Shown one piece after another: positions 1-64,000 of a stretch of DNA of 64,000 bases. A program made the translations under genes and the position numbers. Source of the stretch: Roseimicrobium gellanilyticum (GTDB lineage: Bacteria > Verrucomicrobiota > Verrucomicrobiia > Verrucomicrobiales > Verrucomicrobiaceae); contig NZ_QNRR01000005.1 in the NCBI RefSeq assembly GCF_003315205.1, positions 186,001-250,000 of the forward strand, given 5' to 3'. The first letter of the stretch is position 1. Each line of letters starts with the position of its first letter. The notes below the pieces were generated by a model that did not search any database, was not told the DNA's origin, and worked only from the letters and a program-made list of their open reading frames with translations.

Positions 1-1260
1 GCGGACGTGCTGTTGCCTGCTGCCAAGCTGGCAGAGGAAGGCTTCGCGCTTGATGCGGTGTACGCACGCAAATTGGAATCGACTAAGGAGGAGTTGGCAA
101 AGTTCCCGGCATCAAAGGCGCTCTTCTTCAAGGAGGATGGCAGCCTGTTGAAAAAGGGCGATGTCCTGAAGCAGCCGGATCTGGCGCGCACACTTCGGAA
201 TATCGCAGAGCATGGACCCGATTGGTTCTATCGTGGTGAAGTGGCTGAGAAGGTTGATGCCTGGATGAAGGAAAACGGTGGCATCCTGCGGAAGGAAGAC
301 TTCGGGAGGTATGAAGCCAAACTGCACGTTCCATTGCAAACAGACTACCGCGGGTACGAGATCCTGGGATTCCCGCCGCCCAGCAGTGGTGGAGTGCATG
401 TGGCGCAGATCCTCAACATGCTGGAAACGTTTGAACTGGCCTCAATGCCTGTCGTGGACCGCGAGCACGTGATCGCAGAGAGCATGAAACTGGCCTTCGC
501 AGATCGGGCCCATTGGTTGGGCGATCCGGATTTCGCCAAAGTACCGCGCGGACTCATCCATCGCGACTATGCCAGGGAACTTGCGGCCAAGATTGACCTC
601 ACAAAGGCCACGGTGGTGCCATCGCATGGTGAACCGCCACGTGCGCAGGAAGATATCTTTGGCGACACCCTGAAGCACACCACCCATCTCTCGGCAGCGG
701 ATGCGGAAGGGAATTGGGTCGCGCTCACGCAAACGGTGAATACTGCCTTTGGCAGCAAGGTCATCGTACCGGGTACCGGGGTGATTCTGAACAATGAGAT
801 GGATGACTTCGCCGTGGCGCCGGGTGTGCCGAATGCCTTCAAGCTGGTAGGTGCAGAAGCGAATGCCATCGCACCAGGTAAACGTCCCCTCAGCAGCATG
901 AGCCCCACCATCGTGCTGGACAAGGATGGAGAGCCTTTTCTGGCCATCGGTGCAGCGGGAGGTCCCACCATCATCTCACAGACCCTGCAAAACCTCGTGA
1001 ACGTGCTCGACCTGAAGATGGGGGTGGAGGAAGCGCTCGGTGCGCCGCGGCTGCATCACCAGTGGTCGCCCGATGAGTTGCGTGTTGAGAAGGCGATGGG
1101 AGACGAGGTCATGAAGGTGCTCAGGGAACGTGGACACATCATCAAGGAGTCCAGTGGCGTGGGCATTGGTGTGAGCCAGGGGGTGATGTGGGACAAGGAG
1201 GCAAAGTCGTTCCGGGCTGCGCATGACCCACGTGTGCCGGGAAAGGCCGACGGATGGTAG
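1..1260 (+). CDS. ggt: gamma-glutamyltransferase, 5'-truncated by window edge
   Basis: The frame is open from base 1, so the N-terminus lies outside the window and 419 residues are visible. Gamma-glutamyltransferases are exported N-terminal-nucleophile enzymes that transfer or hydrolyse the gamma-glutamyl group of glutathione. The visible part holds the end of the large subunit and the whole small subunit. The TTHLS motif marks autoprocessing; its first Thr (codon 679-681) would be the catalytic nucleophile of the new small subunit. The substrate-binding motifs NNEMDDF and KRPLSSMSPT follow at the usual distances, and a Gly-rich GAAGGP motif lies beyond them. All key residues I can check are present. 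The next gene begins about 110 bp downstream on the same strand. Confidence 0.93.
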   Translation, partial: ADVLLPAAKLAEEGFALDAVYARKLESTKEELAKFPASKALFFKEDGSLLKKGDVLKQPDLARTLRNIAEHGPDWFYRGEVAEKVDAWMKENGGILRKEDFGRYEAKLHVPLQTDYRGYEILGFPPPSSGGVHVAQILNMLETFELASMPVVDREHVIAESMKLAFADRAHWLGDPDFAKVPRGLIHRDYARELAAKIDLTKATVVPSHGEPPRAQEDIFGDTLKHTTHLSAADAEGNWVALTQTVNTAFGSKVIVPGTGVILNNEMDDFAVAPGVPNAFKLVGAEANAIAPGKRPLSSMSPTIVLDKDGEPFLAIGAAGGPTIISQTLQNLVNVLDLKMGVEEALGAPRLHHQWSPDELRVEKAMGDEVMKVLRERGHIIKESSGVGIGVSQGVMWDKEAKSFRAAHDPRVPGKADGW

Positions 1261-1368
1261 AAGGGGGATGGACGTGACAGGTACAAAGATACACGGTGAG
1301 GGACCTCGGTCTCAGGGCACTCGTATGAAATGGGGTGGCTGCATGAGCCCGAGGGAGAGCTGATTACC

Positions 1369-2313
1369 ATGTCCGGAACTTCATCGCCGCCTCTCGCCAC
1401 GCCGCCCCACACGGCCCGGGATTGGGTGCAATTGCATCTGGTCGTGCTGGCATGGGGATTCACGGCGGTGCTGGGGAAGCTGCTGACCCTGCCCCCCGTA
1501 GAAGTCGTGGTGTGGCGCACGGCGCTGGCGACCCTGGGATTGGTGGTCGTGACACGCTACATGGGCGCCACTCTGCGCATTCCCTCCGTGGTGGTGGTGA
1601 AGCTGCTCGGCATAGGTCTGCTCATCGGCACACACTGGATGCTCTTCTTTCTCTCCGTGCGCCTGAGCAATGTCTCCGTCTGCATGGCTGCCATGCCCAC
1701 TACCATGCTGTGGTGCACCCTGCTGGAGCCGCTCTTTGAAAAGGGGCGCCGTATCAGCAAGCTGGAACTGGGCATGGGTGCGCTCATGGTGGCGGCGGTT
1801 TGGCTCATCTTTCGCGTGGAGTTCACACACTGGGCGGGATTCGCCGCGGGCCTCGCAGCAGCCTTCGCCGGCGCGGTATTTGCCGTGATGAACAAGGTGC
1901 TTGTGTCACGACAGCACTACGCCGTGGTGTCCTGCTATGAAATGGCCGGGGCCTTTGTTGCGTCCTCTATCGCCCTGCCATTCTTTGCTGATGGCGGCAC
2001 ATGGTTTCACTGGCCCACGGGACAGGATCTGATCTGTCTGCTGGTGCTTTCGCAAGTATGCACAGTGGGTGCCTATGCTGCGTACATGGATGTGCTGCGC
2101 CGGATGTCCGTGTTCAACATCAACGTCACCTACAACCTCGAGCCCGTGTACGGCATCGTGCTGGCGGCGCTCGTCTTCGGCGACACGGAACAGATGAGCA
2201 GCGGATTTTATCTGGGAGCGGGGATCATTCTCGCAGCCGTGATTGCGCTGCCCATTCTGCAACGCGCCCGTCGCCGGAGAAGGGCTGGGTTTGGTGAGAT
2301 GGCGGGAATGTGA
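1369..2313 (+). CDS. EamA/DMT-family transporter, ten predicted membrane segments
   Basis: A 314-residue hydrophobic protein with two repeated halves of about five membrane segments each, the typical architecture and size of the drug/metabolite transporter (EamA/RhaT) family. These inner-membrane carriers usually export amino acids, sugars or other metabolites; the substrate cannot be read from sequence. The second half contains the family's YNLEPVYGIVLAALVFGD stretch before the last helix. I chose the ATG at 1369 rather than the in-frame ATG at 1330 because a purine-rich GAGGGAGAG (1351-1359) sits at ribosome-binding distance and the extra 13 residues are not family-like. The C-terminus is Arg-rich and cytoplasmic. 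No obvious partner gene. Confidence 0.85.
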   Translation: MSGTSSPPLATPPHTARDWVQLHLVVLAWGFTAVLGKLLTLPPVEVVVWRTALATLGLVVVTRYMGATLRIPSVVVVKLLGIGLLIGTHWMLFFLSVRLSNVSVCMAAMPTTMLWCTLLEPLFEKGRRISKLELGMGALMVAAVWLIFRVEFTHWAGFAAGLAAAFAGAVFAVMNKVLVSRQHYAVVSCYEMAGAFVASSIALPFFADGGTWFHWPTGQDLICLLVLSQVCTVGAYAAYMDVLRRMSVFNINVTYNLEPVYGIVLAALVFGDTEQMSSGFYLGAGIILAAVIALPILQRARRRRRAGFGEMAGM

Positions 2314-2377
2314 CAGTTTTGTTCCTACTGCATCACAGACAAGTGCCAGACATGAGACGTTTTTTGGAGGGAGCCAT

Positions 2378-3229
2378 ATGAATGCCATGAGCCGAAATTC
2401 CCTGCGCTGGATGTGTATCCTTGCGTCGTTGTGGTGCCTTGCAGCGCATCCGTCGATGCGTGCCCAGCAGCCTTCGGACAAGGTGATTGTCATTCGGGGC
2501 TCGGACACTCTGGGGGCGAAGCTGATACCCCAGTGGGCGGAAGGATTTAGAAAAGCGGGAGCAAAAGTGTCCTTCGATATTGCCGCAGAGGGCTCCACCA
2601 CAGCGTTCACCAATCTGGCAGACAAGACGTGCCGGATTGGCATGTCGAGCCGGAGAGTGACGCCAGAGGAGACTGAAATGCTGAAGAAGGCTGGTGTGCA
2701 GGTGCAAGAGATTGAGGTGGCGCGTGATCAGATAGTAATCGCATTGAATGCCGAGAACCCCATCTCCGCGCTGTCGAAGGAACAGGTGGAGAAGCTTTTC
2801 ACCGGTGACATCTTGAACTGGTCTGAGCTCGGTGGTGATGATGTTCCTGTTCGCATCGCCACGCGAAATTCGTCTTCTGGCGCCTACAAGGATTTCAAAG
2901 TTCTGGCCATGAACGGACGGGACTATGGCGCCAACCGCATTTTGGACACCGATCCACCTTCGCTGCAAGTCGCCGGACAGCGGGGGGGCATTGCGTATTT
3001 GGGATTCGCCTATGCGAAAGCCAAGGGCATCAAGGTCGTCCCCATCGATGGAGTTCAACCCGGGCGGGCAGGGGGGGCGCCACCCTATCCCTATGAACGG
3101 GCTGCATATCTTTACGTGTCCTTGGAAGCGACTCCGATCGAGCGTGAGTTTCTGGAATTCATCAAGACGCCCCTCGGGAATAAGATTTCGGAGGTTGTGG
3201 GTTTTTTTCCTCCCGTGACCAAGAAGTGA
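2378..3229 (+). CDS. phosphate-type ABC transporter substrate-binding protein (PstS-like)
   Basis: A 283-residue exported binding protein. A signal peptide (about residues 1-30, hydrophobic core and an Ala-rich cleavage region) precedes a PBP-like domain. The signature is VIRGSDTLGAKLIPQWAEGF near the mature N-terminus, followed by AEGSTTAF and ISALSKEQVEKLFTGDILNWSELGG, typical of phosphate-binding proteins. The start at 2378 is supported by the strong GGAGGGAG (2366-2373) five bases upstream. No pstC, pstA or pstB lies nearby, so it may be a stand-alone phosphate or oxyanion sensor or may serve a transporter elsewhere. Its 65 bp gap from the transporter upstream leaves room for its own promoter. 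Confidence 0.82.
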   Translation: MNAMSRNSLRWMCILASLWCLAAHPSMRAQQPSDKVIVIRGSDTLGAKLIPQWAEGFRKAGAKVSFDIAAEGSTTAFTNLADKTCRIGMSSRRVTPEETEMLKKAGVQVQEIEVARDQIVIALNAENPISALSKEQVEKLFTGDILNWSELGGDDVPVRIATRNSSSGAYKDFKVLAMNGRDYGANRILDTDPPSLQVAGQRGGIAYLGFAYAKAKGIKVVPIDGVQPGRAGGAPPYPYERAAYLYVSLEATPIEREFLEFIKTPLGNKISEVVGFFPPVTKK

Positions 3230-3269
3230 ATCGTGGAAAGCACCGCGCGGTTGTGACGTTGAGACAGCC

Positions 3270-4685
3270 ATGCTCATGCGCGCATTCCTGTTCGTGATCC
3301 ACGGTGTGCTTTTCGCCACGGCTGGTTTCTCTGCCGATGCAAAGGCGACAACCGCGCGCCCCAACATCCTCTTTGTCATCAGCGATGACCAGGGCTGGCC
3401 GGATCTGGGATGCATCGGCAGCAAACCGCTCATCACTCCGAATCTCGATCGGCTGGCGGCAGAAGGGGTGCGGGCCACGAATTTCTATGCCACCTGGCCT
3501 GCTTGCACACCCTCACGAGGCAGTGTGCTCACGGGTCGCTATCCGCAGCGCAACGGCCTCTATGACATGGTGCGCAATGATCTGGTGAACTTTGGCCATC
3601 GCTATGATGCGGAAGAGTATGCCGTGTCACCTGAGATGACGTTGGGATTGGATCCGAAGGAAATCACCAGCGGCGATCTGCTCACGAAGGCAGGCTACCA
3701 CTGTGGCGTGGTGGGCAAGTGGGACATGGGTCAGGCGAAGCGCTACCTGCCGCTGCAACGCGGATTCCAGTTCTTCTACGGCCATGGAAACAACGGCATC
3801 GACTACTACACGCACGAGCGCTACGGCGTGCCCAGCCTCTTCCGTGACAATGAACGCACCCAGGAGGATCGTGGGACTTATGTGACCGACCTCTTTGGAA
3901 GGGAAGCCTTGCGTTTCATTGGCGAGTCAGGAGAGAAGCCATTCTTCCTGCACCTGGCGTTCAATGCGCCGCATGGTGCGTCTTCCTTTGGCGAGCCTGC
4001 GGCGGATGGGCGAAAGACCAGTGCAGGTGTGCAGGCCCCGGAGAAATACGTGGCCATGTACCGGGGCAAGGTGGAGAAGAAACTGGAGCGCTACTGTGCC
4101 GCGGTCACCTGCATGGATGACGCCATTGGTGAGGTGCTGAAGAAGCTGAAGGAAACCGGCAAGGACAAGAATACGCTGGTTCTGTTCATGTCCGACAATG
4201 GTGGCAGTGGCAATGGGGGAAACGCTCCGCTGAAGGGCAGCAAGAGCACCATGTGGGAGGGCGGTCTGCGTGTGCCTTTCATTGCGTGGTGGCCCGGGCA
4301 TCTGCCTGCGGGAAAGGTGACAGACGAATTTCTCACAGCGTTGGAGATCCTTCCGACTCTTCTTGAGGCCTCAGGCACGAAGGCACCGGACGGCGTGAAG
4401 CTCGACGGGTTCGACATGATGCCTGTATTGCGTGGGGTGGAAAAATCGCCGCGTGAGGCCATGTTCTGGCAGCGTCGCGGAGACAAGGCCGCACGGGTGG
4501 GCAACTGGAAATGGCTGGAGAGCGAAAAGGGTCGGGGATTGTATGATCTCAGCACCGATCTTGGAGAGAAGCACGATCTCTCCGCCGAGAAACCGGAGGT
4601 GCTGAAGAGGGTGCAGGAACGCTTCGCTGCCTGGCGCAGGGAGATGGATGAGAGCGAGCCTCGTGGACCGTTCCGTGACTTCTAG
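3270..4685 (+). CDS. secreted Cys-type sulfatase
   Basis: A 471-residue exported sulfatase that would remove sulfate esters from a sugar or polysaccharide in the periplasm or outside. A signal peptide (about 1-22) is followed by the family N-terminus PNILFVISDDQGWPDLGC, which supplies two Asp metal ligands. The activation motif ACTPSRGSVLTGRYP carries the Cys (C-x-P-S-R) that must be converted to formylglycine. Further family motifs are GVVGKWDMG and LFMSDNGGSGNGG (Asp/Asn metal ligands), and the C-terminal subdomain ends with LYDLSTDLGEKHDLS. Length is normal. A second sulfatase lies 3 kb downstream, suggesting a shared role in sulfated glycan use. The substrate is not predictable. Confidence 0.92.
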   Translation: MLMRAFLFVIHGVLFATAGFSADAKATTARPNILFVISDDQGWPDLGCIGSKPLITPNLDRLAAEGVRATNFYATWPACTPSRGSVLTGRYPQRNGLYDMVRNDLVNFGHRYDAEEYAVSPEMTLGLDPKEITSGDLLTKAGYHCGVVGKWDMGQAKRYLPLQRGFQFFYGHGNNGIDYYTHERYGVPSLFRDNERTQEDRGTYVTDLFGREALRFIGESGEKPFFLHLAFNAPHGASSFGEPAADGRKTSAGVQAPEKYVAMYRGKVEKKLERYCAAVTCMDDAIGEVLKKLKETGKDKNTLVLFMSDNGGSGNGGNAPLKGSKSTMWEGGLRVPFIAWWPGHLPAGKVTDEFLTALEILPTLLEASGTKAPDGVKLDGFDMMPVLRGVEKSPREAMFWQRRGDKAARVGNWKWLESEKGRGLYDLSTDLGEKHDLSAEKPEVLKRVQERFAAWRREMDESEPRGPFRDF

Positions 4686-4698
4686 CGTGGAAGCCTGA

Positions 4699-5973
4699 TC
4701 AACCCGCCTGTGGCTTCGCCGCGGCGTTGACGAGATGGCCGGTGAAGTTCCCGACGGGTTCATCTCCTTTCGGGAACAACCAGTCACTGATATCCGACAC
4801 AGGCACTTCCACTTGGGAGCCCTGTTTTAGAGTAGGATGGTGAAATGGCTCGTTCATCAGGTGGCCATGCACATACTCCGGCTCGATGCCAAAAACCTCC
4901 AGCCACATGTGTTCCGTGTCCTCGCCGGTGGTGAAGGCGGCTTTTACGATGAAACGAGGATCGTTAGGGTCCCGTTCCTTGAAGGCTGCGACGAATTCGG
5001 GCCACCGTCGTTTCGCTTCCGCGATGGCTTCTTCCATGGTGGTGCTGTTTTTCACACCGATCACGGGCGCTTTCACTTCCTTCTTGAAGGCGCCGAGAGG
5101 ATTCGGGCCGCAAAGTACGTTCTCCAGCTCCTCGCTCCACAGGTTGAAATACTGGTGCTGCGGGCAGAAGAGGGCGAGGGTGTCGTCATCGGCCAGCGCG
5201 GTGATAGCCTTGCCAATCATCTGATACGCCTGATCGCGCATCTGCGGAACCGTGGCATTTTCCATGAGGTCGATGGCCAGCCATGCTGAGTGTTCGCGGA
5301 TGATATTGGCGAAGCGGAGGTTGGGCACCTTCCTGGCGAGATCCTCCACTTCGTTGAAGTACTGGTCTTCACGGTTGTGCACCATGAACATGGCCATGGC
5401 TGGTTTGAAAGTGAATACAAAGTAGACCGCATCACCTCCGGCCACGAAGCCATCGGACTCATCAGAGGCTTCGTCCTCCGGGTCTGCTTTTGCTTCGAGC
5501 TTGATGCTCCAGGCGTCGGAGAGTGCTTGCGCGAGGATTGCCGGCTCAAGATAGCGCTGGCTCGAGCGGAGATGCACCAGCGAGATGAGGGGCTTGTCAT
5601 CACCATCGCTTGAAGGATGCGAGGCATCTCCGTCGCCAGCGTCAAAGAAACCCTCCTTGGGTCTCTTCCATACACCCCAGGCAATATAGGCCGATGCGAT
5701 GGCGCCGAACAGGCGGCGTGTGGAAAAGCCGTTGTTCGACATCACATAGAGACTAAAAACGGCCGAGGCGGCCAGGAGAGCTGCTGCCAGCTTTTGTGCC
5801 CAAGTTTTCCACAGGCAAAGCCCAATAATCGCTGCTACGGCAAGGGCAACCAAGGCCATCGTCCATCCGCGTCCCGGAAGAGTGCTGGCGAGGCCAAATG
5901 CATAGGCCTTCAGGCCCAGCAGCAGCACTGCCAGATTCCGGTTTGAGAACAGCCAGTCGAGAGCTCGTTTCAT
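4699..5973 (-). CDS. membrane protein with C-terminal DUF2314 domain
   Basis: A 424-residue protein that converges with the upstream sulfatase (13 bp between stop codons). The first ~120 residues form about four membrane segments, followed by an acidic linker (around 130-150). The middle (about 160-300) resembles the loose DUF4261-like or DUF2185-like domains of poorly characterised bacterial proteins. The last ~120 residues match the DUF2314 pattern: an amphipathic EEAIAEAKRRWPEFVAAF helix, then FIVKAAF, EHMWLEV, and a final ISDWLF. DUF2314 proteins occur widely, often near polymorphic-toxin or immunity genes, with no established activity. Membrane anchoring of such a domain is less usual. 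Function unknown. Confidence 0.75.
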   Translation of the reverse strand: MKRALDWLFSNRNLAVLLLGLKAYAFGLASTLPGRGWTMALVALAVAAIIGLCLWKTWAQKLAAALLAASAVFSLYVMSNNGFSTRRLFGAIASAYIAWGVWKRPKEGFFDAGDGDASHPSSDGDDKPLISLVHLRSSQRYLEPAILAQALSDAWSIKLEAKADPEDEASDESDGFVAGGDAVYFVFTFKPAMAMFMVHNREDQYFNEVEDLARKVPNLRFANIIREHSAWLAIDLMENATVPQMRDQAYQMIGKAITALADDDTLALFCPQHQYFNLWSEELENVLCGPNPLGAFKKEVKAPVIGVKNSTTMEEAIAEAKRRWPEFVAAFKERDPNDPRFIVKAAFTTGEDTEHMWLEVFGIEPEYVHGHLMNEPFHHPTLKQGSQVEVPVSDISDWLFPKGDEPVGNFTGHLVNAAAKPQAG

Positions 5974-6037
5974 GCGCGGGTTATGTCATGTCGACGTCAG
6001 GTGATGCAACGCTGAACTCGAGAATTTGCCTTTAGAT

Positions 6038-7525
6038 CTATGAGGAGCCAGCTCGGAAGGTGTAGATGTCCGCTTCCTTCAGGAAGAACTCCAAACGCAA
6101 CGTCTTTCCTTTGAGATCCTCCAGTGACTTTTCCCGCCATTTCAGCTCGTGCGCTGTGCTGTCACCTTTGAAGGTTTCACCATCATCAAATGCATAGCCC
6201 GGCAGCACCTTCCGCTTTTCGTCGGAGATCTGCACGCGCAGTTCACCCTTGCCGGCATTTGCGTTGACAATTAGAGGGCCGCCTGGCCAGCGAATGAGTT
6301 TGGTGCAAAGAACGCCACCTCCGGGTGGACCATGCATGGAGATGAAGCCCTCCTTGCGCAGCTTCGCCAGGCCGATGCCAGCGGTGCGATCCCGCAATTC
6401 ATGGGGACCATCGCTGGCCGCATAGTAGATCCACCATTCGTCTCCCATCTCAATCCAGTCGGCGCTGCCGAAGACCATGCCGTCATCCCACGCGCCGTCC
6501 CTGCCGAGTTCGAGGAGTCTTGGACGGGTAGGGAAGCGCTGCCAGTGTTCGCCGTCACGAGTCCATGTGAGCTCAGTGACAATGTCCGTATTCAGCTTGA
6601 ATGGCCAGAGGAAGCCCCAGGTGATGCCCGCGTGACGTTTTGCGGACATGCCGTAGAAGCGATTGAACCCACGCTCCATGTCGAGCTCGTCTGGCACGAG
6701 AATCATCTCTGGTGATCCGGTCCAAGTGCTCCACAGATCCTTCCCCCGGATGCTGGCAATTCGGCGGGACTCGCCATCGTGCAGCATGTCCGTGCGGCCG
6801 CCCACCAGGTAGCGATCCTTGGCGCGGCAGAACATGACATACTCACCCGCGGCATCGTCGTAGATGATGGAGTTCTGCGTGTCGCTATGCAGGGGGAGTA
6901 CGAGCGAGTCGTTCTTTTCCTCCCAATGGATGCCATCCCGGGAACCCACCACGCGAATGCCACTCTGGTCACGGACACCGCCGGTACGATAGGTCATGAT
7001 GAATCGGTGTCCGCGTCGGTCTCTTTCGGGTACCTGGATGACTTGCGGTCCACTGGCGCGTTTGCCGCCCCAGCCTTTCCATACGATGTTGTTGACCTTG
7101 GTGCCCTTCCACTCGTGCAATTCCAGTTCGGGACGGGTCCACCTCAGCCCGTCGCCGGATTCTGCATACGCGATGGCGTAGTCGTTTCCCTCTTCACCAC
7201 TCTCACTGCGGACGTGGGTTTGGTACCACATTCTGAAGACGCCGCTTTCCGGATCGCGTGCCACAGTCACATAGCCGCCGTCGTCGGCGATCACAGGGTT
7301 GCCTTCATGTTTGGCGGGCGCATGAAAGGCACGGAGCACTTCCTCGCGCTTGGGTTTCAGGGACCAGCGGTTGTCCACGAGGTGGTCATCCAGGAAGAAC
7401 TGCGGCGTGTGACCGATCTCCAGCGGCTCCACGCAAAGTGCCCGGTGCGTCAAAAGCAGGAGGGGCAGGGTCAGCAGCAGGGCAGGAATGATGCGTCCGA
7501 GGTGCATGTCACCATGACGAGGCAT
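6038..7525 (-). CDS. secreted GH32/GH43-like five-bladed beta-propeller protein
   Basis: A 495-residue exported protein. After a hydrophobic signal segment (about 8-31), the mature part starts with PQFFLDDHLVDN and continues with recurring blade motifs (VTVARDPESGVFRMWYQ, YAIAYAESGDGLRWTRP, VVGSRDGIHWEE, YVMFCRAKDRY). That pattern is seen in the GH32/GH43/sialidase-like propellers common in Planctomycetes and Verrucomicrobia. A substrate and the catalytic acids cannot be assigned by eye, so glycosidase activity is an inference from fold. An ATG six codons downstream (7507) is an equally plausible start and leaves a cleaner signal peptide. It is divergent from sulfatase 2 (69 bp between starts), suggesting co-regulation of two glycan-acting exported proteins. 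Confidence 0.68.
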   Translation of the reverse strand: MPRHGDMHLGRIIPALLLTLPLLLLTHRALCVEPLEIGHTPQFFLDDHLVDNRWSLKPKREEVLRAFHAPAKHEGNPVIADDGGYVTVARDPESGVFRMWYQTHVRSESGEEGNDYAIAYAESGDGLRWTRPELELHEWKGTKVNNIVWKGWGGKRASGPQVIQVPERDRRGHRFIMTYRTGGVRDQSGIRVVGSRDGIHWEEKNDSLVLPLHSDTQNSIIYDDAAGEYVMFCRAKDRYLVGGRTDMLHDGESRRIASIRGKDLWSTWTGSPEMILVPDELDMERGFNRFYGMSAKRHAGITWGFLWPFKLNTDIVTELTWTRDGEHWQRFPTRPRLLELGRDGAWDDGMVFGSADWIEMGDEWWIYYAASDGPHELRDRTAGIGLAKLRKEGFISMHGPPGGGVLCTKLIRWPGGPLIVNANAGKGELRVQISDEKRKVLPGYAFDDGETFKGDSTAHELKWREKSLEDLKGKTLRLEFFLKEADIYTFRAGSS

Positions 7526-7593
7526 TGTTTATGCATCTCTCATTTCATTCCATGGGAAGATGTGATTAAGTTGGTCGTTACATCCCCACACGC

Positions 7594-8952
7594 ATGGACC
7601 TCACGTACAGCCGACGTCTGTTTCTCCTTCTGTTGTTGCCAATGTTGGGATGGATTCCCGGTGCGCGGGGCGCCGACCGGCCCAACATCATCTTCATCCT
7701 CGCAGATGATCTGGCGCAGGGAGATCTCGGTTGTTATGGGCAGAAGCTGATCAAGACACCAAACCTGGATCGGCTGGCAGCGGAAGGCATGCGTTTCAAC
7801 CAGGCCTACAGTGGCACGAGTGTGTGTGCACCTTCACGCAGCGCGCTGATGACGGGGCTGCACATGGGGCATTGCCCGATTCGTGCGAATCGTGAGATTG
7901 GCAAGGAGGGTCAGATGCCGCTGCCGCAGGGCACGGTGACTGTGGCCCAGATCTTGAAAGACGCAGGCTATGCGACTGCCTGCGTGGGCAAGTGGGGCAT
8001 GGGCATGTTCAACACCAGCGGCAGCCCGCTGAAGGTGGGCTTTGAGCACTTCTTTGGGTACAACTGCCAGCGTCACGCGCACAGCTACTTCCCCACCTAT
8101 CTGTACACAGACGATCAGAAGTTTGCGTTGGATGGGAAGACGTATGCGCAGGAAGTACTGGCGCGGGATGCGGAGCGCTGGGTGGCCTCTCAAAAGAGCC
8201 GGCCCTTCTTCCTCTACTACGCGGTCACGCTTCCCCACGGGAAGTATGAGATCGACAGCCTCGGGGAATACGCACAGCAGGAAAAGTGGACCAAGCAGCA
8301 GCAGACCTATGCCGCCATGGTCACGCGACTGGACAGTGATGTGGGACGCTTGATGACCACGCTCAAGGCGCTGAACATCGAGAACAAGACGCTGGTGATG
8401 TTCGCGGGTGACAATGGCTCTGCCTTCGCGCCAGAGTCCGAAATCGGGAAACACTTTGACCAAAGCATGGGAGGCAAGCTGCGAGGCAACAAGCGTTCCC
8501 TCTATGAAGGTGGACTCCGGCAGGCGGCGATCGCACGCTGGCCGGGTGTCATTCCTGCCGGAAAGGTGAGTGATGAGCCATGGGCTTTTTGGGATTTTCT
8601 GCCCACAGCAGCGGAACTGGCCGGCGCCGAGCTTCCTCAAGGGTACAAGACCGATGGCAATTCCCTGGTCTCGATGCTGAAAGGTGGTGAGGCTCCGCAC
8701 CGGGAGTATTTCTATTGGGAACTGCACGAGGGACCCACGATTCAGGCGTTGCGCTTCGACAACTGGAAAGCCGTGCGCGGTGGGCCCTCCAAGGCAATCG
8801 AACTCTATGATCTCAGCACGGATGAAAAGGAATCCAAGGACCTGGCGAAGGAAAAGCCGGATGTGGTGACGCAAGCCCAGGGCATGATGAGCGCTGCGCG
8901 GGTGGACTCGGCCGAGTTTCCCTTGAAGGACACGAAGGGAAAGAAGAAGTGA
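7594..8952 (+). CDS. secreted Cys-type sulfatase (second copy)
   Basis: A 452-residue exported sulfatase, divergent from the propeller gene. A signal peptide (about 1-26) precedes PNIIFILADDLAQGDLGCYG, the two-Asp metal-binding start of the family. The formylglycine motif is VCAPSRSALMTGLHMG (Cys type). CVGKWGMG and MFAGDNGSAFAP follow as expected, and the protein ends with a Lys-rich tail. It is not a close duplicate of the sulfatase at 3270-4685: apart from motifs the two differ throughout, so they probably cut different sulfate esters. No sulfatase-maturing enzyme gene is visible in the window, so activation would depend on one elsewhere. Confidence 0.92.
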   Translation: MDLTYSRRLFLLLLLPMLGWIPGARGADRPNIIFILADDLAQGDLGCYGQKLIKTPNLDRLAAEGMRFNQAYSGTSVCAPSRSALMTGLHMGHCPIRANREIGKEGQMPLPQGTVTVAQILKDAGYATACVGKWGMGMFNTSGSPLKVGFEHFFGYNCQRHAHSYFPTYLYTDDQKFALDGKTYAQEVLARDAERWVASQKSRPFFLYYAVTLPHGKYEIDSLGEYAQQEKWTKQQQTYAAMVTRLDSDVGRLMTTLKALNIENKTLVMFAGDNGSAFAPESEIGKHFDQSMGGKLRGNKRSLYEGGLRQAAIARWPGVIPAGKVSDEPWAFWDFLPTAAELAGAELPQGYKTDGNSLVSMLKGGEAPHREYFYWELHEGPTIQALRFDNWKAVRGGPSKAIELYDLSTDEKESKDLAKEKPDVVTQAQGMMSAARVDSAEFPLKDTKGKKK

Positions 8953-9033
8953 GATTCCACAACAAGAGCGGGACCCCGGTGGCATCGTGACGCGATGCGT
9001 TGACACGCAATGCCGGGCTGCTTAGTTCGTGGA

Positions 9034-9780
9034 ATGTCATCGTTGCTGGTCGTCAGCCATCCCGGCCATGAATTGAGGTTGCACCATTGGCTGGAGGTGG
9101 AGAGGCCGGAGGTATTTGTACTGACCGATGGCTCGGGCTCTACGATGCGGAGCCGCATGGCATCAACGCGTCGTTTGATTGAGGGCGCGGGCTCCACGCT
9201 GGCGCTACAATCGGGAGAGCGAACCGATGCCGAAATGTACACAGCTTTGCGGACACAGGACCGGGCGTTCTTCAGAGCAATTTTTGATGCCATCAGCAAC
9301 TTGATGGCGAGGGCAGATGTGGACACGGTGGTCTGCGATGCGGTCGAGGGGTACAACACCTCTCATGATCTCTGCTTTCAGTTGGTGCTGTCTGCGGTGC
9401 GCGCGCAGAGGCGCCCCATCTTGGTGCGGGACTTTCTGCTGGTTGGCCGGCCTGATACGATCCCGACAGGAGAGTGCACCGTGCATCGGCTGGACGAACA
9501 GGCGCTGCAGCGGAAGCTGGACGCTGCCAGTCACTATCCTGAACTCGCGGCGGAAATTCAGTCTGCCGTGGAGATCTTTGGCCGGGAGGCATTCGCCACG
9601 GAAGTGTTGCGCCATGTGGGCAACCCTTCAGTTCCCATTCCTCCGCCTTCCCTGCCGCCTTACTACGAGACTTATGGGGAGAAGCGTGTGCGTGAAGGTG
9701 TGTACAGCATGGTGATTCGCCACGAGATTCACGTGGGCCCGATGTCAGAGGAAATCTGGAAATGGGCAGACGGTGTGTGA
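9034..9780 (+). CDS. PIG-L/LmbE-like deacetylase-family protein with altered metal motif
   Basis: A 248-residue protein (256 if it starts at the upstream ATG at 9010). It opens with SLLVVSHPGHELRLHHWLE, which aligns in position and context with the HPDDE metal motif of the PIG-L/LmbE N-acetylglucosaminyl deacetylase family, followed by VFVLTDGSG and a later VCDAVEGYNTSHDLCFQLV that corresponds to the second His-containing motif. Family members remove acetyl groups from GlcNAc-type substrates using zinc. Here the two Asp of HPDDE are replaced by Gly-His, so metal binding may differ or be lost. No signal peptide, so cytoplasmic. The start at 9034 places the motif at the usual distance from the N-terminus. 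Confidence 0.55.
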   Translation: MSSLLVVSHPGHELRLHHWLEVERPEVFVLTDGSGSTMRSRMASTRRLIEGAGSTLALQSGERTDAEMYTALRTQDRAFFRAIFDAISNLMARADVDTVVCDAVEGYNTSHDLCFQLVLSAVRAQRRPILVRDFLLVGRPDTIPTGECTVHRLDEQALQRKLDAASHYPELAAEIQSAVEIFGREAFATEVLRHVGNPSVPIPPPSLPPYYETYGEKRVREGVYSMVIRHEIHVGPMSEEIWKWADGV

Positions 9781-10037
9781 CGGTGCTCATTGCCGTCACT
9801 CCTGAGAAAATGACACCGATCGCACTCGGAAATTGTCCCGTATTTGTTGCATCGGTTGCTTGAATGAAGGCGGTATCTTTTCAGAATGTTCCATGCATTC
9901 ATTCTTTAGGAAGAAAACAGAGCCGCAGACCTTGGAGGGGAAAGCAAAGTACTGCGCAAACTTGGAGTCGAAACCAGGTGACGCTGTATGACGGGCCGAA
10001 GTGCGATGAGGAAAAAAATTGAAATGGAAGGGCGGGC

Positions 10038-10823
10038 ATGCGCATTCACATCCTGAGCGATCTCCATCAGGAATTTGGAGAAGTCGATGTGCCTGAGGTG
10101 TCGTGTGACTTGGTCATCCTCGCAGGCGATGTGTCCACCAAGCTGAATGGACTGACGTGGATCCGGAAACGGTTCCCCTCCATGCCTGTGATCTATCTCT
10201 GTGGGAACCATGAGTTCTATGGGGAGAAGCTTCCGCGTGTGACGGAAAAGCTGAGGCTGGAGTGTGAGGGCACGAATGTGCACTATCTCGAGAATGATGC
10301 CGTGGAGCTGGGAGGGTACTGGTTCTATGGCTGCACGTTGTGGACAGACCTGGCCTTGCACGGTGACTGGCATGTGGGTGCCGGTGAGGCCGGGGAGTTG
10401 ATGAATGACTACAAGCGCGTGAGGAACTCTGAAAAGAGCTACCGTCATCTCACACCTCAGGATACCCGGGCTCTGCATCTGCATTCCGTTGAAGCCATGG
10501 GGGAGTTTTTGGAGGGCCACGATCCATCCAGGACAGTCGTCGTGACACACCATGCGCCGTCCATGTGCTCATTGCCGGAGCACCGGAGGTCGAAGTTGTT
10601 GAGCTGTGCTTACGCCTCCCATCTCGACGACTTCATCTTGAAACATGAGCCCCTGCTGTGGATTCACGGGCACATTCATCACAGCTGCGACTATCATATT
10701 GGGCAGACAAGGGTGGTGGCCAATCCGAGAGCCTACCCTGATGGCCCCAATGTCTGGTTCAACCCAGCACTGGTGATGGACTTGGAGATGTTGAAGGCGG
10801 AGCGTGCCAGGGCGCGGGGGTGA
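10038..10823 (+). CDS. calcineurin-like metallophosphoesterase
   Basis: A 261-residue cytoplasmic metallophosphoesterase. The dinuclear metal motifs are all present and in order: D-x-H (SDLHQEF, residues 6-8), GD (LAGDVS), GNHE (CGNHEFYGE), a mid His (VVTHHAP) and G-H-x-H (HGHIHHSCDY). Such enzymes hydrolyse phosphomonoesters or diesters; the substrate is unknown. Length fits the single-domain family. A GGAAGGG sequence (10026-10032) sits close upstream of the ATG and supports the start. The 258 bp upstream hold no ORF I trust. Confidence 0.85.
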   Translation: MRIHILSDLHQEFGEVDVPEVSCDLVILAGDVSTKLNGLTWIRKRFPSMPVIYLCGNHEFYGEKLPRVTEKLRLECEGTNVHYLENDAVELGGYWFYGCTLWTDLALHGDWHVGAGEAGELMNDYKRVRNSEKSYRHLTPQDTRALHLHSVEAMGEFLEGHDPSRTVVVTHHAPSMCSLPEHRRSKLLSCAYASHLDDFILKHEPLLWIHGHIHHSCDYHIGQTRVVANPRAYPDGPNVWFNPALVMDLEMLKAERARARG

Positions 10824-10941
10824 GCATGTGTGCGGCAGGCGGTTGCACCCCTTCGTGCTGAAGCACAGCACTTGACGAACGCCGGGAGCCGTGGACAGGA
10901 GTTGTGTTTTCACACGCAGTTCGCCCCTCCTCCCGCCCCGA

Positions 10942-12414
10942 ATGACCTCCCAGGCCACGGTCCTCATTGTCGATGACGAGAAGCATACCCGTGAAGGGTT
11001 GCGCCTCTCGCTCGAGGAGGAGTTTGACGTCTATGTGGCAGGCAGCACCACCGAGGCGCTGGAGATTCTCAAAGGCGATCCGATGGACGTGATGCTCACC
11101 GACCTGCGGCTGGGTGGTGAGAGCGGCATGGATTTGATCGAGAAGGCGCTCAAGCTCCCGCACCCACCCATCTGCATCATGATGACCGCCTATGGGTCGG
11201 TAGATACGGCGGTGGAGGCCATGAAGCGTGGGGCCTACGACTTTGTCACCAAGCCCCTCAATCTGGATGAGGTGGAAATTCTCATCAAACGGGCGCTGAA
11301 AAGCCGCACGCTCGAGCGTGAGAACGTCGAGCTCAAAAAGCAGGTGGAGCGGAAGTACTCCATCGAGGGCATCCTGGGGCAGAGCGAGGTGATGAAGCCG
11401 GTGTTCGAAATCATCGAACAGGTGGCACCCACGCGCGCAACGGTGTTGATCGAAGGCGAAAGTGGCACGGGGAAGGAACTGGTGGCGCGAGCGCTCCATC
11501 ACCTCAGCGGCAGGCCGAAGGCGAAGCTGGTCACGGTGCATTGCGCGGCGCTGGCTCCGAATGTCCTGGAGAGCGAGCTCTTCGGCCACGAGAAGGGGTC
11601 CTTCACCGGGGCCATGGATCGCCGCATCGGGCGTTTCGAGCTCGCTGATGGCGGCACCTTGTTTCTGGATGAGATCGGCGAGATCGATGCCAACGTGCAG
11701 GTGAAGCTGCTCCGTGCACTGGGCGAGCAGACCATCGAACGTGTCGGCGGCAGCAAACCCATCAAAGTGGACGTCCGGGTCATCGCCGCCACGAACAAGG
11801 ACCTGGCGGCGCTGGTGCAGGAGGGGAAGTTCCGCGAGGACCTCTTCTGGCGCCTTCGCGTCGTGCAGATTGACCTGCCACCACTGAGGGCCCGCAAAGG
11901 CGACATCCCCATCCTGGCAGAGTCATTTTTGAAGGAACTCGCCGCTCTCAACGGGAAACCCTACAAGCCGCTGAGTGAAGATGCGCTACAGGCGCTGCTG
12001 GCCTATGACTGGCCGGGAAATGTCCGCGAGTTGCGCACGGCCTTGGAGCACGGCGTGGTCATGTGCAATACTCCACGCGTTGGCCTGCGGCATCTGCCCC
12101 AGTACATCCTGTCCGGTGGGTCAATCCTGCCCGGCGCTTCTTCTGGTAAAGGCGTGGATGCGAACACTGTTGGTGGTGGCGCCACGGGGTCGGGAGTGTT
12201 TCGCCCAGGCGATGACCTGAACCTTGAGAAGATGGAACGTGCCATGATTGAAGCGGCGCTGCAGCGCACGGGTGACAATCGCACCGAGGCGGCGGAGTTG
12301 CTGGGGCTGAGCCGCCGCACCCTCCAGCGCAAGCTGCAGGAGATGGGGCGCGTGAAGCGCATCCGCAGACGTGGAGCGACAGAAGAATCTTCTGAAGACA
12401 GCTCAGACGACTGA
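10942..12414 (+). CDS. NtrC-family sigma-54-dependent response regulator
   Basis: A 490-residue regulator with three domains. Residues about 5-120 are a receiver domain (VLIVDDEKHTREGL; phospho-acceptor Asp in VMLTDLRLGG; conserved Lys in FVTKPLNLDE). About 150-380 form the AAA+ ATPase, with Walker A GESGTGKE, Walker B GGTLFLDEIGEI and a sigma-54-contact loop reading GSFTGA rather than the usual GAFTGA. The last ~50 residues form a Fis-type helix-turn-helix (NRTEAAELLGLSRRTLQRKL). It should activate sigma-54 promoters after phosphorylation by a sensor kinase, but no kinase gene is adjacent. I chose the ATG at 10942 because it sits just ahead of the receiver domain; the upstream in-frame ATG (10891) adds non-conserved residues. 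The tail is Ser/Glu-rich. Confidence 0.92.
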   Translation: MTSQATVLIVDDEKHTREGLRLSLEEEFDVYVAGSTTEALEILKGDPMDVMLTDLRLGGESGMDLIEKALKLPHPPICIMMTAYGSVDTAVEAMKRGAYDFVTKPLNLDEVEILIKRALKSRTLERENVELKKQVERKYSIEGILGQSEVMKPVFEIIEQVAPTRATVLIEGESGTGKELVARALHHLSGRPKAKLVTVHCAALAPNVLESELFGHEKGSFTGAMDRRIGRFELADGGTLFLDEIGEIDANVQVKLLRALGEQTIERVGGSKPIKVDVRVIAATNKDLAALVQEGKFREDLFWRLRVVQIDLPPLRARKGDIPILAESFLKELAALNGKPYKPLSEDALQALLAYDWPGNVRELRTALEHGVVMCNTPRVGLRHLPQYILSGGSILPGASSGKGVDANTVGGGATGSGVFRPGDDLNLEKMERAMIEAALQRTGDNRTEAAELLGLSRRTLQRKLQEMGRVKRIRRRGATEESSEDSSDD

Positions 12415-12522
12415 GGCTTGGAACCAGTGGTGCTTGTGGAGGATTGAGCAGGACTCGCTCTTGATGGAATATAGGAGGTCGCTGGTGGGAATAGCCTCCA
12501 TCCAACCCATGCCCGGCTCGTC

Positions 12523-13215
12523 ATGAAATCGTCTGCTCTATTCCAGTCCTTAAGCGGTCATCCAAGATGGCGCCATCGATCAAGAAGCTTGTGGCTGATT
12601 CTGATTGGGGTACTCCTCACGAGTTCGGCGCCCTGGATTCACGCAGGGGGGCTGCCCGCGTTTGAATCTGACCAAGAGGCGCATCTCTGGCTCAAAGAGA
12701 ACAGCCCGTACTACAGCCTCATGGCGGAGGAGGTGGAGAAGCGTGGCGACATCAGCTTCGATGTTCTGGAAAATCAGAAGGGGGGGATGGTGGAAAGTGG
12801 GACCGGTCAGGGCCCGGGACGCATCTTGCTCGCGAAGGAATTGAAAGGCGCGGCGCGGTTGAGCATTCACATCTTCGAACTGACGAATGCCTACCAGAAG
12901 CGGCTGCATGATGAGGTCGACGAGAAGGTCCGCAGCGGCGCGATCGAGACACCTGCTGAGTTTGGCCTGCTGCATGAGCTCATCGAGTACGACGGGTTGC
13001 GCTATCATCGATTTGTATTGGCGGAACTGAATGCTGTGTTGGATGGCGGCATTCCGCGTGAGATGCTCACGTGGATCAATCCCAAGCTCACGGACCTCTC
13101 AAGTTACGAACTGCCGCTGGCCTTTGAGTATGCGAAGGCACAGGCCAGGAGCGGGCACACGGCGCACTATCATGAGTGGTTCTGGAGGCAAAAGCCCGCG
13201 GCGCCTGCGCGTTGA
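12523..13215 (+). CDS. exported protein of unknown function
   Basis: A 230-residue protein I do not recognise. A basic N-terminus and a hydrophobic stretch (about 23-40) followed by an Ala/Gly-rich site suggest a Sec signal peptide. The mature part is largely helical and charged, with no Cys pairs or repeats: an acidic start (FESDQEAHLWLKENSPYY), a central Gly-rich loop (about 85-105), and long amphipathic helices. It begins 108 bp after the NtrC-type regulator and ends 32 bp before the GNAT-cupin gene, so it may be cotranscribed with either. It looks genuine because the frame is open throughout, the codon use matches its neighbours and the signal peptide is plausible. Confidence 0.6.
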   Translation: MKSSALFQSLSGHPRWRHRSRSLWLILIGVLLTSSAPWIHAGGLPAFESDQEAHLWLKENSPYYSLMAEEVEKRGDISFDVLENQKGGMVESGTGQGPGRILLAKELKGAARLSIHIFELTNAYQKRLHDEVDEKVRSGAIETPAEFGLLHELIEYDGLRYHRFVLAELNAVLDGGIPREMLTWINPKLTDLSSYELPLAFEYAKAQARSGHTAHYHEWFWRQKPAAPAR

Positions 13216-13247
13216 CGTGGTGGGGCGGCTGGCATTACAGCATCGGC

Positions 13248-14258
13248 ATGTCCACACCACAGGTTCTCTCCACTGCACGCACCCACTTGCGCCCGTTTGA
13301 GCTCACGGATGCGGATGCGGCCTTCGCGTGGTTCAGTGATCCGGAGGTGATGCGTTATATTCCCTCTCCTCCGGATGCCACGGTGCACCAGACGGAAGAG
13401 CGGATCGGCCGCTACATGGAGCACGGTCGCAACCATGGCTTCAGCAAGTGGATTGTCCTGGATGAGAAGACGGGAGCCCCCATTGGCGACGCAGGCTTCT
13501 ATACCATTCCTGGCAGCAATCGGGTCGAGTTGGGCTACCGGCTTGCGAGGAAGGAGTGGGGGAAGGGCCTGGCCACTGAGATTGCGGCGCGTTGGCTGGA
13601 GGTGGCAGATGAGTGGTATGGCTTCCGCGAGCTGTTCGCCTTTGCGCATCCGGAGAACAAGCCATCCCTGCATGTGATGGAGAAGCTGGGATTTCGTTAC
13701 TCGCACACGGAGAAAATCTATGGCATGGATGCGCCCCTGTACCGGCTGCTCCTGGCTCCTGCTGCGGGAGAGACAGCTCCGCGCTCTGCCTCCTCCATTT
13801 CACCTGCCATGTCCACCACGCTTCAAGCATTGCACATTCCCGAAGGCTCGGGCGCAAACTTCAACCTCCTGGGCCTTTCCACCACCATCAAGGTGACCGC
13901 CGCGCAGAGTGGCGGCGCCTATGTGCTCTATGAGCAGATTGTGCTGCCCGGCATGGGCGTGCCGCCGCACGTGCACACTCGGGAAGATGAAGTCTTCTTT
14001 GTGCTGGACGGTGAGGTGGAGTTTCTCGCGGGAGACCAGTCTGTGATCGCCAAGGCAGGGGACGTCCTGCATGCGCCCCGCGGAGTGCCACATGCTTACA
14101 AGGGCGTGGGAGAGGTGCCGGCCAAGATTCGGTTCCTTGTCTCACCCGGTGAGATAGAGGGCATGTTTGCGCAGCTTGCTTCGTGGCCCTCAGATGTACC
14201 TCCGGATCTGGCCAAGCTGGGCGACCTGTGCGCGAAATTCGGCATCAGCTTTGTGTAA
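13248..14258 (+). CDS. GNAT N-acetyltransferase fused to a cupin domain
   Basis: A 336-residue two-domain protein. Residues about 1-175 form a RimJ/RimL-type GNAT acetyltransferase (LRPFELTDADAAFAWFSDPEVMRY; acetyl-CoA loop region RLARKEWGKGLATEIA; ENKPSLHVMEKLGF). Residues about 190-336 form a small-molecule-type cupin (PPHVHTREDEVFFVLDGEVEF, then AGDVLHAPRGVPHAYK), with the two His, Glu and third His that normally bind metal. The junction contains an internal Met (13809) that would be a natural start for a free-standing cupin, suggesting a fusion of two once-separate genes. There is no frameshift. The start at 13248 is the first residue with GNAT similarity. The substrate is unknown; the cupin may bind a small molecule or be catalytic. 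Confidence 0.82.
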   Translation: MSTPQVLSTARTHLRPFELTDADAAFAWFSDPEVMRYIPSPPDATVHQTEERIGRYMEHGRNHGFSKWIVLDEKTGAPIGDAGFYTIPGSNRVELGYRLARKEWGKGLATEIAARWLEVADEWYGFRELFAFAHPENKPSLHVMEKLGFRYSHTEKIYGMDAPLYRLLLAPAAGETAPRSASSISPAMSTTLQALHIPEGSGANFNLLGLSTTIKVTAAQSGGAYVLYEQIVLPGMGVPPHVHTREDEVFFVLDGEVEFLAGDQSVIAKAGDVLHAPRGVPHAYKGVGEVPAKIRFLVSPGEIEGMFAQLASWPSDVPPDLAKLGDLCAKFGISFV

Positions 14259-14283
14259 ATTCCCGCGTCTCTCGGGTGCTTTT

Positions 14284-15159
14284 TTAACCTGTCACGGTGG
14301 CGTTCCAAAGCGTTTTCACGGCTTGAGCCGCCGCGAGTACGTGGTGCACTCGAAACACGTGTGCACCACGACGAATGCCGGCGGCAACGCAGGCCACGGT
14401 GCCCGCATCGCGATCAAGTGGGTCCGGTAATGCAAGCACGTCACCGATGACCGTCTTCCGCGAAACGGGGAGCAGAATGGGCCGCTCGAAGTGGTGCAGC
14501 GCGGGAAGCTCGCGGTAGATGCGCAGATTGTCATCGCGTTGTTTGGCGAAGTCGATGCCGGGATCCAGCAGGAGATGGTCCTGGGAAAGCCCGGCCCCCA
14601 GCGCGAGCTGGATTTTTTCGGCGAAGAAGGTGTCCAGAGTGGTCATCACCTCCGGATACACCACATGGGTGTGGGGCACCTTTGGTTCGCCTATCGAGTG
14701 CATGATGAGCAGCGCAGTGTCATGCTTCGCGCAGAGTTCCGCATTGCGTGCGGTGGGCAGTGCGGAGATATCGTTGAGGAGATCTCCTCCTTCCGGCAGT
14801 ACCTGGGCCACCACCTCGCTGCGCCAGGTATTGATGGAAAGAATCGGAGGCCAGCACTGTTCCGCATCCCATGGAGGCGTGGGCATGGAGTCCAGCAATG
14901 CAGGCCATGCGCGGATGAAAGGGATCAGCCTTGCCACTTCTTCATCAATGGAGATGGGGCCGCGGTTGGTGCGCGCACTTTCCGCGCCGATATCGATGAT
15001 GTCCGCCCCTTCACGCAGCATGCGCTCAGCCTGGGCCAGCGCTGTGCTGACCTCCAGCGAGCCATCCCGGCAAAAAGAATCGTCGTTGATGTTGACGATG
15101 CCCATCACCAGCGGCCTGCGTGGGAAAAGCAGGCTCCGGTGGCGTAAGGCCAGACGCAT
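14284..15159 (-). CDS. folP: dihydropteroate synthase with atypical active-site motifs
   Basis: A 291-residue TIM-barrel protein of the DHPS family, which joins pABA to dihydropterin pyrophosphate in folate synthesis. Recognisable motifs in order: MGIVNINDDSF (usually NVTPDSF), ADIIDIGAESAR (usually GGESTRPG), ILSINTW (usually vDTy), LLNDISAL, LLLDPGIDFAK (usually GFGK), PVSRKTVIG and a final RVHHV. The overall order and spacing are correct, but several pterin and pABA contacts are changed, including the Asp of the third motif, now Asn. I start at the ATG at 15159; a GTG at 15180 would add seven residues. It may be the true DHPS or a diverged paralogue. It converges with the GNAT-cupin gene. 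Confidence 0.8.
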   Translation of the reverse strand: MRLALRHRSLLFPRRPLVMGIVNINDDSFCRDGSLEVSTALAQAERMLREGADIIDIGAESARTNRGPISIDEEVARLIPFIRAWPALLDSMPTPPWDAEQCWPPILSINTWRSEVVAQVLPEGGDLLNDISALPTARNAELCAKHDTALLIMHSIGEPKVPHTHVVYPEVMTTLDTFFAEKIQLALGAGLSQDHLLLDPGIDFAKQRDDNLRIYRELPALHHFERPILLPVSRKTVIGDVLALPDPLDRDAGTVACVAAGIRRGAHVFRVHHVLAAAQAVKTLWNATVTG

Positions 15160-15186
15160 GGGGTGGTGGCTTGGGAACACGCGAAG

Positions 15187-15735
15187 TCAGCGAATGGCCT
15201 GCAATTGCCCGGCGAATTTCACAAAGGCCGTCGCTTGGGAGCGCAAACGATCTACAATGGATGCATCGGTGAGGTTCCCGTCATCAGACAACAAGCCGGA
15301 GACATGGGGCAAAAAGACGCGCTCGGGGCAGATGTACGCATTCCGATAGCCGAAGATGGCCTGGAGCTGCTCCACAGGGCGCAACGCACCCCACATGCCG
15401 CCGGCCAGCCCCGTGAAGACCACCGGCCGGTGCTCGAAGGACTCCGGGAACTTCAGCATGTCGATGAAATATTTCAGGATGCCTGGCACGCCCCCGTTGT
15501 ATTCAGGGGTCACGATGTGCACGCCGTCACTCTGCAGGATGGTTTCGCTGAAGCGGCCAAAGGAATCCGGCTTTTTCGCATAGGACTGTGGCAGGAAGAT
15601 GTCCTGTGGCAGGTCTGCCAAGTCGAGGATTTCCACTGGATGACCCAGATCCTGGTAGAGGTCGGCGATGATGGAGACGATCTTCCGCGTGTTGCTGCCG
15701 GGGCGATTCGTACCGGAGAGGAGGGTGAGCTTCAT
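15187..15735 (-). CDS. NADPH-dependent FMN reductase
   Basis: A 182-residue flavodoxin-fold protein. The N-terminus LTLLSGTNRPGSNTRKIV matches the phosphate-binding loop of the FMN reductase family, and TPEYNGGVPGILKYFID is its diagnostic flavin/active-site motif, followed by PVVFTGLAGGMWGALRP. These soluble enzymes reduce FMN or quinones, and sometimes azo compounds or metals, with NADPH. Length is typical. It lies immediately upstream of folP on the same strand (27 bp to the folP ATG) and 42 bp from the PHP gene upstream, so the three probably form one transcript, although no functional link between them is obvious. Confidence 0.88.
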   Translation of the reverse strand: MKLTLLSGTNRPGSNTRKIVSIIADLYQDLGHPVEILDLADLPQDIFLPQSYAKKPDSFGRFSETILQSDGVHIVTPEYNGGVPGILKYFIDMLKFPESFEHRPVVFTGLAGGMWGALRPVEQLQAIFGYRNAYICPERVFLPHVSGLLSDDGNLTDASIVDRLRSQATAFVKFAGQLQAIR

Positions 15736-15777
15736 GAAATCGGAGCAGGGAGGCCGGGGTATGACGGTGTTCAGGTC

Positions 15778-16572
15778 TTAGTCGAGCGGAGCCAGGGTAC
15801 GGCGTCTTTTTTCAAATCGGGCACTGTGGGTGTAGCCGACGTCCTGGGCCAGTTGGACGGCCTGTGCAAAGTCCGCGCCGACCTCTCCGGGGGCATGGGC
15901 GTCCGAGTTAATGAGCAGCGGGACCCCGGCGGAATGCGCCAGCACCAGAAACTCGCGGGCGGGGTACATCTCCCGCACGTCCTTGCGGAGGCCCGCCGTA
16001 TTGATTTCGAACGCGGTGTCTGTGTCTACAAGTGCTTGAATCACAGGCTCATAGAATCGACGTAAGTCGCCGGAGGCGCGGAAGCCGAACTTTTTGGGCA
16101 AGTCCGGGTGGCCCATGAAGTCGAAGAGCCGGGAGCGGATGGCCTTTTCATAGAGGTGGAAATAGAGGGCCCAGATCTCGTCGACACTGCCCTCCGTGAA
16201 GCGGGAGATGTATTTCGGATTATCCACGTCCCAGCCCGGCGCGATGTAGTGGACACTCCCGATGAGGTAGTCGAAATCGGCTGCTTTGGAGAGCTCCTCC
16301 ACCCAAGCTTCCCCGCCTTGAAGGTAGTCCACCTCCAGCCCCAGGCGAATGGGCAGGGAGGGGTGGGCAGCGCGGGCTTCGTCCACCATTTCAAGGTATT
16401 TCGGGAACTCCTCCCACGCCATGCGCCAGTCGTCGAAGTAGGTTTGCATGGGGCTGTGGTCCGACAGGCCCAACTCCGGCAGACCGAGATCCACGGCGCG
16501 AGCCGCATATTCGCGAGGATGACCCTCGGCGTGCTTGCAGAGGGGAGTATGGGTGTGATAGTCCGGCGGCAT
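15778..16572 (-). CDS. PHP-family histidinol-phosphatase (HisJ-type)
   Basis: A 264-residue PHP-domain phosphoesterase. The metal-binding motifs appear in order: DYHTHTPLCKHAEG (residues 4-17), LGLSDHSP, LGLEVDYL, GSVHYI, MGHPDLPKKFG and LLINSDAHAPGEVG. The pattern, with the long insert before the VHY motif, is that of HisJ-family histidinol-phosphatases, which perform the penultimate step of histidine synthesis (histidinol phosphate to histidinol). No other his gene is in the window, so a different phosphate-ester substrate cannot be excluded. Length fits the family. It heads the apparent three-gene minus-strand unit PHP, FMN reductase, folP. Confidence 0.85.
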   Translation of the reverse strand: MPPDYHTHTPLCKHAEGHPREYAARAVDLGLPELGLSDHSPMQTYFDDWRMAWEEFPKYLEMVDEARAAHPSLPIRLGLEVDYLQGGEAWVEELSKAADFDYLIGSVHYIAPGWDVDNPKYISRFTEGSVDEIWALYFHLYEKAIRSRLFDFMGHPDLPKKFGFRASGDLRRFYEPVIQALVDTDTAFEINTAGLRKDVREMYPAREFLVLAHSAGVPLLINSDAHAPGEVGADFAQAVQLAQDVGYTHSARFEKRRRTLAPLD

Positions 16573-16643
16573 CGCAGGGACATAGCACGGAGTTTAAAAA
16601 AATCTTGCTGGTGGAAATGCCAATTGCTTAATTGAAAGGAATT

Positions 16644-17402
16644 ATGAAAAAAGGCCTCCTGAGTTTTTCAGCTTTTTTGTTTGCCCTTGTGGCAGTTCCC
16701 CAAGCCCAGGCGTGGGTGGGTGGTCCCTTTGACAGCGGTGACTACAACATCCTCCATGAGCGTGAGGGTGTGTATCAGGCAACCATGACCTACAAGAACG
16801 GTTCAGGTTTCTGCCAGTTCTCCCAGGACAACGCCCTTGGCGCCCAGTCTACCGCTGCCGGCTCCCCAGGACTCAGCGTGTTCAGCTTGGAAAACCGCTC
16901 CCTGCTCTATTACAAGGGCATCACCTATGCCGGCGTCGCCACTGGCGTAGTGGACTTTGAATCCCGTAAGGTCCACGGTTTCACCAACGGAAGCACAACG
17001 GTACAGACGACCATCACCGGTGGTACTGGCGGTGGCTCGGCCTCGGATTATGTCGTGGTGAACGGCAATGAGCCCGATCCCGGATTCGGCTTCTCGAACT
17101 CGCAGTTCACGGCCAAGATCACCCGGATGGCACCCCTCCTTCGCTTCCAGGGCAAGGGTGAGGCTTCCTTCTTCATCGATCCTCAGGTTGAAGACCTTCG
17201 TGACGTGGTCACCACCGCCATTGGCACCATCGACTTCGATGCCTTTGTCGATCCTTTGACTGATAGCTTCAACACGGCGGCTCTGGCCGACATCATTCAC
17301 GCGGCCATCGATCTTTACAAGGAAATCGACGACGCCAGCAGCCCTGCGAACAACATCGAATTCGTCAAGACCAAGGTCTTTGGTTCACGTCGCTATTTCT
17401 AG
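16644..17402 (+). CDS. exported protein of unknown function
   Basis: A 252-residue secreted protein. The signal peptide is clear (MKKGLLSFSAFLFALVAVP, cleavage near QAQA). The mature protein is rich in Gly, Ser, Thr and aromatic residues with alternating beta-type segments (GVYQATMTYKNGSGF, SVFSLENRSLLYYKGITYAG) and a Gly/Thr-rich loop near residue 130, suggesting an all-beta surface or outer-membrane protein; the last ~60 residues look helical. The start at 16644 is set by GAAAGGA (16634-16640); an upstream TTG at 16632 lacks such support. A strong terminator follows 28 bp after the stop, so this is a single-gene unit. I do not recognise a family. Confidence 0.7.
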   Translation: MKKGLLSFSAFLFALVAVPQAQAWVGGPFDSGDYNILHEREGVYQATMTYKNGSGFCQFSQDNALGAQSTAAGSPGLSVFSLENRSLLYYKGITYAGVATGVVDFESRKVHGFTNGSTTVQTTITGGTGGGSASDYVVVNGNEPDPGFGFSNSQFTAKITRMAPLLRFQGKGEASFFIDPQVEDLRDVVTTAIGTIDFDAFVDPLTDSFNTAALADIIHAAIDLYKEIDDASSPANNIEFVKTKVFGSRRYF

Positions 17403-17430
17403 GCTGATCCTTTGACGAACGCACTTCAAC

Positions 17431-17465
17431 GGGGCATCGTTTCCTAAACGATGCCCCTCTTTTTT
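17431..17465 (+). terminator. Rho-independent terminator
   Basis: A perfect 12-bp stem (17431-17442 with 17446-17457), three-base loop, then a T-rich tract. It ends the transcript of the secreted protein at 16644-17402 and lies directly against the start codon of the pseudopilin gene at 17468. Confidence 0.92.
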
Positions 17466-17467
17466 GG

Positions 17468-18007
17468 ATGAAGATCCCCGCCCTCCGCTCTGCCCCCCGC
17501 GGCTGGACCCTGATTGAGTTGCTCATTGTTGTGACGCTCGTGGCAGTGTTGGCCACGTTGGCTTTCCCTCTGTTTGGCTACTTCAGAAAGAAGGCCCAGT
17601 TTGTGAGCTGTGTGAGCCACCTTCGGGTCCTTCACGGTGGGTTCATGGCCCACATGATGGACAATGACATGGTCTGGCCGCAGGTCCCGGAGGACATCTT
17701 CAACTCCTCAGACGATGAAAGGATGTGGAGGTGGTACTTCGAAACGCTCAAGCCCTATGGGATTGGCAAGCCCATGTGGACCTGTCCCGCGGATGTCCTT
17801 TCCTCAGAAGAGGTGTATTCCACCGAAAGTGATTTTACCGGGTCGTATATTCCCACCATGTTTGATGAGCGGCCCAATACCGCCTTTCTCTGGGGGAATC
17901 AGCCCTGGCTCATTGAGCGGGGAGAGATGCATGGCAAGGGAGACGGGCCGAACATCGTGATGCCGGACGGCACTGTCCGTCAGGGTCCATCTCTGTTTCC
18001 GAAATAG
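17468..18007 (+). CDS. type IV pilin-like / pseudopilin protein
   Basis: A 179-residue protein with a class III (prepilin) signal: a short basic leader, then GWTLIELLIVVTLVAVLATLA, with cleavage expected after Gly12 and the conserved Glu at mature position 5. The remainder is a globular domain with Trp/Pro-rich segments (MVWPQVPEDIF, MWTCPADV) and a C-terminal HGKGDGPNIVMPDGTV that recalls the H-x9-DG ending of the large planctomycete/verrucomicrobial family of pilin-like (DUF1559-type) proteins, here with a longer spacer. Such proteins are processed by a prepilin peptidase and assembled by a type II or IV system; none is encoded here. The gene starts two bases after the preceding terminator's T-tract, leaving almost no room for a leader. 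Confidence 0.82.
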   Translation: MKIPALRSAPRGWTLIELLIVVTLVAVLATLAFPLFGYFRKKAQFVSCVSHLRVLHGGFMAHMMDNDMVWPQVPEDIFNSSDDERMWRWYFETLKPYGIGKPMWTCPADVLSSEEVYSTESDFTGSYIPTMFDERPNTAFLWGNQPWLIERGEMHGKGDGPNIVMPDGTVRQGPSLFPK

Positions 18008-18140
18008 CCCTCCCGGGGGACATGGACAGCGCCGGATGATTGTCTGGCGCACCTTCCCGGGTCGAGAAACTCCGTGCACGGGGCACTTGCGGTGTCCCGA
18101 TTCGCATGTCCTTTACTCTCCCTTCCCATATTGATCCGTC

Positions 18141-19655
18141 ATGAGTTCCGCCACTGCCATCACCCCCACCCGTGCTGACGACTTTCCTGAATGGTACCAG
18201 CAGGTCGTTCGCGCCGCCGATCTGGCGGAAAATTCCGAGGTCCGTGGCTGCATGGTGATCAAGCCATGGGGCTTTGGCCTGTGGGAGAACATCCAGCGCC
18301 AGCTTGATGCGAAGTTCAAGGCCACCGGCCACGTCAATGCCTACTTCCCCCTGCTTATTCCTCTAAGCTACTTGGAAAAGGAGGCGGAGCATGCCGAAGG
18401 CTTCGCCACGGAGTGCGCCGTCGTCACCCATCATCGTCTCGAAGCCCAAAAGCAGGAAGATGGCAGCACCAAGATGGTTCCCACCGGGGAGCTGGCGGAG
18501 CCCTTCGTCATTCGCCCCACTTCGGAAACCATCATCGGTGCCGCGTTTGCCCGTTGGGTGGAGAGCTATCGTGATTTGCCCCTGCTCATCAATCAATGGT
18601 GCAACGTGATGCGCTGGGAAATGCGCCCCCGCCTGTTTCTACGCACCGCTGAATTCCTCTGGCAGGAAGGGCACACCGCGCACGAGACGGAGCAGGAGGC
18701 CATGGAGGAGGCGAAGCTCATGCACGGCGTGTATGAGGAGTTCCTCACGACTCACCTTGCCATCCCGGTCATTCCTGGGGAAAAGAGCGCTCGCGAGCGT
18801 TTCCCTGGAGCTGTGAATACCTTCACTGTGGAAGCCATGGTGCAGGATCGAAAGGCCATCCAGGCGGGCACGTCCCACTTCCTTGGCCAGAATTTTGCCA
18901 AAGCGGCGAACATCGAATTCTTGGGTCGCGACAACATCCGTCACCTCGCGTGGACTACGAGCTGGGGCATGAGCACCCGTCTGATCGGCACACTCATCAT
19001 GACTCACGGGGACGATGACGGCATCATCCTGCCTCCGCGCATTGCCCCCACGCAAATCGTCATCCTGCCCGTCACCCCCAAGCCCGAGACCCGTGATGCG
19101 GTCATCGACGCCTGCGAGGCCCTGGCGAAGACGCTTCGCTCCCAGACTTACCACAACGAGCCCCTGCGCGTGCATGTGGACAAGCGCGACATTCCCGGCG
19201 GCCAGCGCAACTGGGAATGGATCAAGAAGGGCGTGCCCATCCGCCTGGAGTTTGGACCTCGCGATATCGAGAAGCGCAGTGTCGCCGTTTCTCGTCGCGA
19301 CAAGACGCCCAAGGGCAAGGAGTTCATCCCGAAGGAGCAATTCATTCGCGACGTGGAGGAGATCCTGGACAGCATCCAGACCACCCTGCTTCAGCGTGCC
19401 ACTGCTCTCCGCGACGCGAACACCAAAAAACTCGAAACCGAGGCCGAGTTCCGCGAGTATTTCAAGGAGGATGCCCCCGGTGGATTTGCTTTGATGCACT
19501 GGGCAGGTTCAAGCGAAGAAGAGGAGCGTATTGCCAAGGAAATGAAGGTCACCATCCGCTGCATTCCCAAAGGAGACCAGTATGCAGAGGAGGGGACTTG
19601 TTTCCTTACCGGCAGGCCCAGCAACCGGCGCGTGGTGTTTGCGCGTAGTTACTAG
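18141..19655 (+). CDS. proS: prolyl-tRNA synthetase, archaeal/eukaryal (type 3) form
   Basis: A 504-residue class II aminoacyl-tRNA synthetase that charges tRNA-Pro. The start DFPEWYQQVVRAADLAENS and GCMVIKPWGFGLWE, with no bacterial editing insertion, identify the archaeal/eukaryal-like ProRS found in a minority of bacteria. Motif 2 (RWEMRPRLFLRTAEFLWQEGHTAH) and motif 3 (TTSWGMSTRLIGTLIMTHGDDDGIILPPRIAP) are intact. The anticodon-binding domain and the zinc-like C-terminal domain follow, ending in a Tyr as is typical of this type. Length is normal. It stands alone, 133 bp from the upstream gene. Confidence 0.96.
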   Translation: MSSATAITPTRADDFPEWYQQVVRAADLAENSEVRGCMVIKPWGFGLWENIQRQLDAKFKATGHVNAYFPLLIPLSYLEKEAEHAEGFATECAVVTHHRLEAQKQEDGSTKMVPTGELAEPFVIRPTSETIIGAAFARWVESYRDLPLLINQWCNVMRWEMRPRLFLRTAEFLWQEGHTAHETEQEAMEEAKLMHGVYEEFLTTHLAIPVIPGEKSARERFPGAVNTFTVEAMVQDRKAIQAGTSHFLGQNFAKAANIEFLGRDNIRHLAWTTSWGMSTRLIGTLIMTHGDDDGIILPPRIAPTQIVILPVTPKPETRDAVIDACEALAKTLRSQTYHNEPLRVHVDKRDIPGGQRNWEWIKKGVPIRLEFGPRDIEKRSVAVSRRDKTPKGKEFIPKEQFIRDVEEILDSIQTTLLQRATALRDANTKKLETEAEFREYFKEDAPGGFALMHWAGSSEEEERIAKEMKVTIRCIPKGDQYAEEGTCFLTGRPSNRRVVFARSY

Positions 19656-19667
19656 TCAGACGCTGAA

Positions 19668-19692
19668 GGCATTGCGGACAGCCCGCAATGCC
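19668..19692. terminator. intergenic hairpin after proS
   Basis: A perfect 10-bp stem (19668-19677 with 19683-19692) with a five-base loop, 12 bp after the proS stop. It lacks a proper T-tract, so it may be a weak terminator, a 3'-end stabiliser or simply a palindrome. Confidence 0.4.
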
Positions 19693-19719
19693 GGTGCGTT
19701 TCAGAGAACAAACACGCAT

Positions 19720-19747
19720 TTGCCCTCTGGCTGATTCGCGCTATCCT
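19720..19747 (+). promoter_or_regulatory. possible sigma-70-type promoter of leuD
   Basis: TTGCCC (19720-19725) and TATCCT (19742-19747) with a 16-base spacer. Transcription would start about three bases before the leuD ATG at 19757, giving a nearly leaderless message; no Shine-Dalgarno sequence is present there. Prediction by eye only. Confidence 0.35.
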
Positions 19748-19756
19748 CTCCACCCC

Positions 19757-20353
19757 ATGTCCCTCGCCAAAGTCACTCAAGTCGCCGGTACCGCTGTCTA
19801 CGTCCCAGGATCTGACATCGACACGGACCGTATCATTCCGGCGCGCTTCATGAAGTGCGTCACCTTTGACGGGCTCGGCGAGTTTGCCTTTTACGATGTG
19901 CGTAAGAATGCCGATGGCACGGACAGGGAGCACCCCCTGAATGACGAACGCTTCAAGGGCGCAAACATTCTGCTTTCCGGCTCGAATTTCGGCTGCGGCA
20001 GCTCCCGCGAACATGCTCCGCAGGCGCTGTATCGCTTCGGTTTCCGGGCCGTCATCGCGGAGAGCTTCGCGGAAATCTTCTTTGGCAACTGCACGACACT
20101 GGGCATCCCCTGCGCCGTGGCCAGCGGACAGGACATCCGCATGCTGGCAAAGGAAGTGGAGCGCAATCCGAAGTTGGAGGTCACCGTGGATCTCGTGGCG
20201 GAGAAGGTGCTTTTCGAAGACCAGGAATTCGCCATCGTGGTGCCGCACACCGCCCGCGAAGCACTGACCACGGGTCAGTGGGATCCCATCGCGGAGCTTC
20301 TGAAGCACAAGGACGCGGTTGCCGATAAGGTGCGCGAACTGAGCCTGGCGTAA
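19757..20353 (+). CDS. leuD: 3-isopropylmalate dehydratase small subunit
   Basis: A 198-residue subunit of the isopropylmalate isomerase (leucine biosynthesis). Diagnostic motifs: GSDIDTDRIIPARFMK near the N-terminus, ILLSGSNFGCGSSREHAPQAL (substrate-binding swivel domain) and FAEIFFGNCTTLGIPC. Length fits bacterial LeuD. The start at 19757 (MSLAKVTQV) is chosen because an upstream in-frame start (19688) adds non-conserved residues and overlaps the hairpin after proS. The large, Fe-S-carrying subunit (leuC) is not adjacent, unlike in many bacteria, so it must lie elsewhere in the genome. Confidence 0.94.
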   Translation: MSLAKVTQVAGTAVYVPGSDIDTDRIIPARFMKCVTFDGLGEFAFYDVRKNADGTDREHPLNDERFKGANILLSGSNFGCGSSREHAPQALYRFGFRAVIAESFAEIFFGNCTTLGIPCAVASGQDIRMLAKEVERNPKLEVTVDLVAEKVLFEDQEFAIVVPHTAREALTTGQWDPIAELLKHKDAVADKVRELSLA

Positions 20354-20559
20354 CAGGGATTGCTTTACCGCCCGGGTGAGGGTGCAATTCTGAGATAGGT
20401 GCTCTGGCATTTGGAGCACCACCTCAAGGAAGTCGGGTGTGGAGCTGGTGGCTGTTAAGCCACGCCCATGCCAGACTGCGGATGAGAAGGATGTTTTCTC
20501 GTCATTGCGAGGCATGGAATGCCGCGCCAGATTGGACGTCCCTGCCCGCCCTTGTCCCC

Positions 20560-22245
20560 ATGTCAGTTCCCGAATCAGACCCCATCTTCGTCATCGGCCA
20601 CCGGAATCCGGATGCGGACGCGATCTGTTCCGCGATTGGCTATGCGGCATTTTTGCGTGCGTCCCGGGGCTCAGATGCCCGTGCGGCGTGCTGTGGTGAG
20701 ATGAATACCCGCACCTCTTGGGTGCTGGACTACGCGAAGGTGGATGCACCCAAGCTCATCATGGATGTGAGGCCCACGGCAGTCACCATGTGCCGCAAGA
20801 ATGTCATCACCGCCCGGCGGGAGGACACCTGTCTCTCCGTGCACCGCAAGATGCTGGCCCATGGGTTTCGCAGCCTGCCTGTGGTCGATGAGGAAGGGTG
20901 CATCGTTGGCATGCCCTCCCTGCAGGAGCTGGCGCAGCTTTTCCTCCCCTCTGAGGCGAGTGACGAGGATGCCAACCGCTATGTGCGTACCAGCGAAGCG
21001 AACATCGTGGCAGCGCTGGATGGCTCATTCCCCAACGGACGTGAGGCGTTGCAAGAGGTGGAGACCCGTGTGCTCATGGTGGCGGGTTCCAGCATGGGTA
21101 CGACTCAGAGCCGCATGAAGCGCTTTCCCCACTCCAGCGTGATGGTGCTGGTGGGCGATCGGCCGGATGTTCAGGAAATGGCCATCCGCAACGGCGTGGA
21201 CTGCCTGATCATCACAGGTGGCTTCCAGGTGGATGATGCCATCATGGCGTTGGCCAGGCACGAAAATGTCCCCATCATCTACACACGCTATGACACCGCC
21301 AGCGCGGCCCAGCTTGTCCGCTTCTCACGGCCCATCGCCGATGCATTGCACGATGGCTTCTTGCGCTTTGCAGCAAAGACGCCCCTGAAAGAAATCCTGG
21401 CACAGACGCACGACTCACATCAGCCACTGTTTCCTGTAGTGGATGATGACACCGGCAAGTTGCTGGGGGTGTTTTCCAAGTCCGACCTCGTGGACGTACC
21501 CCGCGCGAAGATCGTGCTCGTGGATCACAATGAATTTGCCCAGGCAGTGACCGGTGCAGACGAGGCCGAGATCCTGGAAGTCATCGACCACCATCGTCTC
21601 AGTGGGAACTTGCGAACGAAGGAGCCCGTCCGCTTCATCAATGAACCGGTGGGCAGCACCAGCACGATTGTGGCGATGATGTTCCGGCTGCAAAAACTGG
21701 AGCCAGATCGTGCCACGGCCGTCTGCCTCTGCGCAGGACTGATTTCGGACACACTCAACCTGACATCCCCAACAACCACAGGAACTGACCGGGAGATCCT
21801 TCCCTGGCTTGCGGGCATCGCAGGCATCGATGTGGCCAAGTTCACCTCAGAATTCTTCAGCGCCGGCTCCATGTTGCGGGACAAGCCTGCCGCAGCCGCG
21901 CTGGAGTCCGATCGCAAGGAGTTTGAGGAGAATGCATGGAGGCTGAGCATCAGCCAGATTGAAGAGCTGGGGCTTGATGAATTCTGGAAGCAGGAGAAGG
22001 CCTTGCGAGAAGCACTCGGAAACGTGGTGCGTCTGCGTGGAGTTCATTTCGCCTGTGTGCTGGTGACGGACATCACGCGCCATGACAGCATCTTGCTCAC
22101 CGCGGGGAGCGAGCGTGTGATCGGCGCCATTGAATATCCGGAAATTGAGCCAGGGGTGTTTGAGTTGAAGGGAGTCGTGAGCCGCAAGAAACAGCTCTTC
22201 CCGTATCTCAGTCGTGTAGTGGCGAAGCTGACTGCTCCGGCCTGA
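20560..22245 (+). CDS. family II (DHH) inorganic pyrophosphatase with CBS and DRTGG regulatory domains
   Basis: A 561-residue manganese-dependent pyrophosphatase. The catalytic DHH domain starts with FVIGHRNPDADAICSAIGYA (His/Asp metal ligands) and is interrupted at about residue 75 by a first CBS motif, a DRTGG-type domain (about 165-290; SSMGTTQSRM, VLVGDRPDVQ) and a second CBS motif. DHH motifs resume at VLVDHNEF and EVIDHHRLSG, then the DHHA2 domain. This CBS-DRTGG-CBS insertion defines the nucleotide-regulated subclass, in which adenine nucleotides bound to CBS inhibit or activate PPi hydrolysis. The start at 20560 places the HRNPDAD motif near the N-terminus as usual; upstream in-frame ATGs add unrelated sequence. 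Confidence 0.92.
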   Translation: MSVPESDPIFVIGHRNPDADAICSAIGYAAFLRASRGSDARAACCGEMNTRTSWVLDYAKVDAPKLIMDVRPTAVTMCRKNVITARREDTCLSVHRKMLAHGFRSLPVVDEEGCIVGMPSLQELAQLFLPSEASDEDANRYVRTSEANIVAALDGSFPNGREALQEVETRVLMVAGSSMGTTQSRMKRFPHSSVMVLVGDRPDVQEMAIRNGVDCLIITGGFQVDDAIMALARHENVPIIYTRYDTASAAQLVRFSRPIADALHDGFLRFAAKTPLKEILAQTHDSHQPLFPVVDDDTGKLLGVFSKSDLVDVPRAKIVLVDHNEFAQAVTGADEAEILEVIDHHRLSGNLRTKEPVRFINEPVGSTSTIVAMMFRLQKLEPDRATAVCLCAGLISDTLNLTSPTTTGTDREILPWLAGIAGIDVAKFTSEFFSAGSMLRDKPAAAALESDRKEFEENAWRLSISQIEELGLDEFWKQEKALREALGNVVRLRGVHFACVLVTDITRHDSILLTAGSERVIGAIEYPEIEPGVFELKGVVSRKKQLFPYLSRVVAKLTAPA

Positions 22246-23031
22246 TATGGCACGGAGGCTGACTCACAAGAGTCAAAAAGCTTCGGAATTTCCTGATCGC
22301 TAGTGGGAAAGCAGCTGAGAAATTCCGCTTAACTTCATCTGAGCGGATTGCTTACTCGTGCGGCGCTGGTGCTTTGCCGTGACAGGATGAGATTGTCATT
22401 GGGGTCGTTATTTGTATATATCATCTATAAGACGGAAAATAATGGTTGCTCGATAAGATGCGCCTCCAGCGCAGGAGGATTTCGATAGCAAAGAATTCAC
22501 GGGAGGAACGCGCATCCAAAAGTGGTGCGGCGGGCGATTTACGCCTGAGGAAAAAGAATCGCGCGTGGTGCTGTGATATGCGACCTATAACAATAGGATG
22601 AGTTGATGTTGAAATGACGTGCGCATGTTTCCCGCTTGCCAGAATCACGCCGGTCGTATGCAATTTATCTATGTTCACCTAGCGCTCTCATCTACAGACG
22701 GCCATTCGTGGCTGCTCTTAAGATGTGAGGAGACCTCCAATTGCTGACGGTCTCATGCCTATTCAGTCATCTCGCCCCTTCTGCAAAAAGCCCCCTGTTC
22801 ACACCATCCCCAAAGACACTGATAGCCGCGTAGTCGATATAAGATCTCATCGGTGACCCCATCCGTGGCGGCGTTCGATGAACTCGAGTCGGATCGCGAC
22901 TGCCCAAGCCTGTATTCCAGGAACCGGTAGCCAGCCACCAAGTGGCTTGTGGCTGCGCTTGCCCTCGTGGCAAGGCCTGCAGTCACTGCTTCATGAATTG
23001 AATTCCCCCTTCCTCCAACGGCCAGACGTCC
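22246..23031. other. gene-free stretch of unusual, AT-richer composition
   Basis: About 0.8 kb between the pyrophosphatase and the giant repeat protein. It is visibly AT-richer than its surroundings (for example around 22400-22445). The only ORFs are short, on the minus strand, and lack family features or start signals. I see an imperfect long-range inverted repeat (22284-22292 with 22319-22327) but no terminator, tRNA or recognised RNA. It may be a long 5' region for the next gene, or decayed DNA. Confidence 0.5.
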
Positions 23032-26000
23032 ATGAGCCCTTTTCAAGCCACACCCTCCCATCACCAGATATTCAAGCGTTGCGCGAGGCTGGGCAAGGTT
23101 CTCGCCTCTCTGGCATGGTCATTTGCGTGTGGCGGTGCGATGGCCCAGACGCAGCTGACTTGGGATATCAATGCTGGAATGGGTGGAGTGCAGGATGGCA
23201 ACGGCACATGGTCAGTGAACGGACCGAACTGGCTCAATCCCGTGACCGGCACCAACACCACCTGGCCTTCGGGAACAGGGACTATTGCGGAGTTTGGAAA
23301 CGGCTCTACTGGGCCAAGTAGTTCCGGCAGGACAATAACCGTAAGCGGCACCGTGGGTGTGGCTGGCATGAAGTTCAATCCGGCTACCAACGACGCTGCC
23401 TACATTTTCAATGGAGGCACGATTCAGTTTGCTGATGGAGCGATAATCTCGGTGCTCAATGGCGCGACTGGGTCGAGCACGGGCAAGCGCTTAACCTTCA
23501 ACAGTATCCTTGCAGGTAGCAACGTCACTATTGCCAAGACTCCGAGTGCCAATACAGGAGGCTTGCTGGGAGCCGTTCGCTTGTACGGGAACAATACATG
23601 GACAGGTACGCTGACTCTCTTGGATTTGGTGAACAACACCAGCGACGGACTGTTTGTAGAGGCGAACTCTGCAGCCATCAACAATCTCGACAAAGTGGTG
23701 GTGGGTGACCGGGTGACGCTGGCCATCGTGCAGGCGAACGATTACACAGTCCCAATCGAGATCGGCGTTGGCTCACTCACTCGCGGCGCGATTCGCTTCG
23801 ATGCGGCAGGTGATCTCAAGGGGCAAATCACTTTGCGTGGAGACGCTTCGATTTCAGCCAACGTGGTCACGAACGGTTTCGACGCCAACGGGACGGTTAG
23901 CGGCAACATCACTGAGAAGGTTGCAGGCAGCAGTCTGTCGATCAACGTCAATGGCATCAATGGCATGATCCTGCTGAGTGGTGACAACAGCTTCACAGGT
24001 GGTGTGATCCTGCATGCCGGCATTTTGAAGCTTGGCAGCACGGGTGCGCTTAACGCCAACACACCAAATCTCTTCACCTTTGGTCCCCTCACTTCCTCCT
24101 CGTCCTCCAAGATACTTCAGTTGAACGGGCACAATGTGTCCGTCGGAGGGCTCACACTGGGGAACGCAGGTTCCACCAACAACTTTGTCGAGAACGCCAG
24201 TGGTACGGCTGCGACGTTGACGATCGACAGCCGGCTCAACTACTCCTTCAGTGGCATCATTCGTGATGGCAACGAAGGAGGCGTGCTGGCATTGGCGAAG
24301 ACCGGCACAGGCACCCAGACGCTTACAGGCGCCAACGCCTATTCCGGTGACACTACCGTGAAAGCAGGCACGCTGGCATTGAACTTCCGTACGATCTCGG
24401 ACAATGTCGTCAACAATGCCGCGAATATCTCGACCTTGATCATGCAAGGTGGCACGTTGCGGCTTGAGGGGAGTGCAACGGCGGCAAATAGCCAGCAATT
24501 CAACGGACTCACCGTGCAGTCCGGTTCTTCCACCATTGAACTCGCCCAGAACAGCACCACACCGCAAAACCTGCTGCTCTCCCTGGGAACAATCACCCGC
24601 ACGGGCGGGTATGTGAACTTTGTGCTTCCGTCTGGAGGGCAAAGCGCCTTCAACGGCATCACCACCACCAATGCTGCCGGTATGCTCGGCACGTGGGCCA
24701 CGGTGAATGGTGAGGATTGGGCTGCAGTCAACGCGGGTGGAAATGTCGTTGCGTTTACAGGATATCAGACGGTGACAAATTTCTCCGTGGGAACGAATGC
24801 CTCGGGCCCCATTCCGGATAGCCCCACCGCCCATGTGAAGATCATTGATGGAGGCGAAAGCGGAAATGTTCTGCTGGGAGATCCCAATGCTACCACCGAT
24901 ATCGCTTCGCTGGTAGTGGATGCCACGGGACCAACCGTCATCGAGATCAACAATTCCGCAGACCCTGCGAGCGGCACGCTCCGCATCGGGACGGACGGGG
25001 CCATCATGCTCGCCGCCGGGGCCGGCGCGCTGACCATCGGAGACCAAACGACCGCAGGCGCATCCCTGACCGCCGGCGGGCCGATCGACAACACGGCCGG
25101 GAATCTGGTCTTTTACAATTACTCGACCAATGCCATCACGGTGAACGCCGGTGTGATGAACAATGGCACTGGCGCCGTGACGCTGGTGAAGAATGGCCCT
25201 GGCCTCCTGGTGCTGAACAGCACCACCAGCAACTACTCCGGCGGAACGGTCTTCAATGGAGGCACCGTGCGGATCGGGAACGATCGCAACCTGGGCGCTG
25301 TGCCGGTCAGCTTTGATGCGGACAATCTCACCTTCAACGGCGGTGCCCTGCAGTTTTCGGCTTCCATGACGCTCAACAGCAATCGTGGCATCACCTTGCT
25401 GGACGGTGGCGGCACGATCAACACCGGGAACTTCAATGTTACCTACAACGGGATCATCAGCGGCTCCGGCGATCTGATCAAGAGTGGAGGCACGACGGGC
25501 GCAGGGAATCTCATCCTGGGAAACGCCAATACCTATACCGGCGAGACCCTTATCACTGCGGGCATCATTGAGGTGCGGCACAACCAGGCGCTGGGCTCCA
25601 CGGCGGGTGGTACGATTGTGGGAAGCGCAGGTGGCGGCGGCCCCATGCTCCGCCTGGCGAATGGCATCGTGGTGACCGGCGAAACACTCACCATTTATGG
25701 CAATGGTAACAACAACGGCGCGCTCAACCTCATTGGAGGAAGCGATGCTGCCAGTGCTACCAGCGCCACATGGGCGGGCGATATCTTCCTCGGGGCCGCG
25801 GATTCGCGAGTTGGCGTGAGTGGATTTGGGACGCTGACGATTGCAGGAGCCATCAGGGACGGTGCAGCCAGTTCGATCTGGTTCTCTGCGAGTGGATCCA
25901 CCACCTCCACAAACGAGATGGGCGTGGTCTTGCTCACCAACAACAGTGTCTATACCGGATCCACCGGCATTGTGCGAGGCACGGTGAAGCTGGGCGTGGA

Positions 26001-27048
26001 CAACGCCCTGCCCACCGGAACGGTTCTCACCGTGTACACGGCAGCTACCGTTTCTGAAATCACCGCCTTCGACCTGAACGGACATGATCAGTCGATTGCA
26101 GGACTCAGCAGCGTGGTCCCCAACGGAAACAATGACGTGGTGATCGTCACCAACTCTGATACTGCAAACGAATCCACGCTCACGATCGACCAAGCCACCG
26201 ACCAAACCTACCATGGGAAGATCACAGGAAACTTGGCGCTCACCAAAAAGGGGGCCGGGATTCTGACGCTCACCAATACGTACAACGCCACTGCCCCCGC
26301 AGCGAGTTCGAGTACTTATACGGGTAAAACTACCATCAGTGGCGGTACGCTGGCGTTGAAGGGAACTGGCAATCTTCAAGGCACTCCGTGGATTCAGGTC
26401 GATCAGGGCGCCTTCTTTGATGTCACCGGACGCACGGGAGGCGGATACGATCTCACGAACAAGACACTCTCTGGGACCGGAACAGTCACGGGAAATCTCA
26501 CTATCAGCGGAACGAGCATCATCAAGCCGGGCGGGAACAGTGCCAGTGCGACTCTTGCGCAAGCGGGCATTGGCACCGGCACGCTCACTGTGAATGGCGA
26601 TCTCACCTTGGCCACAGGAGGCACGCGTGCTTTGTTCCAGTTGGGAGGCACTACCAGCAGCCTCTTTGATCCTGCCTCCGGTGGCGATGCGGGATTCTTC
26701 GCGGATGCGAGCGGTGGAGGGCTGTATGATCAAATCGAAATCAATGGCACTCTGAACCTCAATGCCGGTGGCACCATCAAGGTGGAGTTCGCGCAAGGCT
26801 ACATGGCTAGCGTCGGCGATGTTTTCAACCTGCTGGACTGGTTGCAACTGGGCGCCGGCAATACCTTCACGCTCGGAGACCTGGACCTCAGTGCTGTGGC
26901 ATCATGGGGAGGGGGATTGCATTTTGAAACCGATCGGTTCCTCTCCGACGGCATCCTTTACGTGGCAGTGCCGGAGCCCTCCAAGATGCTTCTCCTGCTC
27001 ACTGGAATCCTTTGGTGTGGTTTCCGCCGCCGCCGGGCGCAGGTGTGA
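23032..27048 (+). CDS. autotransporter-type beta-strand repeat protein with PEP-CTERM sorting tail
   Basis: A 1338-residue exported surface protein. A basic N-terminus with a hydrophobic segment (about 22-38, cleavage near AMAQ) precedes a very long Gly/Asn/Thr/Ser-rich beta-helix. The autotransporter-associated beta-strand repeat recurs (L-K-G-x-G-x-L-x-L...Y-S/T-G-x-T-x-x-x-G-T-L); clear copies start near bases 24300, 25185, 25480 and 26240. There is no C-terminal autotransporter barrel. Instead the protein ends in VPEPS, a hydrophobic segment and an Arg-rich tail (RRRR), the PEP-CTERM signal recognised by exosortase. So it is probably anchored or released by the exosortase system, often linked to exopolysaccharide. 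Ligand unknown. Confidence 0.88.
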   Translation: MSPFQATPSHHQIFKRCARLGKVLASLAWSFACGGAMAQTQLTWDINAGMGGVQDGNGTWSVNGPNWLNPVTGTNTTWPSGTGTIAEFGNGSTGPSSSGRTITVSGTVGVAGMKFNPATNDAAYIFNGGTIQFADGAIISVLNGATGSSTGKRLTFNSILAGSNVTIAKTPSANTGGLLGAVRLYGNNTWTGTLTLLDLVNNTSDGLFVEANSAAINNLDKVVVGDRVTLAIVQANDYTVPIEIGVGSLTRGAIRFDAAGDLKGQITLRGDASISANVVTNGFDANGTVSGNITEKVAGSSLSINVNGINGMILLSGDNSFTGGVILHAGILKLGSTGALNANTPNLFTFGPLTSSSSSKILQLNGHNVSVGGLTLGNAGSTNNFVENASGTAATLTIDSRLNYSFSGIIRDGNEGGVLALAKTGTGTQTLTGANAYSGDTTVKAGTLALNFRTISDNVVNNAANISTLIMQGGTLRLEGSATAANSQQFNGLTVQSGSSTIELAQNSTTPQNLLLSLGTITRTGGYVNFVLPSGGQSAFNGITTTNAAGMLGTWATVNGEDWAAVNAGGNVVAFTGYQTVTNFSVGTNASGPIPDSPTAHVKIIDGGESGNVLLGDPNATTDIASLVVDATGPTVIEINNSADPASGTLRIGTDGAIMLAAGAGALTIGDQTTAGASLTAGGPIDNTAGNLVFYNYSTNAITVNAGVMNNGTGAVTLVKNGPGLLVLNSTTSNYSGGTVFNGGTVRIGNDRNLGAVPVSFDADNLTFNGGALQFSASMTLNSNRGITLLDGGGTINTGNFNVTYNGIISGSGDLIKSGGTTGAGNLILGNANTYTGETLITAGIIEVRHNQALGSTAGGTIVGSAGGGGPMLRLANGIVVTGETLTIYGNGNNNGALNLIGGSDAASATSATWAGDIFLGAADSRVGVSGFGTLTIAGAIRDGAASSIWFSASGSTTSTNEMGVVLLTNNSVYTGSTGIVRGTVKLGVDNALPTGTVLTVYTAATVSEITAFDLNGHDQSIAGLSSVVPNGNNDVVIVTNSDTANESTLTIDQATDQTYHGKITGNLALTKKGAGILTLTNTYNATAPAASSSTYTGKTTISGGTLALKGTGNLQGTPWIQVDQGAFFDVTGRTGGGYDLTNKTLSGTGTVTGNLTISGTSIIKPGGNSASATLAQAGIGTGTLTVNGDLTLATGGTRALFQLGGTTSSLFDPASGGDAGFFADASGGGLYDQIEINGTLNLNAGGTIKVEFAQGYMASVGDVFNLLDWLQLGAGNTFTLGDLDLSAVASWGGGLHFETDRFLSDGILYVAVPEPSKMLLLLTGILWCGFRRRRAQV

Positions 27049-27365
27049 AAGGGCACCCTGTTCCGAGATGTCGCTGGCTCTTCTTCGTCTGACAGCACGC
27101 TGCTGGTCATTGCCGATGGTCGGAAAAACGCCCTGCGATGCCTGTCCAAGGGAGGGGGGATGAATGGAATTTAGTGTAAACAACTGAAATAGAGATGTTT
27201 ATGTTGATTATTCCATCCCTCATGGTGCCAGATACCCGTGTCTCTGGAAGGGATGCGTTTCCTATTTGCCAAGGGCGGGCGATCCGCTAAGCTCCCTGCC
27301 CCCTCGCCGTGCCTGTGTGGTGCGGCGGAGCCCCCACACCCCTGTCCTTCCTCCGTCTTTCGCCC
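27049..27365. other. intergenic region before trigger factor
   Basis: About 320 bp with no ORF I trust; a 93-codon minus-strand frame here is a shadow running into the repeat-protein gene. The stretch probably holds the tig promoter (see 27266-27293). No terminator for the repeat protein is evident. Confidence 0.5.
27266..27293 (+). promoter_or_regulatory. possible sigma-70-type promoter of tig
   Basis: TTGCCA (27266-27271) and TAAGCT (27288-27293) with a 16-base spacer, the same geometry as the candidates for leuD and rpmB. The leader would be about 65 bases. Prediction by eye only. Confidence 0.3.
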
Positions 27366-28712
27366 ATGAACATCACGCTCGAAACCCAGCCGAACTGCCG
27401 CGCCGTCCTGCGCATCGACATCCCTGCTGCCGAGGTCAAAAAGGAACGCGACCGTGTGACGGGTGACTATGCGAAGTTTGCCCGCCTTCCTGGCTTCCGC
27501 CCTGGCAAAGCTCCGAAGGCGGTCGTGGAAAAGAAGTTTGAACCTCAGATCCGTGAAGAACTTGAGAGTGCGCTGGTGCGCAGCGGCTATCAAGAAGCGG
27601 CCAAGCGTGATGACGTGGAGATTCTCAACGTGGTAGATGTGAAGGAGAAGGCGCTTCATGCGGACGACCATTTCACCTTCACCCTTGAGGTGACCACCGC
27701 TCCGACCTTTGAGCTTCCCGAATACAAGGGTATCCAAGTGAAGCTTCCCCGCGTGGAAGTGACGGATGAAGACGTGGAGCACGACCTTCTGCATCTGCGC
27801 GAACGCTACCAGACCTTCCATGATGTGGAAGGCGAAGCGAAGCTCGGCAACTACGTGGTGCTGCATGCCACCGGCGAAGTGAACGGCACGCCCATCGGCG
27901 AGGCTCATCCCGATGCTCCTGCGTTCCTCAAGAAGATTGAAGGCAACTGGTTCGAGCTCACGGAAGAAGAAAACTTCCTGCCCGGTTTCTTCGCCGCCCT
28001 CGTAGGCATCAAGAAGGATGAGGAGCGCGACGTGACCGTCACCCTTGGTGATGATTTCCATTTCGAAGCGCTGCGCGGCCAGACCATCGTGCTGCACGCG
28101 AAGGCCGATGCCGTGAAGGAAGCCCAGGTGCCCGCCCTAGACGAAGACTTCGCCAAGAAGGTCAATCCCGAGTGGGATCTGGAGCGTCTGCGCGGAGAAG
28201 TGCGCATCGCCATCCAGCGCCGTCGCGAGCAGGCTCGTGAAGAGTCCAAGTCCAACCAGGTCATCGCTCACCTCGCCGACCGCCTTGAATTCGAACTGCC
28301 GCAGGACATCGTGAATCGCGAAGCCCAGCGCCGCACCAATGACATCGCCATGAACGCGATGCGCCAGGGCATGGCTCAAGAAGCCATCATGGGAGCCCAG
28401 GACCAGATTGTGAGCGCCGCCACCCAGCAGGCCCGCCAGAACGTGAAGGTCGGCTTCATCCTCGGTGAAGTGGCCAAGAAGGAAAGTCTCACCGTACGTG
28501 AAGAGCAGCTTCGCATGGCGCTTGCCCGCATGGCCGCGCAGCAGCGCGTGACTCCGAAGAAGCTTCTCGCGGATGCCCGCAAGAACGGCCTCATCGAGCG
28601 TCTTCGCGAAGACCTCCTGCTGGAGAACGCTCTTCAGTTCCTGAAGGACAGTGCTGCTGTGGAAGAGACCGAGCCCGAGAAGGAAGACTGCGGCCACGAC
28701 CACAAGCACTAA
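27366..28712 (+). CDS. tig: trigger factor, ribosome-associated chaperone
   Basis: A 448-residue chaperone/peptidyl-prolyl isomerase that binds nascent chains at the ribosome exit tunnel. The ribosome-binding signature is FARLPGFRPGKAPKAVVEKKF (about residues 38-58; canonical GFRxGKxP). The central FKBP-like domain starts at GNYVVLHATGEVNG but is divergent, as in many PVC bacteria, so isomerase activity is uncertain. The C-terminal domain (about 245-420) is the long helical arm region. The tail is acidic and ends with CGHDHKH, a Cys/His-rich end that could bind metal. I chose the ATG at 27366 because the ribosome-binding domain starts there. No clp genes follow; a strong terminator does. Confidence 0.93.
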   Translation: MNITLETQPNCRAVLRIDIPAAEVKKERDRVTGDYAKFARLPGFRPGKAPKAVVEKKFEPQIREELESALVRSGYQEAAKRDDVEILNVVDVKEKALHADDHFTFTLEVTTAPTFELPEYKGIQVKLPRVEVTDEDVEHDLLHLRERYQTFHDVEGEAKLGNYVVLHATGEVNGTPIGEAHPDAPAFLKKIEGNWFELTEEENFLPGFFAALVGIKKDEERDVTVTLGDDFHFEALRGQTIVLHAKADAVKEAQVPALDEDFAKKVNPEWDLERLRGEVRIAIQRRREQAREESKSNQVIAHLADRLEFELPQDIVNREAQRRTNDIAMNAMRQGMAQEAIMGAQDQIVSAATQQARQNVKVGFILGEVAKKESLTVREEQLRMALARMAAQQRVTPKKLLADARKNGLIERLREDLLLENALQFLKDSAAVEETEPEKEDCGHDHKH

Positions 28713-28735
28713 GCCTCAAGCGCTGGTGACTTTTG

Positions 28736-28775
28736 AAAACGCCTCTTTGCGGTGCTGCCGCGAAGAGGCGTTTTT
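28736..28775 (+). terminator. Rho-independent terminator of tig
   Basis: A 14-bp stem (28739-28752 with 28758-28771, one G-U pair), five-base loop and a T-tract, preceded by a matching A-tract; it starts 23 bp after the tig stop. Confidence 0.9.
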
Positions 28776-28824
28776 GTATCAACGAGGCACCGTTTCCCAT
28801 TTCGTCTTGAGCCGCGCCATCCAC

Positions 28825-28918
28825 CCGCGACCAGCGGTCGCAGCCAATAGTGGCTGTCTGGGGGCGCTATTGCTGTTCGGCGGGTGGCTCAGGTTGTGGC
28901 TGCGACCGTTGGTCGCGG
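28825..28918. repeat. REPIN-like inverted-repeat element, copy A
   Basis: Two 22-base arms (28825-28846 and 28897-28918) are inverted complements with one mismatch, around a 50-base centre. Each arm itself contains a short palindrome (GCGACC-AGC-GGTCGC). The left arm is identical to the left arm of the element at 48510-48607, while the centres are unrelated. It sits between the converging tig and M19-like genes. No transposase of the RAYT type is in the window. Confidence 0.85.
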
Positions 28919-28967
28919 TGCAGCGGAGCCATCCCTGACTCAAGACCACGACCTTTTCTGAAGCGCG

Positions 28968-30356
28968 CTAAGCCGCCGCGACCGCATTCGCCTTCAGTAC
29001 GCGCATCACGTTTTCACCAAGCACCTTGCGAATGGCTTCGTCGGAGTGTCCGCGCATGACCATGCCCAGGGTGAAGATGGGCCAGTTCGTCCACGCGATG
29101 GATTGATCCATCTCCAGCGTGGTCTGGAAGTCATCTTTCGGCCACAGATGTTCCCAGCGATCTCCCGCGCCGCCAAGCGGTGAGGAACCATCGGGGCGTT
29201 TCTTGATCTTCAATCGTTCCTCCTTGTCGAAGCGGGACACATAGGCTGTGTCCACACCGATGGCGGTGTATTGCGCGCCGAATTTCTTAATCATGTGATC
29301 CAGGTGGTCGAGCAGCGCATTGATATCGCCTGAGCCGCCGAGGAAGCGGGGAATGCAGCACATACCCACGAGTCCGTCGGTATCGCAGATGGCCTTGATC
29401 ACGGCATCCGGCTTGCCACGGAAGTGGCGGTACACATCGGCACAAGAAGTGTGGCTCGCGACCATGGGTTTGCTTGAGGCCCTGGCCGCATCGCCCGCGG
29501 TCTTCCAGCCGCTGTGGGCGACATCCACGATCACACCGGTGCGGTTCATCTCTGCCACCGCTGCGTGGCCGAAGTCGCTCAAGCCTCCGTCGTGCGGTTC
29601 GCCTGCGCCATCGCCGATGGGATTGCGGCGGTTGTAGGTGAGGTGCATCATGCGAATACCCAGCTCATGGAATACCGGGATGAAGCGCAGCTCGTCCTTG
29701 GTGCTCTCCCACTCCTGGCGCAGGGGCACTCCATTGCCGGTGAAGCAAAGGCCCACATGCCCTGCCTTCTTCACGGCCAGCGCGTCCTCGACCGTCACCA
29801 CCTTGGTGAGCTGTGGCTTCATCATGTCTGTCGCATGCGTGAAATGCGCGAGCCGCTTGATGAGCCGGAGCGGGTCGCTGCCTTCCTCGCCTGCATTCTG
29901 GAACACCACCGCAACCCCGGCGGCATGGAAGGTGTCAAAGAACTCCTTGCGTTCCCGCTCGCTGGTGGCTCCGCGATTCATGGACATGGACTCACGCAGG
30001 TCGGCAAGTTCATCTCGCGATGCGCCTGAGGCCATGGCCTGGCTGATGCGTTCTCCATCGATGGCGAAGCGTGGAGCGAAGCCGTAGGATTCAAACACCA
30101 GTGACTGGAAGTGCAGCTCCCAGGCATGCTCGATCTGGGCCTGCGTGGGCTTGAGGATGTTCAGCGCGACTTCGCGGGCCTTGTCGATCACGGGATTACC
30201 CGTCATCCAGATCTTCCTGGCATCCTCACCGCGCACGTGAATGTGGAGTCCGCCCGCCAGGGCGACGAGTGGCAGGCGCTGCAACAGCGAGCGGCGGCTC
30301 AGGCTGCGGGATGAAGGAATATGGGATGACGAGACGGGAGGTGGAGTGCTCTTCAC
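28968..30356 (-). CDS. membrane-dipeptidase (M19)-family exported protein with altered metal ligands
   Basis: A 462-residue exported TIM-barrel protein. A twin-Arg-type leader (SLSRRSLLQRLPLVALAGG, about 18-36) precedes a body resembling renal/microbial dipeptidase: GIRMMHLTYNRRNPIGDG, VDVAHSG, MVASHTS, and TAIGVD late in the chain. These supply both His ligands of the usual binuclear zinc site. The early H-x-D motif is absent, and the position of the bridging Glu reads LCFTGNG, so the site looks incomplete. True dipeptidase activity is therefore doubtful. It starts at a GTG that overlaps the upstream DUF1501 stop (GTGA, 30353-30356), showing tight translational coupling. It is the last gene of the five-gene operon. 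Confidence 0.8.
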   Translation of the reverse strand: MKSTPPPVSSSHIPSSRSLSRRSLLQRLPLVALAGGLHIHVRGEDARKIWMTGNPVIDKAREVALNILKPTQAQIEHAWELHFQSLVFESYGFAPRFAIDGERISQAMASGASRDELADLRESMSMNRGATSERERKEFFDTFHAAGVAVVFQNAGEEGSDPLRLIKRLAHFTHATDMMKPQLTKVVTVEDALAVKKAGHVGLCFTGNGVPLRQEWESTKDELRFIPVFHELGIRMMHLTYNRRNPIGDGAGEPHDGGLSDFGHAAVAEMNRTGVIVDVAHSGWKTAGDAARASSKPMVASHTSCADVYRHFRGKPDAVIKAICDTDGLVGMCCIPRFLGGSGDINALLDHLDHMIKKFGAQYTAIGVDTAYVSRFDKEERLKIKKRPDGSSPLGGAGDRWEHLWPKDDFQTTLEMDQSIAWTNWPIFTLGMVMRGHSDEAIRKVLGENVMRVLKANAVAAA

Positions 30357-31774
30357 GCGATCAGTTCGGGGATGGGTTTGCCATGATCCACGATCGGTGT
30401 GGGGCGCCCGTTGAAGTCGTTGATGGTGATCTTGGAAGAGTCGATGCCCAGGTGGTGGTAGATCGTCGCAAGGAAGTCTCCCGGGCCGCAGGGGCGCTCG
30501 ATGACGTCTTCCCCGCGCTTGTCTGTGGCGCCGATGATGCCGCCCGTCTGGATGCCACCACCGGCCCAGATGTTCGAGAAAGCGCGCGGCCAGTGGTCGC
30601 GACCCGGTTGCAGTGTGCCTGCAGGCGCGCTGGCATCGCCAGCGCCGGTGCTGCGATCAAAGCTGATCTTCGGCGTGCGGCCGAATTCTCCCGTCACCAC
30701 CACGAGCACCTTCTTGCCGAGGCCTCGTTCGTAGATGTCCTCAATGAGAGCGGAGACGGCCTGGTCGTAGTTCTTCATGCGGAAGCGCAGACCATCGAAC
30801 ACGTGATGATTCACCGCATGGTCATCCCAGTTTTGCACACGACCACAGAGAGGGCCGCTAAGACTGCTGGTGACGATCTCCACGCCGGACTCCACAAGAC
30901 GGCGGGCGAGGAGGAGTTGCTGTCCCCAGCGATTGCGTCCGTAGCGATCGCGTGTGCGTGCATCTTCACGGCTGAGGTCAAAGGCATCACGCGTCTGCGG
31001 ATTGGTGAGCAAGGTCATGGCCTGCTGCTCGAACTGATCGAGCGCGCCGAGTTCGCCTTCGCGATCAAAGGCACGCTCCATGCGATCCAGATTCTTGCGC
31101 AAGGCGATGCGATCGTTCAGACGGCGTGTTTCCGCTTCGTCGGAGAGACCAATGTTCGGCACCTGGAAATTGGGGCGGCTCGGATCATCCGTGACCGAGA
31201 AGGGCGAGTATGCATCGCCGAGATACGCCGGGCCGTTGTATTCCAGCGGGGGATTCACGCCCACGTAGTTGGGCAGGGGATTGCTGCGACCGCCTGCCTT
31301 GTTGCGCAGGTAATAGGCAACGGACATCCAGTCGGGAAGACGCGGCTTGGGCTTGTCGCGTTCGTCCGAATCACCCGAGAGCATCTGCATGGACCCGGCA
31401 GGATGCCCGCCTGCTTTCTGGTTCATGGAGCGCAGCACGGTGAACTTGTCCGCGATGCGCGCCTGCATCGGCATGAGCTCGGTGAAGTGCAGCCCCGGAA
31501 CCTTGGTGGGAATGGTGCTGAAGGGGCCGCGGTACTCACTGCCGATTTCCGGCTTGGGATCGTAGGTGTCGATGTGTGAGAGACCTCCGGGAAGCCAAAC
31601 CATGATCACGGCAGTGCGCTCGCTCGCGGGTTTCAAAGCATTCTCCGCGCGCAGCTTGAGCAAGCCCGGCCAGCCGAGTGAGGCAAAACCCGCAAGCCCG
31701 ATCTGCATGAATCCCCTACGGCCCATGGGACCGGCGCAGCGCACGATGGAGGGTGGTTGGATGATGGAGGACAT
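30353..31774 (-). CDS. exported DUF1501 protein
   Basis: A 473-residue member of the DUF1501 family, abundant in planctomycetes and verrucomicrobia. A twin-Arg signal (MGRRGFMQIGLAGFASLGW) lies near residues 17-36. The body has the sulfatase/alkaline-phosphatase-like landmarks of the family: VIMVWLPGGLSHIDTYDPKPE, FTVLRSMNQKAGGHPAGSMQMLSG, GEFGRTPKI and GRDHWPRAFSNIWAGGGI, with Asp/His residues typical of a metal site. Members nearly always neighbour DUF1549/DUF1553 proteins, as here. Biochemical activity is not established. The stop overlaps the start of the M19-like gene by four bases, and 36 bp separate it from the WD40/cytochrome gene upstream. Confidence 0.92.
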   Translation of the reverse strand: MSSIIQPPSIVRCAGPMGRRGFMQIGLAGFASLGWPGLLKLRAENALKPASERTAVIMVWLPGGLSHIDTYDPKPEIGSEYRGPFSTIPTKVPGLHFTELMPMQARIADKFTVLRSMNQKAGGHPAGSMQMLSGDSDERDKPKPRLPDWMSVAYYLRNKAGGRSNPLPNYVGVNPPLEYNGPAYLGDAYSPFSVTDDPSRPNFQVPNIGLSDEAETRRLNDRIALRKNLDRMERAFDREGELGALDQFEQQAMTLLTNPQTRDAFDLSREDARTRDRYGRNRWGQQLLLARRLVESGVEIVTSSLSGPLCGRVQNWDDHAVNHHVFDGLRFRMKNYDQAVSALIEDIYERGLGKKVLVVVTGEFGRTPKISFDRSTGAGDASAPAGTLQPGRDHWPRAFSNIWAGGGIQTGGIIGATDKRGEDVIERPCGPGDFLATIYHHLGIDSSKITINDFNGRPTPIVDHGKPIPELIA

Positions 31775-31810
31775 GATGGACGTGGGTTCGGGGTCGGGTC
31801 GGGTGATTTT

Positions 31811-34642
31811 TTACGGAGTGCTGGCTGGGTTGCCGCCGAATACAGCGAGCTCCTTGCCGCTGGCGCCATCCCAGATGCGTAGCACACTGTCTTCACCGCC
31901 GGCGACGATGAGTGTGCCGTCTGGCGTGCTGGCGGCGGACTGCATGAAATCGGGGAGTCGGGACATGGCACGCACCTCGCTGCCGCTGTCATTCACGATG
32001 CGCACGAGGTTGTCGCCGGACGACGTGACGATCTTGCTGGTGGCACCGATGAACTGCAAAGAAGTGACCTCCTTGGTCCAGCCCTGAATCTTCTTGATGC
32101 GCTCACCCATGGCCATGTCCCACGTGGTCACGATGCCATCCGCTCCCGCGGAGGCGAGCACGCGGCCGTCGGCGCGGAAGGCGATTCCCATGACATGATG
32201 CGTGTGGCCCTCGAAGAGGTTCACGCGCTTACGGCTCGAGATTTCAGTGACGCGGGCGATCTTGTCCGCAGCACCAGATGCCAGGAGCTTGCCGTCTGGC
32301 GAGAAGTCGAGACACAGCACGGTGTCGTCATGATGCTCTTTCCATGTGTGCAGGACATTTCCTGAAGCGACATCGAAGATGTTGATATCTCCCGAGCGTG
32401 AAGGCTCGCCACTGCCCGTGGCCAGCATCTTGCCATCCGGGCTGAAGCGCACGGCATTCACGCGATCCGCGAAAAAGGCGCCATCCTTGCCTTTGTCCAG
32501 CACACGCTCCAGCTTCCATGAGTCCGGCTGGTTGAGCTTCATCGAAGCGCCATTCGAAGCCGAGGCGATAAAGGTGCCGTCCGCTTGAGCGGTGATGTTG
32601 GTGGGAGCAAAGCCCTGGCTGATGGATTGCGAAACCAACGCACTGGAAGAGATGGCCCACACACTGCAGGTGCCATCACTGGAGGTCGTGGCGAGCAGCT
32701 GGGCGTCCCGCGAGAAACGAACCGTGACGGTGCCTGCACCCGGTTTGGTGAGAGAAGCCTTCGCCGCGGTGAGATCTGCCGTCGCCTGATCCTGTGCTTT
32801 TTTTGCCACATCAATCGCAGCATTGGCAGCCGTGAGTTCCTGGGTGTTGCGCACCTTGGTATCGCTGATGCGTTTCTCCTCCGCCTGTGCATCCTTGATG
32901 TTTTGCTCTGCGGCGCTGAGTGCTGCCTGGGCGGACGTCTCTGCCTTCACCGCCGTGTCATATTTCTCCTGGGCTGCGACGCGTTCTTTCTCCAAGGCAG
33001 CATCTGCTTTGCCGTCCGTGGTGCCCGAGGTCAATTTCGCTGAGGCTTCGTCCAATGCCTTTTTCGCTGCTGCTGCCGCTTCTTGTGCGGGTGGCAGGGC
33101 CTTCTGCTTCTCTGGCAGGGACTTCTTCACCGAGTCGATGGTTTCGTTGGCCTTCTTGAGCAGTTCATCCAGTGCCTTGTTCTGCGCTTCCAGCTTCGTG
33201 ACTTGGGAACGCTGATACTCCTGCTCCAGCGCCTGCCGCGCGATCGCAAGGTCCAGTTCGGTGATGCGACGGGAGGTGGGGAGGCTTCCGCGCAACTCTG
33301 CTGCTTGTTTGTTTGTCGCGAGATCCCAAATGCGAACGGCGCCGTCGCTCGTACCGCAGGCCAGCTGCTTTCCATCGGAGGAGAGGTCCAGACTTTGTAC
33401 GGCAGGGATGGGCAGCTCACGGAGAACCTTGGCTTCGGTGATGCTCCACAGGCGCACTTTGCCGTCGTTGCTTGCGACAAACAGCTGGTCGGTGGCAGGT
33501 CCGGCAATGATGGATGTGATGGTTCCCGCGGCTCCCTTAAGGTCTTTGCCCTTCACGAGGGGCGAGTTGCTGTCTGCGGGGAGTGCCCATGCGCGCATGA
33601 TTCCATCTGCGCCCGCAGTGATGATCGATTTGCCGTCTTGAGACCACGCCAGCTTTTGAAGCCCTGCGATGGTCACAGGCAGAGCCTTTGCAGTACCGTC
33701 TTGAAGACTCCAAACCTGGAGCATGTCATTCCCCGAATGGATGGCGAGCAGAGTGCCCTCTCGTGAGGCCTCGATCTGCTTTACCTCAGTGCTTCCAAGG
33801 TTACCTGCCTTCTTCACCACAGAGCCATCCGCAGCTTTCAGCAGAAGCACATCGCCGCTCTTGTTCACGGCGACGAGATGTTCACCATTCGGGGTGGCTT
33901 CACAAATGGTGATGTTGAGCGCAGCATCAGGATGACGCGGAACGGCTGCAGCGCTGGCTTCACGCTTCCAGATGTTCACTTCGCGGAAACTTCCGGACGC
34001 GAGACGGGTGCCATCCGGACTGAAATCGAGTGTCTGCACCAAGGCGCGGTGCGCGGAGGCATCTTTTGCTTTTCCGTCAGAGAGCTTGCTGATGAATTTT
34101 CTCTGCGCGAGATCGTAGAGGAAGATCTGGTTCGATCTTCCGCAGGCGGCGTAGCGTCCGTCACGGGTCATCGCAACCGTGTAGATAGGATCCACACTGG
34201 CCGAAGGCGACGTGAGTACCACGTGCCGCTCTTGCTGTACAGAGTCCTTCGCGCCCTGATCGATCCAAGCCTTCAGTATCTCCAGTTCAGCTGGCGTGAG
34301 ATCCACGGCGCCGGACTTGTTGTTCTTCGGCGGCATCTCCATGTCCTCTTTGTGCTGAGACGCGAGGACAATGAGACTCTCCGCACTTTTGCCGGGGACA
34401 ATGCTGGGGCCGGAGTCACCGCCCTTTTTCATGAGCTCGGGCGTCTCCATATTCAGCCCGGCTTTCGTGGTGGTCTTGTTGTGGCAGGAAATGCAGTTCG
34501 CCTTCAGGAAGGGGAAGACATCCTGATAGAAGTCCGGCGTGGTTGCCTGGAGTGTGGCCGTGGCTTGCAGCACCGCAGCATGCACCACCAATGCGGCCAG
34601 ATGCCGGGGGCGCTTCAACTGCGATGGGAATCGAACCTTCAT
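31811..34642 (-). CDS. exported planctomycete-type cytochrome c / WD40 protein with central coiled coil
   Basis: A 943-residue exported protein. A signal segment (about 15-33) is followed by a single planctomycete-type cytochrome domain with haem motif CISCH (residues ~51-55) and a downstream MPPKNNK loop whose Met may be the axial ligand. Next come several WD40 repeats (about 150-430; GTRLASGSFREVNIWKRE, GKQLACGTSDGAVRIWDLA), then a long Ala/Lys/Glu-rich coiled coil (about 450-660), then more WD40 repeats (about 680-935; GKLLASGAADKIARV, DGIVTTWDMAMGE). The layout suggests a haem protein on a scaffold of two propellers joined by a rod. It lies 8 bp downstream of the PPC gene. Confidence 0.9.
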   Translation of the reverse strand: MKVRFPSQLKRPRHLAALVVHAAVLQATATLQATTPDFYQDVFPFLKANCISCHNKTTTKAGLNMETPELMKKGGDSGPSIVPGKSAESLIVLASQHKEDMEMPPKNNKSGAVDLTPAELEILKAWIDQGAKDSVQQERHVVLTSPSASVDPIYTVAMTRDGRYAACGRSNQIFLYDLAQRKFISKLSDGKAKDASAHRALVQTLDFSPDGTRLASGSFREVNIWKREASAAAVPRHPDAALNITICEATPNGEHLVAVNKSGDVLLLKAADGSVVKKAGNLGSTEVKQIEASREGTLLAIHSGNDMLQVWSLQDGTAKALPVTIAGLQKLAWSQDGKSIITAGADGIMRAWALPADSNSPLVKGKDLKGAAGTITSIIAGPATDQLFVASNDGKVRLWSITEAKVLRELPIPAVQSLDLSSDGKQLACGTSDGAVRIWDLATNKQAAELRGSLPTSRRITELDLAIARQALEQEYQRSQVTKLEAQNKALDELLKKANETIDSVKKSLPEKQKALPPAQEAAAAAKKALDEASAKLTSGTTDGKADAALEKERVAAQEKYDTAVKAETSAQAALSAAEQNIKDAQAEEKRISDTKVRNTQELTAANAAIDVAKKAQDQATADLTAAKASLTKPGAGTVTVRFSRDAQLLATTSSDGTCSVWAISSSALVSQSISQGFAPTNITAQADGTFIASASNGASMKLNQPDSWKLERVLDKGKDGAFFADRVNAVRFSPDGKMLATGSGEPSRSGDINIFDVASGNVLHTWKEHHDDTVLCLDFSPDGKLLASGAADKIARVTEISSRKRVNLFEGHTHHVMGIAFRADGRVLASAGADGIVTTWDMAMGERIKKIQGWTKEVTSLQFIGATSKIVTSSGDNLVRIVNDSGSEVRAMSRLPDFMQSAASTPDGTLIVAGGEDSVLRIWDGASGKELAVFGGNPASTP

Positions 34643-34650
34643 GAGATGAG

Positions 34651-36942
34651 TCAGGCCTTGGGCGATGCCACTACGGCTGGAGTTGCGGGTGCGGCTGGCT
34701 TCACGGAAATGCGGATGGGGCGGGAGACAATGATGTCCACGGTGTCCTTCGGTGTGGCGGTGGTGGTGGCGGCCTTCATGCGGGTGCTGGCCTGGGTCAT
34801 CATCGCTTCCGCCTGCCTTTGCTTTTCAGTGGCGGACTTGAGAGCGCCAGCCATCTCGCTCTTCTTTTCAGCAGGCGCGTTGGCGGCTTCATCGCTGAGC
34901 TTCTTGGTGCTGGCCGTGAGAGCGACGAGCTCCTGTTCAGCCTTCTTCTGCTCGGATTCTGCGGTTTTCACACCCTCCGGATTGTAGCGATACTTGCTCA
35001 CGGCGCTGCCATACAAGGCGATCGTGTAGTCGCCTGGAGTCGTCTTCATGGTGGCGAGGTCCAGTACCAAGTCTGCACCGGCGGCTTTGATGGGAAGGTC
35101 GACCTCCTTCACGGTGCCGAGGGGCGTGGCATAAGCTTTGAGCTTGAGCACGCCATCGGTGAATTCATTTCGCCAGGCGGCTTTGAGAGGGATCTTCAAC
35201 GTCTGACCTGCGGTTGCCTCCCAAACCTTTTCCTCCGCCGCCGCGATGGTGACTGGCGCGGCCTCGGAGTCCGTCACGGATACAGGCACGTCCGCCATGA
35301 GTCGCGGGCTGGGAATCTCCTGTTTCCCATCCTTTGATGCCCACTCCATGGATGCCACACGGCAGGGACGCGTGATCTTGATTCCGTCGATTTGTGCGGA
35401 GCCCATCATCTCCGCGACAGAGAAGGCCGCCTTCGCATCCGTGTCCGCACTGATGATCATCCAGCCCTGCACTTTGCCTGCGGGAATCTTCAACCCCGTG
35501 GCAGTCACGCCGGGTGGCAAGTTCTTCATCTCAAGTTCGATGTCGCCATCGAATCCATCGCGGCGAATGGCCACGACTTCGAAGGCCACACTTGCTCCAG
35601 CACGGAGTGCGATGGGTTTGGAGAGGGCGTTGCGATCGCCATTGCGCAGGGTCATGTGCACGGCCCAGGCAGCGAGGGAGAAGTCTGGCGCCGCCTGACG
35701 CACGAGAAGACGGTAGATATTTCCGGGTTCGTTGCGCGTGCCGCCGAAGAGATCGCGCACAGCGAGGCGATAGATGCCATCTTCTTTGATTTCCACTTTG
35801 CCAAGAACATCTGGTGAACCTGCGTCGTAGGGAGGTCCATCGTAGGAATATCCGTTGCTGGAGAGCTTCATGGGGCTCGCGATGTCATACAGCTCGGCCA
35901 CATCCGTGAGTGTCTCCTTCTCGCCATCCTTGGTGACGCGTTGGACAAGCACGAAGGGATCCGTGTCGAGACCGAGACGTTCAGAGGCAACTTCCACCCA
36001 CCACACCTCTCCTTTCCTTGCGGAGAATTCATAGGTATCCACATCTGCCGCGGGGAAGAAGCTGCCTGCGCCATCGTAGGGAAGCGTGATCTTCTGCACT
36101 TGGGCAGGCAGGTTGTTCGGCTCGGTTTCTTTGGAAGGAGATGTGGCCGCGAGATCTTGTGGTGGCCAGGACATGGCGCTTACCATCTGTGTCGCTGGCT
36201 GGCGCGGCGCGGGCTCATCGCCAGGGACTTCGACCAGTGAGAGACGATAAAAGTGATCCGCGCCGCCTTTGAAGGTGAGGGCGTGCACCTTGATGATGCA
36301 GTTCCCATCTTCCTTCGGAGTGAAGTCCAGCACGCCGCCGGTGCGATTCACGAGAAGGTCGCGGCCCTGTGCATCAGCGATGATGACCACGGGACGCAGC
36401 TTCGAGTCGATGCCCACCGCTGCACAGTCGACGGCCACACGCTTTCCTTTCACGGCCTGGAATGCATAGTAGTCCACGGCCTTCGCGGTCATGGTGGCGT
36501 TGCAGATGGCATTCGTGGGAAGTGCCATGGCAGTTTCCAACGTGGTGTTCGGCTTGGAGCGCGTGAGTTCCTGCACCTTGCTGACAGAGAACGCGCGTGC
36601 GGAGGAAACGCCCAGTCGCGAGGTTACACGCGCATCATAGACGCCCACGGGTGCATCTGCGGCGATGTTCACGAGGAACTTGCCCTCCACACTTTTTCCT
36701 TCTGCATTGAGCACTGGCTTCGCGGTGATCTTCGGCGTGGAGAAAGTGAGCGCGCTGATGTCTTCCAGATTCTCGCCCGTGATGGTCACCTCCACATCCG
36801 TGCCTGCCTGGCCACCCATGGGCATGGTGGTGAGAAGACGCGGTGCGGGAAGGCATACCTGTTGGGCCGTGAGCATCGCAGGGATGCTGAGGGCAGCCAG
36901 GCCCAGCGCACAGGGCAATGCAGTCTTGAACTTCCGGAACAT
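34651..36942 (-). CDS. exported multi-domain protein with PPC-like beta domains
   Basis: A 763-residue exported protein with a Sec signal (about 1-26). An N-terminal IPT/TIG-like beta domain (GGQAGTDVEVTITGENLEDI, about 43-110) is followed by pre-peptidase C-terminal (PPC)-like domains (DYYAFQAVKGKRVAVDC, about 155-230; VDTYEFSARKGEVWWVEV, about 295-320) common in exported planctomycete/verrucomicrobial proteins. The C-terminal third is beta-rich, then a Lys/Glu/Ala-rich helix (about 665-725). No catalytic domain is visible, so it is probably a structural or binding partner of its operon neighbours. It lies 15 bp after the DUF1549/DUF1553 gene. Confidence 0.82.
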   Translation of the reverse strand: MFRKFKTALPCALGLAALSIPAMLTAQQVCLPAPRLLTTMPMGGQAGTDVEVTITGENLEDISALTFSTPKITAKPVLNAEGKSVEGKFLVNIAADAPVGVYDARVTSRLGVSSARAFSVSKVQELTRSKPNTTLETAMALPTNAICNATMTAKAVDYYAFQAVKGKRVAVDCAAVGIDSKLRPVVIIADAQGRDLLVNRTGGVLDFTPKEDGNCIIKVHALTFKGGADHFYRLSLVEVPGDEPAPRQPATQMVSAMSWPPQDLAATSPSKETEPNNLPAQVQKITLPYDGAGSFFPAADVDTYEFSARKGEVWWVEVASERLGLDTDPFVLVQRVTKDGEKETLTDVAELYDIASPMKLSSNGYSYDGPPYDAGSPDVLGKVEIKEDGIYRLAVRDLFGGTRNEPGNIYRLLVRQAAPDFSLAAWAVHMTLRNGDRNALSKPIALRAGASVAFEVVAIRRDGFDGDIELEMKNLPPGVTATGLKIPAGKVQGWMIISADTDAKAAFSVAEMMGSAQIDGIKITRPCRVASMEWASKDGKQEIPSPRLMADVPVSVTDSEAAPVTIAAAEEKVWEATAGQTLKIPLKAAWRNEFTDGVLKLKAYATPLGTVKEVDLPIKAAGADLVLDLATMKTTPGDYTIALYGSAVSKYRYNPEGVKTAESEQKKAEQELVALTASTKKLSDEAANAPAEKKSEMAGALKSATEKQRQAEAMMTQASTRMKAATTTATPKDTVDIIVSRPIRISVKPAAPATPAVVASPKA

Positions 36943-36957
36943 GATGGGAAGGAACGG

Positions 36958-39183
36958 TCAGTGGTTGAAAAGAAACTCCTTGGTATTCACCAGCGCCCAG
37001 ATGAGGTCTTCGAAGGCCTGCCGCTTCGACGTTTGCGTATCGAGCAGTTTGCCGTTCGCATCGGTGCGGGGCTTGGAGAGGTGTTCCACGGCGATACGCA
37101 TCTCCTCGGGATCAGGTTCACGTGCGAAGGTGGCGAAGTAGAGTTCACGCACGCGTGCAGGCTCTGAGGATTCTGCTTTGGAGAGCCGCTCCGCGCGTCC
37201 TTCCCTGGCGGCGAGCTTTGCTTTCACATCCGAGGCATTCATGAGGTGCAAACTCTGTGCGAGACTGGAGGACTGCACTCGCTCGCACTCACACACGCTG
37301 GTGCCTTCGGGACGACCAAAGACCTTGAGGAATGGCGAGGCGCGATTGTAGCTGTTGTCAGGGAGTGAGATGGCACGTGTGCCCGGAGGCAGGTCGGCGA
37401 AGTCCGAGCGCGCGCCAGAGACCTGGTCCAGGGCATCCAGCAATACCTCGGCCTGCATGCGCTTGGGGTAGTAGTGGGAGAAGTTCTGGCGATCGACCCC
37501 GTTGTGATCATTGGGCATCGCACTGAGCTGATAGGTGCGGCTCTGCGTGATGGCCTTCACCAATGCCCGGAGGTCGAAGCCGCTGTCCACGAAGTGCTTC
37601 GCGAGCGCGTCGAGCAGTTCGGGATTGGTGGGCGGATTGGTATCGCGCATGTCATCCTCGGGCTCTACGAGGCCGCGCTTGAAGAAGTGCTTCCAGTAGC
37701 GATTCACCAGCGCCTTGGCGAAGAAGGGGTTTGCCTTGTCGCTCATCCAGTCCGCGAGACGAAGGCGCGGGTCTTCATCCGGCAGAATGTCCTGCGTAGG
37801 AGCACCCAGAGCGGCAGGCTTCACCGACTGGCGTGTCTTCTTGTTTTCATACTGGGCGATGCCGCGTTTGTGGAAGATCAGATCTTCACCTGCGATCGCT
37901 GTGGGTTTGCGCCCCACCTGGCTGAAGAAGGCAGCGAGGCTGTAGTAGTCATGCTGGCTCCAGCGCTCAAAGGGATGATGGTGGCACTGCGCACACTGCA
38001 TGCGCACACCGAGGAAAAGCTGTGCCACGTCTTCAATCTGCTGGTTGGGTTCCTTCACCCGCTTGTACCAGGCCACGGCGGGATTCGCCACGATCGTGCC
38101 CGTCGCCGCGAGGATCTGGCGCACGATTTCATCATAGGGCTTGTTCGCCAACAGGCTGTCGCGCATCCACGCGTGGAAGGCGAAGTTCGCGGTGATGTCT
38201 GCCGCGTCGTCACGCTTGTTCTTCAGCAGCGCCGTCCACTTGTTTGCGAAGTAGTCCGCGTAGTCGGGGCTGGTGAGCAGGGAATCGATAGCCTTGTCCC
38301 GTTTGTCAGGATCCTGACTCGCGAGGAAGCTCCTGGCTTCTTCCGCGGTGGGAAGTCGTCCCGCGATGTCGAGCGATACGCGGCGCAGAAAGGTAGCGTC
38401 ATCGCTCACGGGCGAGGGCGGGATGCCGATGCGCTTCAGGTTGGCAAAGGCGAGGTCGTCGATGAAATTCTGCGAGGCCGGCAGGTGATCCATCGGCGCA
38501 CCCAGCGGAATGGAGACGCTGCATACCGTGACCATGCCGGCGTAGCGCACCATCACGGCTACGTTGCCGGGGATGTCGAGCGTCTGCACCAGACCCGCGC
38601 CACCGGCTTCGACCATGCTCGTTTCGTTGCCCTCATACAGGGCCATGCGTGTGACATCGCGTGACGCGCCGTCTGAATAGCGTGCGGTCACCTTGAGTTG
38701 TTGCGAGGCATGCATCTTCATCGAGATGCGTTTCGGCTCGACTTCAATGGAAAGAAGCTTCGCGTCGGTTTCCGTGCCATATGCCATGCCTTCACGGATC
38801 CAGCGCACGAGTGTTTCGAAATTCTCCGAACCAGGCTCAAGCTGTTTGCCGCCGCCATGGGGCACGATGTTCGCTGCCTTCAGCACCAATAAGCTTTGCT
38901 CGGGCGCGGCGGGGAAGACGCGGCGACCTTTCCCCTCCTTCACGATGTGCTCGAAGTCCTCCTGCGGCTCAAAGCCCAGGAGCGAAAGCCGGAACCCGCG
39001 CTGGCCCACATCCGCTTTGGCATGACATGCGCCTGTGTTGCAGCTCGCCTTGGTCAGGATGGGTGCGATGTCCCGTACAAATGTCAGCGGACGCGATTCA
39101 CCGGCCTGGACAGCAGGGGTCAAAGCCGTCAAGGTGAGCGAGATCGAGAGCGCCGGAAGCGCTGGGCAAATTCTGCCGAGCAT
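36958..39183 (-). CDS. exported DUF1549/DUF1553 (PSCyt2/PSD1) protein with haem motifs
   Basis: A 741-residue exported protein, first gene of the operon. After a signal peptide (about 1-27) there is an N-terminal region with a haem-type CNTGACH motif, a beta domain (about 150-230), the DUF1549 region (FIDDLAFANLKRIGIPPSPVSDDATFLRRVSLDIAGRLPT), a second haem motif in MQCAQCHHHPFERWSQ, and the DUF1553 region (RLADWMSDKANPFFAKALVNRYWKHFF; HLMNASDVKAKL). These proteins are the hallmark of Planctomycetes and Verrucomicrobia; a periplasmic redox or polysaccharide role has been proposed, but no activity is established. The upstream 107 bp to the cupin gene probably hold the operon promoter. Confidence 0.93.
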   Translation of the reverse strand: MLGRICPALPALSISLTLTALTPAVQAGESRPLTFVRDIAPILTKASCNTGACHAKADVGQRGFRLSLLGFEPQEDFEHIVKEGKGRRVFPAAPEQSLLVLKAANIVPHGGGKQLEPGSENFETLVRWIREGMAYGTETDAKLLSIEVEPKRISMKMHASQQLKVTARYSDGASRDVTRMALYEGNETSMVEAGGAGLVQTLDIPGNVAVMVRYAGMVTVCSVSIPLGAPMDHLPASQNFIDDLAFANLKRIGIPPSPVSDDATFLRRVSLDIAGRLPTAEEARSFLASQDPDKRDKAIDSLLTSPDYADYFANKWTALLKNKRDDAADITANFAFHAWMRDSLLANKPYDEIVRQILAATGTIVANPAVAWYKRVKEPNQQIEDVAQLFLGVRMQCAQCHHHPFERWSQHDYYSLAAFFSQVGRKPTAIAGEDLIFHKRGIAQYENKKTRQSVKPAALGAPTQDILPDEDPRLRLADWMSDKANPFFAKALVNRYWKHFFKRGLVEPEDDMRDTNPPTNPELLDALAKHFVDSGFDLRALVKAITQSRTYQLSAMPNDHNGVDRQNFSHYYPKRMQAEVLLDALDQVSGARSDFADLPPGTRAISLPDNSYNRASPFLKVFGRPEGTSVCECERVQSSSLAQSLHLMNASDVKAKLAAREGRAERLSKAESSEPARVRELYFATFAREPDPEEMRIAVEHLSKPRTDANGKLLDTQTSKRQAFEDLIWALVNTKEFLFNH

Positions 39184-39290
39184 GCCGACTCATACGGGCC
39201 TTTGCCGCTGATACTGACACCGTGGTGACAATAGTCCGAGTCACCGTGATAAATGTAGGAGGGAACGGGCTCTTCGGCAGGTCTGGGCAC

Positions 39291-39650
39291 TTATTCGAAA
39301 TAAGTGTCCTCATGCGCATACGGCGGGGCGCAACAGCAGAGGAAGCGGAGGGTCGATCCCGCATTCGCGGTGATCTGATGCCACGCGGTGCGGGGAATCA
39401 GGATGGCATCGCCGGGGCCGACGTTTTGAGTCTCGCCATTGATTTCCATCAGGCCGTGACCTTCGAGGATGAAATAGAACTCCTCGCTCACCTTGTGGTA
39501 GTGACGCTGGGTGGCCGTGCCTGCAGGGACGGTGGCTTCCGCGAGGCTCTGCATTTCCACGGGCGCATTGGTGCGATCAAGGATGCTGCGGATGGTGGAG
39601 CCATCCTTCGTGGTGAAGGGGGCTTGTGCAGAGAGCTGGTTGATGGTCAT
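39291..39650 (-). CDS. small cupin-domain protein
   Basis: A 119-residue single-domain cupin. Both cupin motifs are complete: RHYHKVSEEFYFILEGHGLMEI (His, His, Glu, and Gly) and PGDAILIPRTAWHQI with the last metal His. There is no signal peptide, so it acts in the cytoplasm. Single cupins of this type are dioxygenases, isomerases or small-molecule sensors; the substrate is unknown. The C-terminus has CCCAPPYAHED, a Cys/His cluster. It is divergent from the exported hydrolase gene, with about 180 bp between the starts, and precedes the five-gene operon on the same strand. Confidence 0.85.
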   Translation of the reverse strand: MTINQLSAQAPFTTKDGSTIRSILDRTNAPVEMQSLAEATVPAGTATQRHYHKVSEEFYFILEGHGLMEINGETQNVGPGDAILIPRTAWHQITANAGSTLRFLCCCAPPYAHEDTYFE

Positions 39651-39828
39651 GGCGCCGGGGTGAGGTCATCGTTTCGCCGGATTGCGAGTGGCGCAAGGAG
39701 AATGGCCATCGAGTGAGCGGGGGATGAGGGGCGAGAGACCACCGCAACATACAGAGCATGCAATGTTTGACGTGGTCGCACGGTATGAAAGAATCCGCTT
39801 TCCCTCCGCCACTGCATTTACCGCTTTC

Positions 39829-41199
39829 ATGCACACCTGTCTCCGCTCCCAAGTGTTTCGCTGGTCCCTCCTCATGGCGTTTGTCGCAGTGGGTGCTCTC
39901 TCGGCCCAAGTCGCTCCGTACGACGCTCCTCCGCCTGCCGCTCCTCCATATTACCGTGTCCGCTACGATGGCTCCACGAAACCAGGTGAGCTGGTCTACG
40001 CGGTGACGTATACGCTCTGGGTGCCACCGGGAGTGAAAACCCTACGAGGTGTCATTGTGCATCAGCACGGTTGCGGGGAAGGATCATGCAAATCTGGCCA
40101 GACGGCCGCCTATGACCTGCACTGGCAGGCACTGGCGAAGAAGCATGAGTGCGCCCTCCTCGGGCCTTCGTATGAGCAACCGGAGAAGGAGAACTGTCAG
40201 CTCTGGTGTGATCCACGAAATGGTTCCGCGAAAAAGTTCCAGCAAGCCCTGACGGACCTCGCCAAAGCTACACAGCATCCCGAACTGGAGACCGTGCCAT
40301 GGGCGCTGTGGGGGCATTCCGGCGGAGGCACTTGGGCGGGGTCGATGATGCTGATGCATCCGGATCGCGTCGCGGCAGCATGGCTGCGGTCAGGAACGCC
40401 GAAGCTGAGCGCCGCCACTCCTGCGACCTTGCCCCCTCTCTCTATTCCCGATGCTGCGCTCGCGGTGCCCGCCATGTGCAACCTGGGCACCCAGGAAGGT
40501 GTGACGGTCAAGGAAGGTCGCTTTGCTGGGGTGTGGAAAGGCAACGAAGCGTTCTTCACTGCCATGCGATCCAAAGGAGGGCTCATCGGCGTGTCCGTGG
40601 ATCCGAACAGCAGCCACGATTGCGGAAACCAACGCTACCTCGCCATCCCGTGGTTCGACGCCTGCCTTGCGGCACGTTTGCCAGACAAGGCGGGCGATGC
40701 GGCACTCAGACCCATGAAACAAGAGGACGCCCACCTGACGGCCGTGCTGGGGGATGCCGCCCTACCAGCTGCGCAGTACAAGGGCGACGCCAAGACAGCC
40801 TCGTGGTTGCCCGACGCACGTGTGGCGAAGGCTTGGACGGAATATACCAAGGACGGCAACGTGAGCGATGCCACCCCACCGCCTGCTCCCGCCAAGGTGC
40901 AGGTGAGTGCAGACGGCGTGATCACTTGGGATGCTGAGGCGGATTTTGAGAGCGGTATTGCGGCATTCATCATCGAGAGAGACGGCAAGGAAATTGGCCG
41001 GGTGCCGGAGAAGCCGTCGGGCTCGATTGGCCGGCCGATTTTCCAGAAGAATGGGTACAGTGACTCGCCTTCGCCACCACTCGCAGAGATGCGGTATAAG
41101 GATATCGGTGCGGAAGCCGGGAAGAAACATTCTTACACGGTGCGCACAGTAAATAGCACCGGCGTTTCCTCATCGCCCAGCGGCGCTGCCACCCCCTGA
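39829..41199 (+). CDS. exported alpha/beta-hydrolase-fold protein with C-terminal beta domain
   Basis: A 456-residue exported protein. The start at 39829 gives a normal signal peptide (hydrophobic core [13 protein letters not shown], cleavage near SAQ); an earlier in-frame start (39682) does not. The catalytic domain has an oxyanion-type [10 protein letters not shown] region, a nucleophile elbow GHSGGG, and a later SHDCGNQ that may hold the catalytic His. The pattern resembles esterase/PHB-depolymerase-like families. A C-terminal ~90 residues ([19 protein letters not shown]... and [14 protein letters not shown]) form a fibronectin-III-like domain, often used for binding polymers or surfaces. 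Substrate unknown. Confidence 0.75.
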
Positions 41200-41319
41200 G
41201 AAAGGACCAGGCGAGCGAGCCTCCTTGGAATGCTGGTTGATTGTCAGCATGGCTGAGCCATCGTTTTCGTGGCTTGGCTTGTGTCGCAAGCTGCTGTTTG
41301 CTGTGCTTTGCATTTTCCT

Positions 41320-42246
41320 ATGGCCAACCCACACGATCCCAAGGTTCACGAGAGCGTCTCCGCATCCGCAGCGGCAAACGGTGTAGTGCCCTCCGGAGAT
41401 GCTCGTGTGGGCAAGACAGGACGGGCGCGGCCTTTCACCCTGCCCGGTTGCAGCGCCATCATCACGGGTGCCTCTTCGGGGTTGGGTGCAGAGTTTGCCA
41501 GGCAGCTGAGGCTTTCGGCATCGACCCTCGTGCTGGCGGCGCGCAGTGGCGATGCACTGGAGAAGCTGAAGGCGGAACTGGGTAATGGGCAGCTCCAGGT
41601 GCATGTCGTCGCCTGTGACCTTTCCACAGAGGCGGGAAGAGCAGCGCTTTGGGAAAAGGTATCAACGCTCCCGACGCCACCGAATCTGTTGATTAACAAT
41701 GCCGGTCTCGGAGACTACGGCCAGTTCATGGAGGCGAGCGAGGCACGTATTCGTTCACAGATTGATCTGAACATCACGGCGCTCACCATGCTGCTTCACG
41801 AATTCGTGGCCCGAACGCAGGCCACCGAAGAGCGGCCGTCGGCCATCATCAATATCAGTTCGCTGGCCAGCACGACTCCGGTGCCCGAGCTCGCCGTGTA
41901 TGCCGCGACAAAGTCGTATGTATCCAGCCTCACGGAAGGACTCGCCATCGAGCTGGAGTCCCGCCACATTCGATTGCTCGCCGTGTGCCCCGGACCCACG
42001 CCCACGAACTTCGGGAAAAATGCCCGCCGAGAGGCCGGGAAGGACACGGATCGGAGTGGGCAGGATCTGCTGACCGTCCCGCCCCAGCGCGTGGTTTCTT
42101 CCGCCCTGCACAGCCTGGAGGTCGGTCACCGGCGAATGTTTCCTGGGAAGCGTGTGGCACTTGCCGCGTTTCTATTTGAGAAGATGCCCCGCTGGATGTT
42201 GCGGGGCATTCTGACGGCGCGGTACCGCCGCGCGATGGCCAAGTAA
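41320..42246 (+). CDS. short-chain dehydrogenase/reductase (SDR)
   Basis: A 308-residue Rossmann-fold oxidoreductase. The cofactor motif AIITGASSGLGAEFA, the NNAG motif (LLINNAGLGDYG), the catalytic Ser (IINISSLAS) and the YxxxK pair (YAATKSY) are all intact. The first ~45 residues are unusually polar and low-complexity before the fold begins, so a later start is possible; the ATG at 41320 is the first reasonable one. Family members reduce carbonyl groups on lipids, sugars or ketones with NAD(P)H. The C-terminal end (MPRWMLRGILTARYRRAMAK) is basic and amphipathic, as in membrane-associated SDRs. The gene lies 29 bp upstream of the GH75-like gene. Confidence 0.9.
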   Translation: MANPHDPKVHESVSASAAANGVVPSGDARVGKTGRARPFTLPGCSAIITGASSGLGAEFARQLRLSASTLVLAARSGDALEKLKAELGNGQLQVHVVACDLSTEAGRAALWEKVSTLPTPPNLLINNAGLGDYGQFMEASEARIRSQIDLNITALTMLLHEFVARTQATEERPSAIINISSLASTTPVPELAVYAATKSYVSSLTEGLAIELESRHIRLLAVCPGPTPTNFGKNARREAGKDTDRSGQDLLTVPPQRVVSSALHSLEVGHRRMFPGKRVALAAFLFEKMPRWMLRGILTARYRRAMAK

Positions 42247-42275
42247 TGAACCCCCGTTTTTGATTTCATCATTGC

Positions 42276-44009
42276 ATGTCAGACGTCCCCCCATCTGATC
42301 AGACTCCGTCCCCCAAGCCACTTCGCGGTGCGCAGGTACCCCCACCCGAGGACGACTCCGAATTGCCCGAGCGCTGGTCGAGCCAGAAGCCCCGCATCGG
42401 TTTTTTTGGCGGGCTGGTCCGTGTGCTGGTGCTGAGCATCATCCTGGTGGCGCTCATTCTTCCTTTCACGCCCTATGCCGGAAAGGTGAAGCGTGGTCTC
42501 GAGCGAATCGTGGACAAGGCGAAAGAGGGCAAAGTTGTCTTCCGCGAGAAAAAGGTCGTCGAAGAGAAGACCGTGGAGAAGGAAAAGATCGTGGAAAAGG
42601 AAAAAATCGTCGAGGTGCCTGCGCCGCCGCCGCCCTTGCCTTCCAAGTTCATTCCGCGCAAAGAGGTGGACGTGGCCACGCTCTACAACGGCATCACCAT
42701 CCAGACGAAGCTGGATGCCCAGGAGGGGAACTTCGCAAGCATCGAACGTCTCGACAAGGATGCTTTCACCGTGGAGTTCCAGCTCAAGCTCCGTGTGCCG
42801 AAGCCGAATACCACACTGGCCGAGCTCTCGCGCATCAATGACCAGCTACCCAAGGTGCTTCCCGGTCTCGAACCGATGCTGAAGGATGCAAAAGTCTCCG
42901 GCTTCTACCACAAGCTGTATGAGCGGAAGACTTCACTCGTGCAGCAGAACCTCACCCGGCTGAACAAGATTCTCGACCGGCACAATTTCTTCGACTGCGA
43001 GACCATCTTGGAACTCACGCATCCGGATACCAAGCGGCGAGTGCTGCTCATCCAAAGCGAGATGGACGTAGTGGCAGACGGCTCGGACGGCGACCGCATG
43101 CCGGAAATGAGCGCAAGCATCTACAACAGCGACTACTACCAGCCCTTCACCAGCTACGAGTGGGCGAAGAAATCCCAGACCCCCAATCCTCTGCTGGCCC
43201 GCTGGCAGTCCCGGCAGGAGTCGGTGAAGAAGGAATATGGAGCCAAGGGGCTCTCCGCCGCGAGGAATGCAGAGCTGAAGGGTGAGCTCCAGCAGATCGA
43301 GTCCACGGTTCGCGCGCTCAAGGCTCGCAGCAGCCTCATTGCGGAGAAGGACCCCTTCATCGTGATTTCGCTGATTTTCAAAGACTACCCCAAGACACAT
43401 CCGCATGCACCTTCGATTGGCGACTACGCGGCAGTATTGCATGGAGGAAAGATCTATCCCGCCATCTGCGGCGACTATGGACCGACCATGAAGATGGGCG
43501 AGGCCTCCCTGCTCATGGCGAAGACCATCAATGAAAAGGCCACGCCCTATGTGCGTCCTGAGAGTGACCTGAAGGTGACTTACCTCATCTTCCCCGGCAC
43601 CGCAGACAGACCCTTTGGCCCGCCGGATGTGAACAAATGGCATGAGAAGGTCGGCGCCTACCTGCGTGACTGCGGCGGCATGGGGGCAGGGTATGAGTTG
43701 CACAAGTGGGAGCCCTTCCCCCCGCCCCCACCACCTGCTCCCCCTGCCACCCCACCCACGCTGGCCACTGGCACGGCACCAAAGCCGGGCGAGACCGTGC
43801 CCATCCCGGGTACACCCCAATCGCCACCGCAACCCGCCGCACCCGTGGTCACGGGCTCTGCCCCTGCAACTGCACCAACCAGCACTGCTACCCAAGGAAC
43901 AGCTCCGGCACCCTCACCTCCTCTGCCCACCACGCCAGGCTCACCGGCTTTACCTGCGACCGCTCCGGGAACGCCCGCAGGGGTGATTCCTGCGACGAAG
44001 ACGCCGTGA
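42276..44009 (+). CDS. membrane-anchored GH75 (chitosanase)-like protein with proline-rich tail
   Basis: A 577-residue protein. A cytoplasmic Pro-rich start is followed by one membrane segment (about 52-68) and a charged coiled stretch with VEKEKIVEKEKIVE repeats (about 85-115). The globular domain (about 190-500) contains FFDCETILELTHP, LIQSEMDVVADGSDGDRMPE, SLIFKDYP, DYAAVLHGGKIYPAICGDYGP and GEASLLMAKTINE, which resemble the GH75 family, an endo-chitosanase first known in fungi, including acidic residues in the expected sites. The last ~80 residues are almost purely Pro, Ala, Thr and Gly, a probable cell-wall or outer-layer spacer. Glycosidase activity is inferred from motif resemblance only. 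Confidence 0.62.
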   Translation: MSDVPPSDQTPSPKPLRGAQVPPPEDDSELPERWSSQKPRIGFFGGLVRVLVLSIILVALILPFTPYAGKVKRGLERIVDKAKEGKVVFREKKVVEEKTVEKEKIVEKEKIVEVPAPPPPLPSKFIPRKEVDVATLYNGITIQTKLDAQEGNFASIERLDKDAFTVEFQLKLRVPKPNTTLAELSRINDQLPKVLPGLEPMLKDAKVSGFYHKLYERKTSLVQQNLTRLNKILDRHNFFDCETILELTHPDTKRRVLLIQSEMDVVADGSDGDRMPEMSASIYNSDYYQPFTSYEWAKKSQTPNPLLARWQSRQESVKKEYGAKGLSAARNAELKGELQQIESTVRALKARSSLIAEKDPFIVISLIFKDYPKTHPHAPSIGDYAAVLHGGKIYPAICGDYGPTMKMGEASLLMAKTINEKATPYVRPESDLKVTYLIFPGTADRPFGPPDVNKWHEKVGAYLRDCGGMGAGYELHKWEPFPPPPPPAPPATPPTLATGTAPKPGETVPIPGTPQSPPQPAAPVVTGSAPATAPTSTATQGTAPAPSPPLPTTPGSPALPATAPGTPAGVIPATKTP

Positions 44010-44019
44010 GCCATTATAG

Positions 44020-44039
44020 ATGGCTTCTCCAGAAGCCAT
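44020..44039. repeat. short hairpin between converging genes
   Basis: An 8-bp perfect stem with a four-base loop, 11 bp after the GH75-like stop and 26 bp before the 3' end of the phosphopantetheinyl transferase. It has no T-tract, so use as a terminator is only possible. Confidence 0.35.
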
Positions 44040-44065
44040 GCTGTGGGTGCGTTTCTCCGAATGTA

Positions 44066-44803
44066 CTACGCCGTCACCGCCATGAAGCTGGCGGCGTAGC
44101 TGGGGCAGAACTCAAGGCGCTCAAAGATCCAGCGGGAAGATGGCAGGATGGGCACGGCATTGCCGTTGTCGTCGAAGCGGACGGTGATCTCATGGACGTC
44201 GCCATCCAGACCCATGCCACTGGCCTTCAACGCTGCTTCCTTGATGGTCCATGCCTGGGTGAAGGCCTTGCGTCGTTGCGGAGCGGCGAGGCAGGCCCAG
44301 GCGCGGAACTCGGCCTCGTTGAAGACGATGGCCAGATTCTCATCGGAGGGTTCCTCGTCGATGATTTCCTCCACGTCCACGCCCACCCCGGTAGCCTCTC
44401 CGAGGGCGATGATCGCGCAGTCCCCCGCGCGGGAAACGCTGAAATCCAAGTCCGCAGCGGTGGGGTAGGTGCAACGCGGCTTGCCGTGTCGGTCGGGGGC
44501 AATGGGCACCTTGTTCGGCGGGAGGCCGATTTCGCGGGAAAGCATCCAGCGCAGTTCCGCCCGGCTGCGTACCGCCAGGGCGAGGGCGCTGCCTGTACGG
44601 TAGGTCGCGTGGTAATGCGCCCGCTCCTCCGGGGTCAGGAGGGCGAGGTCCAGCGGGCAGACTTCGTCGAGTTCCCGTCCATCGAGGATGCGGCACAGTA
44701 CGGAGTGCGGACGGGGTTGGGGAGGCGTGGTAAACGCGAAATGGGCCAGCATGAGGCTGAACCTGGCCTCCGGTGTCATACGGCGGGGCGACGATGAGAT
44801 CAT
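44066..44803 (-). CDS. 4'-phosphopantetheinyl transferase (Sfp-type)
   Basis: A 245-residue enzyme that would transfer phosphopantetheine from CoA to a carrier protein of fatty-acid, polyketide or peptide synthesis. The Sfp-type signatures are present: GKPRC, DFSVSRAGDCAIIAL, GVDVEEI (first acidic metal ligands) and WTIKEAALKASGMGL (Glu, Lys and Lys). The N-terminal half has the usual divergent, basic sequence. Several starts are possible (44803, 44779, 44752); the first is used here and none has a clear ribosome-binding site. The gene stands alone, so its carrier protein substrate cannot be inferred from context. Confidence 0.85.
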   Translation of the reverse strand: MISSSPRRMTPEARFSLMLAHFAFTTPPQPRPHSVLCRILDGRELDEVCPLDLALLTPEERAHYHATYRTGSALALAVRSRAELRWMLSREIGLPPNKVPIAPDRHGKPRCTYPTAADLDFSVSRAGDCAIIALGEATGVGVDVEEIIDEEPSDENLAIVFNEAEFRAWACLAAPQRRKAFTQAWTIKEAALKASGMGLDGDVHEITVRFDDNGNAVPILPSSRWIFERLEFCPSYAASFMAVTA

Positions 44804-45060
44804 GCGCGGTGTTTGCCTTGTGGTGGAGGTGAGCAAACCAGCGGAGGTAAACCGGAGAAACCCTAGGAGAGGTGGCTCCGGACGAGCCCACGCCAATCGG
44901 CAGAGAATCGCTTAGACAACAGATTTTGGACGGTGTTCTAAGAAAATTGCAAAATTTCCACCACGTGAGTCGCAAAACCGTGAAGAAGTTTTTAGAAAAA
45001 CGAGAGACTGGTATTACTCCCCCTGCGTTTTGACTACTGGCATTCGTCGCGAATCATGCC

Positions 45061-46161
45061 ATGATGCGCGTTGCCTCCGGGCACGACCTCCTCTCCATGA
45101 ACTACTCTGAGCTGCACCGCCTGTACCACCTGCCGTTCTTTGACCTGCTGAAGCAGGCCCGCACCGTACATGAGGAAAATTGGCCCGAGCGTGAAGTGCA
45201 GCTCTGCACCCTGCTCTCCATCAAGACCGGCGGCTGTAGCGAGGACTGCGGCTACTGCGCCCAGAGCGCCAGGTATTCCACGGGTCTGCAGCGTGAAACC
45301 CTGATGCAGACCGCCCAAGTCATGGAGCGCGCCCGCGCGGCCCGTGCCAATGGCTCCACCCGTTTCTGCATGGGTGCCGCCTGGAAAGGCGTGCGCATGG
45401 GCACCCAGAAGTTTGACCAGGTGCTGGAAATCGTCCGCGAAGTGAGCACGCTCGGCATGGAAGTGTGCGTGACCCTCGGCGAGCTGGGTCCCGAAGAGGC
45501 CAGCGCGCTGAAGGAGGCGGGCGTCACTGCGTACAATCACAACATCGATACCTCGCGCGAGCACTACAAGAACATCGTCACCACGCATACGTTTGACGAT
45601 CGTCTTCGCACCATCCGCAACGCACAAGACGCCGGCATGAGCGTATGCTCCGGCGGCATCCTCGGCCTCGGTGAAACCATCGAGGATCGTCTGAAGATGC
45701 TGGAGACGCTGAGCGAGTTCAACCCACAGCCGGAAAGCGTGCCGATCAATTCGCTGATGCCCATCAAGGGCACGCCGATGGAGAACAATGAGCCGGTGGA
45801 TGTCTTTTCCCTCGTGCGCATGATCGCCATCACCCGCATTGCCATTCCGAAGTCGAAGGTGCGTCTCAGCGCGGGCCGCTACTCCCTGAGCAAGGAAGCC
45901 CAGGCGCTGTGCTACTTCGCCGGTGCGAACTCGATTTTCTACGGAGACAAGCTGCTCACCACGGTGAATCCCCGTGCGAACGAGGACATGAAACTCCTCA
46001 CCGAACTTGGCCTCGTGCCGCAGACGCCGAATCCGGCGATGACGTCGCCGGAGGTGAACTTGGATCGCCCGCTGTCACCGTGCTGCGCTTCGGATCATGA
46101 GCACCATGAACACACGCATGAGGAAATGCCGGTGTGCGAGTCTTCGGGCTGTTGCCCGTAA
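45061..46161 (+). CDS. bioB: biotin synthase
   Basis: A 366-residue radical-SAM enzyme that inserts sulfur into dethiobiotin. The radical-SAM cysteines are in CSEDCGYCAQSARY (C-x3-C-x2-C), and further BioB motifs follow: YNHNIDTS, CSGGILGLGE, PINSLMPIKGTPM and FAGANSIFYGDKLLTT. After the normal end of the family (about residue 325) there is a short Cys/His-rich tail with CCASDHEHHEHTHEE and a final GCCP, an unusual extension that could bind metal. The ATG at 45061 is used; the ATG at 45097 (MNYSELHRLYHL) is closer to typical BioB starts, and a TTGACT (45030-45035) upstream would fit a promoter for it. No other bio gene is adjacent. Confidence 0.96.
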   Translation: MMRVASGHDLLSMNYSELHRLYHLPFFDLLKQARTVHEENWPEREVQLCTLLSIKTGGCSEDCGYCAQSARYSTGLQRETLMQTAQVMERARAARANGSTRFCMGAAWKGVRMGTQKFDQVLEIVREVSTLGMEVCVTLGELGPEEASALKEAGVTAYNHNIDTSREHYKNIVTTHTFDDRLRTIRNAQDAGMSVCSGGILGLGETIEDRLKMLETLSEFNPQPESVPINSLMPIKGTPMENNEPVDVFSLVRMIAITRIAIPKSKVRLSAGRYSLSKEAQALCYFAGANSIFYGDKLLTTVNPRANEDMKLLTELGLVPQTPNPAMTSPEVNLDRPLSPCCASDHEHHEHTHEEMPVCESSGCCP

Positions 46162-46188
46162 GAAAGTAGTCCGCCGAGCCTCGGCGGT
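46156..46188 (+). repeat. 33-bp palindrome-containing repeat, copy 1
   Basis: Begins in the second-last codon of bioB, overlaps its TAA stop (46159-46161) and ends in a small palindrome (CCGCCGA-GCC-TCGGCGG). It is a direct repeat of 46638-46670 with one mismatch, and an inverted, partial copy lies at 46771-46797. Together copies 1 and 2 flank the Imm1-like gene. Confidence 0.9.
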
Positions 46189-46214
46189 TGGCGATTCGGG
46201 GAACAAAATAAGCG

Positions 46215-46598
46215 ATGGCCTTTCTTCTCCAGTGGGGCACGGCGAGCTTGTCTATCGATGCTCGCACGGCCCTTGGTGACATCGTTGATCAGCTTCATCG
46301 GGAACATGCCTCGTTTCCGATTCTTGTGCACTTAAGTGCTGAGTCAGGTGCAATGATGAGCCTTGGGATCGGTGGCGTGGCGAGTATGCTCCACTACGTG
46401 AGCCCCGGCGGTTGGCCCGCGTTTACCGCAATGGGAGCAGAACCTTCTGCAAAGGGGGGGTTAGCCTTCACAGTGGGAGATGAGGAGACAGAATTGCCAG
46501 CTTTTTTTGGAATGCCGTTTGAGATGGCAAAAGCTGGATTCATAGCCTTTCTGGAAAGGCCCGAAATGAATGGGGTTTTTGATTGGCGGGAAGACTAG
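46215..46598 (+). CDS. Imm1-like immunity protein (orphan)
   Basis: A 127-residue soluble protein. Residues 40-127 follow the Imm1 pattern: MMSLGIGGVASMLHYVS, WPAFTAMGAE, a charged turn, LPAFFGMPFEMAKAGFIAFLE and a final VFDWRED. Imm1 members are immunity proteins that neutralise toxin domains of contact-dependent or polymorphic toxin systems. No toxin, secretion or CDI gene is nearby, so it is an orphan. Direct repeats lie on both sides (46156-46188 and 46638-46670), giving the look of a mobile cassette. The start has no clear ribosome-binding site. Confidence 0.65.
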   Translation: MAFLLQWGTASLSIDARTALGDIVDQLHREHASFPILVHLSAESGAMMSLGIGGVASMLHYVSPGGWPAFTAMGAEPSAKGGLAFTVGDEETELPAFFGMPFEMAKAGFIAFLERPEMNGVFDWRED

Positions 46599-46637
46599 AT
46601 TTTCCAGTTGGCATGTGGTGCTTCGGGGAGCGGGTGT

Positions 46638-46670
46638 CCGTAAGAAAGTAGTCCGCCGAGCTTCGGCGGT
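46638..46670 (+). repeat. 33-bp palindrome-containing repeat, copy 2
   Basis: Direct repeat of copy 1 (32 of 33 bases identical), 39 bp after the stop of the Imm1-like gene. It contains the perfect palindrome CCGCCGA-GCT-TCGGCGG. It forms an inverted pair with the partial copy at 46771-46797, around the glyA terminator. Confidence 0.9.
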
Positions 46671-46691
46671 GAGGATGGCCCACGCGGGACA

Positions 46692-46728
46692 CAAAAAACA
46701 ACCCCGTCTCGTGAGAGACAGGGTTGTG
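46692..46728 (-). terminator. Rho-independent terminator of glyA
   Basis: Read on the minus strand: a stem of about 13 bp (one mismatch) with a four-base loop, then a run of six T. It lies about 70 bp after the glyA stop, between the two inverted repeat copies. Confidence 0.85.
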
Positions 46729-46770
46729 CAATCGTCAAAGAAGTTGGGAACGCAGGAGTCGCTTCTACTG

Positions 46771-46797
46771 ACCGCCGAAGCTCGACGGACTACTTTC
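46771..46797 (-). repeat. inverted partial copy of the 33-bp repeat, copy 3
   Basis: On the minus strand it matches the last 27 bases of copy 2 with one mismatch, and it overlaps the GA of the glyA TGA stop (46796-46798). So in this window two of three copies overlap the stop codon of the neighbouring gene. Confidence 0.88.
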
Positions 46798-48316
46798 AGG
46801 CAAAGGCCTTCTGCAGCACCCCGAGATCCAGCGTGGGGTATACGGGATACTTCGCTAGAAGCTTGTGCACGCGGTCGAGGGCTTCTTTTTCAGCAGCGGG
46901 CTCGATGGTGAACTTGGCCTTGCTGGGTGTGCCGGCCTGTTCTCCTGACTGCACCGTCTCCGGCTTGGTGTTGGAGAGGATGAGCTTCAGCACGGCGGCG
47001 ATTTCCTTCATCTCCTCCGGTCCCATGCCGAGGGTGGTCGTGGCCGGGGTGCCGACGCGCAGACCGCTGGTGTACCAGGGGCCGTTCGGGTCGAAGGGGA
47101 GGGAGTTGCGGTTCAGCGTGATGCCGCAGCGGCGAACGGCCGTTTCCGCCTGGCGACCGGTGAGGCCGAAGGAGCGGACATCGATGAGCAGCAGGTGATT
47201 GTCCGTGCCACCGGTGGGGATGGTCATGCCCTCGGCCACGCAGGCCTCGGCAAGCGCGCGGGAGTTTTCGAGGATCTTGGCGGCGTATTCTTTGAAGGCG
47301 GGTTGGTTGGCCTCGGTGAAGGCCACGGCCTTGGCAGCCATCACGTGCGGGAGCGGACCGCCGAGGACCATGGGGCAGCCCTTGTCCACGTATTCAGCGA
47401 ATTCCTTGGTGCAGAACACCGCGCCACCACGGGGGCCGCGCAGGGTCTTGTGCGTGGTGGTGGTCAGCACGTGGGCGAAGGGAGCGGGATTGTAGTCGCC
47501 CTCGAACACACCACCGGCCACGAGACCGGCGAAGTGGGCCATGTCCACCATGAGGACGGCACCCACCTTGTCCGCGATCTCGCGCATGCGACGGAAGTCG
47601 ATCTTCCGCGGATAGGCACTGTAACCGGCCAGCAGGATGAGCGGCTTCAACTCCGTGGCCTGCTTCTCAATCACGTCATAGTCCAGCAGGCCGGTCTCCT
47701 TGCTCACGGTGTAGGAGTGCGCCTCGAACATCTGAGCGGAGAGATTGTGGCGGTAGCCGTGGGTAAGGTGGCCACCGGAGTAGTAGTCCAGGCCCAGCAA
47801 ACGCTGGTTGCCGCAGATGCCGCGGACCTTGTTCCAGTCTTCCACGGAGAGCTTGGCGGGATTGGTCTCGCCCAGTTCCGCAAGGGCGGGGGTCAGCACA
47901 CGTGCGCTGAGGATGGCCCAGTAGGCGACCATGTTCGCGTCCGCACCGCTGTGGGGTTGCACGTAGGCGTGCTCCACGCCGAAGAGCTTGCGCGCCTGCT
48001 CGCACGCGGCGGCCTCAATGTCGTCCACGTTGTCGCAGCCGGCGTAAAAGCGGGAGAAGGGGAAGCCCTCGGCGTATTTGTCCGTGAGGAGATTGCCCAT
48101 CGTGAGCTGCGTGGCGAGCGAGCAGTAGTTTTCACTGGCGATGAGCTTCAGGTGGCTGCGCTGGTCCGCGAGTTCCTTCACGACGGAGCGGGCAATCCCG
48201 GGGGCGACACGCGCGGTCTCGGTCAGGTTCGCCAGGTAGGCGACCGTGGCATTGTCGAGACGCTCAGCGGGCGTTTCCTTGAGGTAATCGAGAAGTGGGG
48301 AAGAAAGTGCGGACAT
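46796..48316 (-). CDS. glyA: serine hydroxymethyltransferase, long PVC/chlamydia-like form
   Basis: A 506-residue PLP enzyme that interconverts serine and glycine and supplies one-carbon units. The N-terminal LIASENYCS, the substrate motifs YVQPHSGADAN and VDMAHFAGLVAGG, and the PLP-lysine motif TTTTHKTLRGPRGG are all intact. It is about 85 residues longer than common GlyA. An extra block sits after the SGADAN motif (VLTPALAELGETNPAKLSVE... LDYYSGGHLTHG), and the C-terminus carries an added helical tail. The same long form is known from Chlamydiae, supporting a PVC origin. The ATG at 48316 is used instead of a TTG two codons earlier. A terminator follows. Confidence 0.96.
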   Translation of the reverse strand: MSALSSPLLDYLKETPAERLDNATVAYLANLTETARVAPGIARSVVKELADQRSHLKLIASENYCSLATQLTMGNLLTDKYAEGFPFSRFYAGCDNVDDIEAAACEQARKLFGVEHAYVQPHSGADANMVAYWAILSARVLTPALAELGETNPAKLSVEDWNKVRGICGNQRLLGLDYYSGGHLTHGYRHNLSAQMFEAHSYTVSKETGLLDYDVIEKQATELKPLILLAGYSAYPRKIDFRRMREIADKVGAVLMVDMAHFAGLVAGGVFEGDYNPAPFAHVLTTTTHKTLRGPRGGAVFCTKEFAEYVDKGCPMVLGGPLPHVMAAKAVAFTEANQPAFKEYAAKILENSRALAEACVAEGMTIPTGGTDNHLLLIDVRSFGLTGRQAETAVRRCGITLNRNSLPFDPNGPWYTSGLRVGTPATTTLGMGPEEMKEIAAVLKLILSNTKPETVQSGEQAGTPSKAKFTIEPAAEKEALDRVHKLLAKYPVYPTLDLGVLQKAFA

Positions 48317-48509
48317 GGGCAAAAAGAGAAAAGGTGGAGATGCCGCACGGTGGCACGGAACGCACTTTCCGCGAATTCATCTTCTTGGAGATCTGCATTC
48401 GCAGAACTAATAAATCCGGCTTCAAGCCAACCAAGAATGCTTTGGGGACGGGCATGGGGATTGGATTGCCCCTACTGAGGAGCCTGATCGGGGGTGGTGT
48501 TTTTGGGAG

Positions 48510-48607
48510 CCTTCCGCGACCAGCGGTCGCAGCCACAGAATTCGGTACCGAGCTGATTCCATCCAGTTATGCCTTTTCCTGTGGCCGCGACCGCTGGTCG
48601 CGGAAGG
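48510..48607. repeat. REPIN-like inverted-repeat element, copy B
   Basis: Two long arms (about 48510-48538 and 48579-48607), inverted complements with one mismatch and one unpaired base, around a roughly 40-base centre. The inner 22-base left arm (48514-48535) is identical to that of copy A at 28825-28846. It lies between glyA's start and the 3' end of the SGNH hydrolase gene. Confidence 0.88.
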
Positions 48608-48616
48608 ACGCTCCTA

Positions 48617-49774
48617 TCAGGACCTCGCCGCAGAGAGCTCGCGCATCTTCTCAAGGAGTGCCTGGCGCTTTTTGAGGGTTTCGGGCAGTTCCGCACGGGC
48701 CTTGAGATAGGGCGTGGCGAGCTGTTCCCAAGACTTCCCGGCCGGAGTGTCGGGAGTCATTTTCTTGTTCCGCTCGTCCATCCAGGTCTTCACGGCGGCA
48801 TCGTCTTTGGGGTCGATGTTGGCGCCGCGCATCGAGACTTCCATGCGGGCGATGGTGCGCAAAGGCATACCGAGGGTGAACCGTTCGGTGCTGAGCGTGG
48901 CGATTTCTGTGGCCTTCTTGGTGCTGGCATCGGTGCCGACCGCAGGAGTGGTGCTGCCCATCAATTCTTCGGCAGGAACAATCTTCGCCAGCACCGGGTC
49001 GTTCACGCCGGTGACGATGGGGAGCTTGCCGCTTTCATGCAGCGTGAATCCCTGGCCACGCAGGAAAAGGCTGGCCATCACGAGGTGTCCAGGAAGACCG
49101 GGATGCACGCGGTCACGACCAACGAGGGCAAACCCGGGATCTAGCTTCTGTCCTTCGGACATGAGCTTGGTCATCGGGCCGTGGAAATCGATCACGGCGG
49201 TGTTGTACTTCTGGGCAAACTCACCGCAGATCTCTGAGCACTTGGCGAGGGCGCCATTGGCTCCTTTGCGGGCGGGCTTGCCGGTAATTTCCGCGGTTTC
49301 GTCATAAGGCGACGGCTTTACTAGAATGATGGCGGCCTTGCTGCGCTTCTGGATGGCTTCAATCAGTGCTGCCATGTTCTTGCGATAATCGGTGATGGAT
49401 TTTTCGCGGCCAGCGAGCATCTCTGGTGTGGGATTGGGGCTGTCGTAGTTTCCATGGCCGATGTCATTCATGCCCAGCATGATCACGATCACGGTAGGTT
49501 GATGCACGAGCACGTCCCAGTCGAGACGCTTCAGGGCGCCGTCCGCGCGATCACCACCGATGCCGCAGTTGACGATGTTGATCTTCTTCTCCGGCTGACG
49601 GCTCACGTAGAAGAGTTCGATGTAGCGGTGCCAATTGCCACCGTGCGTGATGCTGTCCCCGAGGAAGCAGATGGTGTCGCCATCGGTGAAGAGCTTCGGC
49701 GTTGATTGAGCAGCGAGAGGTGCGGTGAACGTACAGGCGATGACCAGTGCGAGGGAAAGGAGCAGGCGGTGCAT
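48617..49774 (-). CDS. exported SGNH/GDSL-type esterase
   Basis: A 385-residue exported hydrolase. A Sec signal peptide (about 1-22) precedes the SGNH blocks: block I ICFLGDSITHGG (catalytic Ser), block II NCGIGGDRADG, block III VIMLGMNDIGHG, and block V DRVHPGLPGH (catalytic Asp and His). The C-terminal ~120 residues are helical and charged, an extension found in related verrucomicrobial proteins. Enzymes of this kind remove acetyl or other acyl groups from sugars and polysaccharides. It stands in a run of minus-strand genes upstream of glyA, with an alpha/beta hydrolase gene next to it, consistent with use of acylated glycans. Confidence 0.9.
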   Translation of the reverse strand: MHRLLLSLALVIACTFTAPLAAQSTPKLFTDGDTICFLGDSITHGGNWHRYIELFYVSRQPEKKINIVNCGIGGDRADGALKRLDWDVLVHQPTVIVIMLGMNDIGHGNYDSPNPTPEMLAGREKSITDYRKNMAALIEAIQKRSKAAIILVKPSPYDETAEITGKPARKGANGALAKCSEICGEFAQKYNTAVIDFHGPMTKLMSEGQKLDPGFALVGRDRVHPGLPGHLVMASLFLRGQGFTLHESGKLPIVTGVNDPVLAKIVPAEELMGSTTPAVGTDASTKKATEIATLSTERFTLGMPLRTIARMEVSMRGANIDPKDDAAVKTWMDERNKKMTPDTPAGKSWEQLATPYLKARAELPETLKKRQALLEKMRELSAARS

Positions 49775-49830
49775 GATGAGGTGTGATGGGAGGTGATGTG
49801 ATGCGAGAACCAGGTGATGCGTATGGGGAG

Positions 49831-50727
49831 CTATTTCACGAGCTGCATGACCTTCATCCAGGCGGTGAGGCGCTGAGGCCAGTCCGTGGGGCAGGGGACA
49901 TCGGCGGGACGAAGTCCAAAACCGTGACCGCCTCTCGCATAAAGGTGCGCCTCAGTGGGAATGGCGGCGGCCTGGAGTTGGAGGAAGAGAAGCAGGCTGC
50001 CTTCGATCTTTGCGCCTTTGTCATCGGCGGCGTGGGCGATGAAGACGGGCGGCATGGTCTTGTCCACTTTGATATCGGCGCGCAGTTTTGTGGCGTCGGC
50101 GTTGTCCTGTAGTTTCCAGGGATAGACGAGCGCGAGGAAATCCGGACGGCAGGAAGCCGCATCGATCTTCCCAGAGGTTTTGTACGTGGGATTCGCGTGA
50201 TTGCTGGTGGCAATCACGGCCACCTGGCCGCCCGCACTGATGCCCAGAAGGCCGATGCGTGCAGGGTCCACACCGAACTCTGCAGCCCGCTTGCGCACCA
50301 GCGCGACAGAGCGCTGGGCATCCATCACGGGCCCGAGCTGGGGATCCTTTGAGCCATTCGGTGAGGTACGGTACTTCAGCACAAAGGCGGTCGTTCCGTT
50401 TTCATTGAGATAGGCCGCGACCTCGCCGCCTTCCAGATCCAGGGCCAGTTTGCTGAAGCCGCCGCCGGGACAAATGATCACTGCCGTGTTATTGGTTTTG
50501 TCCTTCGGCGCGGGATACACCTGCAAGGTAGCCTCCGTGACGCCTTCGAGCCGGACCACCTTCTTCGCATTCGGCGCGTCAGGCAGTACTCGTTCTGGAG
50601 CCTTGTCATTCACCGGACCCTGCACGCCGTCTGGCCACACGGGTAGGGTTTGCGCAGGTTCAGGCGCGGCCCCGAAGGCCATGCCGGAGGTGAAGCAGCC
50701 GATGAGGAGAGCGAGGACAGCTTTCAT
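49831..50727 (-). CDS. exported alpha/beta hydrolase, BD-FAE/carbohydrate-esterase-like
   Basis: A 298-residue exported esterase. The ATG at 50727 gives a clear signal peptide (AVLALLIGCFTSGMAFGA). The oxyanion motif AVIICPGGGF, the nucleophile elbow GISAGGQ (catalytic Ser), an Asp in FIAHAADD and a final His in YARGGHGFGL form a complete triad arrangement. The pattern matches acetyl-xylan esterase and feruloyl-esterase-like hydrolases that act with glycan-degrading enzymes. It lies 56 bp upstream of the SGNH gene on the same strand, so the two may be cotranscribed. It is divergent from the TPR gene (129 bp between starts). Confidence 0.86.
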   Translation of the reverse strand: MKAVLALLIGCFTSGMAFGAAPEPAQTLPVWPDGVQGPVNDKAPERVLPDAPNAKKVVRLEGVTEATLQVYPAPKDKTNNTAVIICPGGGFSKLALDLEGGEVAAYLNENGTTAFVLKYRTSPNGSKDPQLGPVMDAQRSVALVRKRAAEFGVDPARIGLLGISAGGQVAVIATSNHANPTYKTSGKIDAASCRPDFLALVYPWKLQDNADATKLRADIKVDKTMPPVFIAHAADDKGAKIEGSLLLFLQLQAAAIPTEAHLYARGGHGFGLRPADVPCPTDWPQRLTAWMKVMQLVK

Positions 50728-50856
50728 GAGAGGAAGGAACACAAGAACACACCGGCACGTCCTCTTGTTTCAACGCAGGCAGATTCGTGCCGTCCAAGTT
50801 TGCCTTGCCACCTCATGGAAGAGGCGGCATCCGTCCTGTCCCCCTTCCCTTCCTCC

Positions 50857-52008
50857 ATGCGTCTCTCTGCACTCATTCCATTACTGACGGTGTGCCTCGT
50901 ATTCGTGGCTGGCTCCGTGTCCGCCCAGACGTTTCGCGAGAAGGCTTTGGATGCCGCCAAGGTGGGGGACAATGACGTTGCCATTGAGAACTTCGAGAAG
51001 GCGCTGAACTCGACGCTCAAGGTCTTCAAGGACGATCATGTGGAAGTGATCACGGCACGTCTGGAGCTGGGAGAAGCTTACCGCGCCGCCGGCAGATGGG
51101 ACGATGCCATCGGTCAGCTCGACTACGTGTGGAAGCGTGCTCGTTTCGACGCTGAGCAGAACAAGCGATGGGATGGTGAAGAGGGGCACCTCGCGTATGC
51201 CGCTGGTGAAAAGCTGGGTCGTGCCATGCAAGGAGCCGCACGCTATGCTGAAGCGGCCGTCGTATTCGCCACCACCATCAGCGACGGGGAAAAGTCGGGT
51301 CGTGATCCCGACCAATTGCTGATCCTGGATGCCCTGCTGGCGGACACCCTATTGTTATTGGATCGCGTGGAAGATGCCAGCCAGGCCGTTGCGCGTGCTC
51401 GCGAACGTATCCAGACGAAATATGCCAGTCAGCCAGAGAACCAGGTGCGCGCGTTGTCCACGCTGGTGACTCTCTACCACCACCATCGCCAGCACGTGAA
51501 GGCGTTTCCCATCGCCCAGGAAGCTGTCGACATTGCCAACAAAAGCCTGCCTCCGCCGAGTCTCGTGACGGCCCAGGCACTCTTGAACCTGGGTTCCGTG
51601 GCCCTGCATGCCGATGGACAGCTCGATGTCGCCATCAAGTCGCTGAGGGGTGCGGAAGAAACCTATGTGAAGCTGAAAGGCCCCGAGGCTCCGGAGTTGA
51701 TGAACATCCAGCTCAACCTCAGCCAGGCGGAGTCCGTGAAAAAGAATTACAAGGAAGCCGAGTCACGCGGCATGCAGGCCCTGAGCATTGCGCGGCTTCA
51801 CTATCCCGCCGATTCATTGGAGAACGCCCAGTGCCTGCACAATCTGGCCAACTGCTACATGGAACTGAGGCAGCCGGGAAAGGCGAGTGATCTCTATGCG
51901 ACCGCTCTGAATATTTTTGAGAAAACCCTGGGTCGGGATCATCCCCAAGCTGTGGAGGCAAAGAAGATGCTCGAGGCAGCGAGAAAGTCGGCGGAGCGGG
52001 GAGAGTGA
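50857..52008 (+). CDS. exported TPR-repeat protein
   Basis: A 383-residue exported protein. The start at 50857 gives a signal peptide (LSALIPLLTVCLVFVAGSVSA); longer in-frame starts overlap the divergent hydrolase promoter. The mature part is a chain of about seven TPR-like helix pairs (EKALDAAKVGDNDVAIENFEKAL, RLELGEAYRAAGRWDDAIGQLDY, CLHNLANCYMELRQPGKASDLYATAL), so it probably serves as a protein-protein interaction scaffold in the periplasm. No enzymatic domain is evident. A small zinc-ribbon gene follows within 62 bp of its stop. Confidence 0.85.
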   Translation: MRLSALIPLLTVCLVFVAGSVSAQTFREKALDAAKVGDNDVAIENFEKALNSTLKVFKDDHVEVITARLELGEAYRAAGRWDDAIGQLDYVWKRARFDAEQNKRWDGEEGHLAYAAGEKLGRAMQGAARYAEAAVVFATTISDGEKSGRDPDQLLILDALLADTLLLLDRVEDASQAVARARERIQTKYASQPENQVRALSTLVTLYHHHRQHVKAFPIAQEAVDIANKSLPPPSLVTAQALLNLGSVALHADGQLDVAIKSLRGAEETYVKLKGPEAPELMNIQLNLSQAESVKKNYKEAESRGMQALSIARLHYPADSLENAQCLHNLANCYMELRQPGKASDLYATALNIFEKTLGRDHPQAVEAKKMLEAARKSAERGE

Positions 52009-52070
52009 CTGCGCGACCACTTGAAGAGTGCCACGGATGTGGCACCTTCAGGCAGTCAACGCCTGTTCCC

Positions 52071-52304
52071 ATGAACTGCCCGCACTGCCAGCGTTTGCTC
52101 TATAGCCGTAGTCAGAGGAAGTGTGGTTACTGCGGAAGGGAATTGCCTGCCGAGATTTTGTTTTCCGAAGCTGAGGTGGAGAAGATCCGGGCTGAGCAGC
52201 AGGCCATCAATCACCGTCGCGCCCTGGCCAAGGCGAAAGAAGAAGAGGAAAAGGAAGAGGCGGCCAAGGCGGGTGGCGACATGCCCGCGGCTTTCATAAC
52301 GTAG
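52071..52304 (+). CDS. small zinc-ribbon protein with charged helical tail
   Basis: A 77-residue protein. MNCPHCQRLLYSRSQRKCGYCGRELP has two CxxC pairs (CPHC and CGYC) that should bind one zinc. The rest is a Lys/Glu/Ala-rich helix (EEEEKEEAAKAGG), then a short hydrophobic end. A GTG start at 52005, overlapping the TPR stop, is possible and would add 22 residues with a further CxxC; I prefer the ATG at 52071. Role unknown. Confidence 0.6.
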   Translation: MNCPHCQRLLYSRSQRKCGYCGRELPAEILFSEAEVEKIRAEQQAINHRRALAKAKEEEEKEEAAKAGGDMPAAFIT

Positions 52305-52342
52305 CCGTATTGCACGGCGGCCAGAAGAGTGGGGGGTGTTTT

Positions 52343-52720
52343 CTAGATGAGTCCCTCCATCAACGAACGCTTCAGCAGTCCGTCGTCGCCGATGAAAGCG
52401 ATGGAATAGGGCATGGGACACCTGAGACGTCGCATCCACCACAAGGTATCTTCGTAGCTGGTGATGCGCACGGTACCGTCGCATTCCTGGACCATTGGGA
52501 AGTCGCGGGTCGAGCCGGACTTGTAATGGATCGTGAGGGTCGAGTTTGCGAAGGAGTAGCGGATGTAACTGAGTTCGCGAGGGGAATTCGGCCAGTCCAG
52601 CTCCCAGTGGTTTCCACCTTGGGCATCGAAGTGATAGATCATCGTTTCCGAAGAGCGCGGGACGGAACTCCGGACGAAGAGCCACGAGCCGACGATGCCG
52701 CGAGTGACGGGCTTGCTCAC
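52343..52720 (-). CDS. small protein of unknown function
   Basis: A 125-residue protein starting at GTG. It is beta-rich with many aromatics (GIVGSWLFVRSS, YHFDAQGGNHWELDW, LSYIRYSFANSTLTIHYKSG), reminiscent of small lipocalin-like or DUF-type beta-barrel proteins. I do not recognise a family. It is on the strand opposite its neighbours and lies in a patch of small orphan genes (52.0-53.7 kb). Confidence 0.5.
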   Translation of the reverse strand: MSKPVTRGIVGSWLFVRSSVPRSSETMIYHFDAQGGNHWELDWPNSPRELSYIRYSFANSTLTIHYKSGSTRDFPMVQECDGTVRITSYEDTLWWMRRLRCPMPYSIAFIGDDGLLKRSLMEGLI

Positions 52721-52798
52721 AGGTGAGGTACCGGAGCGCCTGCCAGTCCTTTTGCACGCGCATGGAGTCGTCTTGCGTTAGTGCTCACTGGCTGGACA

Positions 52799-53383
52799 AT
52801 GGCGCTTGGAGATGCATTGCTCTCCACCATGCCAGGATCCAATGCCGAACTCTTTCTCGAGTATCTCGACAACACCTTTGGAAAAGAGGATCAAATTCTG
52901 TCTGAGCAAGCAGAGGATGGCGGACCGAAAATCGCTATGTTTGTTTATCGTGAATGTCCGGAACCCGGGATGGTAACCGGAGTGACCTTTGGCCTTAGTC
53001 ACCGAGCTCATCCCGACTGGAAATTCGGTCGGCCAGAAATGGTCATCTCCATGGAATCCGAGAGTCTGGATTGGCCAAGTGCGGCGCTGGGTTTGACCGC
53101 GTATTTTGCGGGGAAGAAGCGCTTCTGCTATGGAGACGTATTTACGGTTGATGGCACACTCACCAGCGAAACGGAGATGGATGGTGTATTGATCTTCGCC
53201 CAGTCACTGCTCGATCCGGAGGCAGCGACTGTGCAGTTGCGGGACTACAGAGCCACGCTCTACCAGTATTATCCCATTCATTCTGCGGAGATTCCCATTT
53301 ACGAGAAGCTCGGGCTGGAAGGCTTCTGGAACCATCCCGAGTTTGGGATGTACGATCCAAAACGCAAACCCATCAAAGAGTGA
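52799..53383 (+). CDS. suppressor-of-fused (SUFU)-domain protein (immunity-like)
   Basis: A 194-residue protein. GMVTGVTFGLSHRAHPDWKFGRPEMVISMESESLDW, then FAGKKRFCYGDVF and MDGVLIFAQSLLDP follow the SUFU pattern. In bacteria, SUFU-family proteins are commonly immunity factors of polymorphic toxin systems. No toxin gene is adjacent, so it is an orphan like the Imm1-like gene 6 kb upstream. The ATG at 52799 is favoured over the GTG at 52781. The gene converges with the small gene that follows. Confidence 0.78.
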   Translation: MALGDALLSTMPGSNAELFLEYLDNTFGKEDQILSEQAEDGGPKIAMFVYRECPEPGMVTGVTFGLSHRAHPDWKFGRPEMVISMESESLDWPSAALGLTAYFAGKKRFCYGDVFTVDGTLTSETEMDGVLIFAQSLLDPEAATVQLRDYRATLYQYYPIHSAEIPIYEKLGLEGFWNHPEFGMYDPKRKPIKE

Positions 53384-53396
53384 ACAGAGGGAAGAG

Positions 53397-53681
53397 CTAT
53401 CTGGCTTTTAGTGAGCGCAAGTAGCGGTCGACGATATGCACCCCTTCTTCCACGAAGTTTACATGGATCGCCTCGCTTGAGGATTTCATCCCACTGTGCT
53501 CCACAATGAAGGGACAATCGTAGCTCGATGACTCAACTTGGATGTCGGGATCCACATCTGGTAACCGGAACCACCACAGGCCGTCGTCATCCGCAGGGAG
53601 GTACTTGCTCATCTGGACCACGACCACATCAGGATGCAGGCGGCGTACTCCAGCGATGATCCTGTCGATATCGTGCTCCAT
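53397..53681 (-). CDS. small protein of unknown function
   Basis: A 94-residue acidic protein (MEHDIDRIIAGVRRLHPD... then a WWFRLPDVDPDIQVESS segment and a basic C-terminus). It has no signal or membrane segment and no motif that I recognise. Its size and place next to the SUFU gene fit a second immunity-type protein, but that is only a guess. It ends 13 bp after the converging SUFU stop. Confidence 0.5.
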   Translation of the reverse strand: MEHDIDRIIAGVRRLHPDVVVVQMSKYLPADDDGLWWFRLPDVDPDIQVESSSYDCPFIVEHSGMKSSSEAIHVNFVEEGVHIVDRYLRSLKAR

Positions 53682-53696
53682 GGGTCACCTGGCTCT

Positions 53697-54722
53697 TCAC
53701 GCCGCCACCCTCACAAGTTCCCCACTCTCCAGCGCTTCCGCCGCGGCCTGCACCACGCGCATGTACTTCATGCCTTCGAGGAAGTCTGGCTTCGGGCGTG
53801 GCGCTTTCGGATCGAGCACGGCGTTGATGAAGTCGCGTTCCACGGTCCACTCCTTCACTTCATCTGCGGGGATGGGTATTACCTGCATGTCGCCGCCGCG
53901 TTTGCTCAGGCGGATTTCATCCGTGATGAAGTTGTAGGTCAACGTGCCTTCGCTGCCATAGATCTCAATGGCGTCCTGCGGCGGGTGCGAGGCAACGCCG
54001 CTGAAAGTAAGATTTCCCCGCGCGCCTTCGCGGAAGGTGCAGAGGACATGGAGGAAGTCCGGCACATCGACGGTATAGCCGTCGCGCACGGGGGTGATCA
54101 CGGCGCCATCGGCCTGCACGGAAGTGATGTCGCCCAGCCAGCGCTGGATGACTTCCACATAGATGCCGAAGGTGAGCACCTGCAGGCCGCTGATTTCCAC
54201 GCGCTGGCGCCAGTGGGCAGGGGCGATGGGGTCGAGCCAGTTGCCGTTCAGACTGTTCAAGCGGACTTGGTGCACCCGGCCAATCACACCTTCGGCGAGC
54301 AGGCGTCGCATGGTGCGGTCACCGCGCATGCCCTGCGGAGGCGGGCAGAGGGCGGCGACGAGCTCGGAATTGCTGATGCTGGCTTCCCACATGAGTTGGG
54401 CCTCACCGAGGCTGCGGGCCATGCGGGCTTGGCAGAAGACATGTTTCCCCGCCTTCAGGGCGTAGACGCTGCACTCGCTGTGCATGTAGGGGGTGGCGCC
54501 GATCCAGACGACGTTGATGTCATCCCGGCTGGCGAGCTCCCACCATTTCTCCATCGGCTCAGCCTGAGGGACATGCTCCGAGCAGAAGCGGCGGCTGCTT
54601 TCCAAGGACGAGTTGCACACGGCCACAATCTCCACCTCCGGCATGGCCAGAAGGGCGGGTAGATGGCGGGATTTTACGATGCCTCCAGCTCCAATGATGC
54701 CGATGCGCACGGGCTTGCTCAT
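53697..54722 (-). CDS. Gfo/Idh/MocA-family oxidoreductase with altered EKP motif
   Basis: A 341-residue NAD(P)-dependent oxidoreductase of the sugar-dehydrogenase type. The dinucleotide motif RIGIIGAGGIVKSRHLPAL, then VEIVAVCNSS, and AGKHVFCQARMARSLGEA are present. At the last, the EKP motif that normally supplies a catalytic Lys reads QAR, so chemistry may differ or be lost. The C-terminal alpha/beta domain has typical strands (EISGLQVLTFGIY, AIEIYGSEGTLTYNF). The substrate would be a sugar or sugar acid, but this is not predictable. Length is normal. It is on the strand opposite rpmB, with which it shares a divergent promoter region. Confidence 0.88.
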   Translation of the reverse strand: MSKPVRIGIIGAGGIVKSRHLPALLAMPEVEIVAVCNSSLESSRRFCSEHVPQAEPMEKWWELASRDDINVVWIGATPYMHSECSVYALKAGKHVFCQARMARSLGEAQLMWEASISNSELVAALCPPPQGMRGDRTMRRLLAEGVIGRVHQVRLNSLNGNWLDPIAPAHWRQRVEISGLQVLTFGIYVEVIQRWLGDITSVQADGAVITPVRDGYTVDVPDFLHVLCTFREGARGNLTFSGVASHPPQDAIEIYGSEGTLTYNFITDEIRLSKRGGDMQVIPIPADEVKEWTVERDFINAVLDPKAPRPKPDFLEGMKYMRVVQAAAEALESGELVRVAA

Positions 54723-54761
54723 GAAGCCAGTCTGGCGAGTGGGGGAAAGTTTTCAAAATAT

Positions 54762-54789
54762 TTGACTCCGGTTCGATGCTGGCTACCCT
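54762..54789 (+). promoter_or_regulatory. probable sigma-70-type promoter of rpmB
   Basis: TTGACT (54762-54767) and TACCCT (54784-54789) with a 16-base spacer, 34 bases ahead of the rpmB ATG. The AT-rich stretch before it (around 54750-54761) could act as an UP element. Prediction by eye only. Confidence 0.45.
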
Positions 54790-54823
54790 CTCCGCCCCAC
54801 GAATTTCCAACCCTCAGTCTGCC

Positions 54824-55090
54824 ATGCCGAAATCCTGCCAAATCACCGGAGCTACCGTCACCACGGGGCACAAGATTCACCGTAGCGGTAAGGCCAAGAA
54901 AGAAGGCGGTATCGGTAAGCACATCACCAAGCGCGTGAAGCGCAAGATTTACCCGAACCTGCGTGACAAGCGCATCTGGGTGCCTGAGCTTGGCAAGTGG
55001 GTGACCGTCCGTCTCACGGCCCGCGCTCTGAAGACCATGAACAAGAACGGCGCATACCAGGTGCTGAAGAAGGCTGGTATCCTGTCCTAG
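54824..55090 (+). CDS. rpmB: 50S ribosomal protein L28
   Basis: An 88-residue basic ribosomal protein. CQITGATVTTGHKIHRSGKAKKEGG, KRVKRKIYPNLRDKRIWVPE and VRLTARALKTMNKNGAYQVLKKAG match L28 along its length (usual size about 60-98). The start at 54824 gives MPKSCQITG, as in related proteins; the upstream ATG (54776) lies in the promoter region. It is alone (rpmG is not adjacent) and is followed by a strong terminator. Confidence 0.95.
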   Translation: MPKSCQITGATVTTGHKIHRSGKAKKEGGIGKHITKRVKRKIYPNLRDKRIWVPELGKWVTVRLTARALKTMNKNGAYQVLKKAGILS

Positions 55091-55119
55091 TCCTCAGTTC
55101 CGACTTCGAAGATTTTTAC

Positions 55120-55155
55120 AAAAGGCTGCACCTGAAGCGGGTGCAGCCTTTTTTT
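55120..55155 (+). terminator. Rho-independent terminator of rpmB
   Basis: A perfect 13-bp stem (55120-55132 with 55140-55152), seven-base loop and a T-tract, starting 30 bp after the rpmB stop. Confidence 0.93.
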
Positions 55156-55279
55156 GGTGTTGGGCGGACGGGGGTGGGACGTTGATGGGCTTTTCTCCAT
55201 CAGATGATGCGGATTTCACCTTGGAATTCACGCGCATTTCCGCTTCGTTGTGGTTCCTTCCCCCAAGTCACGCCAAGAC

Positions 55280-56743
55280 ATGAACGATCCCTGGCAAGTC
55301 CTCATTCTCGATCGCCACACGGCAACCGAGAAGGATGTGAAGGCGGCCTACGCCCGCCTGCTGAAGCAGCACCGTCCAGACAGTGATCCGGAGGGATTCC
55401 GCCGGGTCCGTGAGGCATATGAGGCGGCGCTCAACTGGCTGCGCCACCGTGCCTCCCAAAGTTTGCCCGAAGTCTCCTACGTAGACACGCCCGTGGGGGA
55501 AGAGGGCGCCCAAGATGGAGGCGGGCAGGGTCGCAACCGGCTGGATCTGCCCGTGGTGTTCGAGGATTTCCCCCTCCCTGCAGAGGCACAAGAGGCCCTC
55601 ACGGAAGTGGAACGGGCCGCGAAGTCGGGCAACACGGAACAGCTCGAGGCGGCACTGGTGGCATTTCATGAGTGCTGCGAGGCCGGAGCTGTCTCTGGGG
55701 AGACACGGGTCACGGCCTTGGAGCGGGCCTTGCAAGGGCGGGTGAATGACCTGGCCTCCGCCGTGACAAATAGCTTCCTCATTCGCATGGCAGAGTTGGG
55801 ACAGATGAACCTGCCCCATCTTGTGGTATCGGCGTGGCAGGACGCGGATGACCGGGAGAGACTGGTGCAATTCAGCCGGGCCCTTGTGGAGAATGCCCGT
55901 ACGCTGGCCACGCCTGATGGGGCGATTTTGCTTGCCCGTGTTGGGGTGCTGACGGGACTGGAGCAGCCGGAGATGGCCAGCACGCTTGCCAATGCCGCCT
56001 ACCCCCATCTGCCGGTGGAGGCGCGGAATCACTTGATGGCGCAGCTCGAGCAGGAGGCGGCTCTGGGGAAGATCTTCGCGGGAGTGTCGCCGTCCACGAA
56101 GCCTTTTTGGTTCAAGCGGCTGCGAGGGGGTGATGACAGCTATGACTGGAACAGCGCCGAAGCGCGGAGCGCCGTCAATGACATCGTCGAGCGCAAACGG
56201 TACGTCTGGGAAGGCTGGCACATTGTGAAGCAGCTCATGCCGGCTGGGAACTGGGCTCTCGTGGAAAGCCGCCTCCATCACCAGGCCCAGCAAGCGGCCA
56301 GCAGCCAGCAGCGGAGCTCGAGTTTCCCCGGGTGGCTCGTGGTGCCAGTGATATTGGTTGTCATCAACATGCTGCGTTTCATGGGGAGTGACAAGCCGTC
56401 CCGGGTGCACTCGGACTCGATTCCGCGTCCTCCAGCGGTGACCGTGCCGGCCTCCGGGTCATCGGGTGCTGGACCCAAGACGTGGGACCAAACCATCCTG
56501 ATGCAGGAACTTCTGGCAGGCAATAAGGGAGAGGCGCCAGTCTCCATGAGCGGGGGCGGCCAATTGCCTGTGACTACGCCGCCACCGGCACCTATGCGAT
56601 ATGTTCCAGAGGCGATTCCCCTGAGTCCGCTGCCTGACCTCCCCCAGGACCTCGATGCTCGGGAGAGGCAATTTCAGAATTTCCTACAGAACGGCACCTT
56701 GCCGGGCTTGCCGCAACCGGGTGTGATTTACCAGACGCGGTAG
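55280..56743 (+). CDS. membrane protein with degenerate J-domain
   Basis: A 487-residue protein. The first ~60 residues resemble a J-domain (DPWQVLILDRHTATEKDVKAAYARLLKQHRPDSDPEGFRRVREAYEAAL), with the HPD motif read as HRPD, so the catalytic tripeptide is interrupted. A helical middle (about 100-340) follows. One membrane segment (about 352-370, GWLVVPVILVVINML) and a Pro/Ser-rich C-terminal stretch complete it. It is likely anchored in the inner membrane with the J-like end in the cytoplasm. Function is unknown; the loss of a clean HPD argues against normal DnaK stimulation. It starts 125 bp after the rpmB terminator; an upstream ATG at 55250 adds ten unrelated residues. Confidence 0.7.
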   Translation: MNDPWQVLILDRHTATEKDVKAAYARLLKQHRPDSDPEGFRRVREAYEAALNWLRHRASQSLPEVSYVDTPVGEEGAQDGGGQGRNRLDLPVVFEDFPLPAEAQEALTEVERAAKSGNTEQLEAALVAFHECCEAGAVSGETRVTALERALQGRVNDLASAVTNSFLIRMAELGQMNLPHLVVSAWQDADDRERLVQFSRALVENARTLATPDGAILLARVGVLTGLEQPEMASTLANAAYPHLPVEARNHLMAQLEQEAALGKIFAGVSPSTKPFWFKRLRGGDDSYDWNSAEARSAVNDIVERKRYVWEGWHIVKQLMPAGNWALVESRLHHQAQQAASSQQRSSSFPGWLVVPVILVVINMLRFMGSDKPSRVHSDSIPRPPAVTVPASGSSGAGPKTWDQTILMQELLAGNKGEAPVSMSGGGQLPVTTPPPAPMRYVPEAIPLSPLPDLPQDLDARERQFQNFLQNGTLPGLPQPGVIYQTR

Positions 56744-56866
56744 CCGCGTGTGCGTGGTGCGTGACTGCGACAGCGGGCTGCTGTGACCCCGGCTGGAAGC
56801 GCGGGCGCATCCGGCGCAACAAGCTGCTGGCAGTTCGCGTTTGTCTCTGCTCCATTCATCCCCTCC

Positions 56867-57742
56867 ATGAAGCCACGCCTCCTTGTTGTTGCCCTTGTCA
56901 CCCTCGCTCTCGGCGCGGGTATGCTGCTGAAATCTGCCGCCGCCCCTGCTGCCGCCGCCAAACCCCTGCGCGTGCTTCTCGTGACGGGTGGCTGCTGCCA
57001 TGACTATGCGAAGCAGCGCCTCATCCTGGCGGAGGGACTCAGCAGCCGCGCGAACATTGAGGTGGAGTTCGCCCACACGGATGACAAGAGCACCAAGCCA
57101 AACTTCGAGATCTACAACAAGGCTGACTGGGCCAAAGGCTACGACGTGGTGATTCACGATGAGTGCGCCGCGGACGTGATGGACCAGCCGTATGTGAACA
57201 ATATCGTCAACGCGCACAAGGACGGCGTGCCGGCGGTGAACCTGCACTGCGCCATGCACTCCTACCGCAAGGGCTTCAAGGTCGGCGAACCCATCGCTCC
57301 CGGCTCGGAACAGGCCATCTGGTTCGACATGCTCGGTCTCCAGTCCAATCGCCACGGTCCGCAGGAGCCGATCGCCATCACGCACACGGACAAGGAGCAT
57401 CCAATCACCAAAGGTCTGGAAGACTGGACCACCATCAAGGAGGAGCTGTACAACAACGTGCAGGATCCGAAGAACTTCCCTGGTCATCACACGCTCGCCA
57501 CGGGCAAGCAGATCGTGAAGAACAAGGACGGCACCACCAAAGAGGAGAATGCTGTGATCACCTGGACGAACAGCTACGGTCCGAAGAAGACCCGCGTCTT
57601 CAGCACCACCATTGGCCACAACAACGACACCGTGGCGGATGGCCGTTACCTTGACCTCATCACACGTGGCGTGCTCTGGGCCGCTGGCAAGCTCGGCGAC
57701 GACGGCAAGCCTGCTGCCGGATACGAGCCGAAGAGCAAGTAA
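56867..57742 (+). CDS. exported ThuA-domain protein, copy 1
   Basis: A 291-residue exported protein. The ATG at 56867 gives a signal peptide (LLVVALVTLALGAGMLL) before the ThuA domain (about 30-285): LRVLLVTGGCCHDYAKQRLILAEGL, VVIHDECAADV, AVNLHCAMHSYR, ITHTDKEHPITKGLEDW and VFSTTIGHNNDTVADGRYLDL. ThuA proteins have a class I glutamine-amidotransferase-like fold and are linked to trehalose or other sugar use, without firm biochemistry. The Cys-Cys-His trio in GGCCHD is shared with copy 2. It is the first of three close genes (ThuA, GNAT, ThuA); 14 bp separate it from the GNAT gene. Confidence 0.9.
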   Translation: MKPRLLVVALVTLALGAGMLLKSAAAPAAAAKPLRVLLVTGGCCHDYAKQRLILAEGLSSRANIEVEFAHTDDKSTKPNFEIYNKADWAKGYDVVIHDECAADVMDQPYVNNIVNAHKDGVPAVNLHCAMHSYRKGFKVGEPIAPGSEQAIWFDMLGLQSNRHGPQEPIAITHTDKEHPITKGLEDWTTIKEELYNNVQDPKNFPGHHTLATGKQIVKNKDGTTKEENAVITWTNSYGPKKTRVFSTTIGHNNDTVADGRYLDLITRGVLWAAGKLGDDGKPAAGYEPKSK

Positions 57743-57756
57743 CTGGTCCCTCGCGC

Positions 57757-58290
57757 ATGTCAGGCAGCGTGATCATCCGACCCTGGAGGGAGGATGATTC
57801 GCTGTCGGAAATCACCCGCCTGCTGCACGAATCCTATGCGGAGCTCGCGGCACTGGGGCTGAGATTTCTTGCCACTCACCAGGATGACTCGACCACGCTG
57901 CGCCGGCTTCGCGAAGGACATGCCTTCGTGGCGGTGGATCGCGGCCGCGTCGTCGGCACCATCACCCTCTACGCCGCACAGCCGGACTCTCCCTGTGTGT
58001 GGTATCGGCAGAGTGGGGTGTATCAGTTCGGCCAGTTCGCCGTGCATCCCGAACGGCAGCGCGAAGGCATCGGCCACCGGCTGCTCCAGCGCATCGAGGA
58101 CGAGGCCCGGGCACTCGGGGCTATTGAGCTTTCTCTCGACACTGCGGAAACAGCGGAACATTTGTGCCGTTGGTATGCACGGCTCGGTTTCCGGTTCATC
58201 CAGCATGTCTCGTGGGATGTGACGAACTACCGCAGCATGGTCTTTTCAAAATCACTTTCAGCACACTCATCAAGATCAACCACCTCATGA
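57757..58290 (+). CDS. GNAT-family N-acetyltransferase
   Basis: A 177-residue acetyltransferase. IIRPWREDDSLSEITRLLHE, then FGQFAVHPERQREGIGHRLLQRIEDEARALG (acetyl-CoA-binding motif Q/R-x-x-G-x-G) and CRWYARLGFRFI are typical. The C-terminal 20 residues are Ser-rich. It lies between the two ThuA genes, and its stop overlaps the start of the second by four bases (ATGA, 58287-58290), implying translational coupling. The substrate is unknown; the context suggests a role in the same sugar or peptide process as the ThuA proteins. Confidence 0.88.
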   Translation: MSGSVIIRPWREDDSLSEITRLLHESYAELAALGLRFLATHQDDSTTLRRLREGHAFVAVDRGRVVGTITLYAAQPDSPCVWYRQSGVYQFGQFAVHPERQREGIGHRLLQRIEDEARALGAIELSLDTAETAEHLCRWYARLGFRFIQHVSWDVTNYRSMVFSKSLSAHSSRSTTS

Positions 58291-59123
58291 AACGATTCCT
58301 GCTCATCTTCCCAGCCCTTGCGGCGCTGGCTACCACGGTGCTCCTCTTTGCGGCAGAACCACCTCCTCCCCCTGCTCCTGCTGGCGGCAACGTCTCACCG
58401 CTCAAGGTCCTGATGGTCTGTGGCGGCTGCTGCCATGACTACGAGAACCAGAAGCGCATCCTTGCGGAGGGCCTCAGCGCTCGTGCGAATGTGGAGTTCA
58501 CCATCGTGCATGAAGAGGGTCCTGAAGGGAAGAAGGACAAGACCCACCGCATCAGCATCTACGAAAAGGAAGATTGGGCGAAGGGGTATGACCTTGTGCT
58601 GCACAACGAATGCTTCGGTGCGGTGGAAGACGTGGCCTTCGTGGAACGCATCGCGAAGCCGCACAAGGAAGGCGTACCCGCCGTGGTGCTGCACTGCTCC
58701 GCACACAGCTACCGTGCTGCGAAGACGGATGAATGGCGGAAGGTCGTGGGGCAGAAGAGCATGAGCCACGAGAAGAATCGCGATCTGCTGGTGAAGAACA
58801 CGGCCCCTGAGCATCCCGTCATGAAGGGCTTCCCCAAGGAGTGGCTCAACCCGAAGGACGAGCTCTACAAGAATGAAGAACTCTATCCCGGCTTCGTCCC
58901 GCTGGCGAAGGCCTACGGTGAAGACACCAAGAAGGAACACCACGTGATCTGGGTGAACACGTATGAAAAGGGCAAAGTCTTCGGCACCACGCTGGGCCAC
59001 AACAACTCCACCATGGAATCTCCCGAGTACCTCGATCTCGTCGCCCGCGGCCTGCTGTGGGCCTGTGGCAAGCTGGATGACAGTGGCAAGCCGGTGGCGG
59101 GATACGGACCGGTGCAGAAGTAA
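58287..59123 (+). CDS. exported ThuA-domain protein, copy 2
   Basis: A 278-residue exported paralogue of the ThuA protein at 56867-57742. It has a signal peptide (FLLIFPALAALATTVLLFA) and a Pro-rich linker, then LKVLMVCGGCCHDYENQKRILAEGL, LVLHNECFGAV, AVVLHCSAHSYR, EHPVMKGFPKEW and VFGTTLGHNNSTMESPEYLDL. The two copies keep the same motif order and share many residues but differ throughout the linkers and insertions, so the duplication is old. The ATG overlaps the GNAT stop (ATGA), and a strong terminator follows 34 bp after its stop. Confidence 0.92.
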   Translation: MKRFLLIFPALAALATTVLLFAAEPPPPPAPAGGNVSPLKVLMVCGGCCHDYENQKRILAEGLSARANVEFTIVHEEGPEGKKDKTHRISIYEKEDWAKGYDLVLHNECFGAVEDVAFVERIAKPHKEGVPAVVLHCSAHSYRAAKTDEWRKVVGQKSMSHEKNRDLLVKNTAPEHPVMKGFPKEWLNPKDELYKNEELYPGFVPLAKAYGEDTKKEHHVIWVNTYEKGKVFGTTLGHNNSTMESPEYLDLVARGLLWACGKLDDSGKPVAGYGPVQK

Positions 59124-59157
59124 GCGTCACGACTGACGGCACCGGTTCCACGATGAC

Positions 59158-59190
59158 AAATAGGCGCTGGTTTCAGCGCCTATTTGCGTT
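59158..59190 (+). terminator. Rho-independent terminator of the ThuA-GNAT-ThuA unit
   Basis: A perfect 12-bp stem (59158-59169 with 59174-59185), four-base loop and a short T-rich tract. It overlaps no gene and separates the unit from the converging serpin-like gene at 59207. Confidence 0.88.
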
Positions 59191-59206
59191 TGGTCACTTC
59201 TGGATT

Positions 59207-60382
59207 CTATTTTTTCACCGTCAGCATCTCCGGCCCATCGATCCAGCACGCAAGGTATGGCCAGTCGGCGCCTTCGCGCCAGAAGCTGGCAATGAAGGGG
59301 CGGTCAAAGATGAAGCGCTTGGGGTAGAGCGGCAATTGATCCACGGGCACGGCGTTCTTATCTGCGCCACTACTGAGAAAGGTGGGGGGCACTACGAAGG
59401 TCGTCTCCACCAGCGCTCCCTCATGATTCAGCCGCATATTGAGCAGTTGCTTCACAGGTCCGAGTATCCAGTATCCTCCACCAGATTCAAGGTACCTCTT
59501 GTTGCTGAGATCGGGATACTCGCAAAGGGTCGTGGCGTGAATATCCGGCAACCACAGCTCATCGTTTGGTGAAAGTGTATCGGTGTAGCGCCATCTTTTG
59601 CCTTCCTTTTCCACGGCTTTCATGGGGATGCGTTCCTTGCCAAGAAGTTCCTTGATGTCCTTTAGAGCGCTCTCGAAATCCTGGTGTGTGCCCGGAGTGG
59701 AAAGCACCATGCACTGCCGGTCACGGTCGTCTCCTGTGTAGAAGGTGAACCGCAATGCAAATTGGTCATTCAGATCGTCTGCTAGCACGCGCACGTTGTC
59801 CCCATGGCTTCCGGCGTGCTTACCCTGGGTGCCAAAGCCATATGCTTGGAAGGCATTGCCCTTTCTATCGCGGAATCTCTTGGGATTGGTGTCAGGTATG
59901 AAACTGCTGGGAAACTTGGGACGGGCGACAAAGGAAGTGACAATAAGGGCCTTCTTCATGCCCACGACTGTTGGTGGCTCATAGGGCTCAATCAGCCGCG
60001 CGGCATTCTCTCCCACCTGCTTGCGCAGAGCGGTGCGCACACGCTCGCGAAATTCCGGGGTATCATCCTCTGCGAAGATGAGTGTATCGGGTGGGAGCAC
60101 CTTGCTCTGGTCCCACTTGAACGCGTCGAGCGTCTCTGCGGTCACCGAGCGTGGGCGCATGACGATCTTATCCACCTTGTGATAAGCCTTCAGTGAGTCC
60201 CATGCCGCCTGGCCATTCGGGCTCCACACGAGGCTCACCCCATCGCGAAAAGGTTCGGCAACATCCAGGGTGGTTTCGACCGGCGCTGAAATCTGAGCAG
60301 GTGCTTTCGGCGATACGGAGTGCAGCACTGCGCAAGCCATGAAGAAAGCGCTCACTGCATTTAAGGAAACAGTCCGTTTCAT
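59207..60382 (-). CDS. secreted serpin-like protein, copy 1 (provisional)
   Basis: A 391-residue exported protein; signal peptide about 1-30. I know no named family for it, but it has serpin landmarks in order: SLVWSPNGQAAWDSL (compare the serpin SPxSI helix), a middle strand region with LSTPGTHQDFESALKDI (serpin LP loop and helix), ELWLPDIHATTLCEYPDL, and near the end LNHEGALVETTFVV, which recalls the hinge before a serpin reactive loop (NEEGTEAAAAT), then FIFDRPFIASFWREG, like the serpin RPFLF strand. Length is serpin-like (350-400). A paralogue lies 21 bp upstream. If correct it would inhibit or mimic a serine or cysteine protease outside the cell. Distant homology is my inference. Confidence 0.55.
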   Translation of the reverse strand: MKRTVSLNAVSAFFMACAVLHSVSPKAPAQISAPVETTLDVAEPFRDGVSLVWSPNGQAAWDSLKAYHKVDKIVMRPRSVTAETLDAFKWDQSKVLPPDTLIFAEDDTPEFRERVRTALRKQVGENAARLIEPYEPPTVVGMKKALIVTSFVARPKFPSSFIPDTNPKRFRDRKGNAFQAYGFGTQGKHAGSHGDNVRVLADDLNDQFALRFTFYTGDDRDRQCMVLSTPGTHQDFESALKDIKELLGKERIPMKAVEKEGKRWRYTDTLSPNDELWLPDIHATTLCEYPDLSNKRYLESGGGYWILGPVKQLLNMRLNHEGALVETTFVVPPTFLSSGADKNAVPVDQLPLYPKRFIFDRPFIASFWREGADWPYLACWIDGPEMLTVKK

Positions 60383-60403
60383 GTGCTGAGAGAGGGAGTC
60401 TGG

Positions 60404-61603
60404 TTATTTCTTCTCCATCAGCATCTCCGGTCCATCCATCCAGCACGCCAGGTAGGGCCAGTCCGAACCTTTGCGCCATAGGGAGGCGATGAAGGGCTTG
60501 TTGAAGATGAATTGCTTCCTGTAGAGCGGTAGCTTTTTGGGCTGGGCCTGTGCCTGCTGGGAGGCAGGTGGATCACCAAAGGGCTCTTGCGGTGCAGCCG
60601 CTGCCGCTGCCGTGGCTTCTACCACGGCACCCGTATGATCGAGCTTCCAATTCAGAAACTGCGAGACTTGGCGCAGCTCCCACCACCTCCGGCCGTCGGG
60701 GCTTTTCAGGTAGGACTTCCCGACGAGATCGGGATACTCACCCAGGACTCGGGCTTGCAGGTAGGGAATCCACAGCTCATCCCCGGCTTCCAACGTGCTG
60801 GTGTACTGGTATTTGACGCCGCCGACTTCGACAACTCTGCTTACCTCCCCAACCTTACCGAGGAGCCCATGAATTTCCTTCACCGCTTCTTCCATGCTGC
60901 GATGTTGACCTGGTGTCGAGAGGACCACGAACTCCTGGCTTTCCAAGCCTGTGGAAGCAAAGTCCAGACGCAGCACTTGATGCCCCGCGAGGTCGTCTGC
61001 CAGCACCTCTACATTGGTGTATTGAGAGGCGAATTTTCCAGCCGTGCCAAACCCTAGAGTGCGATGATGGACCCCCAATCGATCCGTGAAAAGGCGGGGA
61101 TTGGGATCCGGCGCGAAGTGGGAGGGGAAGAATGGTTGCCGGGCGATGGAGCACACCATCAATACCGGACGTGCGGGATTGCTTGCGGAGATGTCAGGCG
61201 GCACATAGGGCCCGATCATACTCGCGGCACTTGCTCCCACCTGCTTCTTGAGAGCTTCACGTACCTTGTCCCGGGATTCGGGGGAGTCTTCACCAGCAAA
61301 GGTGAACGTCCCGGGCGGCAACACCTTGGATTTGTCCATTTGGAACGCATTGAGCACTTCTGCCGTGGGACTGCGGGGATCCATGTGGATCTTGTCCACC
61401 TGATGGAAGTCCAGGAGGTCGCTCCATGTGGCATTGCCCACGGGACTCCAGATCAGGCTCACGCCGTTGCGGAATTGTTCACCCACATCCAGAGTGGCTT
61501 CGAGGGAGGGAGGATTTGCGACCTGGCCCAACGCCGGCACCGAGAGACAGAGCAATGCCTGAAGGGCGCGATACAGGGAAGGCTGCAACGGGGGAAATCG
61601 CAT
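60404..61603 (-). CDS. secreted serpin-like protein, copy 2 (provisional)
   Basis: A 399-residue exported paralogue of the preceding entry. The ATG at 61603 starts a signal peptide (LQALLCLSVPALGQ); a longer in-frame start overlaps the divergent gene. It shows the same landmarks: SLIWSPVGNATWSDLLDFH, ELWIPYLQARVLGEYPDL, then LDHTGAVVEATAAAAAA, a hinge with the run of small residues expected before a serpin reactive loop, and FIFNKPFIASLWRKG near the end. The putative loop between hinge and last strand (PQEPFGDPPASQQAQAQPK) is Pro/Gln/Ala-rich and differs from copy 1, as expected of loops with different targets. It is the first gene of this minus-strand pair. Confidence 0.55.
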   Translation of the reverse strand: MRFPPLQPSLYRALQALLCLSVPALGQVANPPSLEATLDVGEQFRNGVSLIWSPVGNATWSDLLDFHQVDKIHMDPRSPTAEVLNAFQMDKSKVLPPGTFTFAGEDSPESRDKVREALKKQVGASAASMIGPYVPPDISASNPARPVLMVCSIARQPFFPSHFAPDPNPRLFTDRLGVHHRTLGFGTAGKFASQYTNVEVLADDLAGHQVLRLDFASTGLESQEFVVLSTPGQHRSMEEAVKEIHGLLGKVGEVSRVVEVGGVKYQYTSTLEAGDELWIPYLQARVLGEYPDLVGKSYLKSPDGRRWWELRQVSQFLNWKLDHTGAVVEATAAAAAAPQEPFGDPPASQQAQAQPKKLPLYRKQFIFNKPFIASLWRKGSDWPYLACWMDGPEMLMEKK

Positions 61604-61724
61604 GAGCGAGTCTGGAGCGAATCGGATAATTTTGTCAATGAGGCTTCGCCTTCCACAGATGACGAAGTAGTTCGGGCGCCGGGAAGTTCGTTGAGTCTTC
61701 GTCCAGCCCTCGTATGGGTGGCGC

Positions 61725-63614
61725 ATGCTTCATCGTCTTGCCTTTGCCTGCCTCGCCGTGACTGTGGTCGCGTGGTCTAGTGCAGCCCCTGCCGCCGAAA
61801 TCGCCCCCTACACCATGCGCGGGGGATTGCCGAACTTCTGGAAGAAGGTGGTGGAGAAAGGTCCGGAGCCGGTGCGCATCAGCTACTTCGGTGGGTCCAT
61901 CACGGCGGGGGCGGGATCCAGCAAGCCGCAGTTCTGCTACCGTGAGATGCTCACCGAGTGGCTGAAGAAGGAAAATCCTGGTGTGCCATTCCAACCGTAC
62001 AATGCGGCCATTGGCGGCACGGGATCGTGGCTCGGTGCATTCCGTTGCTGGAATGACGTGGGTTATCAGCGTCCGGATCTCGTGATTGTGGAGTTCGCGG
62101 TGAATGATGGCGGGGCGCCGGAGGAACAGGTGATTGCCAGCATGGAGGGGATTGTGCACCAGCTTCGCACGAAGACGCCGTCCAAGCCGGACATCCTCTT
62201 TGTGTACACACTGGTGAAGGGACACCTGGAGGACTTCAAAGCCGGGAAGCTGCCGCCGACCATGCAGTATCATGAGAAGGTGGCGGAGCACTATGGCATC
62301 CCCAGTGTGGTGATGGCGAAGCATGCCGCGGATCAAATCCTTGGCGGGAAGATGACCATCGAGGAGTTCGCCAAGGACAACGTGCATCCTACAGACGCGG
62401 GCTACGCGTTGTACCTCGAAGCGCTGAAGCCTTTCTTCGCAGCCGTGAAGAGCGCGCCTGTGGCAAAGGAAGTGGTGAAGGCTGAAGTGCCTGCACCGCT
62501 GTCCCCGAAGCCGATGGAGAACGCGCGTCTCGTGCCCTATGACTGGGCACAGATGGATGACGGCTGGCTCGGCTGGCAGCTCAGCACGTCTGGCAATCTG
62601 CCTCATGTGGCGGTGAGTGACAAAGCAGGTGCGACCATCGCGCTGAAGTTCAAAGGTTCGCAGATCGGCATCTATGACATCATTGGACCCGACACGGGCA
62701 ACCTGGAATACAGCCTCGATGGCAGCGAGTGGAAGCTGAAGGTGAACTTCGACAAGTATTGCCTGACCTACCATCGCGCGGCTTCTACGGTCTTCGCACG
62801 CGACCTGGATCCGAAGGTGGAGCATGAGCTGAAGATGCGCATCGCCGCCGAACCACCGAAGGACAGCAAGGGTCGCTTCACACGCCTCGGCTGGTTCCTC
62901 GTGGATGGCGAAGTGAAGGATCCCATGGCTGGGATGGATCCGCTGGCGCGTATTGATTCCATCTATGCCGGCATGAAGCCCGTGACGTGGAAGGCGCCTG
63001 AAGCCCGCTGGACGAATCTGGAGAAGACCAAGGCCAAGCTGGAGAACGGTCCTGCACTCACCATGGTGATGCTGGGTGACAGCATCATCGGCGACACCAG
63101 CAGCTCAAACTTCGAACTGCTGGTGGGCCGTGACTATCCGAAGTGCACCGTGAAGAAGATCGTGAGCGTGCGTGGTTCCACGGGCTGCTGGTATTACAAG
63201 GACCCTGAGCCGCTTGAGCAGTACGTGCTGCGTCATTCGCCCGACCTGCTTGTGATTGGTGGCATCAGCCAGCGTGGTGACATCGCGTCTATCCGCTCTG
63301 TGATCCAGCAGACGCGTGCGAAACTCCCCAATGTGGAAGTGCTCCTGCTCACGCCCACCTTCGGCAGCCCGCAGGCCGACTATGTGAAGAACTTCACGCC
63401 TCAACCTGACAAGAAGGCCTTCGCCTACCGTGCCGAGCTTCAGGAGCTCGCCGTGCAGGAGAAATGCGGCTTCTTCGACATGACGGCACCTTGGATGGAT
63501 TACATGAAGAGCAGTGGCTATGCGCAGGATTCCTTCAAGCGGGATCCCATCCACGCGAATCAGCGCGGCATGCAGATCCTGGGCAGGCTGATGCGGGAGT
63601 TTTTGAAGCTGTGA
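61725..63614 (+). CDS. exported protein with two SGNH/GDSL hydrolase domains
   Basis: A 629-residue exported protein with a signal peptide (about 1-24). The N-terminal SGNH domain (about 50-245) has block I YFGGSITAGAGSS (GDS replaced by GGS), VEFAVNDGG and DNVHPTDAGY. A central beta-rich domain (about 265-400) follows. The C-terminal domain (about 430-628) again has SGNH-type motifs: MVMLGDSIIGDTSS (a normal GDS), IGGISQRGD and KRDPIHANQRGM (Asp-x-x-His). So the gene holds two hydrolase units with different block I. Such enzymes deacylate polysaccharides. It is divergent from the serpin-like pair (121 bp between starts). Confidence 0.88.
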   Translation: MLHRLAFACLAVTVVAWSSAAPAAEIAPYTMRGGLPNFWKKVVEKGPEPVRISYFGGSITAGAGSSKPQFCYREMLTEWLKKENPGVPFQPYNAAIGGTGSWLGAFRCWNDVGYQRPDLVIVEFAVNDGGAPEEQVIASMEGIVHQLRTKTPSKPDILFVYTLVKGHLEDFKAGKLPPTMQYHEKVAEHYGIPSVVMAKHAADQILGGKMTIEEFAKDNVHPTDAGYALYLEALKPFFAAVKSAPVAKEVVKAEVPAPLSPKPMENARLVPYDWAQMDDGWLGWQLSTSGNLPHVAVSDKAGATIALKFKGSQIGIYDIIGPDTGNLEYSLDGSEWKLKVNFDKYCLTYHRAASTVFARDLDPKVEHELKMRIAAEPPKDSKGRFTRLGWFLVDGEVKDPMAGMDPLARIDSIYAGMKPVTWKAPEARWTNLEKTKAKLENGPALTMVMLGDSIIGDTSSSNFELLVGRDYPKCTVKKIVSVRGSTGCWYYKDPEPLEQYVLRHSPDLLVIGGISQRGDIASIRSVIQQTRAKLPNVEVLLLTPTFGSPQADYVKNFTPQPDKKAFAYRAELQELAVQEKCGFFDMTAPWMDYMKSSGYAQDSFKRDPIHANQRGMQILGRLMREFLKL

Positions 63615-63633
63615 GAACGAGAGGTCGGGGTGC

Positions 63634-64000
63634 TCAGTTTGCCGCTTGGGCACCCGCCTTCAATTCCGCCAGCATCTTCAGCAGGTGCTTCGTGAGAATA
63701 TCAGAGGCGTCCTTCTGCACATTGTTTGTGCCGAGCCATGTCTCATAGCCACCGAGTTCATGCTGCGCCGGCGTGGGGAGGTAACCACCCGAACCATTCG
63801 CCAGTTCAATCATGAAGGTGCGCGGGAAGGGACTTTTCTTTTTGATCTCCAATCCGATCTCCACAAACACCTCAAACGGCATCGTCACGATAGCCTGGTC
63901 ACCGATGCACAGGGCCTGGAGCAGCACGGGCATGGTTTCCGGAGCTTCGGCGGCGCTGAGGGTGCGATAGGCGTAGTTCTCCGTTTTGCCGGGGAGCTTT
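63634..64000 (-). CDS. neutral/alkaline ceramidase-like exported protein, N-terminus outside window
   Basis: The frame is open to the window edge, so only the C-terminal ~120 residues are seen. LQALCIGDQAIVTMPFEVFVEIGLEIKK, then IELANGSGGYLPTPAQHELGGYETWLG, resemble the end of the neutral/alkaline ceramidase-like family found in planctomycetes and verrucomicrobia. Members hydrolyse the amide bond of ceramide or act on related lipids; the zinc site lies in the missing part. It converges with the double-SGNH gene (19 bp between stops). Confidence 0.75.
   Translation of the reverse strand, partial: KLPGKTENYAYRTLSAAEAPETMPVLLQALCIGDQAIVTMPFEVFVEIGLEIKKKSPFPRTFMIELANGSGGYLPTPAQHELGGYETWLGTNNVQKDASDILTKHLLKMLAELKAGAQAAN

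Follow-up and report, generated by a model that had tools for sequence, protein, structure and literature searches.

We found in the window, the entire stretch of 64,000 nucleotides analysed here, two tandem genes whose products P0001 and P0002 belong to a protein family of almost certain serpin ancestry, which has probably lost the protease-trapping mechanism. Serpins are the textbook example of a metastable fold, in which a high-energy, trapped native state allows the reactive loop to snap in. In no member of this family does the hinge of that loop match the inhibitory consensus, and predicted models of both window proteins place it in a strand already. A preliminary description of this DNA had correctly recognized the serpin fold, the homology and the position of the hinge and RPF strand, as the family profile comparison and the AlphaFold models indicate; its suggestion of a protease-inhibitor role does not agree with these hinge data. 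On balance, we favour a serpin that is locked into a loop-inserted-like conformation and acts as a binding or scaffold protein of the cell envelope.

The serpin-like gene pair

Both genes are open reading frames, exactly where the two paralogous, exported proteins had been placed before (Table 1). Their products share 48% identity across 397 columns (E 5e-118; 48-51% overall), and the stop codon of the upstream gene 2 is separated from the start of the downstream gene 1 on the same strand by a gap of 21 nt. With their signal peptide-like N-termini, P0001 and P0002 are probably exported; a second in-frame ATG of gene 2 lies further upstream at 61726, and the signal peptide comes with the start at 61603. 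For P0001 and L004, the best orthologue pair, dN (~0.15-0.19) is far below dS (at least 1.3; NG86), so that gene 1 is under purifying selection. The four motifs listed in the preliminary description occur in both proteins and in the claimed order. Across family members, the Trp of the WSP segment is invariant and SP is present in most.

The pair adjoins tandem genes for exported ThuA-domain proteins (56783-57742 and 58164-59123, forward strand), an order that is kept in the one sampled congener. Divergent from the pair, a forward-strand gene at 61725-63614 has an exported product of 629 aa that matches GDSL/SGNH hydrolases twice. We considered these ThuA and GDSL neighbours as functional partners and dropped them, because the gene order is common to only the sampled congener (G061) and not to other family members.

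Table 1. Features of the serpin-like gene pair and of related loci (window positions unless a locus or contig is named)
Feature	Position	Strand	Basis
Gene 1 (P0001), serpin-like exported protein, 391 aa	59207..60382	-	ORF; AlphaFold and VIA-align, Z 20.1
Gene 2 (P0002), serpin-like exported protein, 399 aa, paralogue of gene 1	60404..61603	-	ORF; 48% identity to gene 1; VIA-align Z 19.1
Gene 1 putative signal peptide, residues 1-30	60293..60382	-	inspection of sequence; low pLDDT, hydrophobic helix 9-20
Gene 2 putative signal peptide, residues 1-27	61523..61603	-	inspection of sequence; helix 8-19
Gene 1 WSP segment, residues 50-68, putative serpin s6B/helix B (SP motif)	60179..60235	-	model strand 50-53, helix 56-68
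Gene 2 WSP segment, residues 49-67, putative s6B/helix B	61403..61459	-	model strand 49-52, helix 55-67
Gene 1 hinge P17-P8, HEGALVETTF	59396..59425	-	register from 29 members; model strand 322-329
Gene 2 hinge P17-P8, HTGAVVEATA	60608..60637	-	register from 29 members; model strand 325-333
Gene 1 post-hinge loop (reactive-loop position), residues 330-355	59318..59395	-	pLDDT <50 at 328-350
Gene 2 post-hinge loop, residues 333-362, Ala run then EPFGDPP	60518..60607	-	pLDDT <50 at 335-356
Gene 2 EPFG loop motif, common to Akkermansiaceae relatives	60575..60586	-	member alignment
Gene 1 C-terminal strands (KRFIFDRPFIASFW...YLACWID), serpin s1C/s4B/s5B	59210..59317	-	model, VIA-align, member alignment
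Gene 2 C-terminal strands (KQFIFNKPFIASLW...YLACWMD), serpin s1C/s4B/s5B	60407..60514	-	model, VIA-align, member alignment
L001, canonical serpin of the window genome	G000:C18:44791-45882	-	PF00079 match, full inhibitory hinge
Akkermansiaceae serpin-like and secretin-like loci	L095 9694-14982 (two cassettes); L096 8382-10270; L100 9194-11903; L102 8391-10273; L093 9415-11492		

Serpin ancestry and predicted structures

Direct searches of Pfam and NCBIfam with P0001 and P0002 gave no match, and neither did a search of PDB sequences with P0002 alone. Among more distant members of the family, four match the serpin model PF00079, with 29.1 (L021, E 7.6e-7), 23.5, 22.0 and 17.9 bits, of which only the first exceeds the cut-off of 27 bits; they have no other match at E <=10. 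Serpin was also matched by 7 of the 12 profile members at E <=0.1. A profile of the 29-sequence family aligned by hhalign with 16 true serpins of the same class over 303 columns (score 80, probability 96.6, E 5.3e-10), against scores of at most 20.6 for 60 column-shuffled control profiles, and the Akkermansiaceae-rich and other-family subsets each reach serpins alone, with a score of 62 against a shuffle maximum of 21 for the former and 52 against 25 for the latter. The seven sequences of the window subclade alone did not reach serpins by profile (probability 2%, score 25.8 against a shuffle maximum of 24.9), and we therefore claim no direct link for them: the link passes through their relatives, to whose subsets they align with profile probabilities of 99-100. 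A 12-row family profile retrieves intermediate and canonical serpins from other genomes of the phylum, and 47 of its 48 matches at E <=1 among PDB sequences are serpins. Serpin homology is thus evident for the family, though not from P0001 or P0002 alone.

AlphaFold models of both copies, built from alignments of only seven rows, are of middling confidence (pLDDT 75.4 and 74.9, pTM 0.75 and 0.76 for P0001 and P0002) and predict a serpin fold for both. With the P0001 model, the matches listed by Foldseek are serpins (E 6.8e-8, prob 1.00, TM ~0.4), and all 50 entries listed by VIA-align for either model are serpins as well, with a Z of 20.1 (rmsd 4.3 A, 282 residues) for P0001 and 19.1 (rmsd 5.0 A, 289 residues) for P0002. 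In a viral structure library, the matches with confident scores are mostly viral serpins. From the DSSP strings, we infer that the WSP segment corresponds to s6B and helix B, and that s3A (145-153), s6A (281-288), s5A (311-319) and the hinge strand (322-329) follow. Both models show the serpin strand order, with a low-confidence loop of ~20-30 residues between s5A/hinge and s1C, where a reactive loop had been anticipated, then the PF strand (s4B) and s5B. A complete serpin has nine helices, A-I; in the models, the mature part shows no helix ahead of s6B or in the interval from s6A to s5A, and the helix-I segment is gapped in the alignment.

In both models, the hinge forms the strand directly after s5A. 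The best VIA-align matches of P0001 are cleaved, loop-inserted serpins (PAI-1, 20.1 against 16.8 for the native form; antithrombin, 19.2 against 17.0), and the same ranking of cleaved over native forms was obtained for P0002. With shallow alignments, middling confidence and models of the two family proteins alone, the inserted loop might reflect a bias of the prediction. We set aside corticosteroid-binding globulin, which heads the Foldseek matches, as a clue to function, since cleaved forms of other serpins equal or beat its Z.

The hinge and reactive-loop region

We anchored the hinge register on an invariant Gly, found at P15 in 29 of 29 members, around which P17-P8 aligns without gaps in all of them. 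This recovers the earlier reading of GALVETT and GAVVEAT as P15-P9. Even-numbered residues of an inserted serpin loop point toward the core, odd-numbered ones toward solvent. The family hinge alternates in just this sense: even positions are hydrophobic or small (Ala at P14 and Val, Leu or Ile at P12 in 25/29 members each, a small or aliphatic residue at P10), and odd positions are mostly charged (P11 in 26/29, P13 and P9 frequently). Mean hydropathy across the 29 members is 1.6, 3.6, 1.7 and 1.5 at P14, P12, P10 and P8, and -0.7, -3.9, -2.0 and -0.7 at P13, P11, P9 and P7. Such a pattern is expected of a permanently inserted strand, and judged from the sequences it is unlike the all-small hinge that fast insertion requires. 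The inhibitory hinge consensus for P17-P9 is ExGTEAAAA (PMC8233489, PMC10090351), and canonical serpins of the same class carry ExGTEAAAAT with almost no exceptions; one common form of the family hinge is E-K-G-A-R-V-R-V-E-T. None of the 29 members has A, G, S or T at all of P12-P9, compared with 12 of 14 canonical serpins.

The distance from P15 to PF varies between 27 and 46 across the family. As the preliminary description had stated, the post-hinge stretch differs between the two copies: the Ala run and EPFGDPP of P0002 are absent from P0001, and this Ala-rich stretch is nearer to the inhibitory type. Gln replaces the conserved shutter His (position 334 of antitrypsin) in almost all of the 29 members, P0001 and P0002 among them. 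The same exchange was seen in L066, L068 and L121-L127 despite a canonical or near-canonical hinge; because relatives with a canonical hinge (L066, L068) carry Gln too, it is weak evidence of lost inhibition.

Distribution and evolution

The protein family occurs patchily within Verrucomicrobiota: 12 of the 68 genomes from the taxonomic family of the window and 37 of 289 from its order have relatives, which include Verrucomicrobiaceae and Akkermansiaceae. Another family of the class has them as well, and L112 and L118-L120 come from additional families of the phylum. Serpins themselves had been called uncommon in bacteria, which does not hold for this class, as the Serpin model finds a match in 50 of its 236 sampled genomes, and a canonical serpin is encoded in the window genome, too. 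The proposal of a new subfamily agrees with our literature search, which covered open-licence papers and found no description of the clade, in itself weak evidence of absence.

Most genomes have one copy. The duplicated pair, on which the preliminary description had laid emphasis, is limited to the window lineage: no third copy was found in the window genome (7.9 Mb, 32 contigs), and the sole sampled congener has a single copy, flanked as in the window by the ThuA and GDSL genes. P0001 groups with this congener copy in the tree and P0002 branches just outside, a topology that is best read as a duplication before the two species separated, after which the congener lost one copy.

In a tree that covers serpins of the window's own phylum, the family (21 members) is a single clade with a support of 100/100, and its stem is very long (2.57 changes per column). 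Proteins that are unmistakable serpins by score branch near its base, including L130 (G511) and L136 (G538), which reach 188 and 167 bits with a canonical serpin model and have the hinges EKGTEARSTV and ETGAKASVVT. Like the Akkermansiaceae members and P0002, these intermediate serpins carry a Pro-rich post-hinge loop (DPFG and KPFG, compared to EPFGDPP). Because intermediate hinges and this loop are combined in proteins near the base, our data suggest a route from an inhibitory serpin via a changed loop to a rebuilt hinge; this is a proposal, as the basal branching order is unsettled.

Secretin-like neighbours and fused relatives

At five Akkermansiaceae loci, six family genes adjoin genes for a secretin-like protein of 260-290 aa, which is no full secretin; the two of these proteins that were compared with the Pfam Secretin model scored 16.5 and 18.1 bits, under the cut-off of 27.5. 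The serpin-like and secretin-like genes overlap by stop and start codon in four cases and are 2 nt apart in another. Such overlaps are the usual sign of coupled translation, which would thus link several Akkermansiaceae members to the small secretin-like protein. No secretin-like gene adjoins the window pair. A broad secretin-like profile was tried for co-occurrence and proved uninformative, because it retrieves full-length secretins as well, with matches to them in 177 of 190 genomes. By eye, the distant members L119 and L120 have an N-terminal region with several hydrophobic, probably membrane-spanning segments before the serpin-like domain, L050 has a C-terminal TPR-like region, and L014 a C-terminal extension of alpha-helical repeats resembling those of prenyltransferases and squalene cyclases. 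Such architectures are more in keeping with a scaffold in the envelope than with freely acting inhibitors.

Discussion

P0001 and P0002, both probably exported, belong to a clade of the serpin superfamily in Verrucomicrobiota that has diverged far from the rest, has lost the inhibitory hinge consensus and has a two-faced hinge. We propose that the hinge segment P15-P8 of this clade forms a permanent strand s4A within sheet A. We consider this permanent strand moderately probable. The native protein would then already be relaxed and loop-inserted-like, so that the stressed-to-relaxed snap that traps proteases would be impossible, and what remains of the reactive loop would be an ordinary exposed loop rich in Gly and Pro. 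Such a protein could serve as a stable extracytoplasmic module for binding or scaffolding, and some relatives may pair with the small secretin-like envelope protein. A part in an envelope complex is a tentative idea. Equally speculative is a lineage in which the reactive-loop hinge turned into a permanent sheet-A strand, the fold came to be built relaxed, and the protein was recruited to join a secretin-derived protein of the envelope as its structural partner.

The missing Pfam and NCBIfam matches, and those missing among PDB sequences for P0002, could mean that the proteins are no serpins at all and that the motif order arose by chance on an unrelated beta-rich fold. This can practically be dismissed, as profile, intermediate-sequence, structural and reciprocal evidence agree against it. 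It is improbable, too, that these are functional inhibitors with an odd hinge, whose cleaved bait loop inserts and traps proteases to shield the cell's own envelope. Inhibitory bacterial serpins do exist (PMC10090351), and the fold, the export signals, the P15 Gly and the Ala-rich stretch of P0002 would all suit such a function. However, small residues throughout P12-P9 occur in no member, P11 and often P9 are charged, the hinge departs from the published inhibitory consensus (PMC8233489, PMC10090351), the shutter His position is occupied by Gln in nearly all members, and the loop retains a recurrent PFG or Pro-rich motif instead of a variable bait.

Somewhat less remote, yet still rather unlikely, is a protein that does not inhibit but still snaps, so that loop insertion upon cleavage would switch it to release a ligand, in the manner of hormone-binding globulins. 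A change from the S to the R state is common in noninhibitory serpins (PMC8233489), the even hinge positions are still insertable, and corticosteroid-binding globulin is among the top Foldseek matches, where it is inseparable from other serpins by Z. The bulky Val at P12 and the charges at P11 and P9 would slow insertion, and the models are inserted already. We prefer the permanently inserted hinge.

A clade that keeps the serpin fold with its loop apparently built in could serve as a probe of how protein families lose metastability, and of what use the fold is without it. The family also widens the range of known bacterial serpins: because Pfam does not detect P0001 and P0002, Pfam-based surveys miss them.

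The window genome's own canonical exported serpin, L001, belongs to the same superfamily and differs by its inhibitory hinge EEGTEAAAAT and 344.6 bits to PF00079. Non-inhibitory eukaryotic serpins, namely ovalbumin, PEDF, hormone-binding globulins and HSP47, also have the serpin fold with a hinge off the inhibitory consensus; they have no specific sequence relation to the family. With the inhibitory bacterial serpins chloropin, miropin and thermopin (Groups S-U, Spence et al. 2021), the family has in common the fold and the order of elements, the P17 Glu (in most members), the P15 Gly, the RPF strand, the C-terminal strand pair and the usual export. In contrast to them, P14-P9 is rewritten, the shutter His is replaced by Gln, the helix I segment is missing from the alignment, the models appear to lack helix A, and the window pair lies under Pfam detection. 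Non-inhibitory functions of prokaryotic serpins have been stated to be unknown (PMC10090351). A phylogeny of 6,000 serpin sequences distinguished three prokaryotic groups, with one Streptomyces clade suspected to be non-inhibitory that matches serpins by BLAST (PMC8233489). These Group U serpins, in which inhibition is thought to be lost because breach and shutter residues have changed (PMC8233489), resemble our family; by their description, however, they are set apart from it, since they still match serpins in BLAST searches below 1e-10 and many of them keep the inhibitory hinge, which the family has lost.
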